Of a stretch of DNA of 49,987 bases, positions 1 to 49,987 are shown in pieces. The stretch spans positions 1 to 49,987 of the forward strand of contig JAKUPQ010000008.1 in NCBI GenBank assembly GCA_022450665.1. Reading direction: 5' to 3'. Under the pieces are notes generated by a model. The model was given only the letters and a program-made list of their open reading frames with translations. It had not been told where the DNA came from and searched no databases. Each line of letters begins with the position of its first letter. Position 1 is the stretch's first letter. The translations under genes were made by a program, and so were the position numbers. The stretch is from Alphaproteobacteria bacterium. GTDB taxonomy: Bacteria; Pseudomonadota; Alphaproteobacteria; Rickettsiales; VGDC01.

Positions 1-415
1 GCGGTGGCTCTTGGTTGCGCTTGTGCGCACGCGCACGGAATATATCATCCACGCTTGTTTTTTGGCCGGTTCCCCCCTGCACTGCTAATCCGGCAGGCTT
101 GTTCAATACCAGTACAAAATTGTCTTCAAATAAAATCGCTTGCTCTAAATCATTGATTACCTGTTCAGAGATTTCCACTTTGTTCTGGCTGTTGCCTTGT
201 GCTTCTTTTGGCGCCAGATCTTTCCAATCATCCGGAATGCTAAGTTTTTGTCCGGACACCAACCGCGTATTGGCTTCGGCTTTTTTGCCATCCAGCCGAA
301 CGATGCCCTTGCGCAGCGATTTTTGTAATAATCCATGTGACACATCGGGCATATGCCGCTTAAACCAGCGATCAACGCGAATGTCTTCATCGTCTTCGTG
401 TATGTGACGTTCCAT
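1..415 (-). CDS. rluC: RluC/RluD-type 23S rRNA pseudouridine synthase, N-terminal part (cut by window edge)
   Basis: The reverse strand reads an open frame from ATG at 415 to the window edge, about 138 residues. It opens with an S4 RNA-binding region (IRVDRWFKRHMP, later GIVRLDGKKAEANTRLVSGQ, about residues 12-55). The start of the catalytic fold follows (ILFEDNFVLVLNKPAGLAVQGG, split here for length: FEDNFVLVLNKPAG, about residue 100). The catalytic HRLD motif would lie just beyond the edge. The family isomerises uridines in 23S rRNA; which sites (955/2504/2580 or 1911/1915/1917) cannot be told from this part. The start lies 3 bases after the crcB stop, so it is probably the last visible gene of the degP-rarA-crcB-rluC run. 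Confidence 0.88.
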   Translation of the reverse strand, partial: MERHIHEDDEDIRVDRWFKRHMPDVSHGLLQKSLRKGIVRLDGKKAEANTRLVSGQKLSIPDDWKDLAPKEAQGNSQNKVEISEQVINDLEQAILFEDNFVLVLNKPAGLAVQGGTGQKTSVDDIFRARAHKRNQEPP

Positions 416-418
416 AAT

Positions 419-799
419 TTATCCTAATGTAGGGCGAAAAATATAAAGTCCTGTGGCCAACGCGCTAACGCATAATATTACTGATAACACAATATACACA
501 GATGCTGCACCCCATTGCCCACGTTCGTACAAAGTCAACACGTCCAGCGAAAAAGTCGAAAAGGTTGTAAATGCGCCCAAAAACCCAATGGCCAGTGCAT
601 GGCGAATTTCATTCTGCATTGGTGGTAAGTACCGCGCCAGCATCGCCACCAACGCCCCCATAGCAAAACTGCCCAGCACATTTACCGCTAAGGTTGCATA
701 AGGAAAGGCATCGCCTAGTCTTTTACCAACGGCCATCATCAGCGCATAACGGCCAAGCGCCCCGCCTGCTCCACCTAAAGCAACATATAACCACATCAT
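419..799 (-). CDS. crcB: Fluoride exporter CrcB/Fluc
   Basis: This 126-residue protein has four hydrophobic segments and the family signatures: GGAGGALGRY near residues 9-18, NVLGSFAMG near 40-48 and GFLGAFTTFSTF near 73-84. The length is typical of the small dual-topology Fluc channels, which form dimers in the inner membrane and let toxic fluoride out. It sits between rarA (35 bases upstream) and rluC (3 bases downstream) on the same strand, an order common in alphaproteobacteria. I see no fluoride riboswitch in front of it, so it is probably expressed with the operon. Identification is firm. Confidence 0.95.
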   Translation of the reverse strand: MMWLYVALGGAGGALGRYALMMAVGKRLGDAFPYATLAVNVLGSFAMGALVAMLARYLPPMQNEIRHALAIGFLGAFTTFSTFSLDVLTLYERGQWGAASVYIVLSVILCVSALATGLYIFRPTLG

Positions 800-834
800 G
801 GCTCGTTCCTTTTTGCGCGCAGTTTTGCCCAGTA

Positions 835-2097
835 TTACTGTCGTTTTTTTAGTTCGCGTTCAAATCCCCTTTCCAGAGGTTGATAATATTCTCGGCGGGG
901 CAGTTCTTCAGGAAAGTAATTCTGTCCAGAAAATCCTTCCTCTGCATCATGATCATAGGCATAGCCACTGCCATAGCCTTCAGCTTTCATAAGCTTAGTA
1001 GGGGCATTGAGAATATGTTTAGGCGGCATTAACGATCCATGGCTGTGGGCATCGCGTCGCGCCTGTTTAAACGCCGCGTATCCTGCATTCGATTTTGGCG
1101 CCGTCCCCAGATATATCACCGCTTGAGCCAATGCCAAATCCCCTTCTGGCGATCCTAAAAATTCATATGCCTCTTTTGCTGCCAGCGCCTGATGCACCGC
1201 TTCAGGGTCTGCAAGTCCAATATCCTCCACCGCAAACCGTACAAGCCTTCGCGCAATATACAACGGATCCTCTCCCCCTGCCAGCATACGGTTAAACCAA
1301 TAAAGCGCAGCATCCGCATCTGAGCCGCGTAATGACTTATGCAATGCACTAATCAGGTTATAATGGCTATCCTGATGCTTGTCATATACCGGCGCACGGC
1401 GGTGTATAAGCGCCACTAATGCGGGGGTATCAATGGTGCTTGGCGTTTTCACAGCAAACAATTCTTCAGCCATGTTCAGCAAATAGCGTCCGTCGCCATC
1501 GGCCATTGCCAGCAATGAAGCACGCGCTTCTTTTGTTAACTGCAATTGCTTTTCCATGCGCTGTTCTGCCCGTTGCAAAAGCTGCTCCAGCGCCACATCG
1601 TCTAAACGCTTCAACACCACCACCCGCGCCCGCGAAAGCAGTGCAGCGTTCAACTCAAAAGAAGGGTTTTCCGTAGTTGCTCCTATAAGCACAATGGTAC
1701 CATTTTCCACATAAGGCAAAAATGCATCCTGCTGTGATCGGTTAAAGCGGTGAATCTCATCCACAAATAACAAGCTACGTGTACCCGTTTCTTTAAGCGC
1801 TGTTGCCCGCTCAAACACTTTTTTTAAATCTGCTACACCGGATGTTACTGCTGATATAATTTCCATATGATAACCGCTGGCTTTTGCTATCAAGCGCGCC
1901 AGCGTCGTTTTGCCACATCCGGGCGGGCCCCAGAATATCAGTGAATGATATTGCCCGCTTTCCATCATGCGATGTAAAAACCCACCGTTATCCAGCACAT
2001 GTCCCTGTCCCACCACTTCATCCAGCACATTCGGGCGCAAGCGGTCAGCCAGCGGCCCCGCATCAATGTCTTGTAATGTATCAAACAGTGTTGTCAT
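835..2097 (-). CDS. rarA: Replication-associated recombination protein A (AAA+ ATPase RarA/MgsA)
   Basis: The 420-residue product is a clamp-loader-like AAA+ ATPase that acts at stalled replication forks. Visible motifs are Walker A GPPGCGKT (about 57-64), Walker B LLFVDEIHRFN (about 109-119), the sensor 1 segment GATTENPSFE (about 139-148) and SRAR with the presumed arginine finger. The C-terminal half carries the family's tetramerisation part (DEDIGLADP-like VEDIGLADPEA, and later MPPKHILNAPTKLMK). The length matches the bacterial family. It follows degP by 38 bases on the same strand and precedes crcB, consistent with one transcript. No anomalies seen. Confidence 0.96.
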   Translation of the reverse strand: MTTLFDTLQDIDAGPLADRLRPNVLDEVVGQGHVLDNGGFLHRMMESGQYHSLIFWGPPGCGKTTLARLIAKASGYHMEIISAVTSGVADLKKVFERATALKETGTRSLLFVDEIHRFNRSQQDAFLPYVENGTIVLIGATTENPSFELNAALLSRARVVVLKRLDDVALEQLLQRAEQRMEKQLQLTKEARASLLAMADGDGRYLLNMAEELFAVKTPSTIDTPALVALIHRRAPVYDKHQDSHYNLISALHKSLRGSDADAALYWFNRMLAGGEDPLYIARRLVRFAVEDIGLADPEAVHQALAAKEAYEFLGSPEGDLALAQAVIYLGTAPKSNAGYAAFKQARRDAHSHGSLMPPKHILNAPTKLMKAEGYGSGYAYDHDAEEGFSGQNYFPEELPRREYYQPLERGFERELKKRQ

Positions 2098-2135
2098 AAA
2101 GGGGTTATACCATGCGCCGTAAAGGGGTTCTAGCC

Positions 2136-3593
2136 TTATCGGATAGTGAAACCCAGCACCTGCTTTCCGCGTTTAAACGCAATTTGCCAGCTTTGCCGTG
2201 GTCGCGCCAATATACGCTCCAGTTCTTGGGTAGAGTTAATTTCCTCGCTCTCTACCTGAATAATTATATCTTTTGGTTTTAAAAAGCGGTTGCCGCTATC
2301 GCCAATCACCACCACGCCTTTTTCGATCATATTCAAATCTAATTCATTTGCCAAAGCGGGTGATAAATTAGCGACACGCAATCCATTAAACGGATGCGCA
2401 CCACGTAATATACGTACGTCACGTGGCGGAGTTTCCGGCGGCGCAACCATATCTACTTTGGCTTCTTCCATTCTTCCTCTACGGAAAATACCAAACTTTA
2501 CCGTTTCACCGATTTTGCTGGTACCTGTACGAAAACGCATTCCCTGTTCGTCCAGAATATCATTGCCTTCAATCGTCAAAATCACATCTTTGGGGCGCAA
2601 TCCAGCGCGTCGCGCAGGGCTATAGTCAGCAACATCGTTAATTATTACCCCTTGAGGTTTTTCTAGTCCCAACGCCTCTGCCATTTCACGGGTTACGGGC
2701 TGCACATCAATTCCCAGCCATGGTCGAATTACATGTTTATTGCCAGAAACTCCGCTTGCCATCACGGTTTGCACCATATTGGACGGAATTGCAAAACCAA
2801 TACCGTTCGATGCACCAGAAGTAGAATAAATTGCGGTATTCACACCCACCAAATTCCCCTCCATATCCACCAGCGCACCGCCCGAATTTCCCGGATTAAT
2901 TGCAGCATCAGTTTGAATAAAAAACTGAAAGTCAGATACGCCCACTGTAGTGCGCGCCAATCCAGATACTATGCCGCTGGTAACCGTCTGCCCTACCCCA
3001 AAAGGATTACCAACCGCCAGCACCAAATCGCCCACTTCCAGCATATCTGCATCGCGCAGCGGCAGATAAGGAAATGCGGCTCCTTGTGCCTCTATCCGCA
3101 CCAATGCCAGATCTGATTTTTTATCATTCAAAATGATTTTAGCATCAAATTCCCGACGATCATTCAATACAATTTTTACTTCCTGTGCGCCTTGTATCAC
3201 ATGGTTACTGGTAACAATCAGTCCATCTGGCCCAATAATCACTCCCGAACCCAATGAATTTTCTGTACGTTCGCCCATGGTAAGTCCAAGACCACTGAAA
3301 AAATGGCGAAAGAGGGGGTCATTCATAAATGGGTTTTGCAGTTGCACTTTGCGACTGGTGTAAATATTTACCACGGCAGGGGCAACTTTCTTTACCACTG
3401 GCGCAAAAGACAATTGCACTTGCGCCTGACTCTCCGGCACTGTCCGTTTTTCATCAGAACGGCTATAGCTTTGCGCTAGCGCCATGTTTCCCACGGCACA
3501 GAAAGTTGTCGCTACACATAGTGCGGTAGCAATACGCAATGTGCGAGAATTCTTAAAGTTATTTACACATAAAGCGCGCAGCAAAGAACCCAT
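2136..3593 (-). CDS. degP: Periplasmic Do-family (DegP/DegQ/HtrA) serine protease
   Basis: The 485-residue protein starts with a Sec signal peptide (basic start, hydrophobic stretch about 20-35, likely cut after ALA near residue 40). The trypsin-like domain holds the catalytic triad: His131 in TSNHVI, Asp161 in KSDLALVRI and Ser237 in NPGNSGGAL. Two PDZ regions follow (about 290-380 and 400-480). It should degrade or chaperone misfolded envelope proteins. The ATG at 3593 lies 35 bases inside the end of rsmB, so the signal-peptide codons overlap the rsmB C-terminus. No later start would keep the basic region of the signal peptide, so this start is preferred and implies translational coupling. 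Which Deg paralogue it is cannot be fixed. Confidence 0.95.
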   Translation of the reverse strand: MGSLLRALCVNNFKNSRTLRIATALCVATTFCAVGNMALAQSYSRSDEKRTVPESQAQVQLSFAPVVKKVAPAVVNIYTSRKVQLQNPFMNDPLFRHFFSGLGLTMGERTENSLGSGVIIGPDGLIVTSNHVIQGAQEVKIVLNDRREFDAKIILNDKKSDLALVRIEAQGAAFPYLPLRDADMLEVGDLVLAVGNPFGVGQTVTSGIVSGLARTTVGVSDFQFFIQTDAAINPGNSGGALVDMEGNLVGVNTAIYSTSGASNGIGFAIPSNMVQTVMASGVSGNKHVIRPWLGIDVQPVTREMAEALGLEKPQGVIINDVADYSPARRAGLRPKDVILTIEGNDILDEQGMRFRTGTSKIGETVKFGIFRRGRMEEAKVDMVAPPETPPRDVRILRGAHPFNGLRVANLSPALANELDLNMIEKGVVVIGDSGNRFLKPKDIIIQVESEEINSTQELERILARPRQSWQIAFKRGKQVLGFTIR

Positions 3594-4848
3594 CCATTCC
3601 TCCTATGTCTTGCAAATAATGTGGCAAACACCGTAAATATCCTTCGGGCGTTATTAACTCGCCCAGCCCGCCTATTTCATCTGCTTGCACCGGCACTAAT
3701 TCTGCTTGTGCTGCAAGCATAGGCAATACGTGATCCTCACCTTCTTCCGGCTCCAGCGAGCATGTAGAAAACACCAATATGCCGTTAGGCTTAAGCCATT
3801 GCATAGCGCGCAACAGCATTGTACGCTGTAATGCTGCTAGCTCCAATACATCTTTATCGCGCTTATTTTGCGCAATATCCGGATGACGGCGCAACGTTCC
3901 GGTGGCAGTACATGGGGCATCCAACAAAATAGCATCCCATTTTTCTTCCGGCTGCCATTGCAAAATATTCTGCGTTTCTACGTTGACCTGTGAAGAAATT
4001 TGCAATCGGCTTAAATTTTCATTGAGTCGTTGTACCCGCTTTGATGAGCGATCCACTGCGGTAACCTGCGCTCCCGCCATAGCCATTTGTGCGGTTTTTC
4101 CGCCCGGTGCGGCGCAAAGATCCAATACACGCTTTCCTTTGATATCGCCCAGCAACCGTATAGGCAAAGCAGCGGCAATATCCTGCACCCACCACTCTCC
4201 ATCTGCATAACCTGACATTTCTTTAATAAGTGCATTCTCGTGCAAACGTATACTGCCTGTAGGCAACACACTGCCTTTAAGCTCTTCTGCCCAATGCTGC
4301 GGATTACTTTTTACGGTAATATCCAATTTTGGCTCTTGCAGATTAGCTTCGGCAATTGCTTGCGTTACAACACTACCATAGTTTTTCTCCCACCGTTGCC
4401 AAAGCCATGTGGGTGTTACAAGCTTGGCAACGTTATGGGATTGAAGCAACTCCTGCCCTTCACGATTCACTCGTTGCAACACGCCATTTACCAATTTTGC
4501 GAAACCACGGAATTTACTTCGTTTTACCAGCTCTACCGAAGAATGCACTGCTGCATGGCTTGGTACATTCAGCCACAACATCTGCACCACGCCTAAGCGC
4601 AATATATCTGCCACATAGGCGGCTTTTTTTTCATCAATAGGCTTTTGCATCACTTCGCTCAGTATGGCATTTGCCGGAGCATAATATCGCAAGCAGCCCA
4701 TAGCCAATAGCATGGCGAAAGCCTTATCTCGCCTATCCATTGCACTCGCGCCCAATACCGCATCCAGCGCGGCGGTGCTGTCTTCACCTTTACGCATGTG
4801 GTGAAGAACGGATAAAGCAGCTTTACGGGGTTGCAGCGTGTCTGTCAT
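3559..4848 (-). CDS. rsmB: 16S rRNA (cytosine(967)-C(5))-methyltransferase RsmB
   Basis: The 429-residue protein has an N-terminal NusB-like helical domain (about 1-135) followed by a SAM-dependent methyltransferase domain. Motif I reads VLDLCAAPGGKT (about 241-252). The two catalytic-region cysteines are in DAPCTATGTLRRHPDI (about Cys313) and FSTCSLEPEEGED (about Cys363), as expected for RNA m5C enzymes. It methylates C967 of 16S rRNA in the small subunit. It is the first gene of the minus-strand run and overlaps degP by 35 bases. A small SDHAF4-type gene diverges 49 bases upstream, a familiar alphaproteobacterial neighbourhood. Confidence 0.94.
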   Translation of the reverse strand: MTDTLQPRKAALSVLHHMRKGEDSTAALDAVLGASAMDRRDKAFAMLLAMGCLRYYAPANAILSEVMQKPIDEKKAAYVADILRLGVVQMLWLNVPSHAAVHSSVELVKRSKFRGFAKLVNGVLQRVNREGQELLQSHNVAKLVTPTWLWQRWEKNYGSVVTQAIAEANLQEPKLDITVKSNPQHWAEELKGSVLPTGSIRLHENALIKEMSGYADGEWWVQDIAAALPIRLLGDIKGKRVLDLCAAPGGKTAQMAMAGAQVTAVDRSSKRVQRLNENLSRLQISSQVNVETQNILQWQPEEKWDAILLDAPCTATGTLRRHPDIAQNKRDKDVLELAALQRTMLLRAMQWLKPNGILVFSTCSLEPEEGEDHVLPMLAAQAELVPVQADEIGGLGELITPEGYLRCLPHYLQDIGGMDGFFAARFMCK

Positions 4849-4897
4849 AAGCCTATATATATTGTAAGTTAAATGAATAACAGGTTAAAGCATACTC

Positions 4898-5038
4898 ATG
4901 TCCGAACAGCCAGAAAAAGAATTATCCGAACCACCAAAAAACCCTGAAAACGCACCTGCTGAAATTGGTGGCCCCAAAGGGCTTGAACCAACGCGCTATG
5001 GCGATTGGGAGGTAAATGGCCGTTGCAGCGACTTTTAA
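4898..5038 (+). CDS. SDHAF4-type (DUF1674) succinate dehydrogenase assembly factor
   Basis: A 46-residue open frame runs from ATG at 4898 to TAA at 5036-5038. It has an acidic, proline-rich, probably disordered N-terminus and ends in the family's hallmark tail: GGPKGLEPTRYGDWEVNG followed by RCSDF. In mitochondria and alphaproteobacteria, proteins with this tail bind the flavinylated SdhA subunit during assembly of succinate dehydrogenase and limit its reactivity before it joins SdhB. The sdh genes are not in this window; placement beside rsmB is usual in this class. It is too short for most gene callers. The tail match makes the identification strong; the function is inferred from the family. 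Confidence 0.88.
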   Translation: MSEQPEKELSEPPKNPENAPAEIGGPKGLEPTRYGDWEVNGRCSDF

Positions 5039-5063
5039 TGGCATAAAAAATCACCAATCATGC

Positions 5064-5091
5064 CTTGAACGCTCTAAAATCACCCCTATAT
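5064..5091 (+). promoter_or_regulatory. RpoH (sigma-32) heat-shock promoter of the hsp20 gene
   Basis: CTTG at 5064-5067 (as CTTGAA), a 17-base spacer and CCTATAT at 5085-5091 match the alphaproteobacterial RpoH consensus CTTG-N17/18-CYTATNT. It lies about 100 bases before the ATG of the small heat-shock gene and in the same direction. Confidence 0.75.
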
Positions 5092-5170
5092 ATATCATGT
5101 AAGCGCTGATAAACAGGCTTATCGCACAAAACGCCATAACGGGTTTTCGTGTGGACATTATATACGCAAT

Positions 5171-5194
5171 TTATTGCTAAAAGGAGAATAGACA
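5171..5194 (+). promoter_or_regulatory. hsp20 ribosome binding site with possible ROSE-like occlusion
   Basis: AAGGAG at 5181-5186 lies 7 bases before ATG 5194 and decides the start. TTGCT at 5174-5178 sits just upstream. In ROSE thermometers of alphaproteobacterial sHSP genes a UUGCU/UYGCU element pairs with the Shine-Dalgarno sequence, including a G-G pair. Here the arms are close together (three-base loop at most), so the match is only suggestive. Confidence 0.3.
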
Positions 5195-5658
5195 TGCGTA
5201 CATTTGATTTGACCCCATTATTTCGCTCCAGCGTAGGTTTTGACCGTTTGAATGACTTGTTAGACTCTGCCCAGCGTGGAGAAGAGCAAGCTACCTCTTA
5301 TCCTCCCTACAACATAGAAAAACTGGGAGAAGATGAGTACTCGATCACCATGGCGGTGGCAGGTTTTCGTGAAGAAGACATTACCATCACTGCGCAGGAA
5401 AATCTTTTAGTTGTTTCTGGCAACATAAGCGGCGACAACAAGGACGAACGGATTTACTTACATAAAGGCATAGGCACCCGCGCTTTCGAGCGTAAGTTCA
5501 GCCTTGCCGATCATGTAAAAGTAACCGGTGCCGATTTAGATCACGGGCTGCTTGTGGTTAAACTCGTACATGAAGTGCCAGAAGCATATAAACCCCGAAA
5601 CATTGCTATTAATGGCAATGTGGCTAAAAAAGCCATCAGCTCAAAGAAAGCGGCATAA
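5194..5658 (+). CDS. hsp20: Small heat-shock protein, Hsp20/IbpA family
   Basis: The 154-residue product begins MRTFDLTPLFRSSVGFDRL, the conserved N-terminus of the IbpA class. It then has an alpha-crystallin domain (about 35-130) with SITMAVAGFREEDITI and the ERKFSLADHVKV strand, and ends in a lysine/alanine-rich tail. It is an ATP-independent holdase that binds unfolding proteins in the cytoplasm. An ATG 45 bases upstream is in frame, but AAGGAG at 5181-5186 supports the start at 5194 and homologues begin there. An RpoH-type promoter precedes it and a strong terminator follows, so it is a single-gene heat-shock transcript. Confidence 0.95.
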   Translation: MRTFDLTPLFRSSVGFDRLNDLLDSAQRGEEQATSYPPYNIEKLGEDEYSITMAVAGFREEDITITAQENLLVVSGNISGDNKDERIYLHKGIGTRAFERKFSLADHVKVTGADLDHGLLVVKLVHEVPEAYKPRNIAINGNVAKKAISSKKAA

Positions 5659-5678
5659 TATATTTCAGCATTCTGAAT

Positions 5679-5716
5679 AAAAAAAACCCGCCAGTATTAC
5701 GCTGGCGGGTTTTTTT
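5679..5716. terminator. Bidirectional rho-independent terminator
   Basis: CCCGCCAG (5687-5694) pairs perfectly with CTGGCGGG (5702-5709) around a seven-base loop, with an A tract before and a T tract after. It ends hsp20 on the plus strand and the Cache/PAS gene on the minus strand. Confidence 0.92.
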
Positions 5717-5756
5717 CATTCATGCATCACCCTGACGGGCGCTTATTATCGCCCGA

Positions 5757-7961
5757 TCAATTTTTATTGTCCGGCTTTTTAATAAGGTTGGCGATCATAT
5801 CACGTCCGCCGTGATTGTCGATGTAATTTGCTAGCGCTACCACAACTTTACGATCAAATTCTTTTTCGCGGGCTTTCATCAAAATTTCCAATGCGTCATC
5901 CACTGGCATTGCTTTGCGATATGAGCGCGGGCTAACCATTCCAATAAACGCGTTGGCTGCCGACACGATTCGCGCTGTAATCAAAATGTCTTCGCCATTC
6001 ATTTTCTGTGGGCCGCTACCATCCCAATGCTCCAGGCTCTGGCGCAGCGTATCGGTGACGGGGCCATCAAATTCCACGCCTTCCAGCAAATTAGCGCTTT
6101 CCAACAACGAATCGCGAATTGCTTTGCGTTCTTGTTCATTCAACGCACCCGGTTTGGTAAGCCACTCTGCCGGCACTTCCATCTTACCAATATTCATTAC
6201 GGTTCCGGCAATTTCTGCGGTGCTTATCATAGGAGCCTCCAGCTCCATTCCCTGTGCCACTTCACGCGACAGCGTTGCAACCATCAGCGAATGATTAGCA
6301 GCATATGGGTCACGGCGATCGACCATTGCCACCAGTGTGTCCACCAAATCGCGCAATGTGCGCGCACGCTTCTCGCGCTCTGTTACCACTGCTGTAATAT
6401 CTTGCTCCAACACCAACACCCCTTTGGTTCCCACAGGAACATTCGACATTGGCAAATGGTTCAGCGGAATATGTTTCACTCGGGTAATGTGCTCTACCCC
6501 CTCCACACGCTCACGATGTGTCCATATGATAGTTTTTTCATCTTGCAAAGCTGCGGTGCTGGCACGCTCGTATTCCATTGCGGTTACAGGCCCCAGCAAA
6601 CCTTCAAGTTTTTTGCCCAACACCTCCTGCTGCGATAATTTCACACGTTCAGCAAATGCATCATTGGCAAAGCATACAATTTCGGCACCATTTACTATAA
6701 AAATAGATGAGGGCTGTGTATTGGTAACCAAAGCCAGCATATCCTCGCGAATTTTGGCTTTTTTGAGTGCCGCATCCAAACGGGCGGCCAAGCGTGACGC
6801 ATCCCGCGATGTGCCATGGCGCCATGCGGCTATGATCACTGCAAATACCACCGCTACTACCAACAGCAACAACGCTATCAATGCATTTCTGGTGGCTACT
6901 GCATCGCCCAGCGCTTCGTTTTCGTCTACTTTTGTCATTACCCACCAGTTGGTGCCTGGCACTTTACGCCCTGTAACCAGCACTTTATTCTGGCGATAAT
7001 CTGTATATATTCCAAACTGACCGGGTTCTTGCACCGCAAATGCTGCGGCAAGGCTGCCGTCCGACATCAGGCTATCTGGCATCGCTAAGTGTTTGCGCAC
7101 AGGTTTAGTGCCATCGGCCAAAGGCGATAAATAGCTCACACCGCCATTTTCTGGGCGCAACAGCACCGTTTCTAAACTTGCTTCTATTACACCCGGATGG
7201 CGCAGCAAATTAAACAGGCTATCATCTACCTGTTTCACTCCCATTACCCATCCTACTTGTGCGCTTGTTTGGTCGACGCTCTGCACGTCATAGATAGGCA
7301 GCAAAAACCCCATACGTAAATCGGCGCCATCCGCATTGCTTATCATATCCATCATGTTGGACTCTGCTGGCGTTGCAGAATCTACAAATTCAGCAAGCTT
7401 GCCTTGTAATGGTGGCATATTCGGCGTGGCAATGCGCACTTCGCCCTGCATGTTCAACACGGCAATACCGCCACTATTTACCATTGGATTTTCATTCAAC
7501 GGGTTATTCGCCAAAGGCGCGCTAAACCCACTGCGTTGCGCAGAAATTGTTAGCAAATGGCGCAAATATACTTCTTGAGTAGGGGTATCAATACCCATCG
7601 CGTCATCTGCTGTGGTATTACTACCTACAAATCTACGCACAGAGGTATTTTGAGCAATATTTTGTAGCTCACCAAATTGCGCTTCCAACCAGCCATCCAC
7701 ATCATTCAGGCGGCTATCGGCGATAAGGCTGAGGCGAATTTGCCAATTTTCGATATCGCGTTGAAACTGCCCTTGCGCAAACTGCAACACCACCAGCACC
7801 GATAGCGCCAACCCTAACGCCAGAATAAACGCGGTTATGTAAAGCCGGTTAAAATGTGGATCGCGTTGGGATACCATCGACATGCTAAATTCTTTCGTTG
7901 TGTTTGCATAACATGCTTTATTCATAGCCCTTTTGTGCTTGGCAAGCAACCGGCTTTGCAC
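5757..7961 (-). CDS. Membrane sensor: Cache-like periplasmic domain, PAS, degenerate HD-GYP
   Basis: The open frame gives 734 residues; ATG at 7883 (708 residues, MSMVSQRDPH) is an equally plausible start. A membrane segment (about 45-65) is followed by a large extracytoplasmic region resembling a dCache ligand sensor, a second membrane segment (about 365-390) and a PAS domain (about 415-545). The C-terminus aligns with HD-GYP c-di-GMP phosphodiesterases over DTLVAMVDRRDPYAANHSLM, then TVMNIGKMEVPAEWLTKPG, then EHWDGSGP and ARIVSAANAF. The metal-binding HD is replaced by MN, the HHE motif is lost, GYP is reduced to GP and the later D is N. Enzymatic activity is therefore unlikely; a binding or regulatory role is inferred. 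It shares the terminator at 5679-5716 with hsp20. Confidence 0.85.
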   Translation of the reverse strand: MQSRLLAKHKRAMNKACYANTTKEFSMSMVSQRDPHFNRLYITAFILALGLALSVLVVLQFAQGQFQRDIENWQIRLSLIADSRLNDVDGWLEAQFGELQNIAQNTSVRRFVGSNTTADDAMGIDTPTQEVYLRHLLTISAQRSGFSAPLANNPLNENPMVNSGGIAVLNMQGEVRIATPNMPPLQGKLAEFVDSATPAESNMMDMISNADGADLRMGFLLPIYDVQSVDQTSAQVGWVMGVKQVDDSLFNLLRHPGVIEASLETVLLRPENGGVSYLSPLADGTKPVRKHLAMPDSLMSDGSLAAAFAVQEPGQFGIYTDYRQNKVLVTGRKVPGTNWWVMTKVDENEALGDAVATRNALIALLLLVVAVVFAVIIAAWRHGTSRDASRLAARLDAALKKAKIREDMLALVTNTQPSSIFIVNGAEIVCFANDAFAERVKLSQQEVLGKKLEGLLGPVTAMEYERASTAALQDEKTIIWTHRERVEGVEHITRVKHIPLNHLPMSNVPVGTKGVLVLEQDITAVVTEREKRARTLRDLVDTLVAMVDRRDPYAANHSLMVATLSREVAQGMELEAPMISTAEIAGTVMNIGKMEVPAEWLTKPGALNEQERKAIRDSLLESANLLEGVEFDGPVTDTLRQSLEHWDGSGPQKMNGEDILITARIVSAANAFIGMVSPRSYRKAMPVDDALEILMKAREKEFDRKVVVALANYIDNHGGRDMIANLIKKPDNKN

Positions 7962-7994
7962 ATATTGCTACAAAAGCTTTCACAAAACCGTAAC

Positions 7995-8023
7995 TTGCGA
8001 AAAGACGTTGCAGAACCTATACT
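7995..8023 (+). promoter_or_regulatory. Sigma-70-type promoter of the lipase-like gene
   Basis: TTGCGA (7995-8000), a 17-base spacer and TATACT (8018-8023) stand 33 bases before ATG 8057. The -10 box matches five of six consensus positions and the -35 box four of six. Confidence 0.6.
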
Positions 8024-8056
8024 AAACAGCCTATCTACAAAAAAAAGTGGTGATAA

Positions 8057-9271
8057 ATGGCTCCCGATACTCCCTCTCTCATCGTAGGCAACGTGCGTGT
8101 TACACAAGATTTTCTAGTCGATATTACCAAGCTGCGCCCTCCTTATGACCATGTTCCTGCCCAACAGGAAGCACAAGTAAGTTCCAAACTCGAAAACAAT
8201 TGGAAGCTGCACATGATTTCGGATGTTAGCCGCACCGGATATGATGGCGCGCTATTTTCCACAGAGATTGAAGGCAAACCTCACTATGTAATCTACCACC
8301 AAGGCACAAATGATTTTAAAGATTTGCCAAGTATTGCCCGCCTTGCTAATTGCAAATCACCTCAACAACTGGACGAAGCAGTAACCTTTACCCAACAAGC
8401 ACAAGAGCTGGTTGAGAAAAAGCATCCCGGAGAAGATGCTCCGCTCATTCAGTCTGGCTACTCTCTAGGTGGTGCGCTTGCTATTCTTGCCAGCAACGAA
8501 GATCAGCCTGTTATTACCTTTGAAGCACCGGTCACAAAAAAAATGCTTAAAGCAGCAGGACGTGATACCGAAGCTATGGGCGAGAACGTACTTGAAGTGC
8601 TGTCACCTCACGCCAACTTCATTAATTCCAATGATGCACATGTAGGTGAAGTTCTTGCTGCCGGTAAAAAATTCTGGACGCTACAGCCCGATCTTGAGCA
8701 GCCTCGCAATATGGCTTCATTTGAAGACTTTGTTGGCATGACAGCAGAAACTCATCGCATTCAGAATTTATCAAGAGGCTTAGATTCCCTTAAAACTCTG
8801 GAAGCAAAACCTTTCGATGAAACGGGTCGGCCTGAAAAAGCATGGGGAGCCATTACGCAATATGCAGATGATTTTGTTAACAAGGAACAAAATCATGAAC
8901 CAGAGAGGGAAGAACGCCGCTTCGCGCGTGTAACTGCACTTGCAGATAGGTTTAATATTGATGATTTTATTGTTAATACAGGCGCGCAAATATTAGATAA
9001 ATTTGCCAGTAGCCTTAGCAGAAGATATGCCGAAAATGATAAATCTCTTATCAATGTTCCTAAACCAAAAACCAACCTCCACGTCGAACAGGTGTTAGAT
9101 CCGGAATTGGTAGAATTACAACAAGGTGAAGGCTCTCAAAAAGCGCCCGCCCCCACGCTAGCTCAAACTCCGGAAAAGCTTACACCGCCAGCGGCAAACC
9201 TTGCCACAGCATCATTTACGGAAATGGTAAAAGCCCAAAAGACTAGCAACCATACTACGCATATAGGTTGA
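8057..9271 (+). CDS. Lipase-like alpha/beta-hydrolase of unknown substrate
   Basis: The 404-residue protein contains GYSLGGALAIL with the nucleophile elbow serine near residue 136, preceded by a strand and HQGTNDFKDL. That layout resembles class 3 lipases and DUF2974-type hydrolases (domain about 50-230). A candidate acid and His follow (VLEVLSPHANF and NDAHVGEV), but the triad cannot be fixed by eye. The C-terminal 170 residues are charged, helical, then proline/threonine-rich and probably disordered. There is no signal peptide or lipobox, so it acts in the cytoplasm or leaves by a non-Sec route. It is a single gene behind its own promoter. Substrate unknown; lipase is a fold-level call. Confidence 0.7.
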   Translation: MAPDTPSLIVGNVRVTQDFLVDITKLRPPYDHVPAQQEAQVSSKLENNWKLHMISDVSRTGYDGALFSTEIEGKPHYVIYHQGTNDFKDLPSIARLANCKSPQQLDEAVTFTQQAQELVEKKHPGEDAPLIQSGYSLGGALAILASNEDQPVITFEAPVTKKMLKAAGRDTEAMGENVLEVLSPHANFINSNDAHVGEVLAAGKKFWTLQPDLEQPRNMASFEDFVGMTAETHRIQNLSRGLDSLKTLEAKPFDETGRPEKAWGAITQYADDFVNKEQNHEPEREERRFARVTALADRFNIDDFIVNTGAQILDKFASSLSRRYAENDKSLINVPKPKTNLHVEQVLDPELVELQQGEGSQKAPAPTLAQTPEKLTPPAANLATASFTEMVKAQKTSNHTTHIG

Positions 9272-9282
9272 TAACGTTATCA
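9269..9282. promoter_or_regulatory. 14-bp perfect palindrome, candidate operator before pyk
   Basis: TGATAACGTTATCA is a perfect palindrome with a central CG. It starts at the stop codon of the lipase-like gene and ends 85 bases before the pyruvate kinase start. LacI-family operators have this size and central CG; no LacI-type gene is in the window. Confidence 0.4.
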
Positions 9283-9367
9283 CCCAATGCCTCGATCCAG
9301 TAATTGATTGATTTTTCCTGCGCTGACCTCTATGCAATAGAGACTCATTGAAGCAAACAGGATTCTC

Positions 9368-10783
9368 ATGACCCCGCAAAAAACCGAACGCCGTTGCCGT
9401 ATTATTGCCACTGTTGGCCCTAAGACCAATCCGTTTCATTTGCTTGCTGCGGGGGCTACGGCATTTCGGCTCAATTTCAGCCACGGCACCCATGAAGAGC
9501 ACCTGCTACGTATTAAGGCTATTCGCGCTGCCGAAGCAAAAACCGGACAATTCGTTCCTATTATTGCAGATTTACAAGGCCCAAAAATCCGCGTAGGCAC
9601 ATTTGAGCAAGAAACCATTCAATTGCGCTATGGGCAGGAAGTGACACTGGAGCTTTCGGATCAACCGGGCAAAGAAGGGCTTATTCGTTTGCCGCATCCC
9701 GAAATTTTAGAAGCTATTCAACCCGGCGATGAAATAAAACTCGACGACGGAATGATTGTACTCACTATCATTGCTAAAGAAAGTAATCAGCGGGTAACCG
9801 CTAAAGTAGACGTACCCGGCGAATTATCTGCACGCAAAGGCGTGAATGTTCCCACCCGCCAGCTTCCCATTTCAGCCATGACCGAAAAAGACAAGCGCGA
9901 CCTTGCCTTTGCACTCGAAAACGAGCTGGATATCATTGCGCTAAGTTTTGTACAAACGCCCGAAGACGTTATCGAGGCCAAGCAAATTATTCAAGGCAAA
10001 GCCCTTGTGATTTCTAAAATAGAAAAACCCCTCGCGCTGGATAGTATCGAAGAAATTGTGGCACAATCAGATATGATTATGGTAGCGCGAGGTGATTTAG
10101 GCGTTGAGCTACCTACCGAGCAGGTCCCCTCTGCCCAGCGCCAGATTGTAAAGGCAAGTCGGCGCGCTGGCAAACCCGTGGTTGTTGCTACACAAATGCT
10201 GCAATCCATGGTAGATACCCCTATTCCCACCCGCGCCGAAGCATCGGATGTTGCCACGGCGGTATATATGGGAGTAGACGCGGTAATGCTAAGCGCCGAA
10301 TCTGCTGTAGGTCGGCATCCTGAAGCTGCGGTCGCGATAATGGATCGTATCATCCGCGCCGTTGAGGCCGACCCCAGCTATTGGGAAGATTTATACGGTA
10401 GCCGCAAACAGCAACCCATAGCCACTATCGCCAACGCTCTGTGCAGTTCAGCGCGGGATATTGCGCTTTTGGTAAATGCCAAAGCGATATTTGCATTCAC
10501 TTCGGGTGGCAGCACTGCATTTGCAGCGGCACGCGAACGCTCATCCTGCCCGCTATACGGCCTGACTCCTAATCGCGGCACCGCGCGCAAGCTTTCGTTA
10601 GTATGGGGTGTAACGCCTGTATTATCCCCCGAGCATGAAGACTCGGATGCCATGTTGGGATGGGCAGAAAGCTACGCTAAAGACACTCTGGGAGTCACTA
10701 AAGGCAATCATGTTATTGCTTTAGCTGGCACTCCCGTTGGCGTCGCAGGCACAACCAACACATTGAAACTGCTTAACTTATAG
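9368..10783 (+). CDS. pyk: Pyruvate kinase
   Basis: The 471-residue enzyme converts phosphoenolpyruvate and ADP to pyruvate and ATP in glycolysis. RLNFSHG (about 34-40) is part of the substrate region. The catalytic lysine is in VISKIEKPLAL (about Lys217), metal ligands are Glu219 and the Asp of MVARGDLGVE (about 243), and PTRAEASDVATAV and MLSAESAVGRHPE complete the core signatures. The N-terminal loop after IIATVGPKT is a few residues shorter than usual. AGGA lies 6 bases before the ATG. It faces slyX with only 2 bases between the stop codons. A palindrome at 9269-9282 may be an operator for it. Confidence 0.96.
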   Translation: MTPQKTERRCRIIATVGPKTNPFHLLAAGATAFRLNFSHGTHEEHLLRIKAIRAAEAKTGQFVPIIADLQGPKIRVGTFEQETIQLRYGQEVTLELSDQPGKEGLIRLPHPEILEAIQPGDEIKLDDGMIVLTIIAKESNQRVTAKVDVPGELSARKGVNVPTRQLPISAMTEKDKRDLAFALENELDIIALSFVQTPEDVIEAKQIIQGKALVISKIEKPLALDSIEEIVAQSDMIMVARGDLGVELPTEQVPSAQRQIVKASRRAGKPVVVATQMLQSMVDTPIPTRAEASDVATAVYMGVDAVMLSAESAVGRHPEAAVAIMDRIIRAVEADPSYWEDLYGSRKQQPIATIANALCSSARDIALLVNAKAIFAFTSGGSTAFAAARERSSCPLYGLTPNRGTARKLSLVWGVTPVLSPEHEDSDAMLGWAESYAKDTLGVTKGNHVIALAGTPVGVAGTTNTLKLLNL

Positions 10784-10785
10784 CG

Positions 10786-11004
10786 TCAATAATGCGGCGG
10801 CGGTCGTTCTGACGCTGTTTCAGCCGCCTCGCCATCGGCGCTGGCTTGTTCTTGCTGGTTTTTGAGCTTCATAACCACACGACGCAGCTCATTTATTTCT
10901 TTTTGCTGCTTATACAGTTCCTCACCCAGCGCCGTAATTTCATCTTGCTGATGTGAAACAATTTCTTGCAGCTTGATAATTTCCTCTTGCATCGCTTTTA
11001 CCAT
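10786..11004 (-). CDS. slyX: SlyX-family coiled-coil protein
   Basis: This 72-residue protein is almost entirely a heptad-patterned coiled coil (about 3-50, EEIIKLQEIVSHQQDEI, later LRRVVMKLKNQQEQ) and ends in PPPHY, the typical SlyX tail. The biochemical role of SlyX is unknown. Its start at 11004 abuts the recJ stop codon at 11005, so it is translated from the tail of the alaC-hom-glpX-recJ transcript. The short length and weak conservation within the coiled coil leave some doubt about the exact family, but the tail motif is persuasive. Confidence 0.8.
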   Translation of the reverse strand: MVKAMQEEIIKLQEIVSHQQDEITALGEELYKQQKEINELRRVVMKLKNQQEQASADGEAAETASERPPPHY

Positions 11005-12819
11005 TTATCTGCTGTTTGACTCATGGGCTAGTTGTGCATCTTCAACATGCAAGTCCACCCTATCCACGCCGTTCCAGCTATTCAGTTTTAACTGCCCCAC
11101 CACATGCACCAATGCTCCGGCCTTAGCAGCAACAAAAACTTTCTCCAGCGGTGTGTTGGCGGCACGAAAGGCAATCGCCTGCAACCGCCCGCCATTGGCT
11201 TTGCCGCCAATCCCTCCATCAGTAAAAATACATCGCAAGTGATTCTCTCCCACTAGATCGCATTTCACCAATTGCAAATTAGCAAACGCAAATCGCGGGC
11301 TTGCATTGCCCATTCCAAACGGTTCGGCATTTTTTATTTGCTGCAAAAGCTCTCCTGTGGCGGCTTTCAGTGATAGTACTGCATCTACCGTAAGCGCCCG
11401 TTTTTCCGCATAGCGATGCACCGCTTCTTGCAGGCGTACATTGAAAAAATCACGCAGCTCATCAACTTTTTCCAATGCCACCGTAAATCCTGCAGCCATG
11501 GCATGTCCGCCACCGGCCTGTAAAATCTCATTGCTACGTGCTGCAACTACTGCCGCACCAAAATCAACACCGCTTACCGAACGCGCCGAAGCTTTTCCCA
11601 GCTCCCCTTCCCGCGCTATCACCGCTACGGGTTTATGAAATTTATCTTTTAGCCTACCGGCTACAATGCCAATTACGCCCGGATGCCAATTTCCCTCTAC
11701 AACAATCACCGCATCGCTATCTGCGCGCGATTCAGCCAGAGCTGTCGCCTCGTCGAGGGCAAGACTTTCGAGTGTTTTGCGTTCTGCATTATGCTGATTC
11801 AACTGTTCTGCTATCATAACTGCCTCGGCGGCATCTTCGGTCGTCAATAGCCGCACGCCCAAATCAGATTTACCAACCCGTCCGCCGGCATTAATACGTG
11901 GCCCCAGCATAAAACCCAAATGATATGCCGCTGGCATTTCATCCATACCGGCCACATCTGCCAACGCCGCTAATCCAATATTACGCCGTTCTGCCAGCAC
12001 TCTAATGCCTTGTGAGACGAAGGCGCGGTTCACTCCCTGCAACGCCACCACATCGCAAACCGTACCCAGCGCAACAAGGTCTAGCCAATTTAACGGGTTT
12101 GGGATTTCGCTATGCCCCTGAGCACGCAATACACGATTGGTTGCCACCACAAATAAAAAACATACCCCCACCGCAGCCATATGTTTATGTTCGCTGGTTT
12201 CGTCAAAACGGTTAGGATTCACCACCGCCACTGCCTGTGGCAACTGCACATCTCCAATGTGATGGTCCATCACAATCACATCCAGACCAATGTGTGCTGC
12301 ATCGGCCAAAGGCGCAAATGATACCGCACCGCAATCCACCGTAATCACCAGCGATGCTCCCCGTGCTTTCAAGTCTTGCATCGCTGCGCTGTTGGGGCCA
12401 TATCCCTCTATAATACGATCGGGAATATGTATAAGAATATTTCTCACACCCGTAGCGCGCAAATAGCGAAACAACAACGCCGCGCTGGTAGCGCCATCTA
12501 CATCATAATCGCCAAAAATTGCAATGGTTTCATTATTAGCTATGGCGATTGCCAGTCGCTCGGCAGCTTTGTCCATATCCAGCAAATGTGAAGGATCAGG
12601 CAGCAGGTTTCGCAATGTGGGCGCTAAAAAATCTTCTGCTGTGGTGCTGTCAAGTCCACGTCCCACCAATATCCGCGCTAAAATTTCAGAAATCTGCAAT
12701 TGCTGCGTAATCGCCAGCAACGCCCGCTCGTTCACAGGACGCAATTGCCAGCGATAGCCCATTGCCGAATGGGAAACATTCAACAACGCTTGCGGATGCT
12801 GCTCTGCTAACGCAGACAT
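11005..12819 (-). CDS. recJ: Single-stranded-DNA-specific 5'-3' exonuclease RecJ
   Basis: The 604-residue protein is a DHH-superfamily nuclease. Motif I IFGDYDVDGATSAAL (about 101-115), VDCGA (about 161-165) and the name-giving MDHHIGD (about 184-190) are present. Later come the DHHA1 region with GGGHAMAAGFTV and a C-terminal OB-like part with NAEPFGMGNASPRF. It degrades ssDNA in RecF-pathway recombination, mismatch repair and base excision repair. It lies 18 bases after glpX and abuts slyX; the order alaC-hom-glpX-recJ is common in alphaproteobacteria. No missing motif noticed. Confidence 0.97.
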   Translation of the reverse strand: MSALAEQHPQALLNVSHSAMGYRWQLRPVNERALLAITQQLQISEILARILVGRGLDSTTAEDFLAPTLRNLLPDPSHLLDMDKAAERLAIAIANNETIAIFGDYDVDGATSAALLFRYLRATGVRNILIHIPDRIIEGYGPNSAAMQDLKARGASLVITVDCGAVSFAPLADAAHIGLDVIVMDHHIGDVQLPQAVAVVNPNRFDETSEHKHMAAVGVCFLFVVATNRVLRAQGHSEIPNPLNWLDLVALGTVCDVVALQGVNRAFVSQGIRVLAERRNIGLAALADVAGMDEMPAAYHLGFMLGPRINAGGRVGKSDLGVRLLTTEDAAEAVMIAEQLNQHNAERKTLESLALDEATALAESRADSDAVIVVEGNWHPGVIGIVAGRLKDKFHKPVAVIAREGELGKASARSVSGVDFGAAVVAARSNEILQAGGGHAMAAGFTVALEKVDELRDFFNVRLQEAVHRYAEKRALTVDAVLSLKAATGELLQQIKNAEPFGMGNASPRFAFANLQLVKCDLVGENHLRCIFTDGGIGGKANGGRLQAIAFRAANTPLEKVFVAAKAGALVHVVGQLKLNSWNGVDRVDLHVEDAQLAHESNSR

Positions 12820-12837
12820 GCGATATCCATTAATGCA

Positions 12838-13863
12838 TTACTCGCCATCAACATCTGCAGGATCACCACCGGCTTTTAAATCGAAGAAATGTTCGGCTTC
12901 CACGTAACGAATTGTTCCGGTTTTAGAGCGCATAACAATGCTTTGCGTGGTAGCGCGGCTGGGAGTGCGATGCACACCTTTAAGCATCGAACCATCGGTC
13001 ACACCGGTTGCGGCAAACATTACATCTCCGCTTGCAAGTTCATCGCGGGTATATTTTTTATTCAAATCATCGATGCCCATGCGTTTAGCGCGCTCACGTT
13101 GCTCATCATCATCAAACAGCAATCGCCCTTGCATAAATCCGCCAGTGCAGCGCAAAGCTGCTGCGGCCAACACACCTTCGGGTGCACCGCCACTGCCAAA
13201 GTAAATATCCACCGTACTGTTTTCGCGAGCGAGTGCAATAATGCCCGCCACATCGCCGTCGCCAATCAATTGAATCCGCGCGCCTGCTGCGCGCACTTCG
13301 GCAATAAGTTTTTCGTGGCGGGGGCGATCCAATATTACCGCCATTAAGTTTTCTACTCTACAGCCTTTGGCTTTTGCCAGATTTTGTAGGTTTTGCGTGG
13401 GCGTATTGTCCAAATCAACCGTATCTTCAGGCACGTTAGGGCCAATGGCAATTTTGTCCATATATACATCTGGCGCGTGTAAGAAACCGCCTTTTTCTGC
13501 AATCGCCAGCACTGCAAGCGAGTTTGGACCGCCTGTAGCGCAAATGGTTGTGCCTTCCAAAGGATCAAGGGCAATATCTACTTTAGGGCCGTGTCCGGTG
13601 CCTACTTTTTCACCAATATAGAGCATTGGCGCTTTATCGCGCTCACCCTCGCCAATAACGACCGTGCCCTCAATATTCAGCGTATTAAGCACCCGGCGCA
13701 TGGCATTTACGGCAGCCTGATCGGCAGCTTTTTCCTCGCCCCGCCCTGTCCATTTTGATGCAGCCAGTGCCGCCGCCTCTACCACGCGCACCGTTTCAAG
13801 TGCGAGGTTACGATCCATCGTATAATTTTCGACATATACCGGTGCCTGAGCAGAACTTGTCAT
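12838..13863 (-). CDS. glpX: Class II fructose-1,6-bisphosphatase GlpX
   Basis: The 341-residue enzyme removes the 1-phosphate from fructose 1,6-bisphosphate in gluconeogenesis. Signatures of the lithium-sensitive phosphatase fold are GEGERDKAPMLYIG (about 71-84), the metal site DIALDPLEGTT (about 96-106) and the GlpX-specific FGSGGAPEGVLAAAAL and DVMFAATGVTDG. In some alphaproteobacteria GlpX also acts on sedoheptulose 1,7-bisphosphate; that cannot be told here. With pyruvate kinase nearby, the window has one glycolytic and one gluconeogenic control enzyme. It lies 14 bases after hom in the same operon. Confidence 0.96.
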   Translation of the reverse strand: MTSSAQAPVYVENYTMDRNLALETVRVVEAAALAASKWTGRGEEKAADQAAVNAMRRVLNTLNIEGTVVIGEGERDKAPMLYIGEKVGTGHGPKVDIALDPLEGTTICATGGPNSLAVLAIAEKGGFLHAPDVYMDKIAIGPNVPEDTVDLDNTPTQNLQNLAKAKGCRVENLMAVILDRPRHEKLIAEVRAAGARIQLIGDGDVAGIIALARENSTVDIYFGSGGAPEGVLAAAALRCTGGFMQGRLLFDDDEQRERAKRMGIDDLNKKYTRDELASGDVMFAATGVTDGSMLKGVHRTPSRATTQSIVMRSKTGTIRYVEAEHFFDLKAGGDPADVDGE

Positions 13864-13877
13864 AATGTTTTCCTTTA

Positions 13878-15188
13878 TTATTCTGCCATTGCGGCAGGTG
13901 TTTCTATACGAATACGCTGTGGCTTATGCATCACCGCATCCAGCGCCGAAATTTGCTGTAATGCTGCTTCCATTGCCGACTCTCGTGCTTCGTGGGTCGT
14001 AAGAGCAATTTCTACCATTTCACCCGGCTGGCGCGAATGCTGTACAAAAGAGCGCATCGAGATTGCATGCTCGCGAAAAATTCCCGTCACATCGGCCAGC
14101 ACTCCCGGCTTATCCACTACATCCAACCGTATATAATAGCTACTTAATAATGTTTCCATCGGTGCCATGGTTTGCGGCTTTAAATCGCTTGTCGGTATGG
14201 TAAACGGGGTAAATCCTCCGCCACGGGCAATATCAATCAAATCAGATACCACGGAACTTGCCGTTGGCCCTGCACCTGCGCCTTTACCTTCAAAAACCAC
14301 CGTTCCTACTGCATCGCCATAGCCTACGACGGCATTATAAGCACCATCTACTTTGGCGATAGGGGCATCTTCTTCCACAAAACACGGATGCACGCGCTGT
14401 TCTATTCCACGGGATGTTTGGGCGGTGATGCCAAGTAATTTAATCACGTAGCCCAGTTCTTTAGCATATAACATATCGCTTGCGCTAATGCTACGGATAC
14501 CCTCGATATGCACTGCCGTGAAATCTACGGGGCATCCATAGGCGAGGCTGCTGATTATAGCAAGCTTATGTGCAGCATCCACTCCATCAATATCAAAGCT
14601 TGGGTCGGCTTCGGCATATCCCAGCTTTTGCGCTTCGGTTAGCACGTCATCAAAATCGCGCCCCTGATTGCGCATGGTCGATAAAATGTAATTAGACGTA
14701 CCGTTCAATATACCTTCAATGCGTAAAAAGCGGTTTGCTCCCAATCCCGTACGCAAAGCTTGTATAATTGGAATACCTCCCGCAACCGCTGCCTCGAATG
14801 CTAAGGCTGCATTGTGTTTTTCTGCGAGTTGTGCAAGATGAAATCCGTGATGTGCAATTAATGCCTTATTTGCGGTAACCACCGATTTTCCTGCCTCGAG
14901 TGCCGCTTCGCAGAGAGATTTTGCCACACCTTCTGCGCCACCAATCAGCTCGACTATCACATCCACTCTATCATTATGCACCAAATCTAGGGGGTTATCA
15001 TGCCATTGCAAAGCGGATATATCTACACCACGCTCACGTGATTTATCCCGTGACGATACGGCCACCACCTGTATATCACAGCCGCTACGTTGGCCAATCA
15101 GTGCCGCATTATCGTGCAGCAACTTTAATGTACCAATGCCGACTGTTCCCAATCCGGCGATACCAATGTTAAGCGGCGGCTGGCTCAT
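13878..15188 (-). CDS. hom: Homoserine dehydrogenase with ACT domain
   Basis: The 436-residue enzyme reduces aspartate semialdehyde to homoserine for threonine and methionine. It has an N-terminal Rossmann domain (GIAGLGTVGIGT, about 9-20), the catalytic homoserine dehydrogenase domain (EAAVAGGIPIIQALR, GILNGTSNYILSTM, KLGYAEADPSFDIDGVDAAHK in pieces, about 130-215) and a C-terminal ACT domain (about 350-430, DVVDKPGVLADVTGIFREHA), which usually gives feedback inhibition by threonine. Its start overlaps the stop of the aminotransferase gene by four bases (ATGA), implying translational coupling. No aspartokinase is fused to it. Confidence 0.96.
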   Translation of the reverse strand: MSQPPLNIGIAGLGTVGIGTLKLLHDNAALIGQRSGCDIQVVAVSSRDKSRERGVDISALQWHDNPLDLVHNDRVDVIVELIGGAEGVAKSLCEAALEAGKSVVTANKALIAHHGFHLAQLAEKHNAALAFEAAVAGGIPIIQALRTGLGANRFLRIEGILNGTSNYILSTMRNQGRDFDDVLTEAQKLGYAEADPSFDIDGVDAAHKLAIISSLAYGCPVDFTAVHIEGIRSISASDMLYAKELGYVIKLLGITAQTSRGIEQRVHPCFVEEDAPIAKVDGAYNAVVGYGDAVGTVVFEGKGAGAGPTASSVVSDLIDIARGGGFTPFTIPTSDLKPQTMAPMETLLSSYYIRLDVVDKPGVLADVTGIFREHAISMRSFVQHSRQPGEMVEIALTTHEARESAMEAALQQISALDAVMHKPQRIRIETPAAMAE

Positions 15189-16402
15189 GCGGATTCCTCG
15201 CGCAAGCTTTGCTTATGTTTTTCAGGGTCTTCAGACAAGAATTGTTTAATATTGCGCACAGCCTGACGTATGCGTTGTTTGTTTTCCACCATCGCAATAC
15301 GTACATGCGTATCGCCATATTCGCCAAAACCTATGCCCGGCGCCACCGCTACTTCTGCATGTTTTAACAGCAACTTAGAAAATGCAAGCGATCCAATATC
15401 TGCATATTGCGGCGGTAATGGCGCCCATATAAACATGCTTGCGGTGGGGCTTGGCACGTCCCATCCTGCATCGCGCAACCCATTCACCAAAACATCACGC
15501 CGCTCCCGATAGATGGTGCGAGTGCTCTCGACACAATCTTGCGGGCCATTCAGTGCAGCTGTGGCTGCCACTTGCACTGGTGTGAACGCGCCATAATCCA
15601 AATAGGATTTGATCCGCGCAAGGGCTTTTATTAACCGTGGATTACCCACGGCAAAACCAATGCGCCATCCGGCCATGCTGTATGTTTTACTTACGCTAGT
15701 AAACTCTACAGCAATTTCTTTTGCTCCTGGCACTTGCAAAATAGACGGCGGCGGATTGCCATCAAAATAAATCTCGCAATAGGCTAAATCCGACAATATG
15801 TAGATATTATGCGCACGACAAAACGCTACAATTTTAGAATAAAATTCCAAATCCACTACTTCGGTAGTTGGGTTACACGGATAGTTAAGCACCAGTGCAA
15901 CCGGCTTTGGGCTAGCATGACGTACTGCCCGTTCCAACTGCTCCATTAAGTCGTGATTCGGGGTCTTTGGCAAGTGCCATAGCGCTGCACCGGCAATGGT
16001 AAATCCATAAGGATGAATAGGATAGCTGGGATTTGGCACCAACATAATATCACCCGGCGCGGTAATGGCTTGTGCCAAATTGGCTAGTCCTTCTTTCGAG
16101 CCAATAGTGACAATCACCTCGGTTTCAAAGTCCAGATCCACATTAAAACGGCGTTTATAATAGGCGGCTTGTGCTTTGCGTAATCCCAGAATTCCCCGCG
16201 ACATCGAATAGCCATGCGCCTTAGGGTCACCTGCAACTTCTTTGAGTTTTTCCACGATATGCGTCGGCGTTGGCAAATCAGGGTTGCCCATACCAAAATC
16301 TATAATATCGCGACCTGCAGCGCGTTCTCGCGCTTTCATGGCGTTTACTTCAGCAAACACATAAGGCGGCAAGCGCCGTTCACGATAGAATTCATCATGC
16401 AT
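15185..16402 (-). CDS. alaC: Fold-type I aminotransferase, AlaC-like (alanine transaminase)
   Basis: The 405-residue protein is a PLP-dependent class I/II aminotransferase. The substrate region is DFGMGNPDLPTP (about 35-46), the cofactor-contact motif NYPCNPTTEV (about 173-182), and the PLP lysine is in SVSKTYSMAGWRIGF (about Lys239). Its position before hom matches alphaproteobacterial AlaC, which makes alanine from pyruvate and glutamate; aspartate or other substrates are possible. The frame stays open 39 codons further upstream, but those codons run into the lipoprotein gene and are not conserved-looking. MHDEFYRERRLPPYVF is the usual N-terminus, so the start at 16402 is chosen. Confidence 0.92.
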   Translation of the reverse strand: MHDEFYRERRLPPYVFAEVNAMKARERAAGRDIIDFGMGNPDLPTPTHIVEKLKEVAGDPKAHGYSMSRGILGLRKAQAAYYKRRFNVDLDFETEVIVTIGSKEGLANLAQAITAPGDIMLVPNPSYPIHPYGFTIAGAALWHLPKTPNHDLMEQLERAVRHASPKPVALVLNYPCNPTTEVVDLEFYSKIVAFCRAHNIYILSDLAYCEIYFDGNPPPSILQVPGAKEIAVEFTSVSKTYSMAGWRIGFAVGNPRLIKALARIKSYLDYGAFTPVQVAATAALNGPQDCVESTRTIYRERRDVLVNGLRDAGWDVPSPTASMFIWAPLPPQYADIGSLAFSKLLLKHAEVAVAPGIGFGEYGDTHVRIAMVENKQRIRQAVRNIKQFLSEDPEKHKQSLREESA

Positions 16403-16418
16403 GAGGGTTGTACCAGCC

Positions 16419-18131
16419 TTAGTAGCCTTCGTCCACCTGCACTTGCCGTGCGTAGCGCTGCATATATACAGCCTGACGGCGTGTCGCATAACGCGACTCA
16501 GGCAATGTGCGCGTTGCACGGTTATAGGTAGATGGCGGAGTTAGCTGCACACCTGCAGCGTTTTGCTCAGGCATAACCGGCACAGCAGAAACCGAGGCAA
16601 CTTGTGGTGTAGGCACAACTTGGACTTCATCAATAGGAGCGGCCATTTGCTGCGCGGGATCTTCATACAAGCTCACCCATTCTCCTTCTACAATCACTTC
16701 GTTCTGCGGAGTAATCGTAGAATGTTGGGGCTGATGCATAGCCAGATTTTTAGGTTGTTGCGAGGCGAGAGATGCAGGAGTTGGCATTACCGGCTCTTGC
16801 TGCTGCATCATCATAGGATCTTCCATAGGCGGCTGGCGTAGAATCACCGGTTCCATAGGAGGCTCCTGCAACACAATTTGCTCTTGCTGCGGGGCTGGGT
16901 TAGCGTTCCAACTTGGTGCGGTTGGTGTGCGACGCAATGCTTGCTGGTTAGGCGCTACATATGGCGCGGCTTGCTGCGTCTGCTGCATGGTTGGATTTTG
17001 AGGCAAACTTGCCATTTGCTGGGGGCGGTTACTTTCCATAATCACCACTTCTTCACCACCAACGGCTTCATAAGCAGGCATTGGCTGTACATCCGATGGA
17101 AGCACTTGGCCATAGGAATCCATCGAATAATCTGCCGAATAATCCGCCGAATATTGTGGCTCCTGATAGTCATTTTCTGCCGGAATTTCGTTTGCTATCA
17201 ATGCTGCGAATTCGGCATCAATTTCGTTTTCCGTATAAAGCCCACCAGACTCAACGGGCATCTCGCCCCCCATATCCGAGGCCATTTGCGCATTCAACTG
17301 CATATTTTGCTGTTGCGAATCCATACGCGCCTGTTGCATATCCGCCATACGCGCATTACGGCTATTTCCTACCGCATCCACACGTTCGGGACGTGAAGGA
17401 ACACTTGCTAAGGACGGATAGGCTTCCGTATCTTCCATTTCCACAGGTGTGAAGTGCTCATCCATGACAACCATCTCTTCTGCGATAATCACTTCAGATT
17501 GGGGTTCCGACCATTCGGTGCGCCCCTGTTCGATTTCGCTTTTCACACGCTCCCACTCTTCTTGTGACTGGTCGTGCATGGCAACATTCGCTTCCATACC
17601 AGGTAACACATAATTTTCTTCCATCTCGAAAGCAGGCACATCAGCACCCATTTCCATGGCAGCAACAGGAGCGGCGGCGGCATAGCTTGCACTTACTACA
17701 GTTTGTGTTTCAACACTGGTATTGGGGCCATCGTTCAGCTTTGGAACGCGGCGTTGCTTTGGCATAGCGGCCTCTGGCTGCGCTTTATCGGCGTAAAGCC
17801 ACGAGAACATGCCTTTTTCTTCTTTTTGAGCGGGCGACATTTGCGAAGGCGCTGTAGCCATAACCTTAGGCTGCTGCTCGGCTGGCACTCCCTTATATTG
17901 CGATCCAACTCGTGTATTGGGGTTTGCTTCTGGCGTTTTCAGCATTGATTCATCCGGCAGAGGACGCCCCATGCCATCAAGATCGGGGTTACTTTTTGGC
18001 GCACGCAGTTCACCGGTAATTTTTGTCTGTTGTCTGTCATCTTTATTGCCAGAGCACGCTGCCACCAAAAGGCTGCTAGCCGCTGTTGCCACCAAAATAT
18101 TACGCAGTGTTTTATTCATAGTAATCGTCAT
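16419..18131 (-). CDS. Large glutamine/methionine/proline-rich lipoprotein, unknown function
   Basis: The 570-residue product starts with a lipoprotein signal peptide whose lipobox LVAAC places the lipidated cysteine near residue 26, so it should be anchored in the inner or outer membrane. Residues about 35-130 include a more ordered-looking segment (NPDLDGMGRPLPDESMLKTP). The rest is low-complexity, rich in Q, M, P and acidic residues, with short repeats such as YSADYSADYS and clusters like QEPPMEPVILRQPPMEDP. I recognise no domain. The start at 18131 has AAGGA 7 bases upstream; an earlier ATG at 18164 is less likely. It precedes alaC by 16 bases. The surface-spanning role is only a guess. 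Confidence 0.75.
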   Translation of the reverse strand: MTITMNKTLRNILVATAASSLLVAACSGNKDDRQQTKITGELRAPKSNPDLDGMGRPLPDESMLKTPEANPNTRVGSQYKGVPAEQQPKVMATAPSQMSPAQKEEKGMFSWLYADKAQPEAAMPKQRRVPKLNDGPNTSVETQTVVSASYAAAAPVAAMEMGADVPAFEMEENYVLPGMEANVAMHDQSQEEWERVKSEIEQGRTEWSEPQSEVIIAEEMVVMDEHFTPVEMEDTEAYPSLASVPSRPERVDAVGNSRNARMADMQQARMDSQQQNMQLNAQMASDMGGEMPVESGGLYTENEIDAEFAALIANEIPAENDYQEPQYSADYSADYSMDSYGQVLPSDVQPMPAYEAVGGEEVVIMESNRPQQMASLPQNPTMQQTQQAAPYVAPNQQALRRTPTAPSWNANPAPQQEQIVLQEPPMEPVILRQPPMEDPMMMQQQEPVMPTPASLASQQPKNLAMHQPQHSTITPQNEVIVEGEWVSLYEDPAQQMAAPIDEVQVVPTPQVASVSAVPVMPEQNAAGVQLTPPSTYNRATRTLPESRYATRRQAVYMQRYARQVQVDEGY

Positions 18132-18330
18132 GTCCAAATCCTTATACACGTGGCACGGCGCCACATGACAATGTTAAATCTCTGTTTGCGCCCTGCACAG
18201 CTAAGGGTTACACTGCTACGCCAACACATAAACACGCTTATACGGCATTTTTATATTATTTAATGAGTTGCACCATAGCGCGATGCCGCCTTTCATGCAA
18301 TCGAGTTTTTAGCATTTTACAGGGATTATC

Positions 18331-20139
18331 ATGGTAGAGTCAAAGTCTGACAACAAAGAAAAATGCCTTTCAAGCGCACAGGATTTTGCGCAGAATTTGC
18401 AGAAAATTGGCGAACGTTCACAGCAATTGCTTGAAGTATATATGCAATCGCAGCAGGAGCCTGAAATGAACGACTCACTGCATATCAGTAACGCGTTTTT
18501 ACAGCTATTTGAAAGGATGCTTTCCGACCCCACCAAAATCTGGGAAATTCAAATGGCTTGGTGGCAAAGCTATATGGAACTTTGGAACGAAACCGCCAAG
18601 TCTTTTGCTGGCGAGCCTTCACGCACCATCGCCCATGCCAACCCAAAAGATCGCCGTTTTAAGGATAAAGCATGGCAGGAGAACGTGGTGTTTGACTTTC
18701 TCAAACAATCCTACCTTCTCGCCTCCGACCATTTGCAGCAAATGGTTGAAGATGTAGAAGGTCTGGAGCCACATACCCGCCAGAAAATCGAGTTCTACAC
18801 GCGACAATATGTGGATGCTATGTCCCCCAGCAATTTTCTGATGACCAATCCGGAGGTATTACGCACCACCCTCGAAAGTGGCGGCGAAAATCTTGTGAGC
18901 GGCCTTGAAAACATGCTTGAGGACCTTAAGCGGGGCAAAGGAAAACTCCACATTAATATGACCGATACCGATGCGTTTACGGTGGGAAAAAATCTTGGGA
19001 TAACCAAAGGAAGTGTTATATTCCAAAATGCACTTATGCAGCTTATTCAATATGAACCAACCACCGAGAAAGTTCACAAGACTCCCATATTAGTGATGCC
19101 TGCATGGATTAATAAGTATTATATTCTCGATCTGAAACCCGAAAACTCACTGGTGAAATGGCTCACCGATCAAGGCTATACGGTGTTTATTATTTCGTGG
19201 GTGAATCCTGATGCGAAAATGAGCCAAAAAACTTTTGAAGACTACATGAACCAAGGCCCTCTCGCCGCGCTAGATGCTATCGAATCCGCTACCGGAGAAA
19301 CGCAGGTTTCGGCCATTGGTTATTGTTTAGGTGGCACATTGCTGGCTTCTACTCTTGCTTATCTTCACGCCACAAAGAAATCTAGCCGCATTGTCTCTGC
19401 CACATATCTCACCACGATGGTTGATTTTGCCGATTCGGGCGAGCTGTCTGTTTTTATCGATGAAGATCAAATTCAGGCGCTGGAAAATAAAATGCAAAAG
19501 CAAGGAGGCATGCTACAAGGCAGCGATATGGCGACCACCTTTAATTTACTTCGTGCCAATGATTTGATCTGGTCATTCGTGGTGAACAATTATTTGCTGG
19601 GTAAAGACCCGTTTCCATTTGACCTGCTCTATTGGAACAGTGATTCAACACGCATGCCCATGGTGATGCACAGCTTTTATTTGCGCAAAATGTATCAGGA
19701 AAATCTGCTGGTTAAAAAAGGCGGTATTGTATTAAACGATACCCCGCTGGATTTATCTGCAATCGACACGCCATCTTATGTATTATCTACCCGTGAAGAT
19801 CATATTGCGCCTTGGCAGGCAACTTATCGCGCCACGCAAATTTATCAAGGTGATGTGCGTTTTGTTCTGGCTGCCTCTGGTCATGTGGCTGGAGTAATTA
19901 ATCCACCCGTCAAAAACAAATATTGCTTTTGGACAAAGCCGGATTCAACAAAACAATACCCAGATGATACGCAGAGTTTTCTTGCAGTTGCAAAGGAGCA
20001 TTCAGGTTCGTGGTGGAATGACTGGTTGAAATGGCACGCACCCTATAATGGCAAAAAAGTTGCGGCGCGTAAAGTTGGTGATGGCAAACTCAAGCCCATC
20101 GAAGATGCACCCGGCTCATATGTAAAAATGGATAAGTAA
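18331..20139 (+). CDS. phaC: Class I poly(3-hydroxyalkanoate) synthase PhaC
   Basis: The 602-residue enzyme polymerises (R)-3-hydroxybutyryl-CoA into PHB granules. The lipase-like box is AIGYCLGGTLLAS with the catalytic cysteine near residue 332. The general base region is STREDHIAPW (Asp about 490) and the catalytic histidine is in ASGHVAGVINPP (about 518), spaced as in known class I synthases. The helical N-terminal domain (about 1-200) has the usual WxxQxxWWQSYMELW-like pattern. AGGGA precedes the ATG by 5 bases. No phaA, phaB or phasin gene lies beside it. Its stop faces that of the carbonic-anhydrase-like gene with one base between. Confidence 0.96.
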   Translation: MVESKSDNKEKCLSSAQDFAQNLQKIGERSQQLLEVYMQSQQEPEMNDSLHISNAFLQLFERMLSDPTKIWEIQMAWWQSYMELWNETAKSFAGEPSRTIAHANPKDRRFKDKAWQENVVFDFLKQSYLLASDHLQQMVEDVEGLEPHTRQKIEFYTRQYVDAMSPSNFLMTNPEVLRTTLESGGENLVSGLENMLEDLKRGKGKLHINMTDTDAFTVGKNLGITKGSVIFQNALMQLIQYEPTTEKVHKTPILVMPAWINKYYILDLKPENSLVKWLTDQGYTVFIISWVNPDAKMSQKTFEDYMNQGPLAALDAIESATGETQVSAIGYCLGGTLLASTLAYLHATKKSSRIVSATYLTTMVDFADSGELSVFIDEDQIQALENKMQKQGGMLQGSDMATTFNLLRANDLIWSFVVNNYLLGKDPFPFDLLYWNSDSTRMPMVMHSFYLRKMYQENLLVKKGGIVLNDTPLDLSAIDTPSYVLSTREDHIAPWQATYRATQIYQGDVRFVLAASGHVAGVINPPVKNKYCFWTKPDSTKQYPDDTQSFLAVAKEHSGSWWNDWLKWHAPYNGKKVAARKVGDGKLKPIEDAPGSYVKMDK

Positions 20140-20140
20140 G

Positions 20141-20698
20141 TTATTTTTTTCTGCGGGGCGGGATGCTGGCGCTTTTTTCCATCTCGCGGATGTAGTTTTG
20201 TCCCAGATCCACATAATGCTGTGCCGACACATAAATATATTGGGTTTCTTCACGGGTTAAATCACGGAAAAATTTTGCCGGACTTCCTGCCCATAACTCA
20301 CCACCGCGCACTTGTTTTCCCGGAGTCAACAAGGCACCTGCGGCAAGCATACCTTCGCTTTTAATAATGGCTTTGTCCATTACCGTTGCACCCATGCCCA
20401 CAAAACTTCCATCTTCGAGGGTACAGCCATGGATAATGGCTTTATGACCAATGGTAACATTGCTACCAATATATGTAGGGGCGACCTCATGAGTAACATG
20501 TACCACCGTCCCATCCTGCACATTTGTATTATTTCCAATGCGAATGGAGTTTATATCCCCGCGAATAACGCAACCAAACCAGATATTGGTATCTTCGCCT
20601 ATTTCCACATCGCCAATAATAACCGCGCCCGGAGCAATGAATGCCGATGGAGCAATTTTTGGTGACTTACCCTTGTAAGGTAAAATGAGAGGTTCCAT
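20141..20698 (-). CDS. Gamma-class carbonic anhydrase family protein (YrdA/PaaY type)
   Basis: The 185-residue protein is a left-handed beta-helix built of hexapeptide repeats (about 12-150). The zinc histidines of gamma carbonic anhydrases correspond to His67 in TVVHVTHE and His85 and His90 in TIGHKAIIHG, all present. A C-terminal helix (about 150-180) is typical. Members act as trimers; some hydrate CO2, others serve different reactions, so activity is not certain. The basic end PPRRKK is unremarkable. It follows an unknown gene by 11 bases and is probably co-transcribed with it. Confidence 0.9.
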   Translation of the reverse strand: MEPLILPYKGKSPKIAPSAFIAPGAVIIGDVEIGEDTNIWFGCVIRGDINSIRIGNNTNVQDGTVVHVTHEVAPTYIGSNVTIGHKAIIHGCTLEDGSFVGMGATVMDKAIIKSEGMLAAGALLTPGKQVRGGELWAGSPAKFFRDLTREETQYIYVSAQHYVDLGQNYIREMEKSASIPPRRKK

Positions 20699-20709
20699 AG
20701 ATTTATGCC

Positions 20710-21168
20710 TTAAAATCCATGCGGCCAGTTATCGAATCCCGTATAATCAGGTTCTTCACCAAGCAATTTGGTTGCACGCGCCAGGTTTTCTTTCACATGC
20801 GGAGCGCCACGGCGCAGCTCGCGCCACATTTGACGCCCTTGGCTACGCAAATCCATAGAAGTTGCTGCATTCATGGTATAAACCCAAATCATACATGCAT
20901 ACATCATGGGTGGTTGTTGGTTGTGTTTGAACTCCTGAATCATTTGTCCCAGCTTGGCACAGGCTTGTTGATTCAACTCATATTTCATATTCGTCAGCAG
21001 CAAATCGTAGCCATCTTCTTTTACTTTGTGACGCACATATGTAGCCAAAAGCAATGTGTAGCCCAAATCCACGTCGTTGCGTTCGCGGATGGTTTTGACA
21101 AAAGCCTCCATTTGCTGTTGCCGCTCAGCAATTTGTTTTTTAACTTTAAATTTACCCAATAGTCCCAT
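20710..21168 (-). CDS. Conserved-looking helical protein of unknown function
   Basis: The 152-residue product is predicted to be mostly alpha-helical and soluble, with a basic, glutamine-rich first 30 residues (GKFKVKKQIAERQQQMEAF). Tryptophan- and methionine-rich segments follow (QPPMMYACMIWVYTMNA, QGRQMWRELRR), with a tail ending in YTGFDNWPHGF. It has no signal peptide or long membrane segment. I do not recognise the family. It lies between argC (57 bases upstream) and the gamma carbonic anhydrase gene on the same strand. The codon usage looks like that of neighbouring genes, and the long open frame bounded by coding neighbours supports it being real. Confidence 0.7.
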   Translation of the reverse strand: MGLLGKFKVKKQIAERQQQMEAFVKTIRERNDVDLGYTLLLATYVRHKVKEDGYDLLLTNMKYELNQQACAKLGQMIQEFKHNQQPPMMYACMIWVYTMNAATSMDLRSQGRQMWRELRRGAPHVKENLARATKLLGEEPDYTGFDNWPHGF

Positions 21169-21225
21169 TAACTCATTCTTTCCACATCAACGATGTATAA
21201 TCTCAACAGATATGCTGCGCGCATA

Positions 21226-22275
21226 TTACGGGAAAAATGCACTAACGCCAAGCCCTGTTGTTTCATCAAATGCAAATTTGATGTTAAAATTCTGCAACGC
21301 TTGTCCCGATGCACCTTTCAAGAGGTTATCGATTACTGATATTATAATGACTCTTCCCGCTTGTCTATCAGGATAAACACCTATGATACAACGGTTACTT
21401 CCTCGCACCTGATGGGTAGTTGGAATGGGATCGTTTTCATCACAAATTGTCACAAAAGGCAAGCCCTCATATGCGCGTTTCAAGCCATTTCTTACTTCAT
21501 TCACCGTTACGCCTATATCCAGCGAAGCATAAATGGTAGACAAGATGCCACGGTTCATGGGGATTAAGTGCGGTGTAAAGCTTACTGTAACGTTGCGCCC
21601 AGCGGCCAATGACAATCCCTGCTCGATCTCAGGGCAATGCCGGTGACTACCCACCGCATAAGCTCCAACCCCCTCATTTATTTCGCAAAATATATTGCTT
21701 TGTCTGGTAGCGCGACCTGCCCCTGTCACGCCGGATTTGGCATCAATTACCAACATATCGCCGGTAATCAATTCCAGCTTCAGCAAGGGTATCAGTGGCA
21801 ACTGCACCGAGGTGGGATAACATCCTGGACAGGCAATAATACGCGCCTCCGCAATGGCTTCACGATTAATTTCACTCAATCCATATACCGCTTCTGCCAA
21901 CAAATCTGCATTAAGATGCGGTTCTCCATACCATTGTTCATATACGTCTGCATCCCGCAACCGATAATCAGCAGATAAGTCAATGACCACCACATGGGAG
22001 GGAATGGCGGCAATGGTTTTTTGGCTGGCACCATGTGGCAAACAGCAAAATGCAACATCAATATGCGTCCAATCCACGGCATCAAGCGTGCTAATTTCTG
22101 GTAAATCCACCCCGTTAAAATGCGGATAAATGCTAGCGATAGGTTTGCCAGCGCTGCTATCTCCCACCAATGCAACAATTTCTGCGTAGGGATGCACCAG
22201 CAATAAGCGTAACAATTCAGCGCCCGTGTAACCACTGGCTCCTAAAACCGCTACACGCTTTGCAGATTGTGTCAT
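21226..22275 (-). CDS. argC: N-acetyl-gamma-glutamyl-phosphate reductase
   Basis: The 349-residue enzyme performs the third step of arginine synthesis, NADPH-dependent reduction of N-acetylglutamyl phosphate. The N-terminal Rossmann motif is VLGASGYTGAELLRLL (about 10-25), the catalytic cysteine is in IACPGCYPTSVQLPL (about Cys152), and the substrate-binding segment around SHRHCPEIEQGL is near residue 210. The length matches the alphaproteobacterial type. It lies downstream of rplM-rpsI, the usual alphaproteobacterial place, but a strong hairpin terminator at 22299-22326 separates it, so readthrough or an own promoter is needed. Confidence 0.96.
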   Translation of the reverse strand: MTQSAKRVAVLGASGYTGAELLRLLLVHPYAEIVALVGDSSAGKPIASIYPHFNGVDLPEISTLDAVDWTHIDVAFCCLPHGASQKTIAAIPSHVVVIDLSADYRLRDADVYEQWYGEPHLNADLLAEAVYGLSEINREAIAEARIIACPGCYPTSVQLPLIPLLKLELITGDMLVIDAKSGVTGAGRATRQSNIFCEINEGVGAYAVGSHRHCPEIEQGLSLAAGRNVTVSFTPHLIPMNRGILSTIYASLDIGVTVNEVRNGLKRAYEGLPFVTICDENDPIPTTHQVRGSNRCIIGVYPDRQAGRVIIISVIDNLLKGASGQALQNFNIKFAFDETTGLGVSAFFP

Positions 22276-22298
22276 AATACATCCCTAATCCATTGTTC

Positions 22299-22326
22299 AA
22301 AAAAAAGAGGCGCCCGAGAGCGCCTC
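22299..22326 (-). terminator. Rho-independent terminator after rpsI
   Basis: On the minus strand GAGGCGC (22326-22320) pairs with GCGCCTC (22313-22307) around a six-base loop and is followed by eight T residues (22306-22299). It ends the rplM-rpsI transcript just before the argC start. Confidence 0.9.
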
Positions 22327-22360
22327 CGTAATCTTTTTCGAAATAATGCCTTGCAGCAAA

Positions 22361-22801
22361 TTAACGCTTGGAGAACTGGAAGCTCTTGCGTGCTTTTGCG
22401 CGGCCATATTTCTTACGCTCAACAACGCGGCTATCGCGAGTGAGGAAACCACCTTGACGCAAGGCGGTGTGGAATTCTGGGTTATATTTGTCTAACGCAC
22501 GGCTGATTGCATGACGTACTGCACCGGCCTGGCCAGATAAACCGCCGCCTTTAACGGTGCAAACAACATCATAACCACCGGTTGCGCGTACGGCAACGAA
22601 AGGCTGGTTAATGATCATGCGCAACACAGGGCGGGCAAAATATCTTGCCACTTCGCGACCATTCACAGTAATAACGCCTTTACCGGGCTTTACCCATGCG
22701 CGGGCAGTAGCATCTTTACGACGTCCGGTAGCATAAGCACGACCCAGATCATCAATCTGTGGCTTGCGTTCTTTGGCTTCGGTTGCTTCAGCAGTGGCCA
22801 T
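22361..22801 (-). CDS. rpsI: Small-subunit ribosomal protein uS9
   Basis: The 146-residue protein carries the uS9 core: [19 protein letters not shown] (about 24-42), [12 protein letters not shown], then [19 protein letters not shown]. It ends in the basic C-terminal tail [11 protein letters not shown] that reaches the P-site tRNA. The N-terminal extension of about 20 residues ([15 protein letters not shown]) is common in alphaproteobacteria. It lies 23 bases after rplM, as in nearly all bacteria, and is followed by a strong terminator. Confidence 0.98.
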
Positions 22802-22824
22802 AATAAATCCTCTTAACTTCGCTC

Positions 22825-23286
22825 TTAGCGTTTATTTTTGGGGTTGCGCGCCGCATAATCCAACACTTGTGGCTTTTGCGCTTCATGGGGATGCTCATTT
22901 CCGGCATATACATGCAGCTTTCTCAGCTGTTGACGTGCCAGTGGGCTTTCTTTCGGCATCATGCGCTCAATAGCTTTTTGCATCACACGCTCAGGGAAAC
23001 GACCATCTAAAATCTTATCGGCGGTGCGCTCTTTCAATCCACCAGGATATCCGGTATGCCAGTAATAAGTTTTATTGGTGCGTTTTTTGCCGGTAAGTTT
23101 CACCTTATCTGCATTAACGATGATCACATGATCGCCACAATCCATATGAGGGGTAAACATGGGTTTATGTTTTCCACGCAGCATTTTCGCTACTTCGCTG
23201 GAAAGACGGCCAAGGATTACATCTTCGGCGTCGATTACCCACCAGTTATTTTCAATATCAGCCGGTTTGGCGGAATAAGTTTTCAT
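22825..23286 (-). CDS. rplM: Large-subunit ribosomal protein uL13
   Basis: The 153-residue protein matches uL13 throughout: the N-terminal [38 protein letters not shown], then [34 protein letters not shown] and the end [19 protein letters not shown]. It is an early-assembling 50S protein. It is the first gene of the rplM-rpsI pair. A promoter candidate and two hairpins lie in the 118 bases upstream and may form a regulatory leader. Confidence 0.98.
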
Positions 23287-23318
23287 GGTCTTGCCACTTC
23301 TACAATTCGGGTTACGTT

Positions 23319-23372
23319 TCAGAGCCGTTTGCTCTGAGTTTATACGTACTAATCCTCGCTATCTCTATAGCG
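23319..23372 (-). promoter_or_regulatory. rplM leader with two hairpins
   Basis: TCAGAGC (23319-23325) pairs with GCTCTGA (23331-23337), and CGCTAT (23357-23362) with ATAGCG (23367-23372). Both lie in the untranslated leader between the promoter candidate and the rplM start. No T tract follows, so these are not obvious terminators; autogenous control by L13 is possible but unproved. Confidence 0.35.
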
Positions 23373-23380
23373 GGAGTCGG

Positions 23381-23410
23381 AAAATATGTCAGATATCCCC
23401 CCAATGTCAA
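23381..23410 (-). promoter_or_regulatory. Sigma-70-type promoter for rplM-rpsI
   Basis: On the minus strand a perfect TTGACA (23410-23405) is followed after 17-18 bases by ATATTT/TATTTT (23387-23381). It lies about 95 bases before the rplM start, and no other good candidate is visible in this gap. Confidence 0.55.
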
Positions 23411-23500
23411 CGGTAAAATGCGTTACTGCGCGTTTTTTTCGCAGACACTTTATGAAGCTGCTGTATCTACACCATTATAAAGCACGTTCTAACCGCCTCA

Positions 23501-24910
23501 TCAATTGTCGGAATAGATCGGCAAATAGACACTAAACACACTGCCCTTACCTACAACGCTATCAATGGTCATAACGCCGCGATGGCGGTGTACAATATGC
23601 TTTACAATTGCCAAGCCCAGTCCGGTTCCGCCCACTTTACGGGTACGGGCAGTATCCACGCGATAAAAACGCTCGGTCAGGCGAGGAATGTGTTCTTTAG
23701 GGATACCATCGCCTTTATCACGTACCGATAAGCAAATTGCGCGGTCATAGGTGCGGAAATTTGCTATGCTTGGAAAGCTGGTTGATACCCGTAAATTTAT
23801 GGTTACATCACTTCCTGCCACACCATATTTGATCGCATTGCCCACCAAATTATGCACCACCTGCGCCAACTCGCCTTCATCGCCGCGCACTGCCGGAATA
23901 TTGTCTTTCATATCTACGCGAAGCTGCATATTTTTTTGTTGTGCCGCCCAGTCAAAATGCTGAATTTCACGACGCACTAGCTTCACAAGACTTACTTTTT
24001 CCATGGGCGGTTTGCTAGCATCCACCTCAACTTTGGACAGCGTCAGCAAATCCTGCACCAGTTGCGACATACGCTGCGCTTGATCATTCATGAGTTTCAA
24101 AAACTGCTCATGCGCCTCTTTGTCGTCTTTGGCTGGGCCTTGCAGGGTTTCGATAAACCCTATAATGCTTGCCAATGGCGTGCGGATTTCGTGGCTGGCA
24201 TTTGCCACAAAATCAGCGCGCATTTGCTCGCCCCTCTTAATTTCAGTGATGTCTGTCAGTGTAATAACTGTGGATATCCCCCCTGACGATGGCACCGGAA
24301 AACGCTCGATAATTGCCTTAAAATCACGGGTAGAAGGATCTTCAATCCGAAATTCAATTTCGCGCCCTTTCATATCTTCTACTACCGCGTATACCGTACC
24401 TAAAAGACTTTCGTTAGGAATCACTTCCTTTAGCGGTTTTTTTGCCAGATTTTGTCCAAAAATACTCCGTGCAGCGCGGTTAGTGCGTACCACGCGGTTT
24501 TCATTATCCAACATAATCAAAATGTCTGGTATGGTATCCACCAGAATTTCGCGTTCGATAATGATATTTTCCATTTGTTGCTTTTTACGTTCCCATGAGC
24601 GATTCAGCCGCATCAACGCATCCGAAAGGCGGCCTACCGTATTCAACACACTCAGATAGGGGGCATCTACTTTTCTATCTTGTGCCAACGCCGCCACATA
24701 GTCGGTAAGCGACATTACATTGGCTAAAAACGGATACACGAAAATTATCGAGGCGAATAAAATGCCAATATAGGCATAAAAGAAATGCGTCAGACTAAAC
24801 AGCCCAAGCACCACGTATAAGGACAACACCATCAAGGGGGGCAACGATACAATCATCACTGCTTTTACAAGCATCGTCAGCGATATGATGGGTTTACGCA
24901 TGGGTTTCAA
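23501..24910 (-). CDS. phoR: PhoR-type sensor histidine kinase
   Basis: The 469-residue kinase has two N-terminal membrane helices (about 10-65) with almost no periplasmic loop and a PAS domain (about 120-225). HisKA follows with the phospho-acceptor His240 in VANASHEIRTPLASIIGFIE. HATPase_c (about 345-465) has VGNAIKYG, VRDKGDGIPKE and GGTGLGLAIVKHI. The short loop and the FVANASHE context resemble PhoR, which phosphorylates PhoB under phosphate limitation. No phoB or pst genes are in the window, so the name rests on architecture alone; another PhoR-like kinase is possible. Upstream lies the foreign-looking island. Confidence 0.8.
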   Translation of the reverse strand: MKPMRKPIISLTMLVKAVMIVSLPPLMVLSLYVVLGLFSLTHFFYAYIGILFASIIFVYPFLANVMSLTDYVAALAQDRKVDAPYLSVLNTVGRLSDALMRLNRSWERKKQQMENIIIEREILVDTIPDILIMLDNENRVVRTNRAARSIFGQNLAKKPLKEVIPNESLLGTVYAVVEDMKGREIEFRIEDPSTRDFKAIIERFPVPSSGGISTVITLTDITEIKRGEQMRADFVANASHEIRTPLASIIGFIETLQGPAKDDKEAHEQFLKLMNDQAQRMSQLVQDLLTLSKVEVDASKPPMEKVSLVKLVRREIQHFDWAAQQKNMQLRVDMKDNIPAVRGDEGELAQVVHNLVGNAIKYGVAGSDVTINLRVSTSFPSIANFRTYDRAICLSVRDKGDGIPKEHIPRLTERFYRVDTARTRKVGGTGLGLAIVKHIVHRHRGVMTIDSVVGKGSVFSVYLPIYSDN

Positions 24911-25041
24911 TCCAACAGTTTATGGCCAAAATCATGAGCCAAAAGTTCGAGGCGGCAACTCATAACAGTTATGGCGCTCCTCATCGCGGATGTAAATAAC
25001 CAAATGCCCTTATTGCATCACCTTACATCGTGTCAAAAAAG

Positions 25042-25080
25042 AAAAACTGCCAGAGGCAGAGGATGCCCTTGGCAGTTTTT
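25042..25080 (-). terminator. Rho-independent terminator after the DUF1523-like gene
   Basis: AAAAACTGCCA (25042-25052) pairs with TGGCAGTTTTT (25070-25080), with an inner GGCA/TGCC pair (25055-25058 and 25064-25067). The A and T tracts make it usable in both directions; on the minus strand it closes the gene ending at 25133. Confidence 0.8.
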
Positions 25081-25132
25081 CTTGGCCGTAGCCTGTTGGT
25101 GCTGAGTTTCGTACTTCGGGTGGCGGCCTACT

Positions 25133-25528
25133 TCAGGTGGTGGATGGGGGATCGACGGTCAGGATGTTCCTGAGGTCGAAGGGCTTCCAGCCAAGTCCTG
25201 TGACTTTCGCCACGTAGGTCTCGCCGATGATCATCTCTCCGTACGTGTTCGAAGCGGTGAACTTCGTGTAGACGCGAGATCCGGTGACCTTGAAGGTCTC
25301 TTTCTGGCGATCGCCGGTCTTCTCATCGATCACGGTGGCCCAGACGTAGAAGTCGGACTGGTTGAACTCGGGGTCGCTGATGTGCTCCTTGCCGGTGACG
25401 GTGATCGTGATGGTGTCCTTGGTGACTACCTGAATCCCGATGTTTCCGGCGATGACGACAGCGATGATGCAACCCACGATGGCGAAGAAACGAGGCGGCG
25501 TGAGCCAATTGAGCCAACGAAACGGCAT
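25133..25528 (-). CDS. Small membrane-anchored DUF1523-like protein, foreign composition
   Basis: The 131-residue product has one N-terminal membrane helix (about 12-34, FFAIVGCIIAVVIAGNIGI) followed by a small beta-rich domain. The pattern ASNTYGEMIIGETYVAKVTG, then GWKPFDLRNIL recalls DUF1523-type proteins of proteobacteria and phages; the match is from memory and moderate. GGAG lies 8 bases before ATG 25528; the frame is open back to 25639 but without a better start. The gene is about 60% GC (36 of 60 bases at 25141-25200) against 48% in a rimO stretch, and prefers C/G-ending codons. It has its own terminator. Recent transfer or an assembly join are both possible. Confidence 0.65.
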   Translation of the reverse strand: MPFRWLNWLTPPRFFAIVGCIIAVVIAGNIGIQVVTKDTITITVTGKEHISDPEFNQSDFYVWATVIDEKTGDRQKETFKVTGSRVYTKFTASNTYGEMIIGETYVAKVTGLGWKPFDLRNILTVDPPSTT

Positions 25529-25689
25529 GGTACGCTCCAATCGGAGTAGAGAATCCTGTGGATTCATGAGTAGGACATTGCCTGTAGTTTTGCGGGAAGC
25601 GCGAGATTCCTTTCGGAGAGTCGGTAGGTGCAATTGCAAAACAAGTGAATCTGGTAATAGTAAATTAAAATGATGACAAAATTATGACA

Positions 25690-27015
25690 TCAGGATGCAG
25701 CCGTACCAAAAAGATCATATTCATCGGCATCTTCAATATAAACCTGAATAATATCACCCGGCAAACACCGTTTTTTACCCATAGCAACATGCACCACACC
25801 GTCAATTTCCGGTGCATCGGCTGCGGTTCGGCCCGTAACGGTCTTACCTGCAACTTCATCCACCATCACATCCACTACATGGCCAATTTTACGCGCCAGA
25901 CGTGCGGCAGAAATTTCTTGCTGATGCTGCATGAAGCGATGCCAGCGTTCTTCTTTCACCGCTTCCGGCACTTCGTCCAACCCTAAGTCATTCGCACGCG
26001 CTCCTTCTACCGGCTCATATTTAAAGCACCCTACTCTATCCAGCTGGGCTTCGGTCAACCAATCAAGTAGCAGTTGAAAATCTTCTTCAGTTTCCCCTGG
26101 AAAACCTACAATAAACGTAGAACGAATTGCCAGCTCAGGGCAAATTTCCCGCCATGCTTTAATGCGCTCTAAAGTTTTGGTGATATTGCCTGGGCGCTTC
26201 ATTGCCTTCAACACTTTAGGGCTGGCATGTTGAAACGGAATATCCAGATATGGCAGAATTTTACCCTCGGCCATCAACGGAATCACATCATCCACATGAG
26301 GATAGGGATACACATAATGCAAGCGCGTCCAAACGCCTAACTCCCCTAATCCTATGCACAAATCTAAGAACCGCGATTGATACTCCGTATCGCGCCATGT
26401 ATCGGCTGCGTATTTAATATCCACGCCATAGGCGCTGGTATCTTGCGAAATGACCAACAGCTCTTTTACGCCACCTTTTACCAGATTCTCCGCCTCTTGC
26501 AGCACCTCGCCTACCAGACGACTCGCTAGTTTTCCGCGCAAATCGGGTATTATACAAAAACTACAGCTATTATTACAACCTTCTGATATTTTTAAATAAG
26601 CATAATGACGGGGAGTGAGTTTAATGCCATGGGCAGGAAGCAGATCAACAAATGGATCATGCAGCGGTGGCACGACTTCATGAACCGCATTTAATACATT
26701 TTCGTATTGTTGTGGCCCTGTAATTGCAGCCACCATGGGGTATTGCGCACGAATTACATCCGGCTCTGCGCCAAGGCATCCGGTAACAACTACTTTACCG
26801 TTTTCGGCCATCGCCTCGCCAATAGCATCCAGCGACTCATTGCGCGCCGAATCTAAAAAACCGCAAGTATTAACCACCACCACATCTGCACCGTCATAGC
26901 TGGGGGAGATTTCATAGCCTTCAGCACGCAATTGCGTGAGTATGCGCTCGGAATCTACTAATGCTTTTGGGCAGCCCAAGCTGACGAAACCCACTTTTGG
27001 TGCTGCTTGCGTCAT
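25690..27015 (-). CDS. rimO: Ribosomal protein uS12 methylthiotransferase RimO
   Basis: The 441-residue radical-SAM enzyme adds a methylthio group to the conserved aspartate of uS12. The N-terminal UPF0004 domain contains [37 protein letters not shown] and VTGCLGA, whose three cysteines hold one Fe-S cluster. The radical-SAM cluster motif is [11 protein letters not shown], and a C-terminal TRAM domain follows. The SLGCPKxLVDSE wording separates RimO from MiaB. The start at 27015 has AGGA upstream; an in-frame ATG at 27039 would leave a leader of only about a dozen bases behind the promoter at 27059-27087. Confidence 0.96.
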
Positions 27016-27058
27016 GTTCCTATCCCTATGAAATTTCACTATGTTCTAAAGTTGGCGG

Positions 27059-27087
27059 AATATAGTGAAAAACCACCCCCAAAGCAA
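27059..27087 (-). promoter_or_regulatory. Sigma-70-type promoter for rimO
   Basis: On the minus strand TTGCTT (27087-27082), a 17-base spacer and TATATT (27064-27059) precede the preferred rimO start by 43 bases. Confidence 0.6.
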
Positions 27088-27122
27088 GATATGTTTATAA
27101 TGCAAGCCTAGTGCGGTTTTGC

Positions 27123-27151
27123 TTGCTAATTCACATTTGTATATGTATTAT
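27123..27151 (+). promoter_or_regulatory. Sigma-70-type promoter for the S24-like regulator
   Basis: TTGCTA (27123-27128), a 17-base spacer and TATTAT (27146-27151) point toward the regulator gene at 27280. The inverted repeat at 27207-27229 lies between this promoter and the gene. Confidence 0.5.
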
Positions 27152-27206
27152 ATCTTCGCTTCCACCCCATGCATCGCTGTTACTAAACAATACAAGATTC
27201 CTGCAT

Positions 27207-27229
27207 CCTATATATGCATATTATATAGG
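27207..27229. promoter_or_regulatory. Inverted repeat, candidate operator of the S24-like regulator
   Basis: CCTATATA (27207-27214) and TATATAGG (27222-27229) form perfect 8-base arms around a 7-base spacer, 50 bases before the regulator start. The left arm is part of CATCCTATA, a word that recurs on the other side of the gene. Confidence 0.5.
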
Positions 27230-27279
27230 TAAAACAAAGGGCTGTACAATATCAACTCTGCTGAGGTAGGAACATTCTT

Positions 27280-27975
27280 ATGAACACAGAAATTGCTTCG
27301 ATCAGACAGCGCGAAAAATTTAAATCGCTTTTACGGGAACGCGGGATATCACTGCGTCGCATGTCTATAGATTTAGGATTAAATGAATCCTACTTCCAGC
27401 AATTTGTTACTTATGGCCGTCCTTCATATATAGAAGGAAACGTGTTGGAGCTTGCCGCGCAATATTTGGATATCAGCGCCGATGTGTTAGCGCCCGCCGG
27501 ACTGAACGAGCCAGAGCGAACCACACCATACGAAACCAGCGGCTATAAACACAACGATGGAACAATTGCGGTGATCCCCTGCTATGATTTATCCGTTAAG
27601 CTTGCGGCGGATGATTGGCGAAATGAGCAGTATCAAACGCACCACATGACCTTTTCACGACAGATGCTGCGAAGCATCACACCGGTTTTGCCCGATAATC
27701 TGGCAATGCTGGTTGTTGCAAATGATGCGATGTCGCCATTATTGCAACAAGGCGACAATGTTCTGCTTGATTGCACCTGCACCACCGCCACACAAGATGG
27801 TATTTATGCAATTCTTCACGATTCGTATATGCTTATTAAGCGCCTGACCATCGACCCGGTACGAAAACTGGTAACTTTGTCGCCCGACAACCCTGCCTAT
27901 CCAAACACCAGAGAATACAGTATTATAGACCTGCCATTAGCAGGTCGCGTAATCTGGGCAGGTAAAAAACTTTAA
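27280..27975 (+). CDS. LexA/CI-like transcriptional regulator with non-catalytic S24 domain
   Basis: The 231-residue protein has an N-terminal helix-turn-helix (about 10-55, LRERGISLRRMSIDLGLNES) and a C-terminal S24 fold (about 95-230). The motif that normally holds the catalytic serine (GDSMxP) reads NDAMSPLLQQGDNVLLD, with alanine at residue 150. The lysine is kept in YMLIKRL (about 187) and LSPDNPAYP is also present. Self-cleavage is therefore unlikely, and it probably works as a conventional repressor that uses the domain for dimerisation. AGGAAC precedes the ATG. Inverted repeats with CATCCTATA cores lie on both sides and suggest autoregulation. The targets are unknown. Confidence 0.85.
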   Translation: MNTEIASIRQREKFKSLLRERGISLRRMSIDLGLNESYFQQFVTYGRPSYIEGNVLELAAQYLDISADVLAPAGLNEPERTTPYETSGYKHNDGTIAVIPCYDLSVKLAADDWRNEQYQTHHMTFSRQMLRSITPVLPDNLAMLVVANDAMSPLLQQGDNVLLDCTCTTATQDGIYAILHDSYMLIKRLTIDPVRKLVTLSPDNPAYPNTREYSIIDLPLAGRVIWAGKKL

Positions 27976-27980
27976 CGCAC

Positions 27981-28021
27981 ATCCTATATCATAGGATTGA
28001 CGCATCCAGCACCATCCTATA
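27981..28021. promoter_or_regulatory. Second inverted repeat and half site downstream of the regulator
   Basis: ATCCTAT (27981-27987) and ATAGGAT (27991-27997) are perfect 7-base arms with a 3-base spacer, and CATCCTATA recurs at 28013-28021. The same core occurs before the regulator gene. The sites lie upstream of the RluA-type gene. Confidence 0.45.
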
Positions 28022-28090
28022 CTCTGCCTTTCAAATGCACTTCAAGGCTTCCTTAAGCATTATTTTTATATGCATGAAGTGTGACAAATA

Positions 28091-28125
28091 TCCCGTGGGG
28101 TGTGAACACCCTGCGGGAGTTTTTG
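28091..28125 (+). terminator. Rho-independent terminator between regulator and pseudouridine synthase
   Basis: CCCG-GGGTG arms pair with CACCC-CGGG around TGAA (28092-28117) and are followed by a run of T residues. It probably ends the regulator transcript; an attenuator role for the next gene is possible. Confidence 0.75.
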
Positions 28126-28179
28126 TAGCAGAAAGGTAATATCGCTTTTCTTTCATCCCAATCCCGCTACACTGCGCCC

Positions 28180-28878
28180 ATGACACCCGAAGAAATTCAG
28201 CAGCGCGTATTGTATCGCGATGGATTAGTGCTTATCATTGATAAGCCTGCCGGAATTCCTGTGCATAGCGGCCCAAAGGGCGGGGAGAACCTCGAGCAGT
28301 ATTTCACCCATTTGTGTTATGGCTGGTCGAAGCCTCCAGCGCTGGCGCACCGTTTAGATCGTGACACCAGCGGATGTTTGGTTTTGGGGCGGCACCCCAA
28401 AGCACTGCGCAAATTAGGTCGGTTGTTTTCTGGTGCAGGGGTTGATAAAACCTATTGGGCAGTCACCCATGGCCACCCGACCAGCGACAGTGGCCAGATA
28501 AACCTGCCGCTTACCAAACAAAGCCGCAACAAACAAAGCTGGTGGGTTACCGTGGATCAAGCAGGCGGCAAGTCTTCGGTTACAGATTATAAAGTCTTAG
28601 GAAAAACTGAAAAATATAGCTGGATTGAATGCTACCCGCGTACAGGACGCACCCATCAGATTCGGGTGCATTTAGCCGCCATAGGCTGCCCTATTGTGGG
28701 CGAAACCATTTATGCAGGGCGCGAGCTAGACGACACCACTCAACCGGTGTTGCATCTGCTGTCGCGCAGCATAACCTTGCCACTCTCAGCAAATAAGCCA
28801 CCTATCACCACTACAGCAAGCCCACCAAAACATATGCATGATTTATTGCGTCAATGCGGTTGGAACCCCAACAGCTAA
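28180..28878 (+). CDS. RluA-family pseudouridine synthase without S4 domain
   Basis: The 232-residue protein is the catalytic domain alone: VLIIDKPAGIPVHSGPKGG (about 17-35), the active-site HRLDRDTSGCLVLG (Asp60) and the late YPRTGRTHQIRVHLAAIGCPI (in pieces, about 150-170). Members modify uridine in tRNA or 23S rRNA; the absence of an S4 domain recalls RluA/TruC types, but the target cannot be told. There is no clear ribosome binding site before ATG 28180. Its TAA overlaps the stop of the convergent histidine phosphatase gene by 4 bases. Confidence 0.9.
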   Translation: MTPEEIQQRVLYRDGLVLIIDKPAGIPVHSGPKGGENLEQYFTHLCYGWSKPPALAHRLDRDTSGCLVLGRHPKALRKLGRLFSGAGVDKTYWAVTHGHPTSDSGQINLPLTKQSRNKQSWWVTVDQAGGKSSVTDYKVLGKTEKYSWIECYPRTGRTHQIRVHLAAIGCPIVGETIYAGRELDDTTQPVLHLLSRSITLPLSANKPPITTTASPPKHMHDLLRQCGWNPNS

Positions 28879-29675
28879 ATATGCCGCGCTGAGGCTTGCG
28901 CATAAGAGGTTTTACATCCCCCTTCATACGGCTCCACAAGATGGGATTGAGGTAGGCTATAAGGGCGGCATTTTCCCTCATGCACCGTATCACCTACTGC
29001 TTGCTCTGCCGGATTTTCTATCACGCGTACCGCACAATTTTTTGGATTATCTTCTTTGCGCAGCCATTCCACATCTTTATTCAGCATTACCATTTCCAGT
29101 GTGCGATTGACCATACCATGTCCCACAATAATGACATCGGTATTAGGATCTTCCAGCGTTTCTGCATGATCGCTCAAAAACTGCTTTGCCCGCTCTACAA
29201 CATCAGCGCGGCTTTCGCTTATAATTTCTGCGCCATCACAATCTATACCATTTGGCGGCTTTGCCGTGTGGCGATTTTCCTTACGAGCCGCAATGAACTG
29301 TGCATTCTCTTTCGGCCATTTTTTTGCTATGGCGCGGCGATCTGTAACGCAGTTAAACAGCCCAAAGCATTGTTCGCGTAGGTTACTATCCTCCACTACT
29401 TCCACATTTTCTTTATCTGCTAATTGCGACCGAATAGCTTGAGAGGTTTGTTTTGCGCGCAAAAATGGGCTGTGAAAAATTTTTACTTTTCGTGATGCAC
29501 CTTCTGCCTCACTTAGCTTTTCAGATATCACTTCTCCCGCTTCCAGCGCTTGGCGATATCCCCACTCGGTAACACCTATTTCCTCGTCTTTTATCCCTTT
29601 ATAGTCAGGATGAAAGGCAAGTTTCGGATTAATATTGGCGATAGATTCGCCATGGCGCACAATGAATACTGTCAT
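28875..29675 (-). CDS. Histidine phosphatase superfamily protein
   Basis: The 266-residue protein begins TVFIVRHGESIANINP with the phospho-acceptor histidine of the RHG motif (about residue 8). HSPFLRAKQTSQAI holds the usual second arginine (about 75), and VIIVGHGMVNRTLEMV the second catalytic histidine (about 192). The acid region is near NLREQCFG. The C-terminal 50 residues are an extension with no recognisable domain. It could dephosphorylate a small metabolite or a protein; substrate unknown. Its stop overlaps that of the pseudouridine synthase gene by 4 bases, and DUF924 lies 17 bases upstream. Confidence 0.85.
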   Translation of the reverse strand: MTVFIVRHGESIANINPKLAFHPDYKGIKDEEIGVTEWGYRQALEAGEVISEKLSEAEGASRKVKIFHSPFLRAKQTSQAIRSQLADKENVEVVEDSNLREQCFGLFNCVTDRRAIAKKWPKENAQFIAARKENRHTAKPPNGIDCDGAEIISESRADVVERAKQFLSDHAETLEDPNTDVIIVGHGMVNRTLEMVMLNKDVEWLRKEDNPKNCAVRVIENPAEQAVGDTVHEGKCRPYSLPQSHLVEPYEGGCKTSYAQASARHI

Positions 29676-29692
29676 TTTGTATCTTTATTTTT

Positions 29693-30241
29693 TTAAAAGG
29701 AAGAATTTGGCTCTTTCAAAAACGCCTCTTCTTCTTTGGTCGATTTGCGCCCTAATACAGCATTTCTATGTGGATAGCGACCAAATTTATCAATAATTTT
29801 CTTATGCAGCTTTTCATATTTGAGTGTATTTTCGTCATCAATCGCCGTAAACAACTGCATAGCTACCTCATGGATTATAGCTGATTCGCTATGCATGAAC
29901 GGCATGTATAAAAAGCGCCGTTGTACTTTATCGAGCTTTTCATCATCTCCGTTTTCTATGGCTTCTTGTGCAAGGGCAAGCGCCATACTGTCATAAGCAA
30001 AGGCCTGTGCGCTGTTGCGATGCAAGTTGCGGGAAAACTGATCAATCACAATAATTTCTGCAAGCCGCCCTTGTGGGCTACGGCGCCAATGCCACAATTC
30101 TGCGGTTATCGCTGCAGCATGTGTTTGCGAAAAACGCTTACGAATAGACGCATCAAACACATCATCGCGTGCAAACCACTGCGAATATGTGGCGTCTTCT
30201 AACCAGAACTTCAACACGTCATCATACGCAGCTATAGCCAT
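29693..30241 (-). CDS. DUF924 family protein
   Basis: The 182-residue helical protein carries the DUF924 signatures: DVLKFWLEDATYSQWFARDD at the start, then LAEIIVIDQFSRNLHRNSAQAFAYD (in pieces, about 60-85), RRFLYMPFMHSES (about 105-118) and the closing FGRYPHRNAVLGRKSTKEEEAFL. The function of the family is unknown; its fold is TPR-like. It overlaps the end of the methyltransferase gene by 10 bases and lies 17 bases before the histidine phosphatase gene, suggesting a three-gene transcript. Confidence 0.88.
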   Translation of the reverse strand: MAIAAYDDVLKFWLEDATYSQWFARDDVFDASIRKRFSQTHAAAITAELWHWRRSPQGRLAEIIVIDQFSRNLHRNSAQAFAYDSMALALAQEAIENGDDEKLDKVQRRFLYMPFMHSESAIIHEVAMQLFTAIDDENTLKYEKLHKKIIDKFGRYPHRNAVLGRKSTKEEEAFLKEPNSSF

Positions 30242-30696
30242 CTTCGCACCTCATTTTTATAGCGCAAATAGGCGTCTCCCATTTCGCGCTCCATTTGTAT
30301 TTCTTCTGGCTTAACCCAAAAATTAGCGATTGCAAATATAAATGCCATTGCAACAAACCAGGGTGATAACGCTTCCAGATATATTGCCCAGCCTATCACC
30401 ACTAAAAACATTCCCATATAAATTGGATTGCGGCTATAGCGAAATGGCCCATTAACCACCAGCGATTTTACCGGCACAAAAGGTTTAAGAGGAGTTTGCG
30501 CTTTTTTGAATGCTTGTATCGCCAGATACATCACACTAAAACCAGCAAATACAAAAACCTGCCCTATAAAAGTGTAATTCTCTGGCACTACCGCCATTAT
30601 CGGAAATAAAGCGCGCAGACCGTACATCAGTATCATCGCAATCAACAGCCACACAGGTGGGACGATATGAGTGATTTTATGCGTCTCTGTGCGCAT
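30232..30696 (-). CDS. Isoprenylcysteine carboxyl methyltransferase (ICMT)-like membrane protein
   Basis: The 154-residue protein has four or five membrane segments. The family's SAM-binding region is near the end: NGPFRYSRNPIYMGMFLVV (about 85-103), followed by the acidic-arginine tail MEREMGDAYLRYKNEVRRW. Bacterial members methylate lipids or small hydrophobic compounds, not prenylated proteins; the substrate is unknown here. The next gene starts inside its last codons. Confidence 0.85.
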   Translation of the reverse strand: MRTETHKITHIVPPVWLLIAMILMYGLRALFPIMAVVPENYTFIGQVFVFAGFSVMYLAIQAFKKAQTPLKPFVPVKSLVVNGPFRYSRNPIYMGMFLVVIGWAIYLEALSPWFVAMAFIFAIANFWVKPEEIQMEREMGDAYLRYKNEVRRWL

Positions 30697-30822
30697 AGGC
30701 GCTCCTGCGATTACATATTGTTTATATCGTGTTTATAAAATACGCCCCTTTCCACTACTGAATAGTTGTAAGTATGGGCATAACGTGGCGAAGTAATTAT
30801 ATTTAGACATTAGGAGATTACC

Positions 30823-31071
30823 ATGCAATCTATTATTAAAGCAACATTCGCGGCCACCTTGCTCTTGGCCGTTGCAGCTTGCGGCAGCAGCCAAAGCGAC
30901 CGTGCACTCAGCGGCGCCGGTATTGGTGCTGGCGTTGGCTCAGCAGGCAGTGCCGCAACCGGCGGCAATGCAGTAACCGGTGCCGCTATTGGCGCAGGTG
31001 TAGGCGCAGCAGCCGGCGCACTCACCGATGAAGATGACATCGATTTTGGCAGACCCGCTTGGAGACGCTAA
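30823..31071 (+). CDS. Small glycine-zipper lipoprotein
   Basis: The 82-residue protein has a lipoprotein signal peptide (lipobox AVAAC, cysteine near residue 20) and a glycine-zipper stretch (GAGIGAGVGSAGSA to GAAIGAGVGAAAGAL, about 31-67) like that of OsmB or SlyB-type envelope proteins. It ends in an acidic tail DEDDIDFG. Its role is probably structural or stress-related in the outer membrane; no specific function is known. AGGAG lies 6 bases before the ATG, and a strong terminator follows 24 bases after the stop. Confidence 0.85.
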   Translation: MQSIIKATFAATLLLAVAACGSSQSDRALSGAGIGAGVGSAGSAATGGNAVTGAAIGAGVGAAAGALTDEDDIDFGRPAWRR

Positions 31072-31094
31072 GCCGCACCATATCGCAATTACCT

Positions 31095-31127
31095 AAAACC
31101 CCGCCAATACTATTTGGCGGGGTTTTT
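31095..31127 (+). terminator. Rho-independent terminator after the glycine-zipper lipoprotein
   Basis: AAAACCCCGCCAA (31095-31107) pairs perfectly with TTGGCGGGGTTTT (31114-31126) around a six-base loop and runs into a T tract. Confidence 0.93.
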
Positions 31128-31160
31128 CTTTGCGCAATTGCGGTTTTAAGCTAGGCTGTA

Positions 31161-31619
31161 ATGATGCTCATACTTTCTGTAATCATATTGTTGATTCTTG
31201 CGGCGTTATATAGAGGCCTCCACACCGCTTTTTATATTGCCCATATCATTGTGATGGTTCTGATAAGTATAAACTATCACCACTATTATGCTTTACCATA
31301 TACCGCCATAGGCACCAGTTTTATATGGCCGTTTTTTGTTGCACATATTCTTAGCATCAGCCTGTTTACCTTTGCAGCTTATGGCTACGATAAGCAAGCC
31401 GCACGCCATGGAAAATGGCGCATTAGCGAGCGTAGCTTAAAACATATGACATGGGTTGGCGGGACGATTGGCGCATTTTTTGGACAACGCTTTTTTCGTC
31501 ACAAATTGCGCAAGCGTAAATTTATCCGTATATATATTGCCACCTTGCTTGCACAACTCTTGCTAGGATATTTGTTCTGGCTACATTACACTGGCCGCAT
31601 TACAGTTTTCAGCTTTTAG
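31161..31619 (+). CDS. DUF1294 membrane protein
   Basis: The 152-residue protein has three or four membrane helices. The C-terminal half shows the DUF1294 pattern: AAYGYDKQAARHGKWRISE (about 73-91), then LKHMTWVGGTIGAFFGQRFF and RHKLRKRKF. The N-terminal part contains three hydrophobic stretches. The family's function is unknown; some members are fused to cold-shock domains, but none is seen here. The oxygenase-like pseudogene follows on the same strand. Confidence 0.85.
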   Translation: MMLILSVIILLILAALYRGLHTAFYIAHIIVMVLISINYHHYYALPYTAIGTSFIWPFFVAHILSISLFTFAAYGYDKQAARHGKWRISERSLKHMTWVGGTIGAFFGQRFFRHKLRKRKFIRIYIATLLAQLLLGYLFWLHYTGRITVFSF

Positions 31620-31670
31620 GCTTTGACTGGATTTAAGGCCAGCCACCTACAGCTTAGGAACAAAATTCAC

Positions 31671-32357
31671 GTGACCACTCCGCTATGTGAACCTACCATT
31701 ATGCTTGGGCAACAATCTGATAGCTATGATTTTATAGCTGGCCAACTTGCACATCATGGCTGGTGTGTCATTAGCAATTATTTTTCTGATGTTATGCTAC
31801 AAGCATTGCAACACCGGTTTTATGAAATTGAAAAGAGCGATGCGTTACAACCTGCTGGAATCGGGCGTGGAAAACATAATATCACCGCACCACAAATACG
31901 GCGCGATGAAACCCGATAGCTCAATCACGAAGATCCAACCGAAGCAGATTTTCTTTTGCAAATGGAAATTTTGCGCTGCGAATTGAATAAGCGCCTTATG
32001 TTAGGAATGTTCTTTTTTGAAGCGCATTTTGCACACTACCCTAAAGGTGCATATTATAAACGCCATTGCGATAGTTTTCGCGGCGCGAAAAACCGTATAA
32101 TATCCACAGTGTTATATTTAAATTCTGATTGGAAAAAAGAAAACGGCGGATTACTGGCGATGTATCGCGATGAGGATGCGACTGAGCCATTTGCAACCAT
32201 TACGCCGCATATAGGAAATTTTGTGTTATTTCTAAGCGAAGGAATTCCCCACGAAGTATTAACTGCCCACGCTCCACGCGCCAGTATCGCCGGATGGTTT
32301 CGCTGCAACGATAAGACACAGGCGCCTGCATTGCAAGCGCCTGTAATTACACCATAA
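31671..32357 (+). pseudogene. 2OG-Fe(II) oxygenase interrupted by one in-frame amber codon
   Basis: Two open pieces in the same frame (up to 31916 and from 31920) join across a single TAG at 31917-31919. Read through, the product is about 228 residues and looks like a prolyl-hydroxylase/SM-20-type dioxygenase. It has HFAHYPKGAYYKRHCDSF with the HxD iron ligands, then STVLYLNSDWKKENGGLL, GIPHEVL with the distal histidine and the 2OG-binding arginine in PRASIAGWFR. The context RRDETR-stop-LNHEDP fits the place of a tryptophan in relatives, so TGG to TAG is the simplest explanation. The start is uncertain: GTG 31671 (AGGA upstream) or ATG 31701. A recent pseudogene, a readthrough gene or a sequencing error are all possible. 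Confidence 0.8.
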
Positions 32358-32359
32358 CA

Positions 32360-32956
32360 TCAAGCTGGAACGTGACGCGTCACCTGATTCACATGCACAT
32401 CGCGGGCACCATGACGTTTTAAAATATCCCGCGCTTTCGTTTCGCGTTCTTGTGTGGGCGTACTAACCCAAAGCAATACACCGCCTTTGCGCTCCTGATC
32501 GCGATCGTGACTGTTACGGTGATTATGCAATATCCGCGACACTCCGTATCCAATCACTCCTCCCACCAGCGCCATGCCCAGCATTATGGCAATGTTCATA
32601 CCCATAGGTAATTCCGAGCCAATAATGGGCGCTGCAAGAAACACAGCCAAAATTATACCGCCGCCCACCAGCGAAGCATCCGCCAGACTTTTTTCTTCTG
32701 GGGTCACAAATACACCGCGTGGCGCACTTGGATCATTTTCCATTGCATATGGGTTGCGCGAAGGTCGGTTATACACATCCTGCATTTCATTCTCGTTACC
32801 TAATACGCTAATATCGTGCCGACCAAATTCAGCCAGCTCCAACTCATCAATTGCCGCAAGCAAGTGCTTGTCATCTGGAAATACACCCACTGCCTCGCGC
32901 ATTACTTCCGTATGGTCATCAACCAAGACTTCATCATTTTTTGGTTCCGTAAGCAT
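32360..32956 (-). CDS. YflT/general-stress-type membrane protein, unknown function
   Basis: The 198-residue protein starts with a region like the YflT/general stress domain (REAVGVFPDDKHLLAAIDEL, then FGRHDISVLGN, about 18-55). A glycine-rich pair of membrane helices (about 95-140, GGGIILAVFLAAPIIG and MNIAIMLGMALVGGVIGYG) and a C-terminal cytoplasmic part with VLLWVSTPTQERETKARDIL and RHGARDVHV follow. The second part resembles a repeat of the first fold. GGAG precedes the ATG by 8 bases. It faces the broken oxygenase gene with 2 bases between. Function unknown; a stress role is inferred from the domain. Confidence 0.75.
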   Translation of the reverse strand: MLTEPKNDEVLVDDHTEVMREAVGVFPDDKHLLAAIDELELAEFGRHDISVLGNENEMQDVYNRPSRNPYAMENDPSAPRGVFVTPEEKSLADASLVGGGIILAVFLAAPIIGSELPMGMNIAIMLGMALVGGVIGYGVSRILHNHRNSHDRDQERKGGVLLWVSTPTQERETKARDILKRHGARDVHVNQVTRHVPA

Positions 32957-33071
32957 AATATTTCTCCAGCAGATAAGTTAACTCTATTCGATTTAATAGT
33001 ATTCTACTTTAACTAAGGAGTCTGTTTGCAGATGCTTACGACGTATAAAAGCACTATAAAAAAGCGTTGTA

Positions 33072-33101
33072 ATTCATTGGTAATGAATAGCAGCCTTGCT
33101 G
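33072..33101. repeat. Two adjacent tight inverted repeats upstream of marC
   Basis: ATTCATT (33072-33078) and AATGAAT (33082-33088) flank a 3-base loop; CAGC (33091-33094) and GCTG (33098-33101) flank another. They lie in the 209-base gap between the stress-type gene and marC. Their role is unknown. Confidence 0.4.
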
Positions 33102-33165
33102 TAAGCGCATAACTGAGGCGCACACAAAGCTTTCTTATGCGCAAAATAAATGCTATACCCATTGC

Positions 33166-33807
33166 ATGGAATTTGAGTTCATTAAAACAGCATTCTTAAC
33201 GCTTTTCGTCGCTATTGATCCCCCGGGTTTAGCGGCAATTTTCGTTGCGCTCACAGCCCATATGAACAAAGTAGAGCGTAAGGCCACTGCAATTCGTGCG
33301 GTGACTATCGCTTTTTGCATTTTAATGGCCGCCGCCTTAGGGGGGCAGGCACTGCTTTCTATGCTAGGTATTGGCATTCCGGCGTTTCGAATCGCAGGAG
33401 GAATGCTATTGTTTTGGATTGCGGCAGAGATGATTTTTGAACGTCGGCAAGAGCGCAAAACTCACGCGGCAGAAGAAGCCATTGCCCATGATCACTTCAC
33501 CACCATCGCCGCTTTTCCTTTGGCCATTCCCCTTATGGCAGGGCCAGGCGCAATCACCGCCACCATTTTGCAGTCCAGCAATGTAGGCAACGATTGGATT
33601 GCCCTTGGCGCGCTGATTGGTATTTTGTTTGTGGTTTTGCTCATTTGTTTATTAGTATTTTTAATGGCAAACCCGCTAGACAGGCTGCTTGGCACTACGG
33701 GGCGCATAGTTTTAACACGTTTGCTAGGTGTATTGTTGGCAGCCCTTGCTATACAAACCGTGGGCGATGGTATTGTCGCCTTTATCCGCCATGCCGCTAT
33801 TGCCTGA
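33166..33807 (+). CDS. marC: MarC family inner-membrane protein
   Basis: The 213-residue protein has six membrane helices. The family signature is at the start, FLTLFVAIDPPGLAAIFVALT (in two parts), and the later segments FPLAIPLMAGPGAITATIL (about 123-141) and LTRLLGVLLAALAIQTVGDGI are typical. MarC proteins (UPF0056) were once linked to multidrug resistance, but their function is not established. It faces the HI0933-type gene with 6 bases between the stops. There is no clear ribosome binding site. Confidence 0.92.
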   Translation: MEFEFIKTAFLTLFVAIDPPGLAAIFVALTAHMNKVERKATAIRAVTIAFCILMAAALGGQALLSMLGIGIPAFRIAGGMLLFWIAAEMIFERRQERKTHAAEEAIAHDHFTTIAAFPLAIPLMAGPGAITATILQSSNVGNDWIALGALIGILFVVLLICLLVFLMANPLDRLLGTTGRIVLTRLLGVLLAALAIQTVGDGIVAFIRHAAIA

Positions 33808-33813
33808 TAGTGG

Positions 33814-34998
33814 TTAAACTGCTTGCCCTGCAGCAAAACCACTTGCCCACGCCCATTGAAAATTATATCCGCCCAGCCATCCCGTGACATCCACCACTTC
33901 ACCAATAAAATACAAGCCCGGCACTATTTTTGCTTCCATGGTTTTAGAAGATAACTCTGTGGTATCTACCCCGCCCAATGTCACTTCTGCGGTGCGATAG
34001 CCTTCGGTTCCAGCTGGCACAACATGCCATTGGCTGGCTCGCATTGCCAGCGCTTGCAGCTTAGCATGGGATAAATCTGCCAGCCGTCCGTTACATTGTG
34101 CATCAGCACATAACTGCAGTGCCAGTCGCTTGGGCAAAATTTCGGCCATTGCTGTATGAACTTCCTGTTTCGGCTGTTCAATTTTACGTTGCTTCAACCA
34201 TGCAAAGACGTCTAAATCTGGCAATAAATTCACAGTCACTGGGTCGCCTTCGCGCCAATAAGACGAGATTTGCAGTGCTGCTGGACCGCTTAGCCCTCTA
34301 TGCGTAAATAGCACCGCTTCTGTAAAGCCTTGCTTATTAACCACTGCGGTAGCATTTGCCACCGCCACGCCCGATAAAAGCTTATAATCGTGCAACATTT
34401 CATCGCTGAAAGTAAATGGCACCAACCCTGCCCGAGGCGGCACCAATTTTATGCCAAAATGTTTTGCAACACCGTACCCCCATTCAGTTGCGCCCATTTT
34501 TGGTATAGACGCCCCACCTGAAGCGATAACCAAAGCCTCGCAATTTACGCGTTCGCCCGAAACAGATGCGCTAAAGCCTCCGTTATGTTGCTGAATATTT
34601 TCCATGGCCGCTTGCAGTCGCAATTCTACATTAGCCTCCTGCGCTTCTGCCAAAAGCATATCAATAATTTGCTGCGCACTTCCATCGCAGAATAACTGCC
34701 CCAGTGTTTTTTCGTGAAAAGCAATATTATGCTTTTTAACGAGCGCAATAAAATCTTCGGGCTGATAGCGCTCTAAAGCAGATTTACAAAAATGCCGATT
34801 GTTTGAAATATAGTTTTCCGGACGCGCATAAATATTGGTAAAATTGCAGCGCCCACCACCAGAAATGCGGATTTTTTGTGCGGGCTTGGCGGCGTGGTCT
34901 ATCAGCAATACGCGCCTCCGGCGCTTGCCCGCCTCAATAGCGCACATCAGTCCTGCCGCTCCGGCTCCCACGATAATCACATCATATTGCTGTTTCAT
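33814..34998 (-). CDS. HI0933/BaiN-type NAD(P)/FAD-dependent oxidoreductase
   Basis: The 394-residue flavoprotein has an N-terminal FAD-binding Rossmann motif YDVIIVGAGAAGLMCAIEAG (about 5-24), the family's KPAQKIRISGGGRCNFTN (about 40-57), the middle segment VIASGGASIPKMGATEWGYG (about 157-176) and the end GLYFIGEVVDVTGWLGGYNF (in two parts). The length fits the HI0933-like family, whose substrates are mostly unknown. It is a single gene between marC (convergent) and a divergent helical-repeat gene 81 bases away. Confidence 0.92.
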   Translation of the reverse strand: MKQQYDVIIVGAGAAGLMCAIEAGKRRRRVLLIDHAAKPAQKIRISGGGRCNFTNIYARPENYISNNRHFCKSALERYQPEDFIALVKKHNIAFHEKTLGQLFCDGSAQQIIDMLLAEAQEANVELRLQAAMENIQQHNGGFSASVSGERVNCEALVIASGGASIPKMGATEWGYGVAKHFGIKLVPPRAGLVPFTFSDEMLHDYKLLSGVAVANATAVVNKQGFTEAVLFTHRGLSGPAALQISSYWREGDPVTVNLLPDLDVFAWLKQRKIEQPKQEVHTAMAEILPKRLALQLCADAQCNGRLADLSHAKLQALAMRASQWHVVPAGTEGYRTAEVTLGGVDTTELSSKTMEAKIVPGLYFIGEVVDVTGWLGGYNFQWAWASGFAAGQAV

Positions 34999-35079
34999 CG
35001 CTGCAATCTATGCGCTCAACGCGACAATGTCAGCAAAAACATACTTGCCAAATGCTCTGTTTTCGCCAACCATAGAATT

Positions 35080-35730
35080 ATGACCGATTTAACCCATTCC
35101 GACCCGTGTTTGATACATGCCTACCGCCAATGGCAAGCGCCGTTGGAGCAAGGTAGCGCGCTATACAATGCAAGCAAAATGGCACAAGCGATAATAGCAC
35201 TTACAGATGCCACGCGTATCAGCGCATCGTTTCACCCGCTTTTCCACTACTTAGAGTCAGGTTTGAATACTGAGCTGGCAGAAATTTATGCAGCTAACAA
35301 CCAATGGCAAGAAGCATGCACTGCTTATGAACGTGCAGTGTTTCTTCATCATGACAATACCACGGCTATCGCAGGAAAAACTAATGCTGAAACGAAGCAG
35401 CCAAATACAGCCGAGCGCTACCGGACTATTGGTTTGTCCATTAAACTTAGGCCAGAAAATTATCAGCTAAATGGTATTTATGCCCTGCGCAAGCAAGCAC
35501 GCACCGCTTCCCCTCTTGAAAGCATCACCCTTTATCAACAGGCTATAGCTGAATGCGAGGCCACCCATTTGCGTTATCATCAGCTTGCAGCGTTGCCATG
35601 GCTAATGCGCGCACAATGCTTTGCCGCCCAAGGCGAGGATGCCTTAGCACGTAATGATATTCGTCACGGAATGGATTTAGACAGAGCAAATACAGATTTG
35701 CTGCAGCTATCAGTAAGCTTGGCGGCTTAA
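35080..35730 (+). CDS. Helical-repeat (TPR-like) protein of unknown function
   Basis: The 216-residue protein shows repeated helix pairs with TPR-like spacing, for example ELAEIYAANNQWQEACTAYE (about 68-87) and PWLMRAQCFAAQGEDALARN (about 178-197). It has no signal peptide or membrane helix. The frame stays open upstream to 34876, but that part lies antisense to the flavoprotein start and there is no support for it, so ATG 35080 is chosen. TPR-like folds usually mediate protein contacts. The stop overlaps that of the small lipoprotein gene by 4 bases. Confidence 0.7.
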   Translation: MTDLTHSDPCLIHAYRQWQAPLEQGSALYNASKMAQAIIALTDATRISASFHPLFHYLESGLNTELAEIYAANNQWQEACTAYERAVFLHHDNTTAIAGKTNAETKQPNTAERYRTIGLSIKLRPENYQLNGIYALRKQARTASPLESITLYQQAIAECEATHLRYHQLAALPWLMRAQCFAAQGEDALARNDIRHGMDLDRANTDLLQLSVSLAA

Positions 35731-35870
35731 TCTAAATCGCCGTCATCTTCATCGGCCTTTTCTGACAGCACATATCCGGCACCAGCGCCAGCACCGGCAA
35801 CCGCAGCGGTATAGCATGCAGTAAGGTTCGTGAGCGCCAATAAGCACAATAAAATTTGCAATATTTTCAT
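35727..35870 (-). CDS. Very small glycine-rich lipoprotein
   Basis: A 47-residue frame on the minus strand starts at ATG 35870 with GGAG 8 bases upstream. It encodes a lipoprotein signal peptide (LLCLLALTNLTAC, cysteine near residue 19), a short alanine/glycine stretch (AAVAGAGAGAGYVL) and an acidic end (DEDDGDLD). The acidic tail recalls that of the lipoprotein at 30823. The stop codon (TAA) shares bases with the stop of the convergent gene. Too short for most gene callers; the combination of signal, lipobox and ribosome binding site makes it likely real. Confidence 0.7.
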   Translation of the reverse strand: MKILQILLCLLALTNLTACYTAAVAGAGAGAGYVLSEKADEDDGDLD

Positions 35871-35959
35871 TATTATTCTCCATTAAATTGCTTATAGCCA
35901 AATTGCTACCAATTAAATCTAGCAAAAGTATTATAAAGAAATGATATGGCTGATAGTAA

Positions 35960-36232
35960 TTATTTAGGCGCTGGCGGCGTGGTGTATTGATGCATGTCGA
36001 GCATATGGGTAATGTCCTCTTCCGAAGGATAATCACCCCACCCAGAGTGCAAAATTTCGCCATAGTCGCGAATGTTCATGTCACCACTTTTCAGCGCTTT
36101 TTCATACAGAGGCAGTAATTCGGGATTGAGCTTGAGATAAAACCAGCATTTTCTGCCTTTTTCTTCGGCGCATAAAAAGCGAATTGCACCGCCACGCTGT
36201 TGCACAATTTTTTGTGCAAAACTACCCGCCAT
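35960..36232 (-). CDS. Small protein start-stop coupled to the helicase gene
   Basis: The 90-residue protein has an N-terminal half with conserved-looking RGGAIRFLCAEEKGRKCWFYL, then KLNPELLPLYEKALKSGDMN, and a tail with tyrosine, aspartate and TTPPAPK. It has no signal peptide or membrane helix. Its ATG shares one base with the helicase TAA (TAATG), so it is almost certainly translated by termination-reinitiation and probably works with, or in the same context as, the helicase. I do not recognise a family; similar short proteins are common in alphaproteobacteria. Confidence 0.7.
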   Translation of the reverse strand: MAGSFAQKIVQQRGGAIRFLCAEEKGRKCWFYLKLNPELLPLYEKALKSGDMNIRDYGEILHSGWGDYPSEEDITHMLDMHQYTTPPAPK

Positions 36233-38376
36233 TATGCATTCACCAATACTTTGGGGGGACTATGTTCTTGTACTTTGCTATTGCCAACCCCTTGTGGAGC
36301 TGAAGCTTTAGATAGCAGCTCTTTCAGTTTTTCTGGCGCATTTTCACCAACATTCAGGGTAATAGGCGCCCCGCCAAGGTAGCTTCCTGTAATTTGCGAC
36401 CTGCGTTCATTTTTCAGCACTTTTTTATTTGTCAAAACCTCGGGATTATCTGCAATAAAATCTACCATCACATCTCTGGGAATTTTGCTGATATTCTGCA
36501 CAATAGAAATTGCACCTTTTTTGGTTTTCACTTCGATGAGTTTGCCCACCGCATAACGATCTTCGTTAGCTTTGCTGACCACACTATATCTGCCCCCTTC
36601 ATAACCTGTCATGCCTGAGCGCTTATCATCCGGATGCACCATATCTTTATACGAATTGCCGGGAGTCTTTTTTGATGTCTCTTTTAGCGTAGCCGTATCA
36701 AACAAATGATTCATGCTACCCGACAAAATAGCCATTTGCAATTCTCGCTGGGTCGCCTCGCGCTGCTCTGCTTGTGGCTCTTTTTCTAAGCGACGTTTGG
36801 TTTCTTCAATCGTTCCTGCCACTTGATCATAGCGGTTGCGACTAATGTTCATTTGCTGCAAATCCTGCGATGTGGGTGCGTCACCTAACTCCTTATAGGC
36901 CTTAAACGCATCTATCATATCCGAGGTATCATCCTGTCCATGGCCTCGACGATAATCATCACGCAACCCTCCGGCATCCACAATTGCCGCCAAAGTAATG
37001 ATATCATCACGATTCTCTTTGCCGTTGGCTAAAAACACCATTTTGCCCGCTTCTGGCCCCATGGGCAGGCGATGCACAAATTTTCCCGTGTCTGTTAACT
37101 TTAAATCATCTGTAAGCAATCCCAAATGCGACAGCTGCTCTTTGGCATCTTTCATTTTCCACGGTTCGATTTTGGCATCAAACTTTAATTCTGTGGGATC
37201 AATTTCCATGTTTGCGGTGTGCATCAGCACATTATTAAGCGCTACCCGCTCTAATTCAGGGCCTTGCTGTTCCTCGCGATCTTCTTTTTCGGTGGCGGAG
37301 CATAAAACAAAACTACCTTCTCTAAAACGGTTTACTCTGCCTTGTTGCTGAACAATCCGCCATTGCGGCATATCTTCTTTTACCAGTGCCTCTGCTCCCG
37401 ATTTACGGTAGTAAGGCAATTTGGTTTCACCATCCGAAACTCCAGCATCCAGCCATTCGATATTAAAACCTGACTCAATTACATTGGTGCCAACAATAAC
37501 TTTGCGGTTACCTTCTTTTGGTGCGGCCAGCGCTTCGTTGCGTTCCTGCTCGCCCATTTCGCCATAAATGGTGGCAACTTCTACATCATTAATTTCGCTT
37601 TGCTTCAACGTTTCGCGCAAATGTTCGGCAAAACCTTCCACCTCCTTCACGCCAGAGCGGAAGACTGCCACGCCATTACTGCCTTTATTTTCCATCAAAT
37701 CGACAACAGCTTTGCCCATAGCTGAATTTTTCTGGCTTTCACGGCTATCGGCATCAATGCTCACATGTTCATATTCGCATTCATGAGACACGCCATCCGC
37801 ATGATAGGTTTCTACATTGGCGATATCTTTCCAAAATCCGGCTTGTTTGCCTGCATTTACCGTAGCGCTCATTTCTGCAATGCGTAAATCTGGTTCGTTT
37901 TCTTTGCGCTTGTGCAATAATGCACGGGCTAGCGATGTGCTTGCGCTTGCCTCATGCACTTCGTCTGCCACCACGGTTTTAGCCGTATTTATCATGCCCG
38001 AGCTTAAAGCATAATCATATGTTGCAAAAACCAGCTTGGTGTCTTTTGTGAATTGAGATTTTTCGCCGGCTTGCTGACCAATGGCATAGCCCACTTCACC
38101 GCCAACTTCTACACCCGCAATATTGGCCACTGCTTCGGCAGCATTTTTTGCCAAAGAACGGCGCGGCACTAATACTAACACCTGATCATCCGAAGCTTCT
38201 GCCAGCATACTGTTGGCCAGCAATGTTTTGCCGCTTCCGGTTTCGGATGTCAAAATGGTGACATTACCTTTTTCAACAGACTCCACCACCTCGCCTGCCA
38301 CTTTGGCTACGGGTAGGTCTTCCAAAGCTTCTGCAACTCTTGCAAAAGCACTGTCTTCATTGGATGTAATTGCCAT
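36232..38376 (-). CDS. DEAH-box helicase, HrpA/HrpB-like but divergent
   Basis: The 714-residue protein shows helicase motif I SETGSGKTLLA (about 44-54), motif II as DEVH (138-141), motif III SAT (170-172), motif V TNVIESGFNIEWLD (297-310) and motif VI QQGRVNRFREG (344-354). A helicase-associated region lies at about 390-520. The order matches HrpA/HrpB RNA helicases, but the HrpB C-terminal domain is not recognisable. Instead there is a charged region and a proline-containing tail (APQGVGNSKVQEHSPPKVL). It should use ATP to remodel RNA or RNA-protein complexes in the cytoplasm; the substrate is unknown. The small gene at 35960 is coupled to its stop codon. Confidence 0.8.
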   Translation of the reverse strand: MAITSNEDSAFARVAEALEDLPVAKVAGEVVESVEKGNVTILTSETGSGKTLLANSMLAEASDDQVLVLVPRRSLAKNAAEAVANIAGVEVGGEVGYAIGQQAGEKSQFTKDTKLVFATYDYALSSGMINTAKTVVADEVHEASASTSLARALLHKRKENEPDLRIAEMSATVNAGKQAGFWKDIANVETYHADGVSHECEYEHVSIDADSRESQKNSAMGKAVVDLMENKGSNGVAVFRSGVKEVEGFAEHLRETLKQSEINDVEVATIYGEMGEQERNEALAAPKEGNRKVIVGTNVIESGFNIEWLDAGVSDGETKLPYYRKSGAEALVKEDMPQWRIVQQQGRVNRFREGSFVLCSATEKEDREEQQGPELERVALNNVLMHTANMEIDPTELKFDAKIEPWKMKDAKEQLSHLGLLTDDLKLTDTGKFVHRLPMGPEAGKMVFLANGKENRDDIITLAAIVDAGGLRDDYRRGHGQDDTSDMIDAFKAYKELGDAPTSQDLQQMNISRNRYDQVAGTIEETKRRLEKEPQAEQREATQRELQMAILSGSMNHLFDTATLKETSKKTPGNSYKDMVHPDDKRSGMTGYEGGRYSVVSKANEDRYAVGKLIEVKTKKGAISIVQNISKIPRDVMVDFIADNPEVLTNKKVLKNERRSQITGSYLGGAPITLNVGENAPEKLKELLSKASAPQGVGNSKVQEHSPPKVLVNA

Positions 38377-38410
38377 GAACAGTCATTTCCATTGGGTTTA
38401 ATGCAAGCAG

Positions 38411-38489
38411 ATTATATCGCAATTAACCACAAAATGATCCTGTAGTTTTATGAAACTATCGTTACAAAGCATATTTTTTCTTGTATAAT
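38411..38489. promoter_or_regulatory. Divergent promoter region (two TATAAT boxes)
   Basis: A TATAAT box on the minus strand (38416-38411) points toward the helicase gene and another on the plus strand (38484-38489) toward the unknown gene at 38574. The -35 boxes are weak (for the plus strand perhaps TTACAA at 38462-38467), so the assignment is tentative. Confidence 0.4.
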
Positions 38490-38573
38490 TAAGTGTATTC
38501 ACGCATAACTGAACCACAGTTATTAAGAATGATTCGCATTACCGATCAAAATCGGGCTGAATACAGGAGCAGT

Positions 38574-39551
38574 ATGACCTTCATACCCACTGATAACACC
38601 ACCGTTGTAACACCGCCACCACAGCACAGCTCTATTGGAGAGTTGAGCTATTTTCCTCCCATGCCTGAGGAAGATTCCGATGCGAAATCAAATAAAAGCC
38701 GTAAATTTCGCTTCGCAGTAGATTTTGCCTACACACTTAATCATGCTATTGTTTGCACACTTACCGATCCTATAACCGATGTGCCCATTGGTGCCACAGT
38801 GCAAAACCTGATGGCAAAACAGCGTGGTGAAGGCGAAAAAATCAGCGGCAGAGAAATGCTGGCCGGACTCAAGCCAAGCAGCATTGCCGGAGAGCTTAAA
38901 GACACACTTAGCCTGAAAAAAGAACCCGATGAAAAATTTAGTCCTGCCACATCATGGCTTGCGGGAGAAGTTGCGGGCGATTTTGGTGCCGTACCTGTTG
39001 TAGTTGCGCTTCAGCATTTTGCCCCTTCACTTATGAAAGGTATTAGCAAGCTTGCCCAACCTGTTGCAAAACCAATTTTCATGCGCTCTGCCGAGCGTTC
39101 AGCTAAAGCCGAATTTACCTTTGCAAAACAAGCTACCCAAGGGCCAGAATTTCAAACCCGTGTAGATGAAATATACCAACGCGAAATTAGCGACTTGCCT
39201 AAAGCCATAATGTGGACAGGGGTCTCACCTGCCATTAACATTCTGATGCAAAAGACTGTGATGGGCAACAAAGCGCCTATTGCCGATTTGGCATTAGGAA
39301 AGGCCATTGGCGCAACCGCCACCTCTACGCTTACCGTGGGTATGCGCGCCATATCACCCCGCCATGCCCAGGCATGGGATGACAAAATGACCAAAAAGGT
39401 CGGCCAACCCGTATCGAATGTGGTAGCAAAAATTCTGCGTATCGACAAAGAAGAACTACGTGCAGGTGTACAACAAAAAATGCGCGAACGCGAGCATAAA
39501 AAAGGCTGGGCAAACAAGCCCCCTTCACCGCCAGAGGGTTACAGCCGCTAA
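38574..39551 (+). CDS. Unrecognised 325-residue protein
   Basis: The start at 38574 is fixed by AGGAG 4 bases upstream; an in-frame ATG at 38493 lacks one and coincides with the promoter region. The first 45 residues are acidic, proline- and serine-rich and probably disordered (TTVVTPPPQHSSIGELSYF). The middle has several helices with small hydrophobic faces (WLAGEVAGDFGAVPVVVALQ; LALGKAIGATATSTLTVGM), possibly membrane-associated. The end is strongly basic and then KPPSPPEGYSR. No family is recognised. It is divergent from the helicase gene, and its stop overlaps that of the EEP-family gene by 4 bases. Confidence 0.7.
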   Translation: MTFIPTDNTTVVTPPPQHSSIGELSYFPPMPEEDSDAKSNKSRKFRFAVDFAYTLNHAIVCTLTDPITDVPIGATVQNLMAKQRGEGEKISGREMLAGLKPSSIAGELKDTLSLKKEPDEKFSPATSWLAGEVAGDFGAVPVVVALQHFAPSLMKGISKLAQPVAKPIFMRSAERSAKAEFTFAKQATQGPEFQTRVDEIYQREISDLPKAIMWTGVSPAINILMQKTVMGNKAPIADLALGKAIGATATSTLTVGMRAISPRHAQAWDDKMTKKVGQPVSNVVAKILRIDKEELRAGVQQKMREREHKKGWANKPPSPPEGYSR

Positions 39552-40267
39552 CGCTGTGCGCTGCGAATTTCTATTACTAATGGTAAATGGTCGGATAAAG
39601 TACGAAAACCACGCCCTGACATGCGATGCGCTGACACCTGAAAGTCTTTCGGCGTATCATGCCATACCCTGTCTAATTTAAAAATCGGCGCAAAGGCGGG
39701 AAAGGTTGCTTTACAAGGTAGCGCTATCATAGCACTATTCAGGTGGCGGATAAGCTTAGAATGGGGCTGCCATTCATTAATATCCCCCAATAAAAACAAT
39801 GGCGCTGTGGTTTCTTGTTCTACTTCCTGCATCAATCGCAGTAAATTCCGCGCTTCCCAAAACCGCTCCAGATACGACAGCGATAAATGCGTACCAATAA
39901 AGCGCATCGCCCCTAGTGGTGTATCTATAATTGCATCCAGCGCATTGCGCGGCTCTAAATCCTCGTGGGTTTCAAGGTTATGTACCAAGCCTTGCCGAAT
40001 AGGAAAACGACTAACCAGAAAATTACCATACCAGCCGTCTTTTTCTTCCAGTGTTTTTCCACGTAGCCTGTGGGGGCGGTCTTCTCCTGCTAGCAGCTCT
40101 TCATCTTTCAGGCTCCCTCGATTACTGGGGCGGGTTTCCATTTCCTGAAATATGGCGATATCAATATCCAGCCGCTCCATTACTGCATGAATACGCCGCA
40201 CGTCCCGTGTACCGTCCAAGCTGCGCCCCCCATGAATATTGTAGCTAAGTATGCGTATATGCGTCAT
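39548..40267 (-). CDS. Endonuclease/exonuclease/phosphatase (EEP) family hydrolase
   Basis: The 239-residue protein has the EEP-fold motifs: ILSYNIHGGRSLDGTRDVRR at the start (about 6-25), IAIFQEMETR with the metal-binding glutamate (about 42), RFIGTHLSLS (about 122-131), LLGDINEWQP (about 153-162) and the end TLSDHLPLVIEI with the catalytic histidine. Substrates of the fold include DNA, RNA, sphingomyelin and inositol phosphates; the target is unknown. Its ATG overlaps the stop of the PLD/VTT gene by 4 bases, and that coupling suggests a phospholipid-related substrate. No signal peptide. Confidence 0.87.
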   Translation of the reverse strand: MTHIRILSYNIHGGRSLDGTRDVRRIHAVMERLDIDIAIFQEMETRPSNRGSLKDEELLAGEDRPHRLRGKTLEEKDGWYGNFLVSRFPIRQGLVHNLETHEDLEPRNALDAIIDTPLGAMRFIGTHLSLSYLERFWEARNLLRLMQEVEQETTAPLFLLGDINEWQPHSKLIRHLNSAMIALPCKATFPAFAPIFKLDRVWHDTPKDFQVSAHRMSGRGFRTLSDHLPLVIEIRSAQR

Positions 40268-42444
40268 GCCTGCACTTTATCTGGCTGAGAGGAATGCCCC
40301 ATAGTTGCAGGTTTATGGTTCTTGTTCCACCATTTTCCTGCGAGATGGGCGCCAACGACCACGGAAATCCACGCGGCTAAACCACCAGCAAGCAGCATTA
40401 GATTTTCACTATTAGGATTTTTCCAAGCATCCAGCACCGACTCTCCCAGATAGGCGGCTATTACTGTTCCTGGTAACGTACCCAAAAACGTACCGCCCAT
40501 AAACACCCAGAATGAAATTTCCAGCATACCAAGCGCCAGATTTACGGCGGTATAAGGTGCTACAGGCAGCAGCCGCAACAGCGTAATGCCGCCCAAGCCG
40601 CCTTTTTTGGCATAAACAGACACTTTTTCTGCCACGTTGCCCAGTAATGCGCGCATGGATCTCATACCTAGTTTACGTCCAATCCAAAAACCAATAGCCC
40701 CACTAACGAGCGAACCGGTCATGGCAATAGAAAAAGCCTGCAATGGGCTAAACACCAGCACAATAGTAGCAGTCATCGCCATATGAGGGAAAAATAATAA
40801 TGTAGCGATAGTATATATTGCCATTGCCAGCGGCACCGACCATGGAGTATTACGCACTTCTTCTAAAATTGGCACAATTGTTTCAGGCGTTGCGTATTCT
40901 GCAAGCGGCGTAAATTTCCAGATTAAGGCCATCAGTGCAATCGCAATCACAACCATCAAAACACGCATAGTATGAATTTTTGATAAAAACATGGAGATTC
41001 CTACAGGTATTAAAGGTTTTTTTGGGTCAGCTAAAAAGTTTGCAAGCCCCGCAAAACGTTCGTAGCGATATTGCTCATCGTTGATCTTACGCAAATGCTG
41101 ACAGCTATGTGAAAGATATTTCAAAAACGCTTCAGGCTTTTCTTGTGAGTCGATAATCTGCTGAATATCTTTTATTTCCTGTCCGGTATGTTCACGGATG
41201 AGATCATTACGAATTGCGGCAATCTGCGTACGCGTGGCCGCATCTTTTGCTTCAATCACCACATCACATTCCGTATCCATATACATCGAGCGATTATTGA
41301 TGTTAGATGAACCAACACGCAGATAGGTATCGTCCACCACTGTGAGTTTTGAATGAATACGCACCGGCTTTTCCACCTGATCGAAGCGTGTTATGACCGA
41401 TGCCATCGTAACGCGATCTGCCACCCCATTGGCCTCAACCAAATCGCGAAAACGCACACGCCCTTGCCACAACGATTTGCGCTGCATTGCCCCTTGCGGA
41501 TCATAGCAGCTAACAAGCAACACCTGCAATTTGGGCTTCTCCAGCAAGCGATCATTTAGCGCCTGCGCAATATCATCCTGACTTAAAAACTGATTTTCCA
41601 TATATATGAAATTCTCAGCCTTATTAATCATATCAATATACAGCGATTTAATATGATGTGTCTTTTCCACCGCACCCCATTGCGGCAAAGTACGGCTTAT
41701 TGCCAGATCAACATGCGTGAACTGACTTTTAGTACTTTGTGGCCATGCGGGTGGAACATCTGTTGTTTGCGGGCGTTGCCGCATTGTAATGGTTTCTTCG
41801 CCAGTGCCAAGCTTCCAACGGTCTCGCGCAATTTTAGAGAACACCTCCACCACCGGCCCACTCATTACCATTTGTGTATCATGGTAAGGTTCAAATTTAT
41901 GCAGTTGGCTATCAATTGCCCCCGGGTCAATACGTTTGTGATTGCAAGGCATATGATCGCGCTGATCCCAACGATCTAAGGCGATATCCATGCCACCGCA
42001 ATAGGCTACTTCGTCATCTATCACAATAATTTTCTGGTGGTGGCTTGCGCCTAATGGTGTCGCCCCATCGAGGCAATAATGCACATTTGATGCTGATTTG
42101 TTGCGCCAACGCCAGCTGCCAAACGCCTCGCGATCTTTTGCCATAAAAATCGAATAATCCCAACGGTTAAGAAACACCTGCAAATCCGGGTTTTCTTTTG
42201 CTTTCCATTGAATTAAGTCAAAAAATCTCGGGTTCTTTTTATTACCATCACGACACAGCTTAATACGTCCGTCAATATCCCACCCTAACACAAAAATGCT
42301 GTGCTTGGCATTGCAGATCGACTCATATAAAGCATTGTAATAATTGGCACAATCAATCAGCACCGCAGCATGATCTGCGGTGCTGATAAATTCGCAATTT
42401 TCACCAAGATGAAATAATGTGTCATTGTTATTAGCATGGGTCAT
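40264..42444 (-). CDS. Phospholipase D-family protein fused to a VTT/DedA-type membrane domain
   Basis: The 726-residue protein combines two domains. The N-terminal part (about 20-470) holds two HKD motifs, HHQKIIVIDDEVAYCGGMD (His136/Lys138) and HSKLTVVDDTYLRVGSSNINNRS (His364/Lys366, in pieces), as in phospholipase D and cardiolipin synthases. The C-terminal part (about 485-700) is a SNARE-associated/VTT (TVP38/DedA) region with five or six membrane helices, including LFFPHMAMTATIVLVFSPL and LLRLLPVAPYTAVNLALGM. It is likely a phosphatidyltransferase or lipase acting at the inner membrane. Both catalytic motifs are intact. It is coupled to the EEP-family gene. Confidence 0.9.
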   Translation of the reverse strand: MTHANNNDTLFHLGENCEFISTADHAAVLIDCANYYNALYESICNAKHSIFVLGWDIDGRIKLCRDGNKKNPRFFDLIQWKAKENPDLQVFLNRWDYSIFMAKDREAFGSWRWRNKSASNVHYCLDGATPLGASHHQKIIVIDDEVAYCGGMDIALDRWDQRDHMPCNHKRIDPGAIDSQLHKFEPYHDTQMVMSGPVVEVFSKIARDRWKLGTGEETITMRQRPQTTDVPPAWPQSTKSQFTHVDLAISRTLPQWGAVEKTHHIKSLYIDMINKAENFIYMENQFLSQDDIAQALNDRLLEKPKLQVLLVSCYDPQGAMQRKSLWQGRVRFRDLVEANGVADRVTMASVITRFDQVEKPVRIHSKLTVVDDTYLRVGSSNINNRSMYMDTECDVVIEAKDAATRTQIAAIRNDLIREHTGQEIKDIQQIIDSQEKPEAFLKYLSHSCQHLRKINDEQYRYERFAGLANFLADPKKPLIPVGISMFLSKIHTMRVLMVVIAIALMALIWKFTPLAEYATPETIVPILEEVRNTPWSVPLAMAIYTIATLLFFPHMAMTATIVLVFSPLQAFSIAMTGSLVSGAIGFWIGRKLGMRSMRALLGNVAEKVSVYAKKGGLGGITLLRLLPVAPYTAVNLALGMLEISFWVFMGGTFLGTLPGTVIAAYLGESVLDAWKNPNSENLMLLAGGLAAWISVVVGAHLAGKWWNKNHKPATMGHSSQPDKVQA

Positions 42445-42498
42445 GAAGGCATATTGCCGTATGACCTTATAAATATTCGATTATTGAACTGCTAAAAA

Positions 42499-42693
42499 TT
42501 AATTCCTGCTTTTGTTGCTAATATCAGTTGGGCGGGTGCGGTCGGCATCATCCGTGCCGCGTAGCAATGCTTCTTGCATTCCCATATTACCTGATTGCTC
42601 ATCGCTGATCTGCTCACTGCCATGGGCTTCAGGCAAAGCGGGGTTATAGCTATCGTCTACTTCACTAACGGCAGGTAACTTTGTCGGTTTCAT
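42499..42693 (-). CDS. Small hydrophilic protein of unknown function
   Basis: The 64-residue product (start MKPTKLPAVSEV) is acidic, glutamine- and serine-rich and probably disordered; it has no membrane helix or signal. AAAGGAG (42707-42701) lies 7 bases before ATG 42693. An in-frame ATG at 42717 would start inside the palindrome that covers this site and is less likely. It lies between the BCCT gene and the PLD/VTT gene on the same strand. I do not recognise a family; such proteins are often stress-induced, but nothing here proves that. Confidence 0.6.
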   Translation of the reverse strand: MKPTKLPAVSEVDDSYNPALPEAHGSEQISDEQSGNMGMQEALLRGTDDADRTRPTDISNKSRN

Positions 42694-42703
42694 AATAACT
42701 CTC

Positions 42704-42719
42704 CTTTGTATATACAAAG
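42704..42719. promoter_or_regulatory. Perfect 16-bp palindrome overlapping a ribosome binding site
   Basis: CTTTGTATATACAAAG is a perfect palindrome. On the minus strand its last four bases are the first four of the AAAGGAG ribosome binding site of the small gene at 42499-42693. It may be an operator, or, as RNA, a hairpin that hides part of the site. Confidence 0.5.
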
Positions 42720-42724
42720 TCTAG

Positions 42725-42760
42725 CTCCGGCAGCTTCAAGATGCTATAGCGCTGCCAGAG
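42725..42760 (-). repeat. Imperfect hairpin downstream of the BCCT gene
   Basis: CTCCGGCAGC (42725-42734) and GCTGCCAGAG (42751-42760) pair in nine of ten positions. There is no T tract on the minus strand side, so it is an RNA-stabilising or processing hairpin rather than a clear terminator. Confidence 0.45.
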
Positions 42761-42784
42761 TGAGAGCTAAATATAATATAAGCG

Positions 42785-44353
42785 CTATTCGCCTGATTGT
42801 GGCTTCGATTTTTTGTCTGGCAAATGCACAAATGGCTGCTTAAGGTCTTTAATATCACGCTTCAAAAACCGCCATAATGCATAGCTTTGCAGCATCATAA
42901 TAAACAAATATGGCACCGCGCCTACCATGGCCACTGCCCGCACAAAATTAAGGTCTTTACCGCTAAGCAATACTCCTGCTGTCACCAGCGCCACCATTAT
43001 ACCCCAGAAGAGCTTTTGAAAGGTGGGCGGGCTGGTATTGCCATCGCTGGTGAACATTCCCAGCACATAAGATCCGCTATCGGCACTGGTAACCAAAAAG
43101 ATAAACAGCAACAGCAATGTCACCACATGGGTGATTGAAGTGAGCGGCAATTGTTCAAGCAATGCGAAGGTAGTGGTAGATAAATCTTCCACCGTCATTT
43201 CACCTAGCGATACCACGCCATTCATTTGCAAATAGATTGCAGCTCCGCCCAGCGCAGAAAACCATAAACATGAAAATATTGTTGGCACAAATAATACGCC
43301 AATAATGAATTCTTTAATCGTGCGTCCACGGCTAATACGTGCGATGAAAACGCCTACAAAAGGCCCCCACGCTATCCACCACAAGAAATACGTGATTGTC
43401 CAGTCCTGCGTCCATTCTTCATTTCCACTGTAATGGCGCAGATTCAACGCAAGGCTGGTGAATCGCGACAGATAGTCTCCAATGCTGGTGGCAAAGGTTT
43501 CCATAATAAAATGCGTTGGCCCCAGCACAATGACAAACAGCATCAATGAGATACATACCACCATATTTATGTCGGAGAGTATCTTAATGCCTTTACCGAG
43601 TCCGGTAAGCGCCGAAGCAATATAGCAGGCGGTTAATGCGCCCAAAATCAGCATATAGCCTACATGCTTATTCTCAAGCCCCAAGCCTATCAGCGTGAGG
43701 CCATTGCCCATTTGCAGCACCCCTTGTGCCAGCGAAGACACCAAGCCGAAAACGACTGCCATTACAGAAATCAAGTTGATCGCATGCATAAGCGGTTTCA
43801 GCTTCTCACTCGGCCAAAGCGCGGCAATTGGCGAGCTGGCAAGCATCGGCAATTGCTGGCGAAAGGTAAAATAGGCGATGGTCAGCGCACATAGCGTATA
43901 AATCGCCCACGCGTGCAACCCCCAATGCACATAGGTTATCACCATGGCTTTACGTGCGGCCAACGCTCCTGTATGTACTGTGCCATCGGGTGTGGGAGGC
44001 GGTGCCACCATATGATAGAGCGGTTCCGCCGCCCCGTAAAACACCAACCCTGTTCCCATTCCGGCGGCAAATAACATGGCGAGCCATGAGAATGTGGTAA
44101 ATTGTGGCCGTTCATCTTGCGAGCCTAAACGAATAGCTCCGTAACGACTGAATGCAAGCGTAAGGCAAAGCACCAGAAACACGGTGCATGAAAGCACGAT
44201 AAGCCAGTCGAAAGTATAGCCAAAAAAGCGGGTTACAGCAGAAAAGCCATTGGAAGTTTGTGTCGGAAATGTAAGACCCAAAAGCACCAGAACTAAAAAA
44301 AGCACATGGCTGAAACGGATATGTGTCCGAATCCAGTCTTTTGAAATATTCAT
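42785..44353 (-). CDS. BCCT family glycine betaine/choline/carnitine transporter
   Basis: The 522-residue protein has 12 membrane helices. The family signature lies in WTITYFLWWIAWGPFVGVFI (about 318-337) followed by ARISRGRTIKEF. The earlier GMGTGLVFYGAAEPLYH (about 97-113) is also typical. It should import betaine-type osmolytes with sodium or protons. The C-terminal tail is short and basic (LPDKKSKPQSGE) rather than the long regulatory tail of BetP. It starts 9 bases after the stop of the unknown gene at 44363 and is probably co-transcribed with it. The substrate cannot be assigned. Confidence 0.93.
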   Translation of the reverse strand: MNISKDWIRTHIRFSHVLFLVLVLLGLTFPTQTSNGFSAVTRFFGYTFDWLIVLSCTVFLVLCLTLAFSRYGAIRLGSQDERPQFTTFSWLAMLFAAGMGTGLVFYGAAEPLYHMVAPPPTPDGTVHTGALAARKAMVITYVHWGLHAWAIYTLCALTIAYFTFRQQLPMLASSPIAALWPSEKLKPLMHAINLISVMAVVFGLVSSLAQGVLQMGNGLTLIGLGLENKHVGYMLILGALTACYIASALTGLGKGIKILSDINMVVCISLMLFVIVLGPTHFIMETFATSIGDYLSRFTSLALNLRHYSGNEEWTQDWTITYFLWWIAWGPFVGVFIARISRGRTIKEFIIGVLFVPTIFSCLWFSALGGAAIYLQMNGVVSLGEMTVEDLSTTTFALLEQLPLTSITHVVTLLLLFIFLVTSADSGSYVLGMFTSDGNTSPPTFQKLFWGIMVALVTAGVLLSGKDLNFVRAVAMVGAVPYLFIMMLQSYALWRFLKRDIKDLKQPFVHLPDKKSKPQSGE

Positions 44354-44362
44354 AACTGTGAA

Positions 44363-46135
44363 TTACGCTCCATTTAGTTTCAAATCGCCCCATTTTGGCA
44401 ATGTCAGCAAATCGCTACGTAAGGCATCGGTAGCATTGCGCATCTGGTCTATATCGGCGCTATGCAGTTGCTCCAGGAACTCACGCGAAGCGCCATAGGT
44501 TTCCACCAGATAATCCATTGTTGCATCGCCCAGTTGCACATTAAAAAATCCGACTAGCGATTGTGCCAGTCGGTGGGCAATACGCCGACGGTCTTCCTGC
44601 ACTTCTGCAACAGTGACCCGTCCCCACGCACATTTGGTTTGCGCCGCCAGATCAGGCTCTATACTTCCAAAATCCGCTTCGCGAGATTCTTCTATGGCCT
44701 GTTGTTCCGAGGGTTCGGAAATATTGAGATGTTCGTCCAGAATGTCAAGCAGATCGCCTGCCAGTTTCTTGTAGTCATCCATGTCAATTTGCTTCAAACC
44801 GCTTTTGGTTTGCAGCAACCCCATTAAAGTGGTTTTACGAATCACAAGATCGTCTAAGATAGCATAAATTTTACGTGCCACTTGAATTTTTTGTGATTTA
44901 TTTAACGAAATTTCATGTTCAACTATGATCAGCGCGGATTTGCGGTGCTTTGAAATTTGCGATTCGCTGATACGCTGCCGCAACTTATGCCCCTCTTTTG
45001 CCCATAAACGGTTATAATATCGCTCATGTTCCGCTAGTTTTTTCCACGCTTTTACCAGCTGCGTATTCCATTGATGAATCTGAGCATAGCGCCGAATACC
45101 AAAATTTTCTTCATCCCGCTGCTTAAGAGCGTCAATCAGCATAGGCAAAAGCTGTTCGCTGCTAGCATGCATTGCCTGATAAATTTCGCTGTCGGGACGC
45201 ATATTCAAATCGCTGATTAACGCCCGCATACCACTGTTGCGCTTACGGCGAAGCAGCCTGAAATCTGATAACAACCGATCAAATTCATCTTTTGCATCTT
45301 CAAGTTTTTTATGGCCGTCAAAACGCGGATGCAAGGCAATCACTTCGCGGCCAAGTAACAATTCGATGGTAAAATGGATCATCGCCAACACGTCATCTGC
45401 ACTGGCAAGCTCTGGCCTATCTTGGTCGCCCGCCGAAAGCAAGCGCTCTAAAAACCCCTGCACCCGTGGCTGCCCATCACGAATACTGGGCACAACCCCT
45501 CTAAAACGACACTTAATATTATGCGCAAGCTCCGGAAACCGCATTGCCAGTATTTCCGTAAGGTCATGCACGATTTTAGCATGGAGCTTGTATTCTTTTT
45601 GCAATAAATCTGCGAGGCCTTGTCGACGATAAAACTCAATACGTTTAATTGCCCTTGCCAGACTATCATCCTGCGACACATTGCGAATGCTTTCCTGCAA
45701 CATGTTAATGTCGGTTGCAGCGCTGCGAATGCCCCACCATGCGGCGAGTATTTTCTGATCTTCGTCCGAGTAGCTGCGCAAATATTCATTACGCACAGCA
45801 AAATTCAGCATAAAAAGCTGATCTACCGTATCGTTCAACAATTGCTCTTCAGCTTCTACTTTTGGCAAATACAGGGCATGACGAAACACCTGTACAGCAA
45901 TTGCCAGAAAGCCTGCAATTAGCGTATATCCGGCAAAATAAATGAACGCATCAATGGGTGCGTCTTTGCCAAAACCTAAAAAATATCCCCCCTGAATTGC
46001 CAAGAATGTTACCGGGCCTGCCGTCCACGCCAGATTCAGCAAGGTTAGCGACCAAGGCTGATTGCGGGCAGCTTTTACAATTTTATGCGAGATTTTTTTC
46101 TGAGGTGCGGCGGCCTGTCGCAAAGAAGAGGTCAT
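44363..46135 (-). CDS. Membrane protein with a long helical cytoplasmic domain, unknown function
   Basis: From ATG 46135 the product has 590 residues. Two membrane helices lie near the N-terminus (about 32-52 and 62-85). The remaining 500 residues are charged, mostly helical and probably coiled-coil in parts (VEAEEQLLNDTVDQLFMLN; KKLEDAKDEFDRLLSDFRLL). The frame is open to ATG 46186, but a TATAAT box at 46197-46192 puts the transcript start at about that codon, so 46135 is preferred. No family is recognised. The gene precedes the BCCT transporter by 9 bases, which may mean a shared role in osmoadaptation. Confidence 0.7.
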   Translation of the reverse strand: MTSSLRQAAAPQKKISHKIVKAARNQPWSLTLLNLAWTAGPVTFLAIQGGYFLGFGKDAPIDAFIYFAGYTLIAGFLAIAVQVFRHALYLPKVEAEEQLLNDTVDQLFMLNFAVRNEYLRSYSDEDQKILAAWWGIRSAATDINMLQESIRNVSQDDSLARAIKRIEFYRRQGLADLLQKEYKLHAKIVHDLTEILAMRFPELAHNIKCRFRGVVPSIRDGQPRVQGFLERLLSAGDQDRPELASADDVLAMIHFTIELLLGREVIALHPRFDGHKKLEDAKDEFDRLLSDFRLLRRKRNSGMRALISDLNMRPDSEIYQAMHASSEQLLPMLIDALKQRDEENFGIRRYAQIHQWNTQLVKAWKKLAEHERYYNRLWAKEGHKLRQRISESQISKHRKSALIIVEHEISLNKSQKIQVARKIYAILDDLVIRKTTLMGLLQTKSGLKQIDMDDYKKLAGDLLDILDEHLNISEPSEQQAIEESREADFGSIEPDLAAQTKCAWGRVTVAEVQEDRRRIAHRLAQSLVGFFNVQLGDATMDYLVETYGASREFLEQLHSADIDQMRNATDALRSDLLTLPKWGDLKLNGA

Positions 46136-46191
46136 AGAACATTTTTCAAATCGCTGAATTACACCCCGAATTACCAGAGCAAACATGCGGT

Positions 46192-46219
46192 ATTATAGGC
46201 AGTTTAGTTCTAAAACCAA
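46192..46219 (-). promoter_or_regulatory. Promoter of the 44363-46135 / BCCT operon
   Basis: On the minus strand TATAAT (46197-46192) is perfect and TTGGTT (46219-46214) lies 16 bases before it. The -35 box is weak. Confidence 0.5.
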
Positions 46220-46314
46220 GTTGAACTATAGCGCTTTCACAAAACTGTAATGAAAACTTTACGCAGAATCATTTATTATAAAGCAGTTAAACTGCCAAAG
46301 GCCTGTAATAATCT

Positions 46315-46581
46315 ATGCCCGATTTGAAAGAAATGCTGCCACTCGATATTACGCACACTCTCAGAAGTGCTGCGGCGGCGCCTGCTTCTGACAGCTCTGT
46401 CGCTGAGGCCGTAGGCAGGAAAAAGCAAGATTTAGATGCAAAAAAAGCCACCGCCGTGAAAAAAGGCAATGTCGTATTTGGTGGTGGTGCATCACCAACC
46501 CCTCCCACGCCAACCTCAAATGTAGGGCGGCCACCAGAAACTCCCTCACAGCCACGTCGCACAATACGCGAAATATCCTAG
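46315..46581 (+). CDS. Small proline/alanine-rich hypothetical protein
   Basis: The 88-residue frame encodes a probably disordered, basic protein. An alanine-rich helix (about 12-32, LRSAAAAPASDSSVAEAV) is followed by a lysine-rich stretch (KKQDLDAKKATAVKKG), a glycine run and a proline/threonine-rich end (ASPTPPTPTSNVGRPPE). The ribosome binding site is weak. In support, its stop overlaps the stop of the convergent outer-membrane channel gene by 4 bases, the same tight packing seen at three other convergent pairs in the window. No family recognised; it could still be a chance frame. Confidence 0.45.
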   Translation: MPDLKEMLPLDITHTLRSAAAAPASDSSVAEAVGRKKQDLDAKKATAVKKGNVVFGGGASPTPPTPTSNVGRPPETPSQPRRTIREIS

Positions 46582-48071
46582 GCTTCTTCGTTTGCTTGCA
46601 ACGCGTGTTCGTCTCCTTCTTCTGGCAGAACTTCGATGGCTTCTTCCTGCATTACTTGTCCTCCACCCAGCACTTTGTATAGGTTCACCGTATTCACTAA
46701 ACGTTGCTTGCGGGTTTCAATCAGGCTTTGTTGCGCCTGATATTGCGAACGCTGTGCATCCAACACCAACAGAAAATTATCAATCCCCTTATCATACCGC
46801 GCTTGCGATATGATATAGGCGTCATTTGATGCTTTGACCAAGCTTGCCTGTGCGGCTAATTGCTGATTAAGCGTTGCACGGGTTGCCAGCTCATCTGCCA
46901 CCTCTTTAAATGCCACCTGAATCGCCTTTTCATATTGCGCTATTGCAATATCACGCTCTGTTTCATTAATCATCAAATTAGCCCAGTTGCGTCCGCCCTG
47001 AAATATGGGTAGCGAAATGCGCGGGGCAAAGCTCCATATAGGTGCTGCGGCGCTGGTAAACAAATCGGTTAGCTCGCCGCTCGATTCACCAATACTCGCT
47101 GTGAGAGTTATGCTCGGAAAAAATGCTGCACGCGCCGCTCCTATATCAGCATTTTCGCTTTGCAATACATGCTCTGCCTGACGGATATCCGGACGCAGCA
47201 GCAATACTTCCGATGGCAATCCCACCGGCAGATTTTCCATGAGTGACACCTCTGCCAGCGTATTATCCTCCGATAGAAGTGCCGTATTTTCTTTACCCAT
47301 CAGCACTGCCAAAGCATTCATATCTTGTTGCACCAAACGGGTATACAGCGCATGATTCACCCGTGCCGTGGCCAGTGGAATTTCTGATTGCGCCCCCTCA
47401 AGCTTACCAGCGATTCCATAATCAAATCGCTTTGCCACCAACTCAGATGAACGTAACTGCGCATCGAGGGTTTTCTGCGTCAGCGCCAGAATTTCTTTAT
47501 CTGCCAAAAGCTGTAAATACGCATTAGCCGTTTCGGCAATAAGCGATACCTGCACCGCTTTTTGCGCTTCTTGCGTTGCCAGAAAGTCTTGTTGTGCAGA
47601 AACCGACAAACTACGTAAGCGCCCGAAAAAATCCAACCCATAGGAGGCGGCAATTTCTGCGGAATACACTTCACTAATAAAGCTGCTATTATCACCATTA
47701 GATCCGGTTTGATTAAACGCTGCATTTTGCGATATTCGTTGCTTATTACCCGAAATCACTCCAGTAATATCCGGCAATAGGGAGGCACGTTGCAGATTAT
47801 ATGCGCCGCGCACTGCTTCTACATTTAGCGCTGCCAGCCTCAAATCGCGGTTATGCTCCAAAGCGATGCCAATCACCTGTTGCAACTGCGATGAGCGGAA
47901 AAATTCCTGCCATGCAATTGCTGCCACCGGATCTGTCTGAACTTGTGTAGCCTCTGCGCCCATTGGCCATTGCGCCGAAACCGGTAGTGCAGGTCGGTTA
48001 TAGTCAGGAATCAAGGTGCAGCCCGCTAGCAAACTCGCACTCAGCGCCATGGTCGCAACAAGCTTAATCAT
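46578..48071 (-). CDS. Outer-membrane efflux lipoprotein, NodT/OprM family
   Basis: The 497-residue protein has a lipoprotein signal peptide (lipobox LLAGC, cysteine at 18) followed by [19 protein letters not shown], the usual NodT-type start. Two copies of the outer-membrane efflux (TolC) repeat follow (about 65-255 and 285-465), with [19 protein letters not shown] and [12 protein letters not shown] as typical segments. It should be the trimeric exit channel for the RND pump encoded directly upstream; the two genes overlap by 8 bases. The acidic end ([18 protein letters not shown]) is somewhat longer than usual. Confidence 0.94.
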
Positions 48072-49987
48072 CGCCAGACTCCTTATGATTTGCGTTCACT
48101 GCGATAGGCGCTTTAGGTTTTTTATTAATCAATCGCTCTACCACTACAAAAAACATTGGCACAAAGAAAATTGCTAAAAACGTAGCCGAAAGCATCCCAC
48201 CCATCACACCAATACCAATGGCGTTCTGGCTGGCCGATCCTGCGCCGCTGGCAATGGCCAATGGCGTTACGCCAAGCACAAATGCCATGGATGTCATCAA
48301 AATAGGACGAAAACGTTGCTTGGCGGCAATCATGGTAGATTCCATCAAATCATGCCCTTCGTCATACAAATCCTTTGCAAATTCCACAATCAAAATGGCG
48401 TTCTTGGCAGAAAGTCCGATGGTGGTAAGCAATCCTACCTGAAAATACACATCGTTGCTGAGTCCGGCTACGCTGGTAAACACCACCGCCCCTAACACCC
48501 CAAGCGGCACCACTAAAATTACAGCAAACGGCACTGTCCAGCTTTCGTATAATGCTGCCAGACATAAAAATACCACTAATATCGAAAGTGCATATAATGC
48601 GGGTGCTTGCGCGCCACTCAAACGCTCTTCATATGACAAGCCAGACCATTCAATGCCAAAATCACCGGGCAGTTTTTCTACCATTGCGGCCATTTCGTCC
48701 ATTGCCACACCCGAACTTATGCCCTCTGCGGGGCCACCCTGAATATTTACCGAGGCAATACCATTAAAGCGCTCCAATTTGGGCGAGCCAAATTCCCAAC
48801 GCGCTGTAGAGAATGTGCTGAACGGCACCATATCGCCCGAAGCATTACGCACATACCACGAATCCACATCTTCCGGCATCATACGATACGGTGCGTCTGC
48901 CTGCATATATACCTTTTTAATACGCCCTTTATCGACAAAATCATTGATATAAGCCGAGCCCCATGCGGTTTGCAACGTCTGGTTAATGTCGCTAATAGAC
49001 AACCCAAGCGCCGAGGCTTTTTCGTGATCTACATCAATACGATATTGCGGCACGTCATCCAAGCCATTAGGGCGCACTCCGGCCAGTTTCGGATTTTGCG
49101 CGGCCATACCTAACAGTTGATTCCGTGCCGCAATAAGCGCCTCATGACCTGCGCCGCCACGATCCACTAACTGCATATCAAAACCTGATGCATTTCCAAG
49201 CTCACGTATAGGCGGTGGAAAAAATGCAAAGGCCATTGCATCTTTAAATTGTGAAAACGCCCCCATTGCACGACCGGCAATGGCAAACACCGTTTGATCG
49301 TCTTTGGTGCGATCATCCCAATCTTTCAGGCCAACAAATCCCATTCCGGCATTTTGCGCCGATCCTGCAAAGCTGAAACCTACTACGGTAAACAAATGAT
49401 CGACATTATTTGCCTCACCATCGAGCATATAATCTTCAACTTTTTTAACGCTATCCAAAGTGCGCTCTGCTGTAGCTCCCGACGGCGCGTTAATCATTAC
49501 AAACATGCTGCCTTGATCTTCGTTTGGCAAAAATGCCGTGGGTAAACGCATGAATAAAAATGCCAATCCAGCCAGCAACACCACATAAATCAGCAAAAAC
49601 CGCGCAATGCGTCGTGTCATATAACCAGTACTTTGTTGGTATTTATCACGCACTTTATTGAAATTGCGGTTAAACCCTCCAAAAAATCCGGTAGTTGCAC
49701 GCCGCTGTCCCTGTTTAGCAGGCTTTAGCAAAGTTGCGCATAATGAAGGTGACAGCACAAGTGCTACCAACACCGAAAGCGCCATAGCTGATACTATGGT
49801 GATAGAAAACTGGCGGTAAATTGCTCCGGCTGAACCACTGTAAAACGCCATGGGAATAATCACCGCCGACACCACCATACCAATACCCACCAGAGCGCCG
49901 GTTATCTGATCCATAGATTTTTTTGTGGCTTCGCGAGGGGATAGCCCCTCCTCGCTCATAATGCGCTCTACATTCTCCACCACCACA
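48064..49987 (-). CDS. RND multidrug efflux transporter, HAE1 (AcrB/MexB) type, C-terminal part
   Basis: The frame runs off the right edge; about 640 residues are visible, corresponding to AcrB from just after its proton-relay aspartates to the end. [20 protein letters not shown], then [21 protein letters not shown] (in pieces) and [18 protein letters not shown] mark the family. The lysine of the proton relay is in [19 protein letters not shown]. The pump exchanges protons for drugs or other amphiphiles across the inner membrane. The adaptor gene is presumably beyond the edge. It overlaps the outer-membrane channel gene by 8 bases, as in a typical pump operon. Confidence 0.95.

Follow-up and report, generated by a model that had tools for sequence, protein, structure and literature searches.

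The gene that lies between rimO and rluA may encode a protease-dead repressor of the LexA fold which regulates itself, and perhaps also a short, terminated transcript next door; we favour this explanation tentatively, and put it somewhat short of an even chance. The gene is located in a window of 49,987 nucleotides (the whole stretch of DNA that was analysed), and the features on which the argument turns are the following.

27123-27151, + strand: weak promoter candidate for the regulator, TTGCTA-17-TATTAT, with 9 of 12 consensus matches
27204-27212, + strand: CATCCTATA, copy 1, in the left arm of the upstream palindrome
27207-27229, no strand assigned: 8+7+8 palindrome CCTATATA/TATATAGG, upstream of the regulator gene, candidate operator O1
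27220-27248, - strand: leftward promoter candidate TGTACA-17-TATAAT, with its -10 inside the upstream palindrome
27280-27975, + strand: gene for a regulator of 231 aa with HTH and S24 (LexA-fold) domains, Ser replaced by Ala at residue 150, Lys187 kept
27980-27988, + strand: CATCCTATA, copy 2, at the downstream palindrome
27981-27997, no strand assigned: 7+3+7 palindrome ATCCTAT/ATAGGAT, downstream of the regulator gene, candidate operator O2
27997-28023, + strand: promoter-like TTGACG-N15-TATACT, the window's sole TTGAC-N14-19-TATAMT (0.27 expected)
28013-28021, + strand: CATCCTATA, copy 3, without an inverted partner, overlapping the -10-like TATACT
28030-28126, + strand: short hypothetical transcript running from the promoter-like element as far as the terminator
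28091-28126, + strand: intrinsic terminator before rluA, with a 12-pair stem and T tail, -24 kcal/mol

The regulator would dimerise without cleaving itself, and would most likely bind CCTAT-N3-ATAGG-like sites, one at 27217-27229 in its own leader and the other at 27981-27997. At the leader site it would limit its own expression; at the downstream site, aided by the half-site at 28013, it would block the promoter-like element at 27997-28023. A transcript from that element would run for about 95 nt, to the terminator in front of rluA. We infer every binding and promoter step of this mechanism. A self-regulating gene is a plausible but ordinary proposition: sites that proved real would provide a first guess at the operators of a large alphaproteobacterial class of S24 regulators that has been little studied and is unable to self-cleave, and otherwise this is ordinary autoregulation.

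The regulator matches Peptidase_S24 (PF00717; E 1e-10, Pfam profile search). Its HTH is sub-threshold in Pfam (best match 17.7 bits against a cut-off of 22), and HTH structures are matched both by its profile and by its structural model. This AlphaFold2 model, built on an alignment of 48 sequences, has a mean pLDDT of 89.6 and finds LexA as a structural match (Z 15.7, 2.2 A over 122 residues); the 186 and lambda repressors match it as well. The two domains, the LexA fold and the confidence of the model all support the explanation proposed here.

The catalytic motif GDSMxP reads NDAMSP in the regulator, in which Ala150 aligns with Ser in 36 of 47 homologues (another, L019, was left out of alignment A1 because of masked letters). 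Lys187 is kept and is Lys in 40 of the 47, so that one member of the catalytic Ser-Lys pair of self-cleaving S24 repressors is present and the other absent. The Ala-Gly cleavage site is also missing: the regulator reads LAADD, with Ala in the column that holds Gly in 31 of the 47 homologues. Because Ala150 replaces the catalytic Ser and the Ala-Gly site is gone, no self-cutting is expected, and the regulator probably cannot be induced through self-cleavage as CI and LexA are. The earlier note had called it a CI-like repressor, which is apt for its HTH and its S24 fold of the LexA/CI type and fails in the sense of an inducible one.

In domain order and fold the regulator is like LexA and the lambda and 186 CI proteins (Peptidase_S24, PF00717), and the 37 residues from Ala150 to Lys187 equal the spacing of Ser119 and Lys156, the catalytic pair of LexA. 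It differs from them in its Ala for the catalytic Ser, in its lack of an Ala-Gly site and in having no adjoining phage or SOS genes. The serine-lysine pair and the Ala-Gly site are given as defining features of LexA and CI in PMC7101444, and it is because self-cutting is not expected that we set the regulator apart from both.

Of known systems, RogA of Caulobacter crescentus (CCNA_00080) is the nearest, and the regulator appears to resemble it more than CI or LexA, a likeness judged from description. The two are of similar size (RogA 213 aa, the regulator 231 aa) and combine an HTH with an S24/LexA-like domain without catalytic residues; RogA works through inverted repeats at a very small number of promoters, and the regulator lies outside a prophage neighbourhood. 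According to PMC9632790, RogA is an S24/LexA-like repressor of gene transfer agent activators that lacks key catalytic residues, is found at two promoters only (gafYZ and CCNA_02002, with inverted repeats GGAA-N4-TTCC in both); of 1,331 alphaproteobacterial genomes, 819 carry a homologue. A precedent of this kind, with catalytic residues lacking and inverted repeats at two promoters, supports our explanation; it does not cover autoregulation, as the binding reported there is to gafYZ and CCNA_02002 only (PMC9632790). No RogA-type GGAA-N4-TTCC site was found within 27040-28179 at up to one mismatch. DUF6456 (PF20057), which GafZ carries, has no match in the genome in a search that matched the Caulobacter control and that a divergent GafZ could escape.

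The genome has three GTA_TIM proteins (L204, L205 and L206, on G000 contigs C32, C23 and C39, respectively). By eye, C32 and C39 are prophage-like with GTA-like tail modules, and C23 has housekeeping genes next to a set of GTA-like tail genes. We rejected prophage or GTA targets: these three stretches hold no exact CATCCTATA, and none of their matches to the 17-mer downstream palindrome is closer than 3 mismatches.

Both inverted repeats described in the earlier note, at 27207-27229 and 27981-27997, hold in coordinates and arm lengths, and the word that it reported at each repeat and at 28013-28021 was found in all three places. These are the only copies of CATCCTATA in the whole window, where window shuffles lead one to expect 0.32. 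The spacers of the palindromes are unequal (7 upstream, 3 downstream), so that a single dimer cannot recognise both in that form; this difference and the lack of a partner for the third word weaken the explanation. A common form is provided by CCTATNNNATAGG, which the right part of O1 (27217-27229) equals with one mismatch, giving each flank of the regulator gene a site of the same geometry. At up to one mismatch the window matches it only twice, exactly at 27983 and with one mismatch at 27217 (0.91 expected), and that these two matches flank this gene supports self-regulation.

The first repeat had been said to lie between a promoter candidate and the ATG; its position is confirmed relative to the weak candidate at 27123-27151, and an autorepression site could lie there. 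A consensus promoter scan of the region returned 4 candidates against 3.3 expected; it allowed spacers of 16-18 only and did not list the element at 27997-28023, whose spacer is N15. That element shares base 27997 between the end of O2 and its -35-like hexamer TTGACG, and its TATACT (28018-28023) covers the end of the third CATCCTATA and two bases past it. The position of the window's only such element, between and over the downstream sites, supports their proposed role. Shuffled windows can yield the same, which weakens the explanation: at least one promoter-like match was present in 26 of 100, and two CCTATNNNATAGG-like matches in 23 of 100.

None of 200 shuffles was as good as the terminator at 28091-28126, and rluA starts beyond it, at 28180. 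Because this terminator intervenes, a transcript from the element at 27997-28023 would be about 95 nt long and would stop short of rluA. An Rfam search of the stretch gave no match above gathering score. A 34-codon reading frame at 28035-28139 crosses the terminator region and is probably due to chance.

One rival is chance, which we judge nearly as likely as self-regulation. Short palindromes and repeated words would then be what AT-rich intergenic DNA yields, the coincidence would have been selected, and the regulator would bind elsewhere. Such features are indeed common in the window, which also weakens our own explanation: a perfect inverted repeat (arms of at least 7, gap of at most 7) occurs in 10 of its 23 intergenic regions, and three copies inside 900 bp are found for nine different 9-mers (two of these entirely intergenic). 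Under a looser test, a palindrome is shared in 29 of the 506 ordered intergenic pairs; among neighbouring pairs, in 2 of 44. Against chance stand the centring of the pattern on a gene for a DNA-binding protein and the rarity of the combination in dinucleotide shuffles of the two flanks, tests that were framed post hoc with the pattern already known. Among 20,000 shuffles, a thrice-repeated 9-mer appeared in 35 and palindromes in both flanks in 275, whereas a common word inside the palindromes of both flanks appeared in 3, a result that supports the self-regulating gene. A 5-3-5 palindrome downstream with an upstream copy (at most one mismatch) was present in 80 of 20,000, a number that falls to 1 of 20,000 when its 9-mer must also recur. 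The single features are thus unremarkable, and the combination is weakly above chance.

There are two further rivals. The words could be promoter -10 regions and transcript hairpins instead of operators: CATCC-TATAnT would belong to a sigma-70-like -10, and the regulator mRNA would have the downstream palindrome as a hairpin in its 3' untranslated region. The TATACT at 28018-28023 with TTGACG 15 bases upstream would suit this, as would the downstream palindrome, which folds better as RNA than 197 of 200 shuffles; yet no good -35 stands at a suitable distance from the upstream word and a strong terminator is already present at 28091, and we consider the idea unlikely. Slightly more doubtful still, in our view, is a small regulon in which the regulator would use the downstream sites to repress rluA as well. 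The regulator and rluA do flank these sites on the coding strand, but the -24 kcal/mol terminator separates them from rluA, and the rluA of sister genome G001 (74% identity) has no S24 gene upstream; on these two grounds the compact regulon reaching rluA that the earlier note had pictured is not supported. Little probability, too, attaches to an extension of our preferred explanation in which a self-contained, lineage-specific unit would have been inserted between rimO and rluA, with a protease-dead LexA-fold repressor controlling itself and the adjacent promoter of a noncoding RNA of about 95 nt (a repressor/small-RNA pair).

Across the genome, CATCCTATA is not enriched, which again favours chance: the 2.48 Mb contain 13 copies against 5 of the reversed control, where the window shuffle rate of 0.32 per 50 kb predicts about 16. 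The earlier note had made its case depend on the word being infrequent at random positions, and here the outcome is intermediate, with 10 copies beyond this locus, 5 of them inside ORFs of at least 100 codons; from these we see no sign of a wider regulon. Palindromes of the form CCTAT-N1-14-ATAGG are rarer than in the reversed control (26 vs 41), and 7 of the 26 have a 3-base spacer, which is above an even spread over 14 spacers. The downstream palindrome is the only exact ATCCTATNNNATAGGAT (a 17-mer) in the genome. At up to 3 mismatches this 17-mer has 89 matches against 47 in the reversed control, a ratio that we do not take as enrichment because the reversed control is richer in the dinucleotide TA. 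Exact CCTATNNNATAGG occurs 7 times, and the 6 occurrences beyond this locus all lie inside ORFs, which supports action at this gene. A genome-wide regulon was therefore rejected, given the 13 copies of the word, a palindrome count below control and 3-base-spacer sites mostly in ORFs. Elsewhere, G000:C4:7776-7798 (L048) holds a 23-bp intergenic palindrome, CCTATATTTACAAATATTATAGG, that resembles the upstream palindrome of the window. Its neighbours, named by eye, are a coaD-like gene on one side and, on the other, the start of a glutamine-amidotransferase-like gene.

The scanned neighbours of the regulator gene are housekeeping genes (rimO, rluA, His_Phos_1, DUF924, PEMT, DUF1294, a histidine kinase, L13, S9 and a semialdehyde dehydrogenase), together with an ORF at 25136-25639 without a Pfam match. 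No phage genes are among them, as had been claimed, and no SOS genes adjoin.

Protein matches to the regulator were found in 2 of 2 genomes of the family (its own included) and in 20 of 55 relatives in the order, none of them, the gene itself excepted, above 33% identity; at class level, 29 of 385 genomes (its own included) have matches at E 1e-12, the best at 30-37% identity. No close homologue was found in the genomic or viral contig collections searched, and tblastn with the regulator retrieved 121 phage and 12 plasmid records, all below 60% identity. Palindromes with 7-base arms in both flanks are found at 2 of 28 class-level homologue loci. The lack of a close homologue or a conserved flank, and the low count at these loci, weaken the case for self-regulation.

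The gene is absent from the rimO-rluA spot in 3 of 3 relatives examined, with gene names assigned by eye. The gene order rluA, histidine phosphatase, DUF924 is conserved in sister genome G001, while G004 and G026 each have rimO and rluA in divergent orientation, separated by other sequence. A search of the other 54 genomes with the 1140-base stretch found no relative at the DNA level. Since relatives lack the gene at this spot and no DNA relative of the stretch was found, sequence comparison indicates that the presence of the gene between rimO and rluA is lineage-specific, through insertion or survival.

The aligned S24 genes of the order form one group (100/99 support) with the window protein outside, nearer to genes found across the class; its long branch (2.43) makes this placement unsure. 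The ECH_1013 family of Ehrlichia (NF048000) has the same domain order, and the regulator matches it weakly (E 2.8e-07, 30.6 bits, cut-off 300). The second S24 regulator of the genome, L034 (G000:C11:33678-34352), resembles that family at 153.8 bits (cut-off 300), and differs from the window regulator in keeping an intact GDSMEP, with its Lys, in belonging to the S24 group of the order and in adjoining ctrA-like and chpT-like genes (matches below curated cut-offs). By eye, ChpT-like ORFs also adjoin the S24 gene in L018, L020, L027 and L028 of the order.
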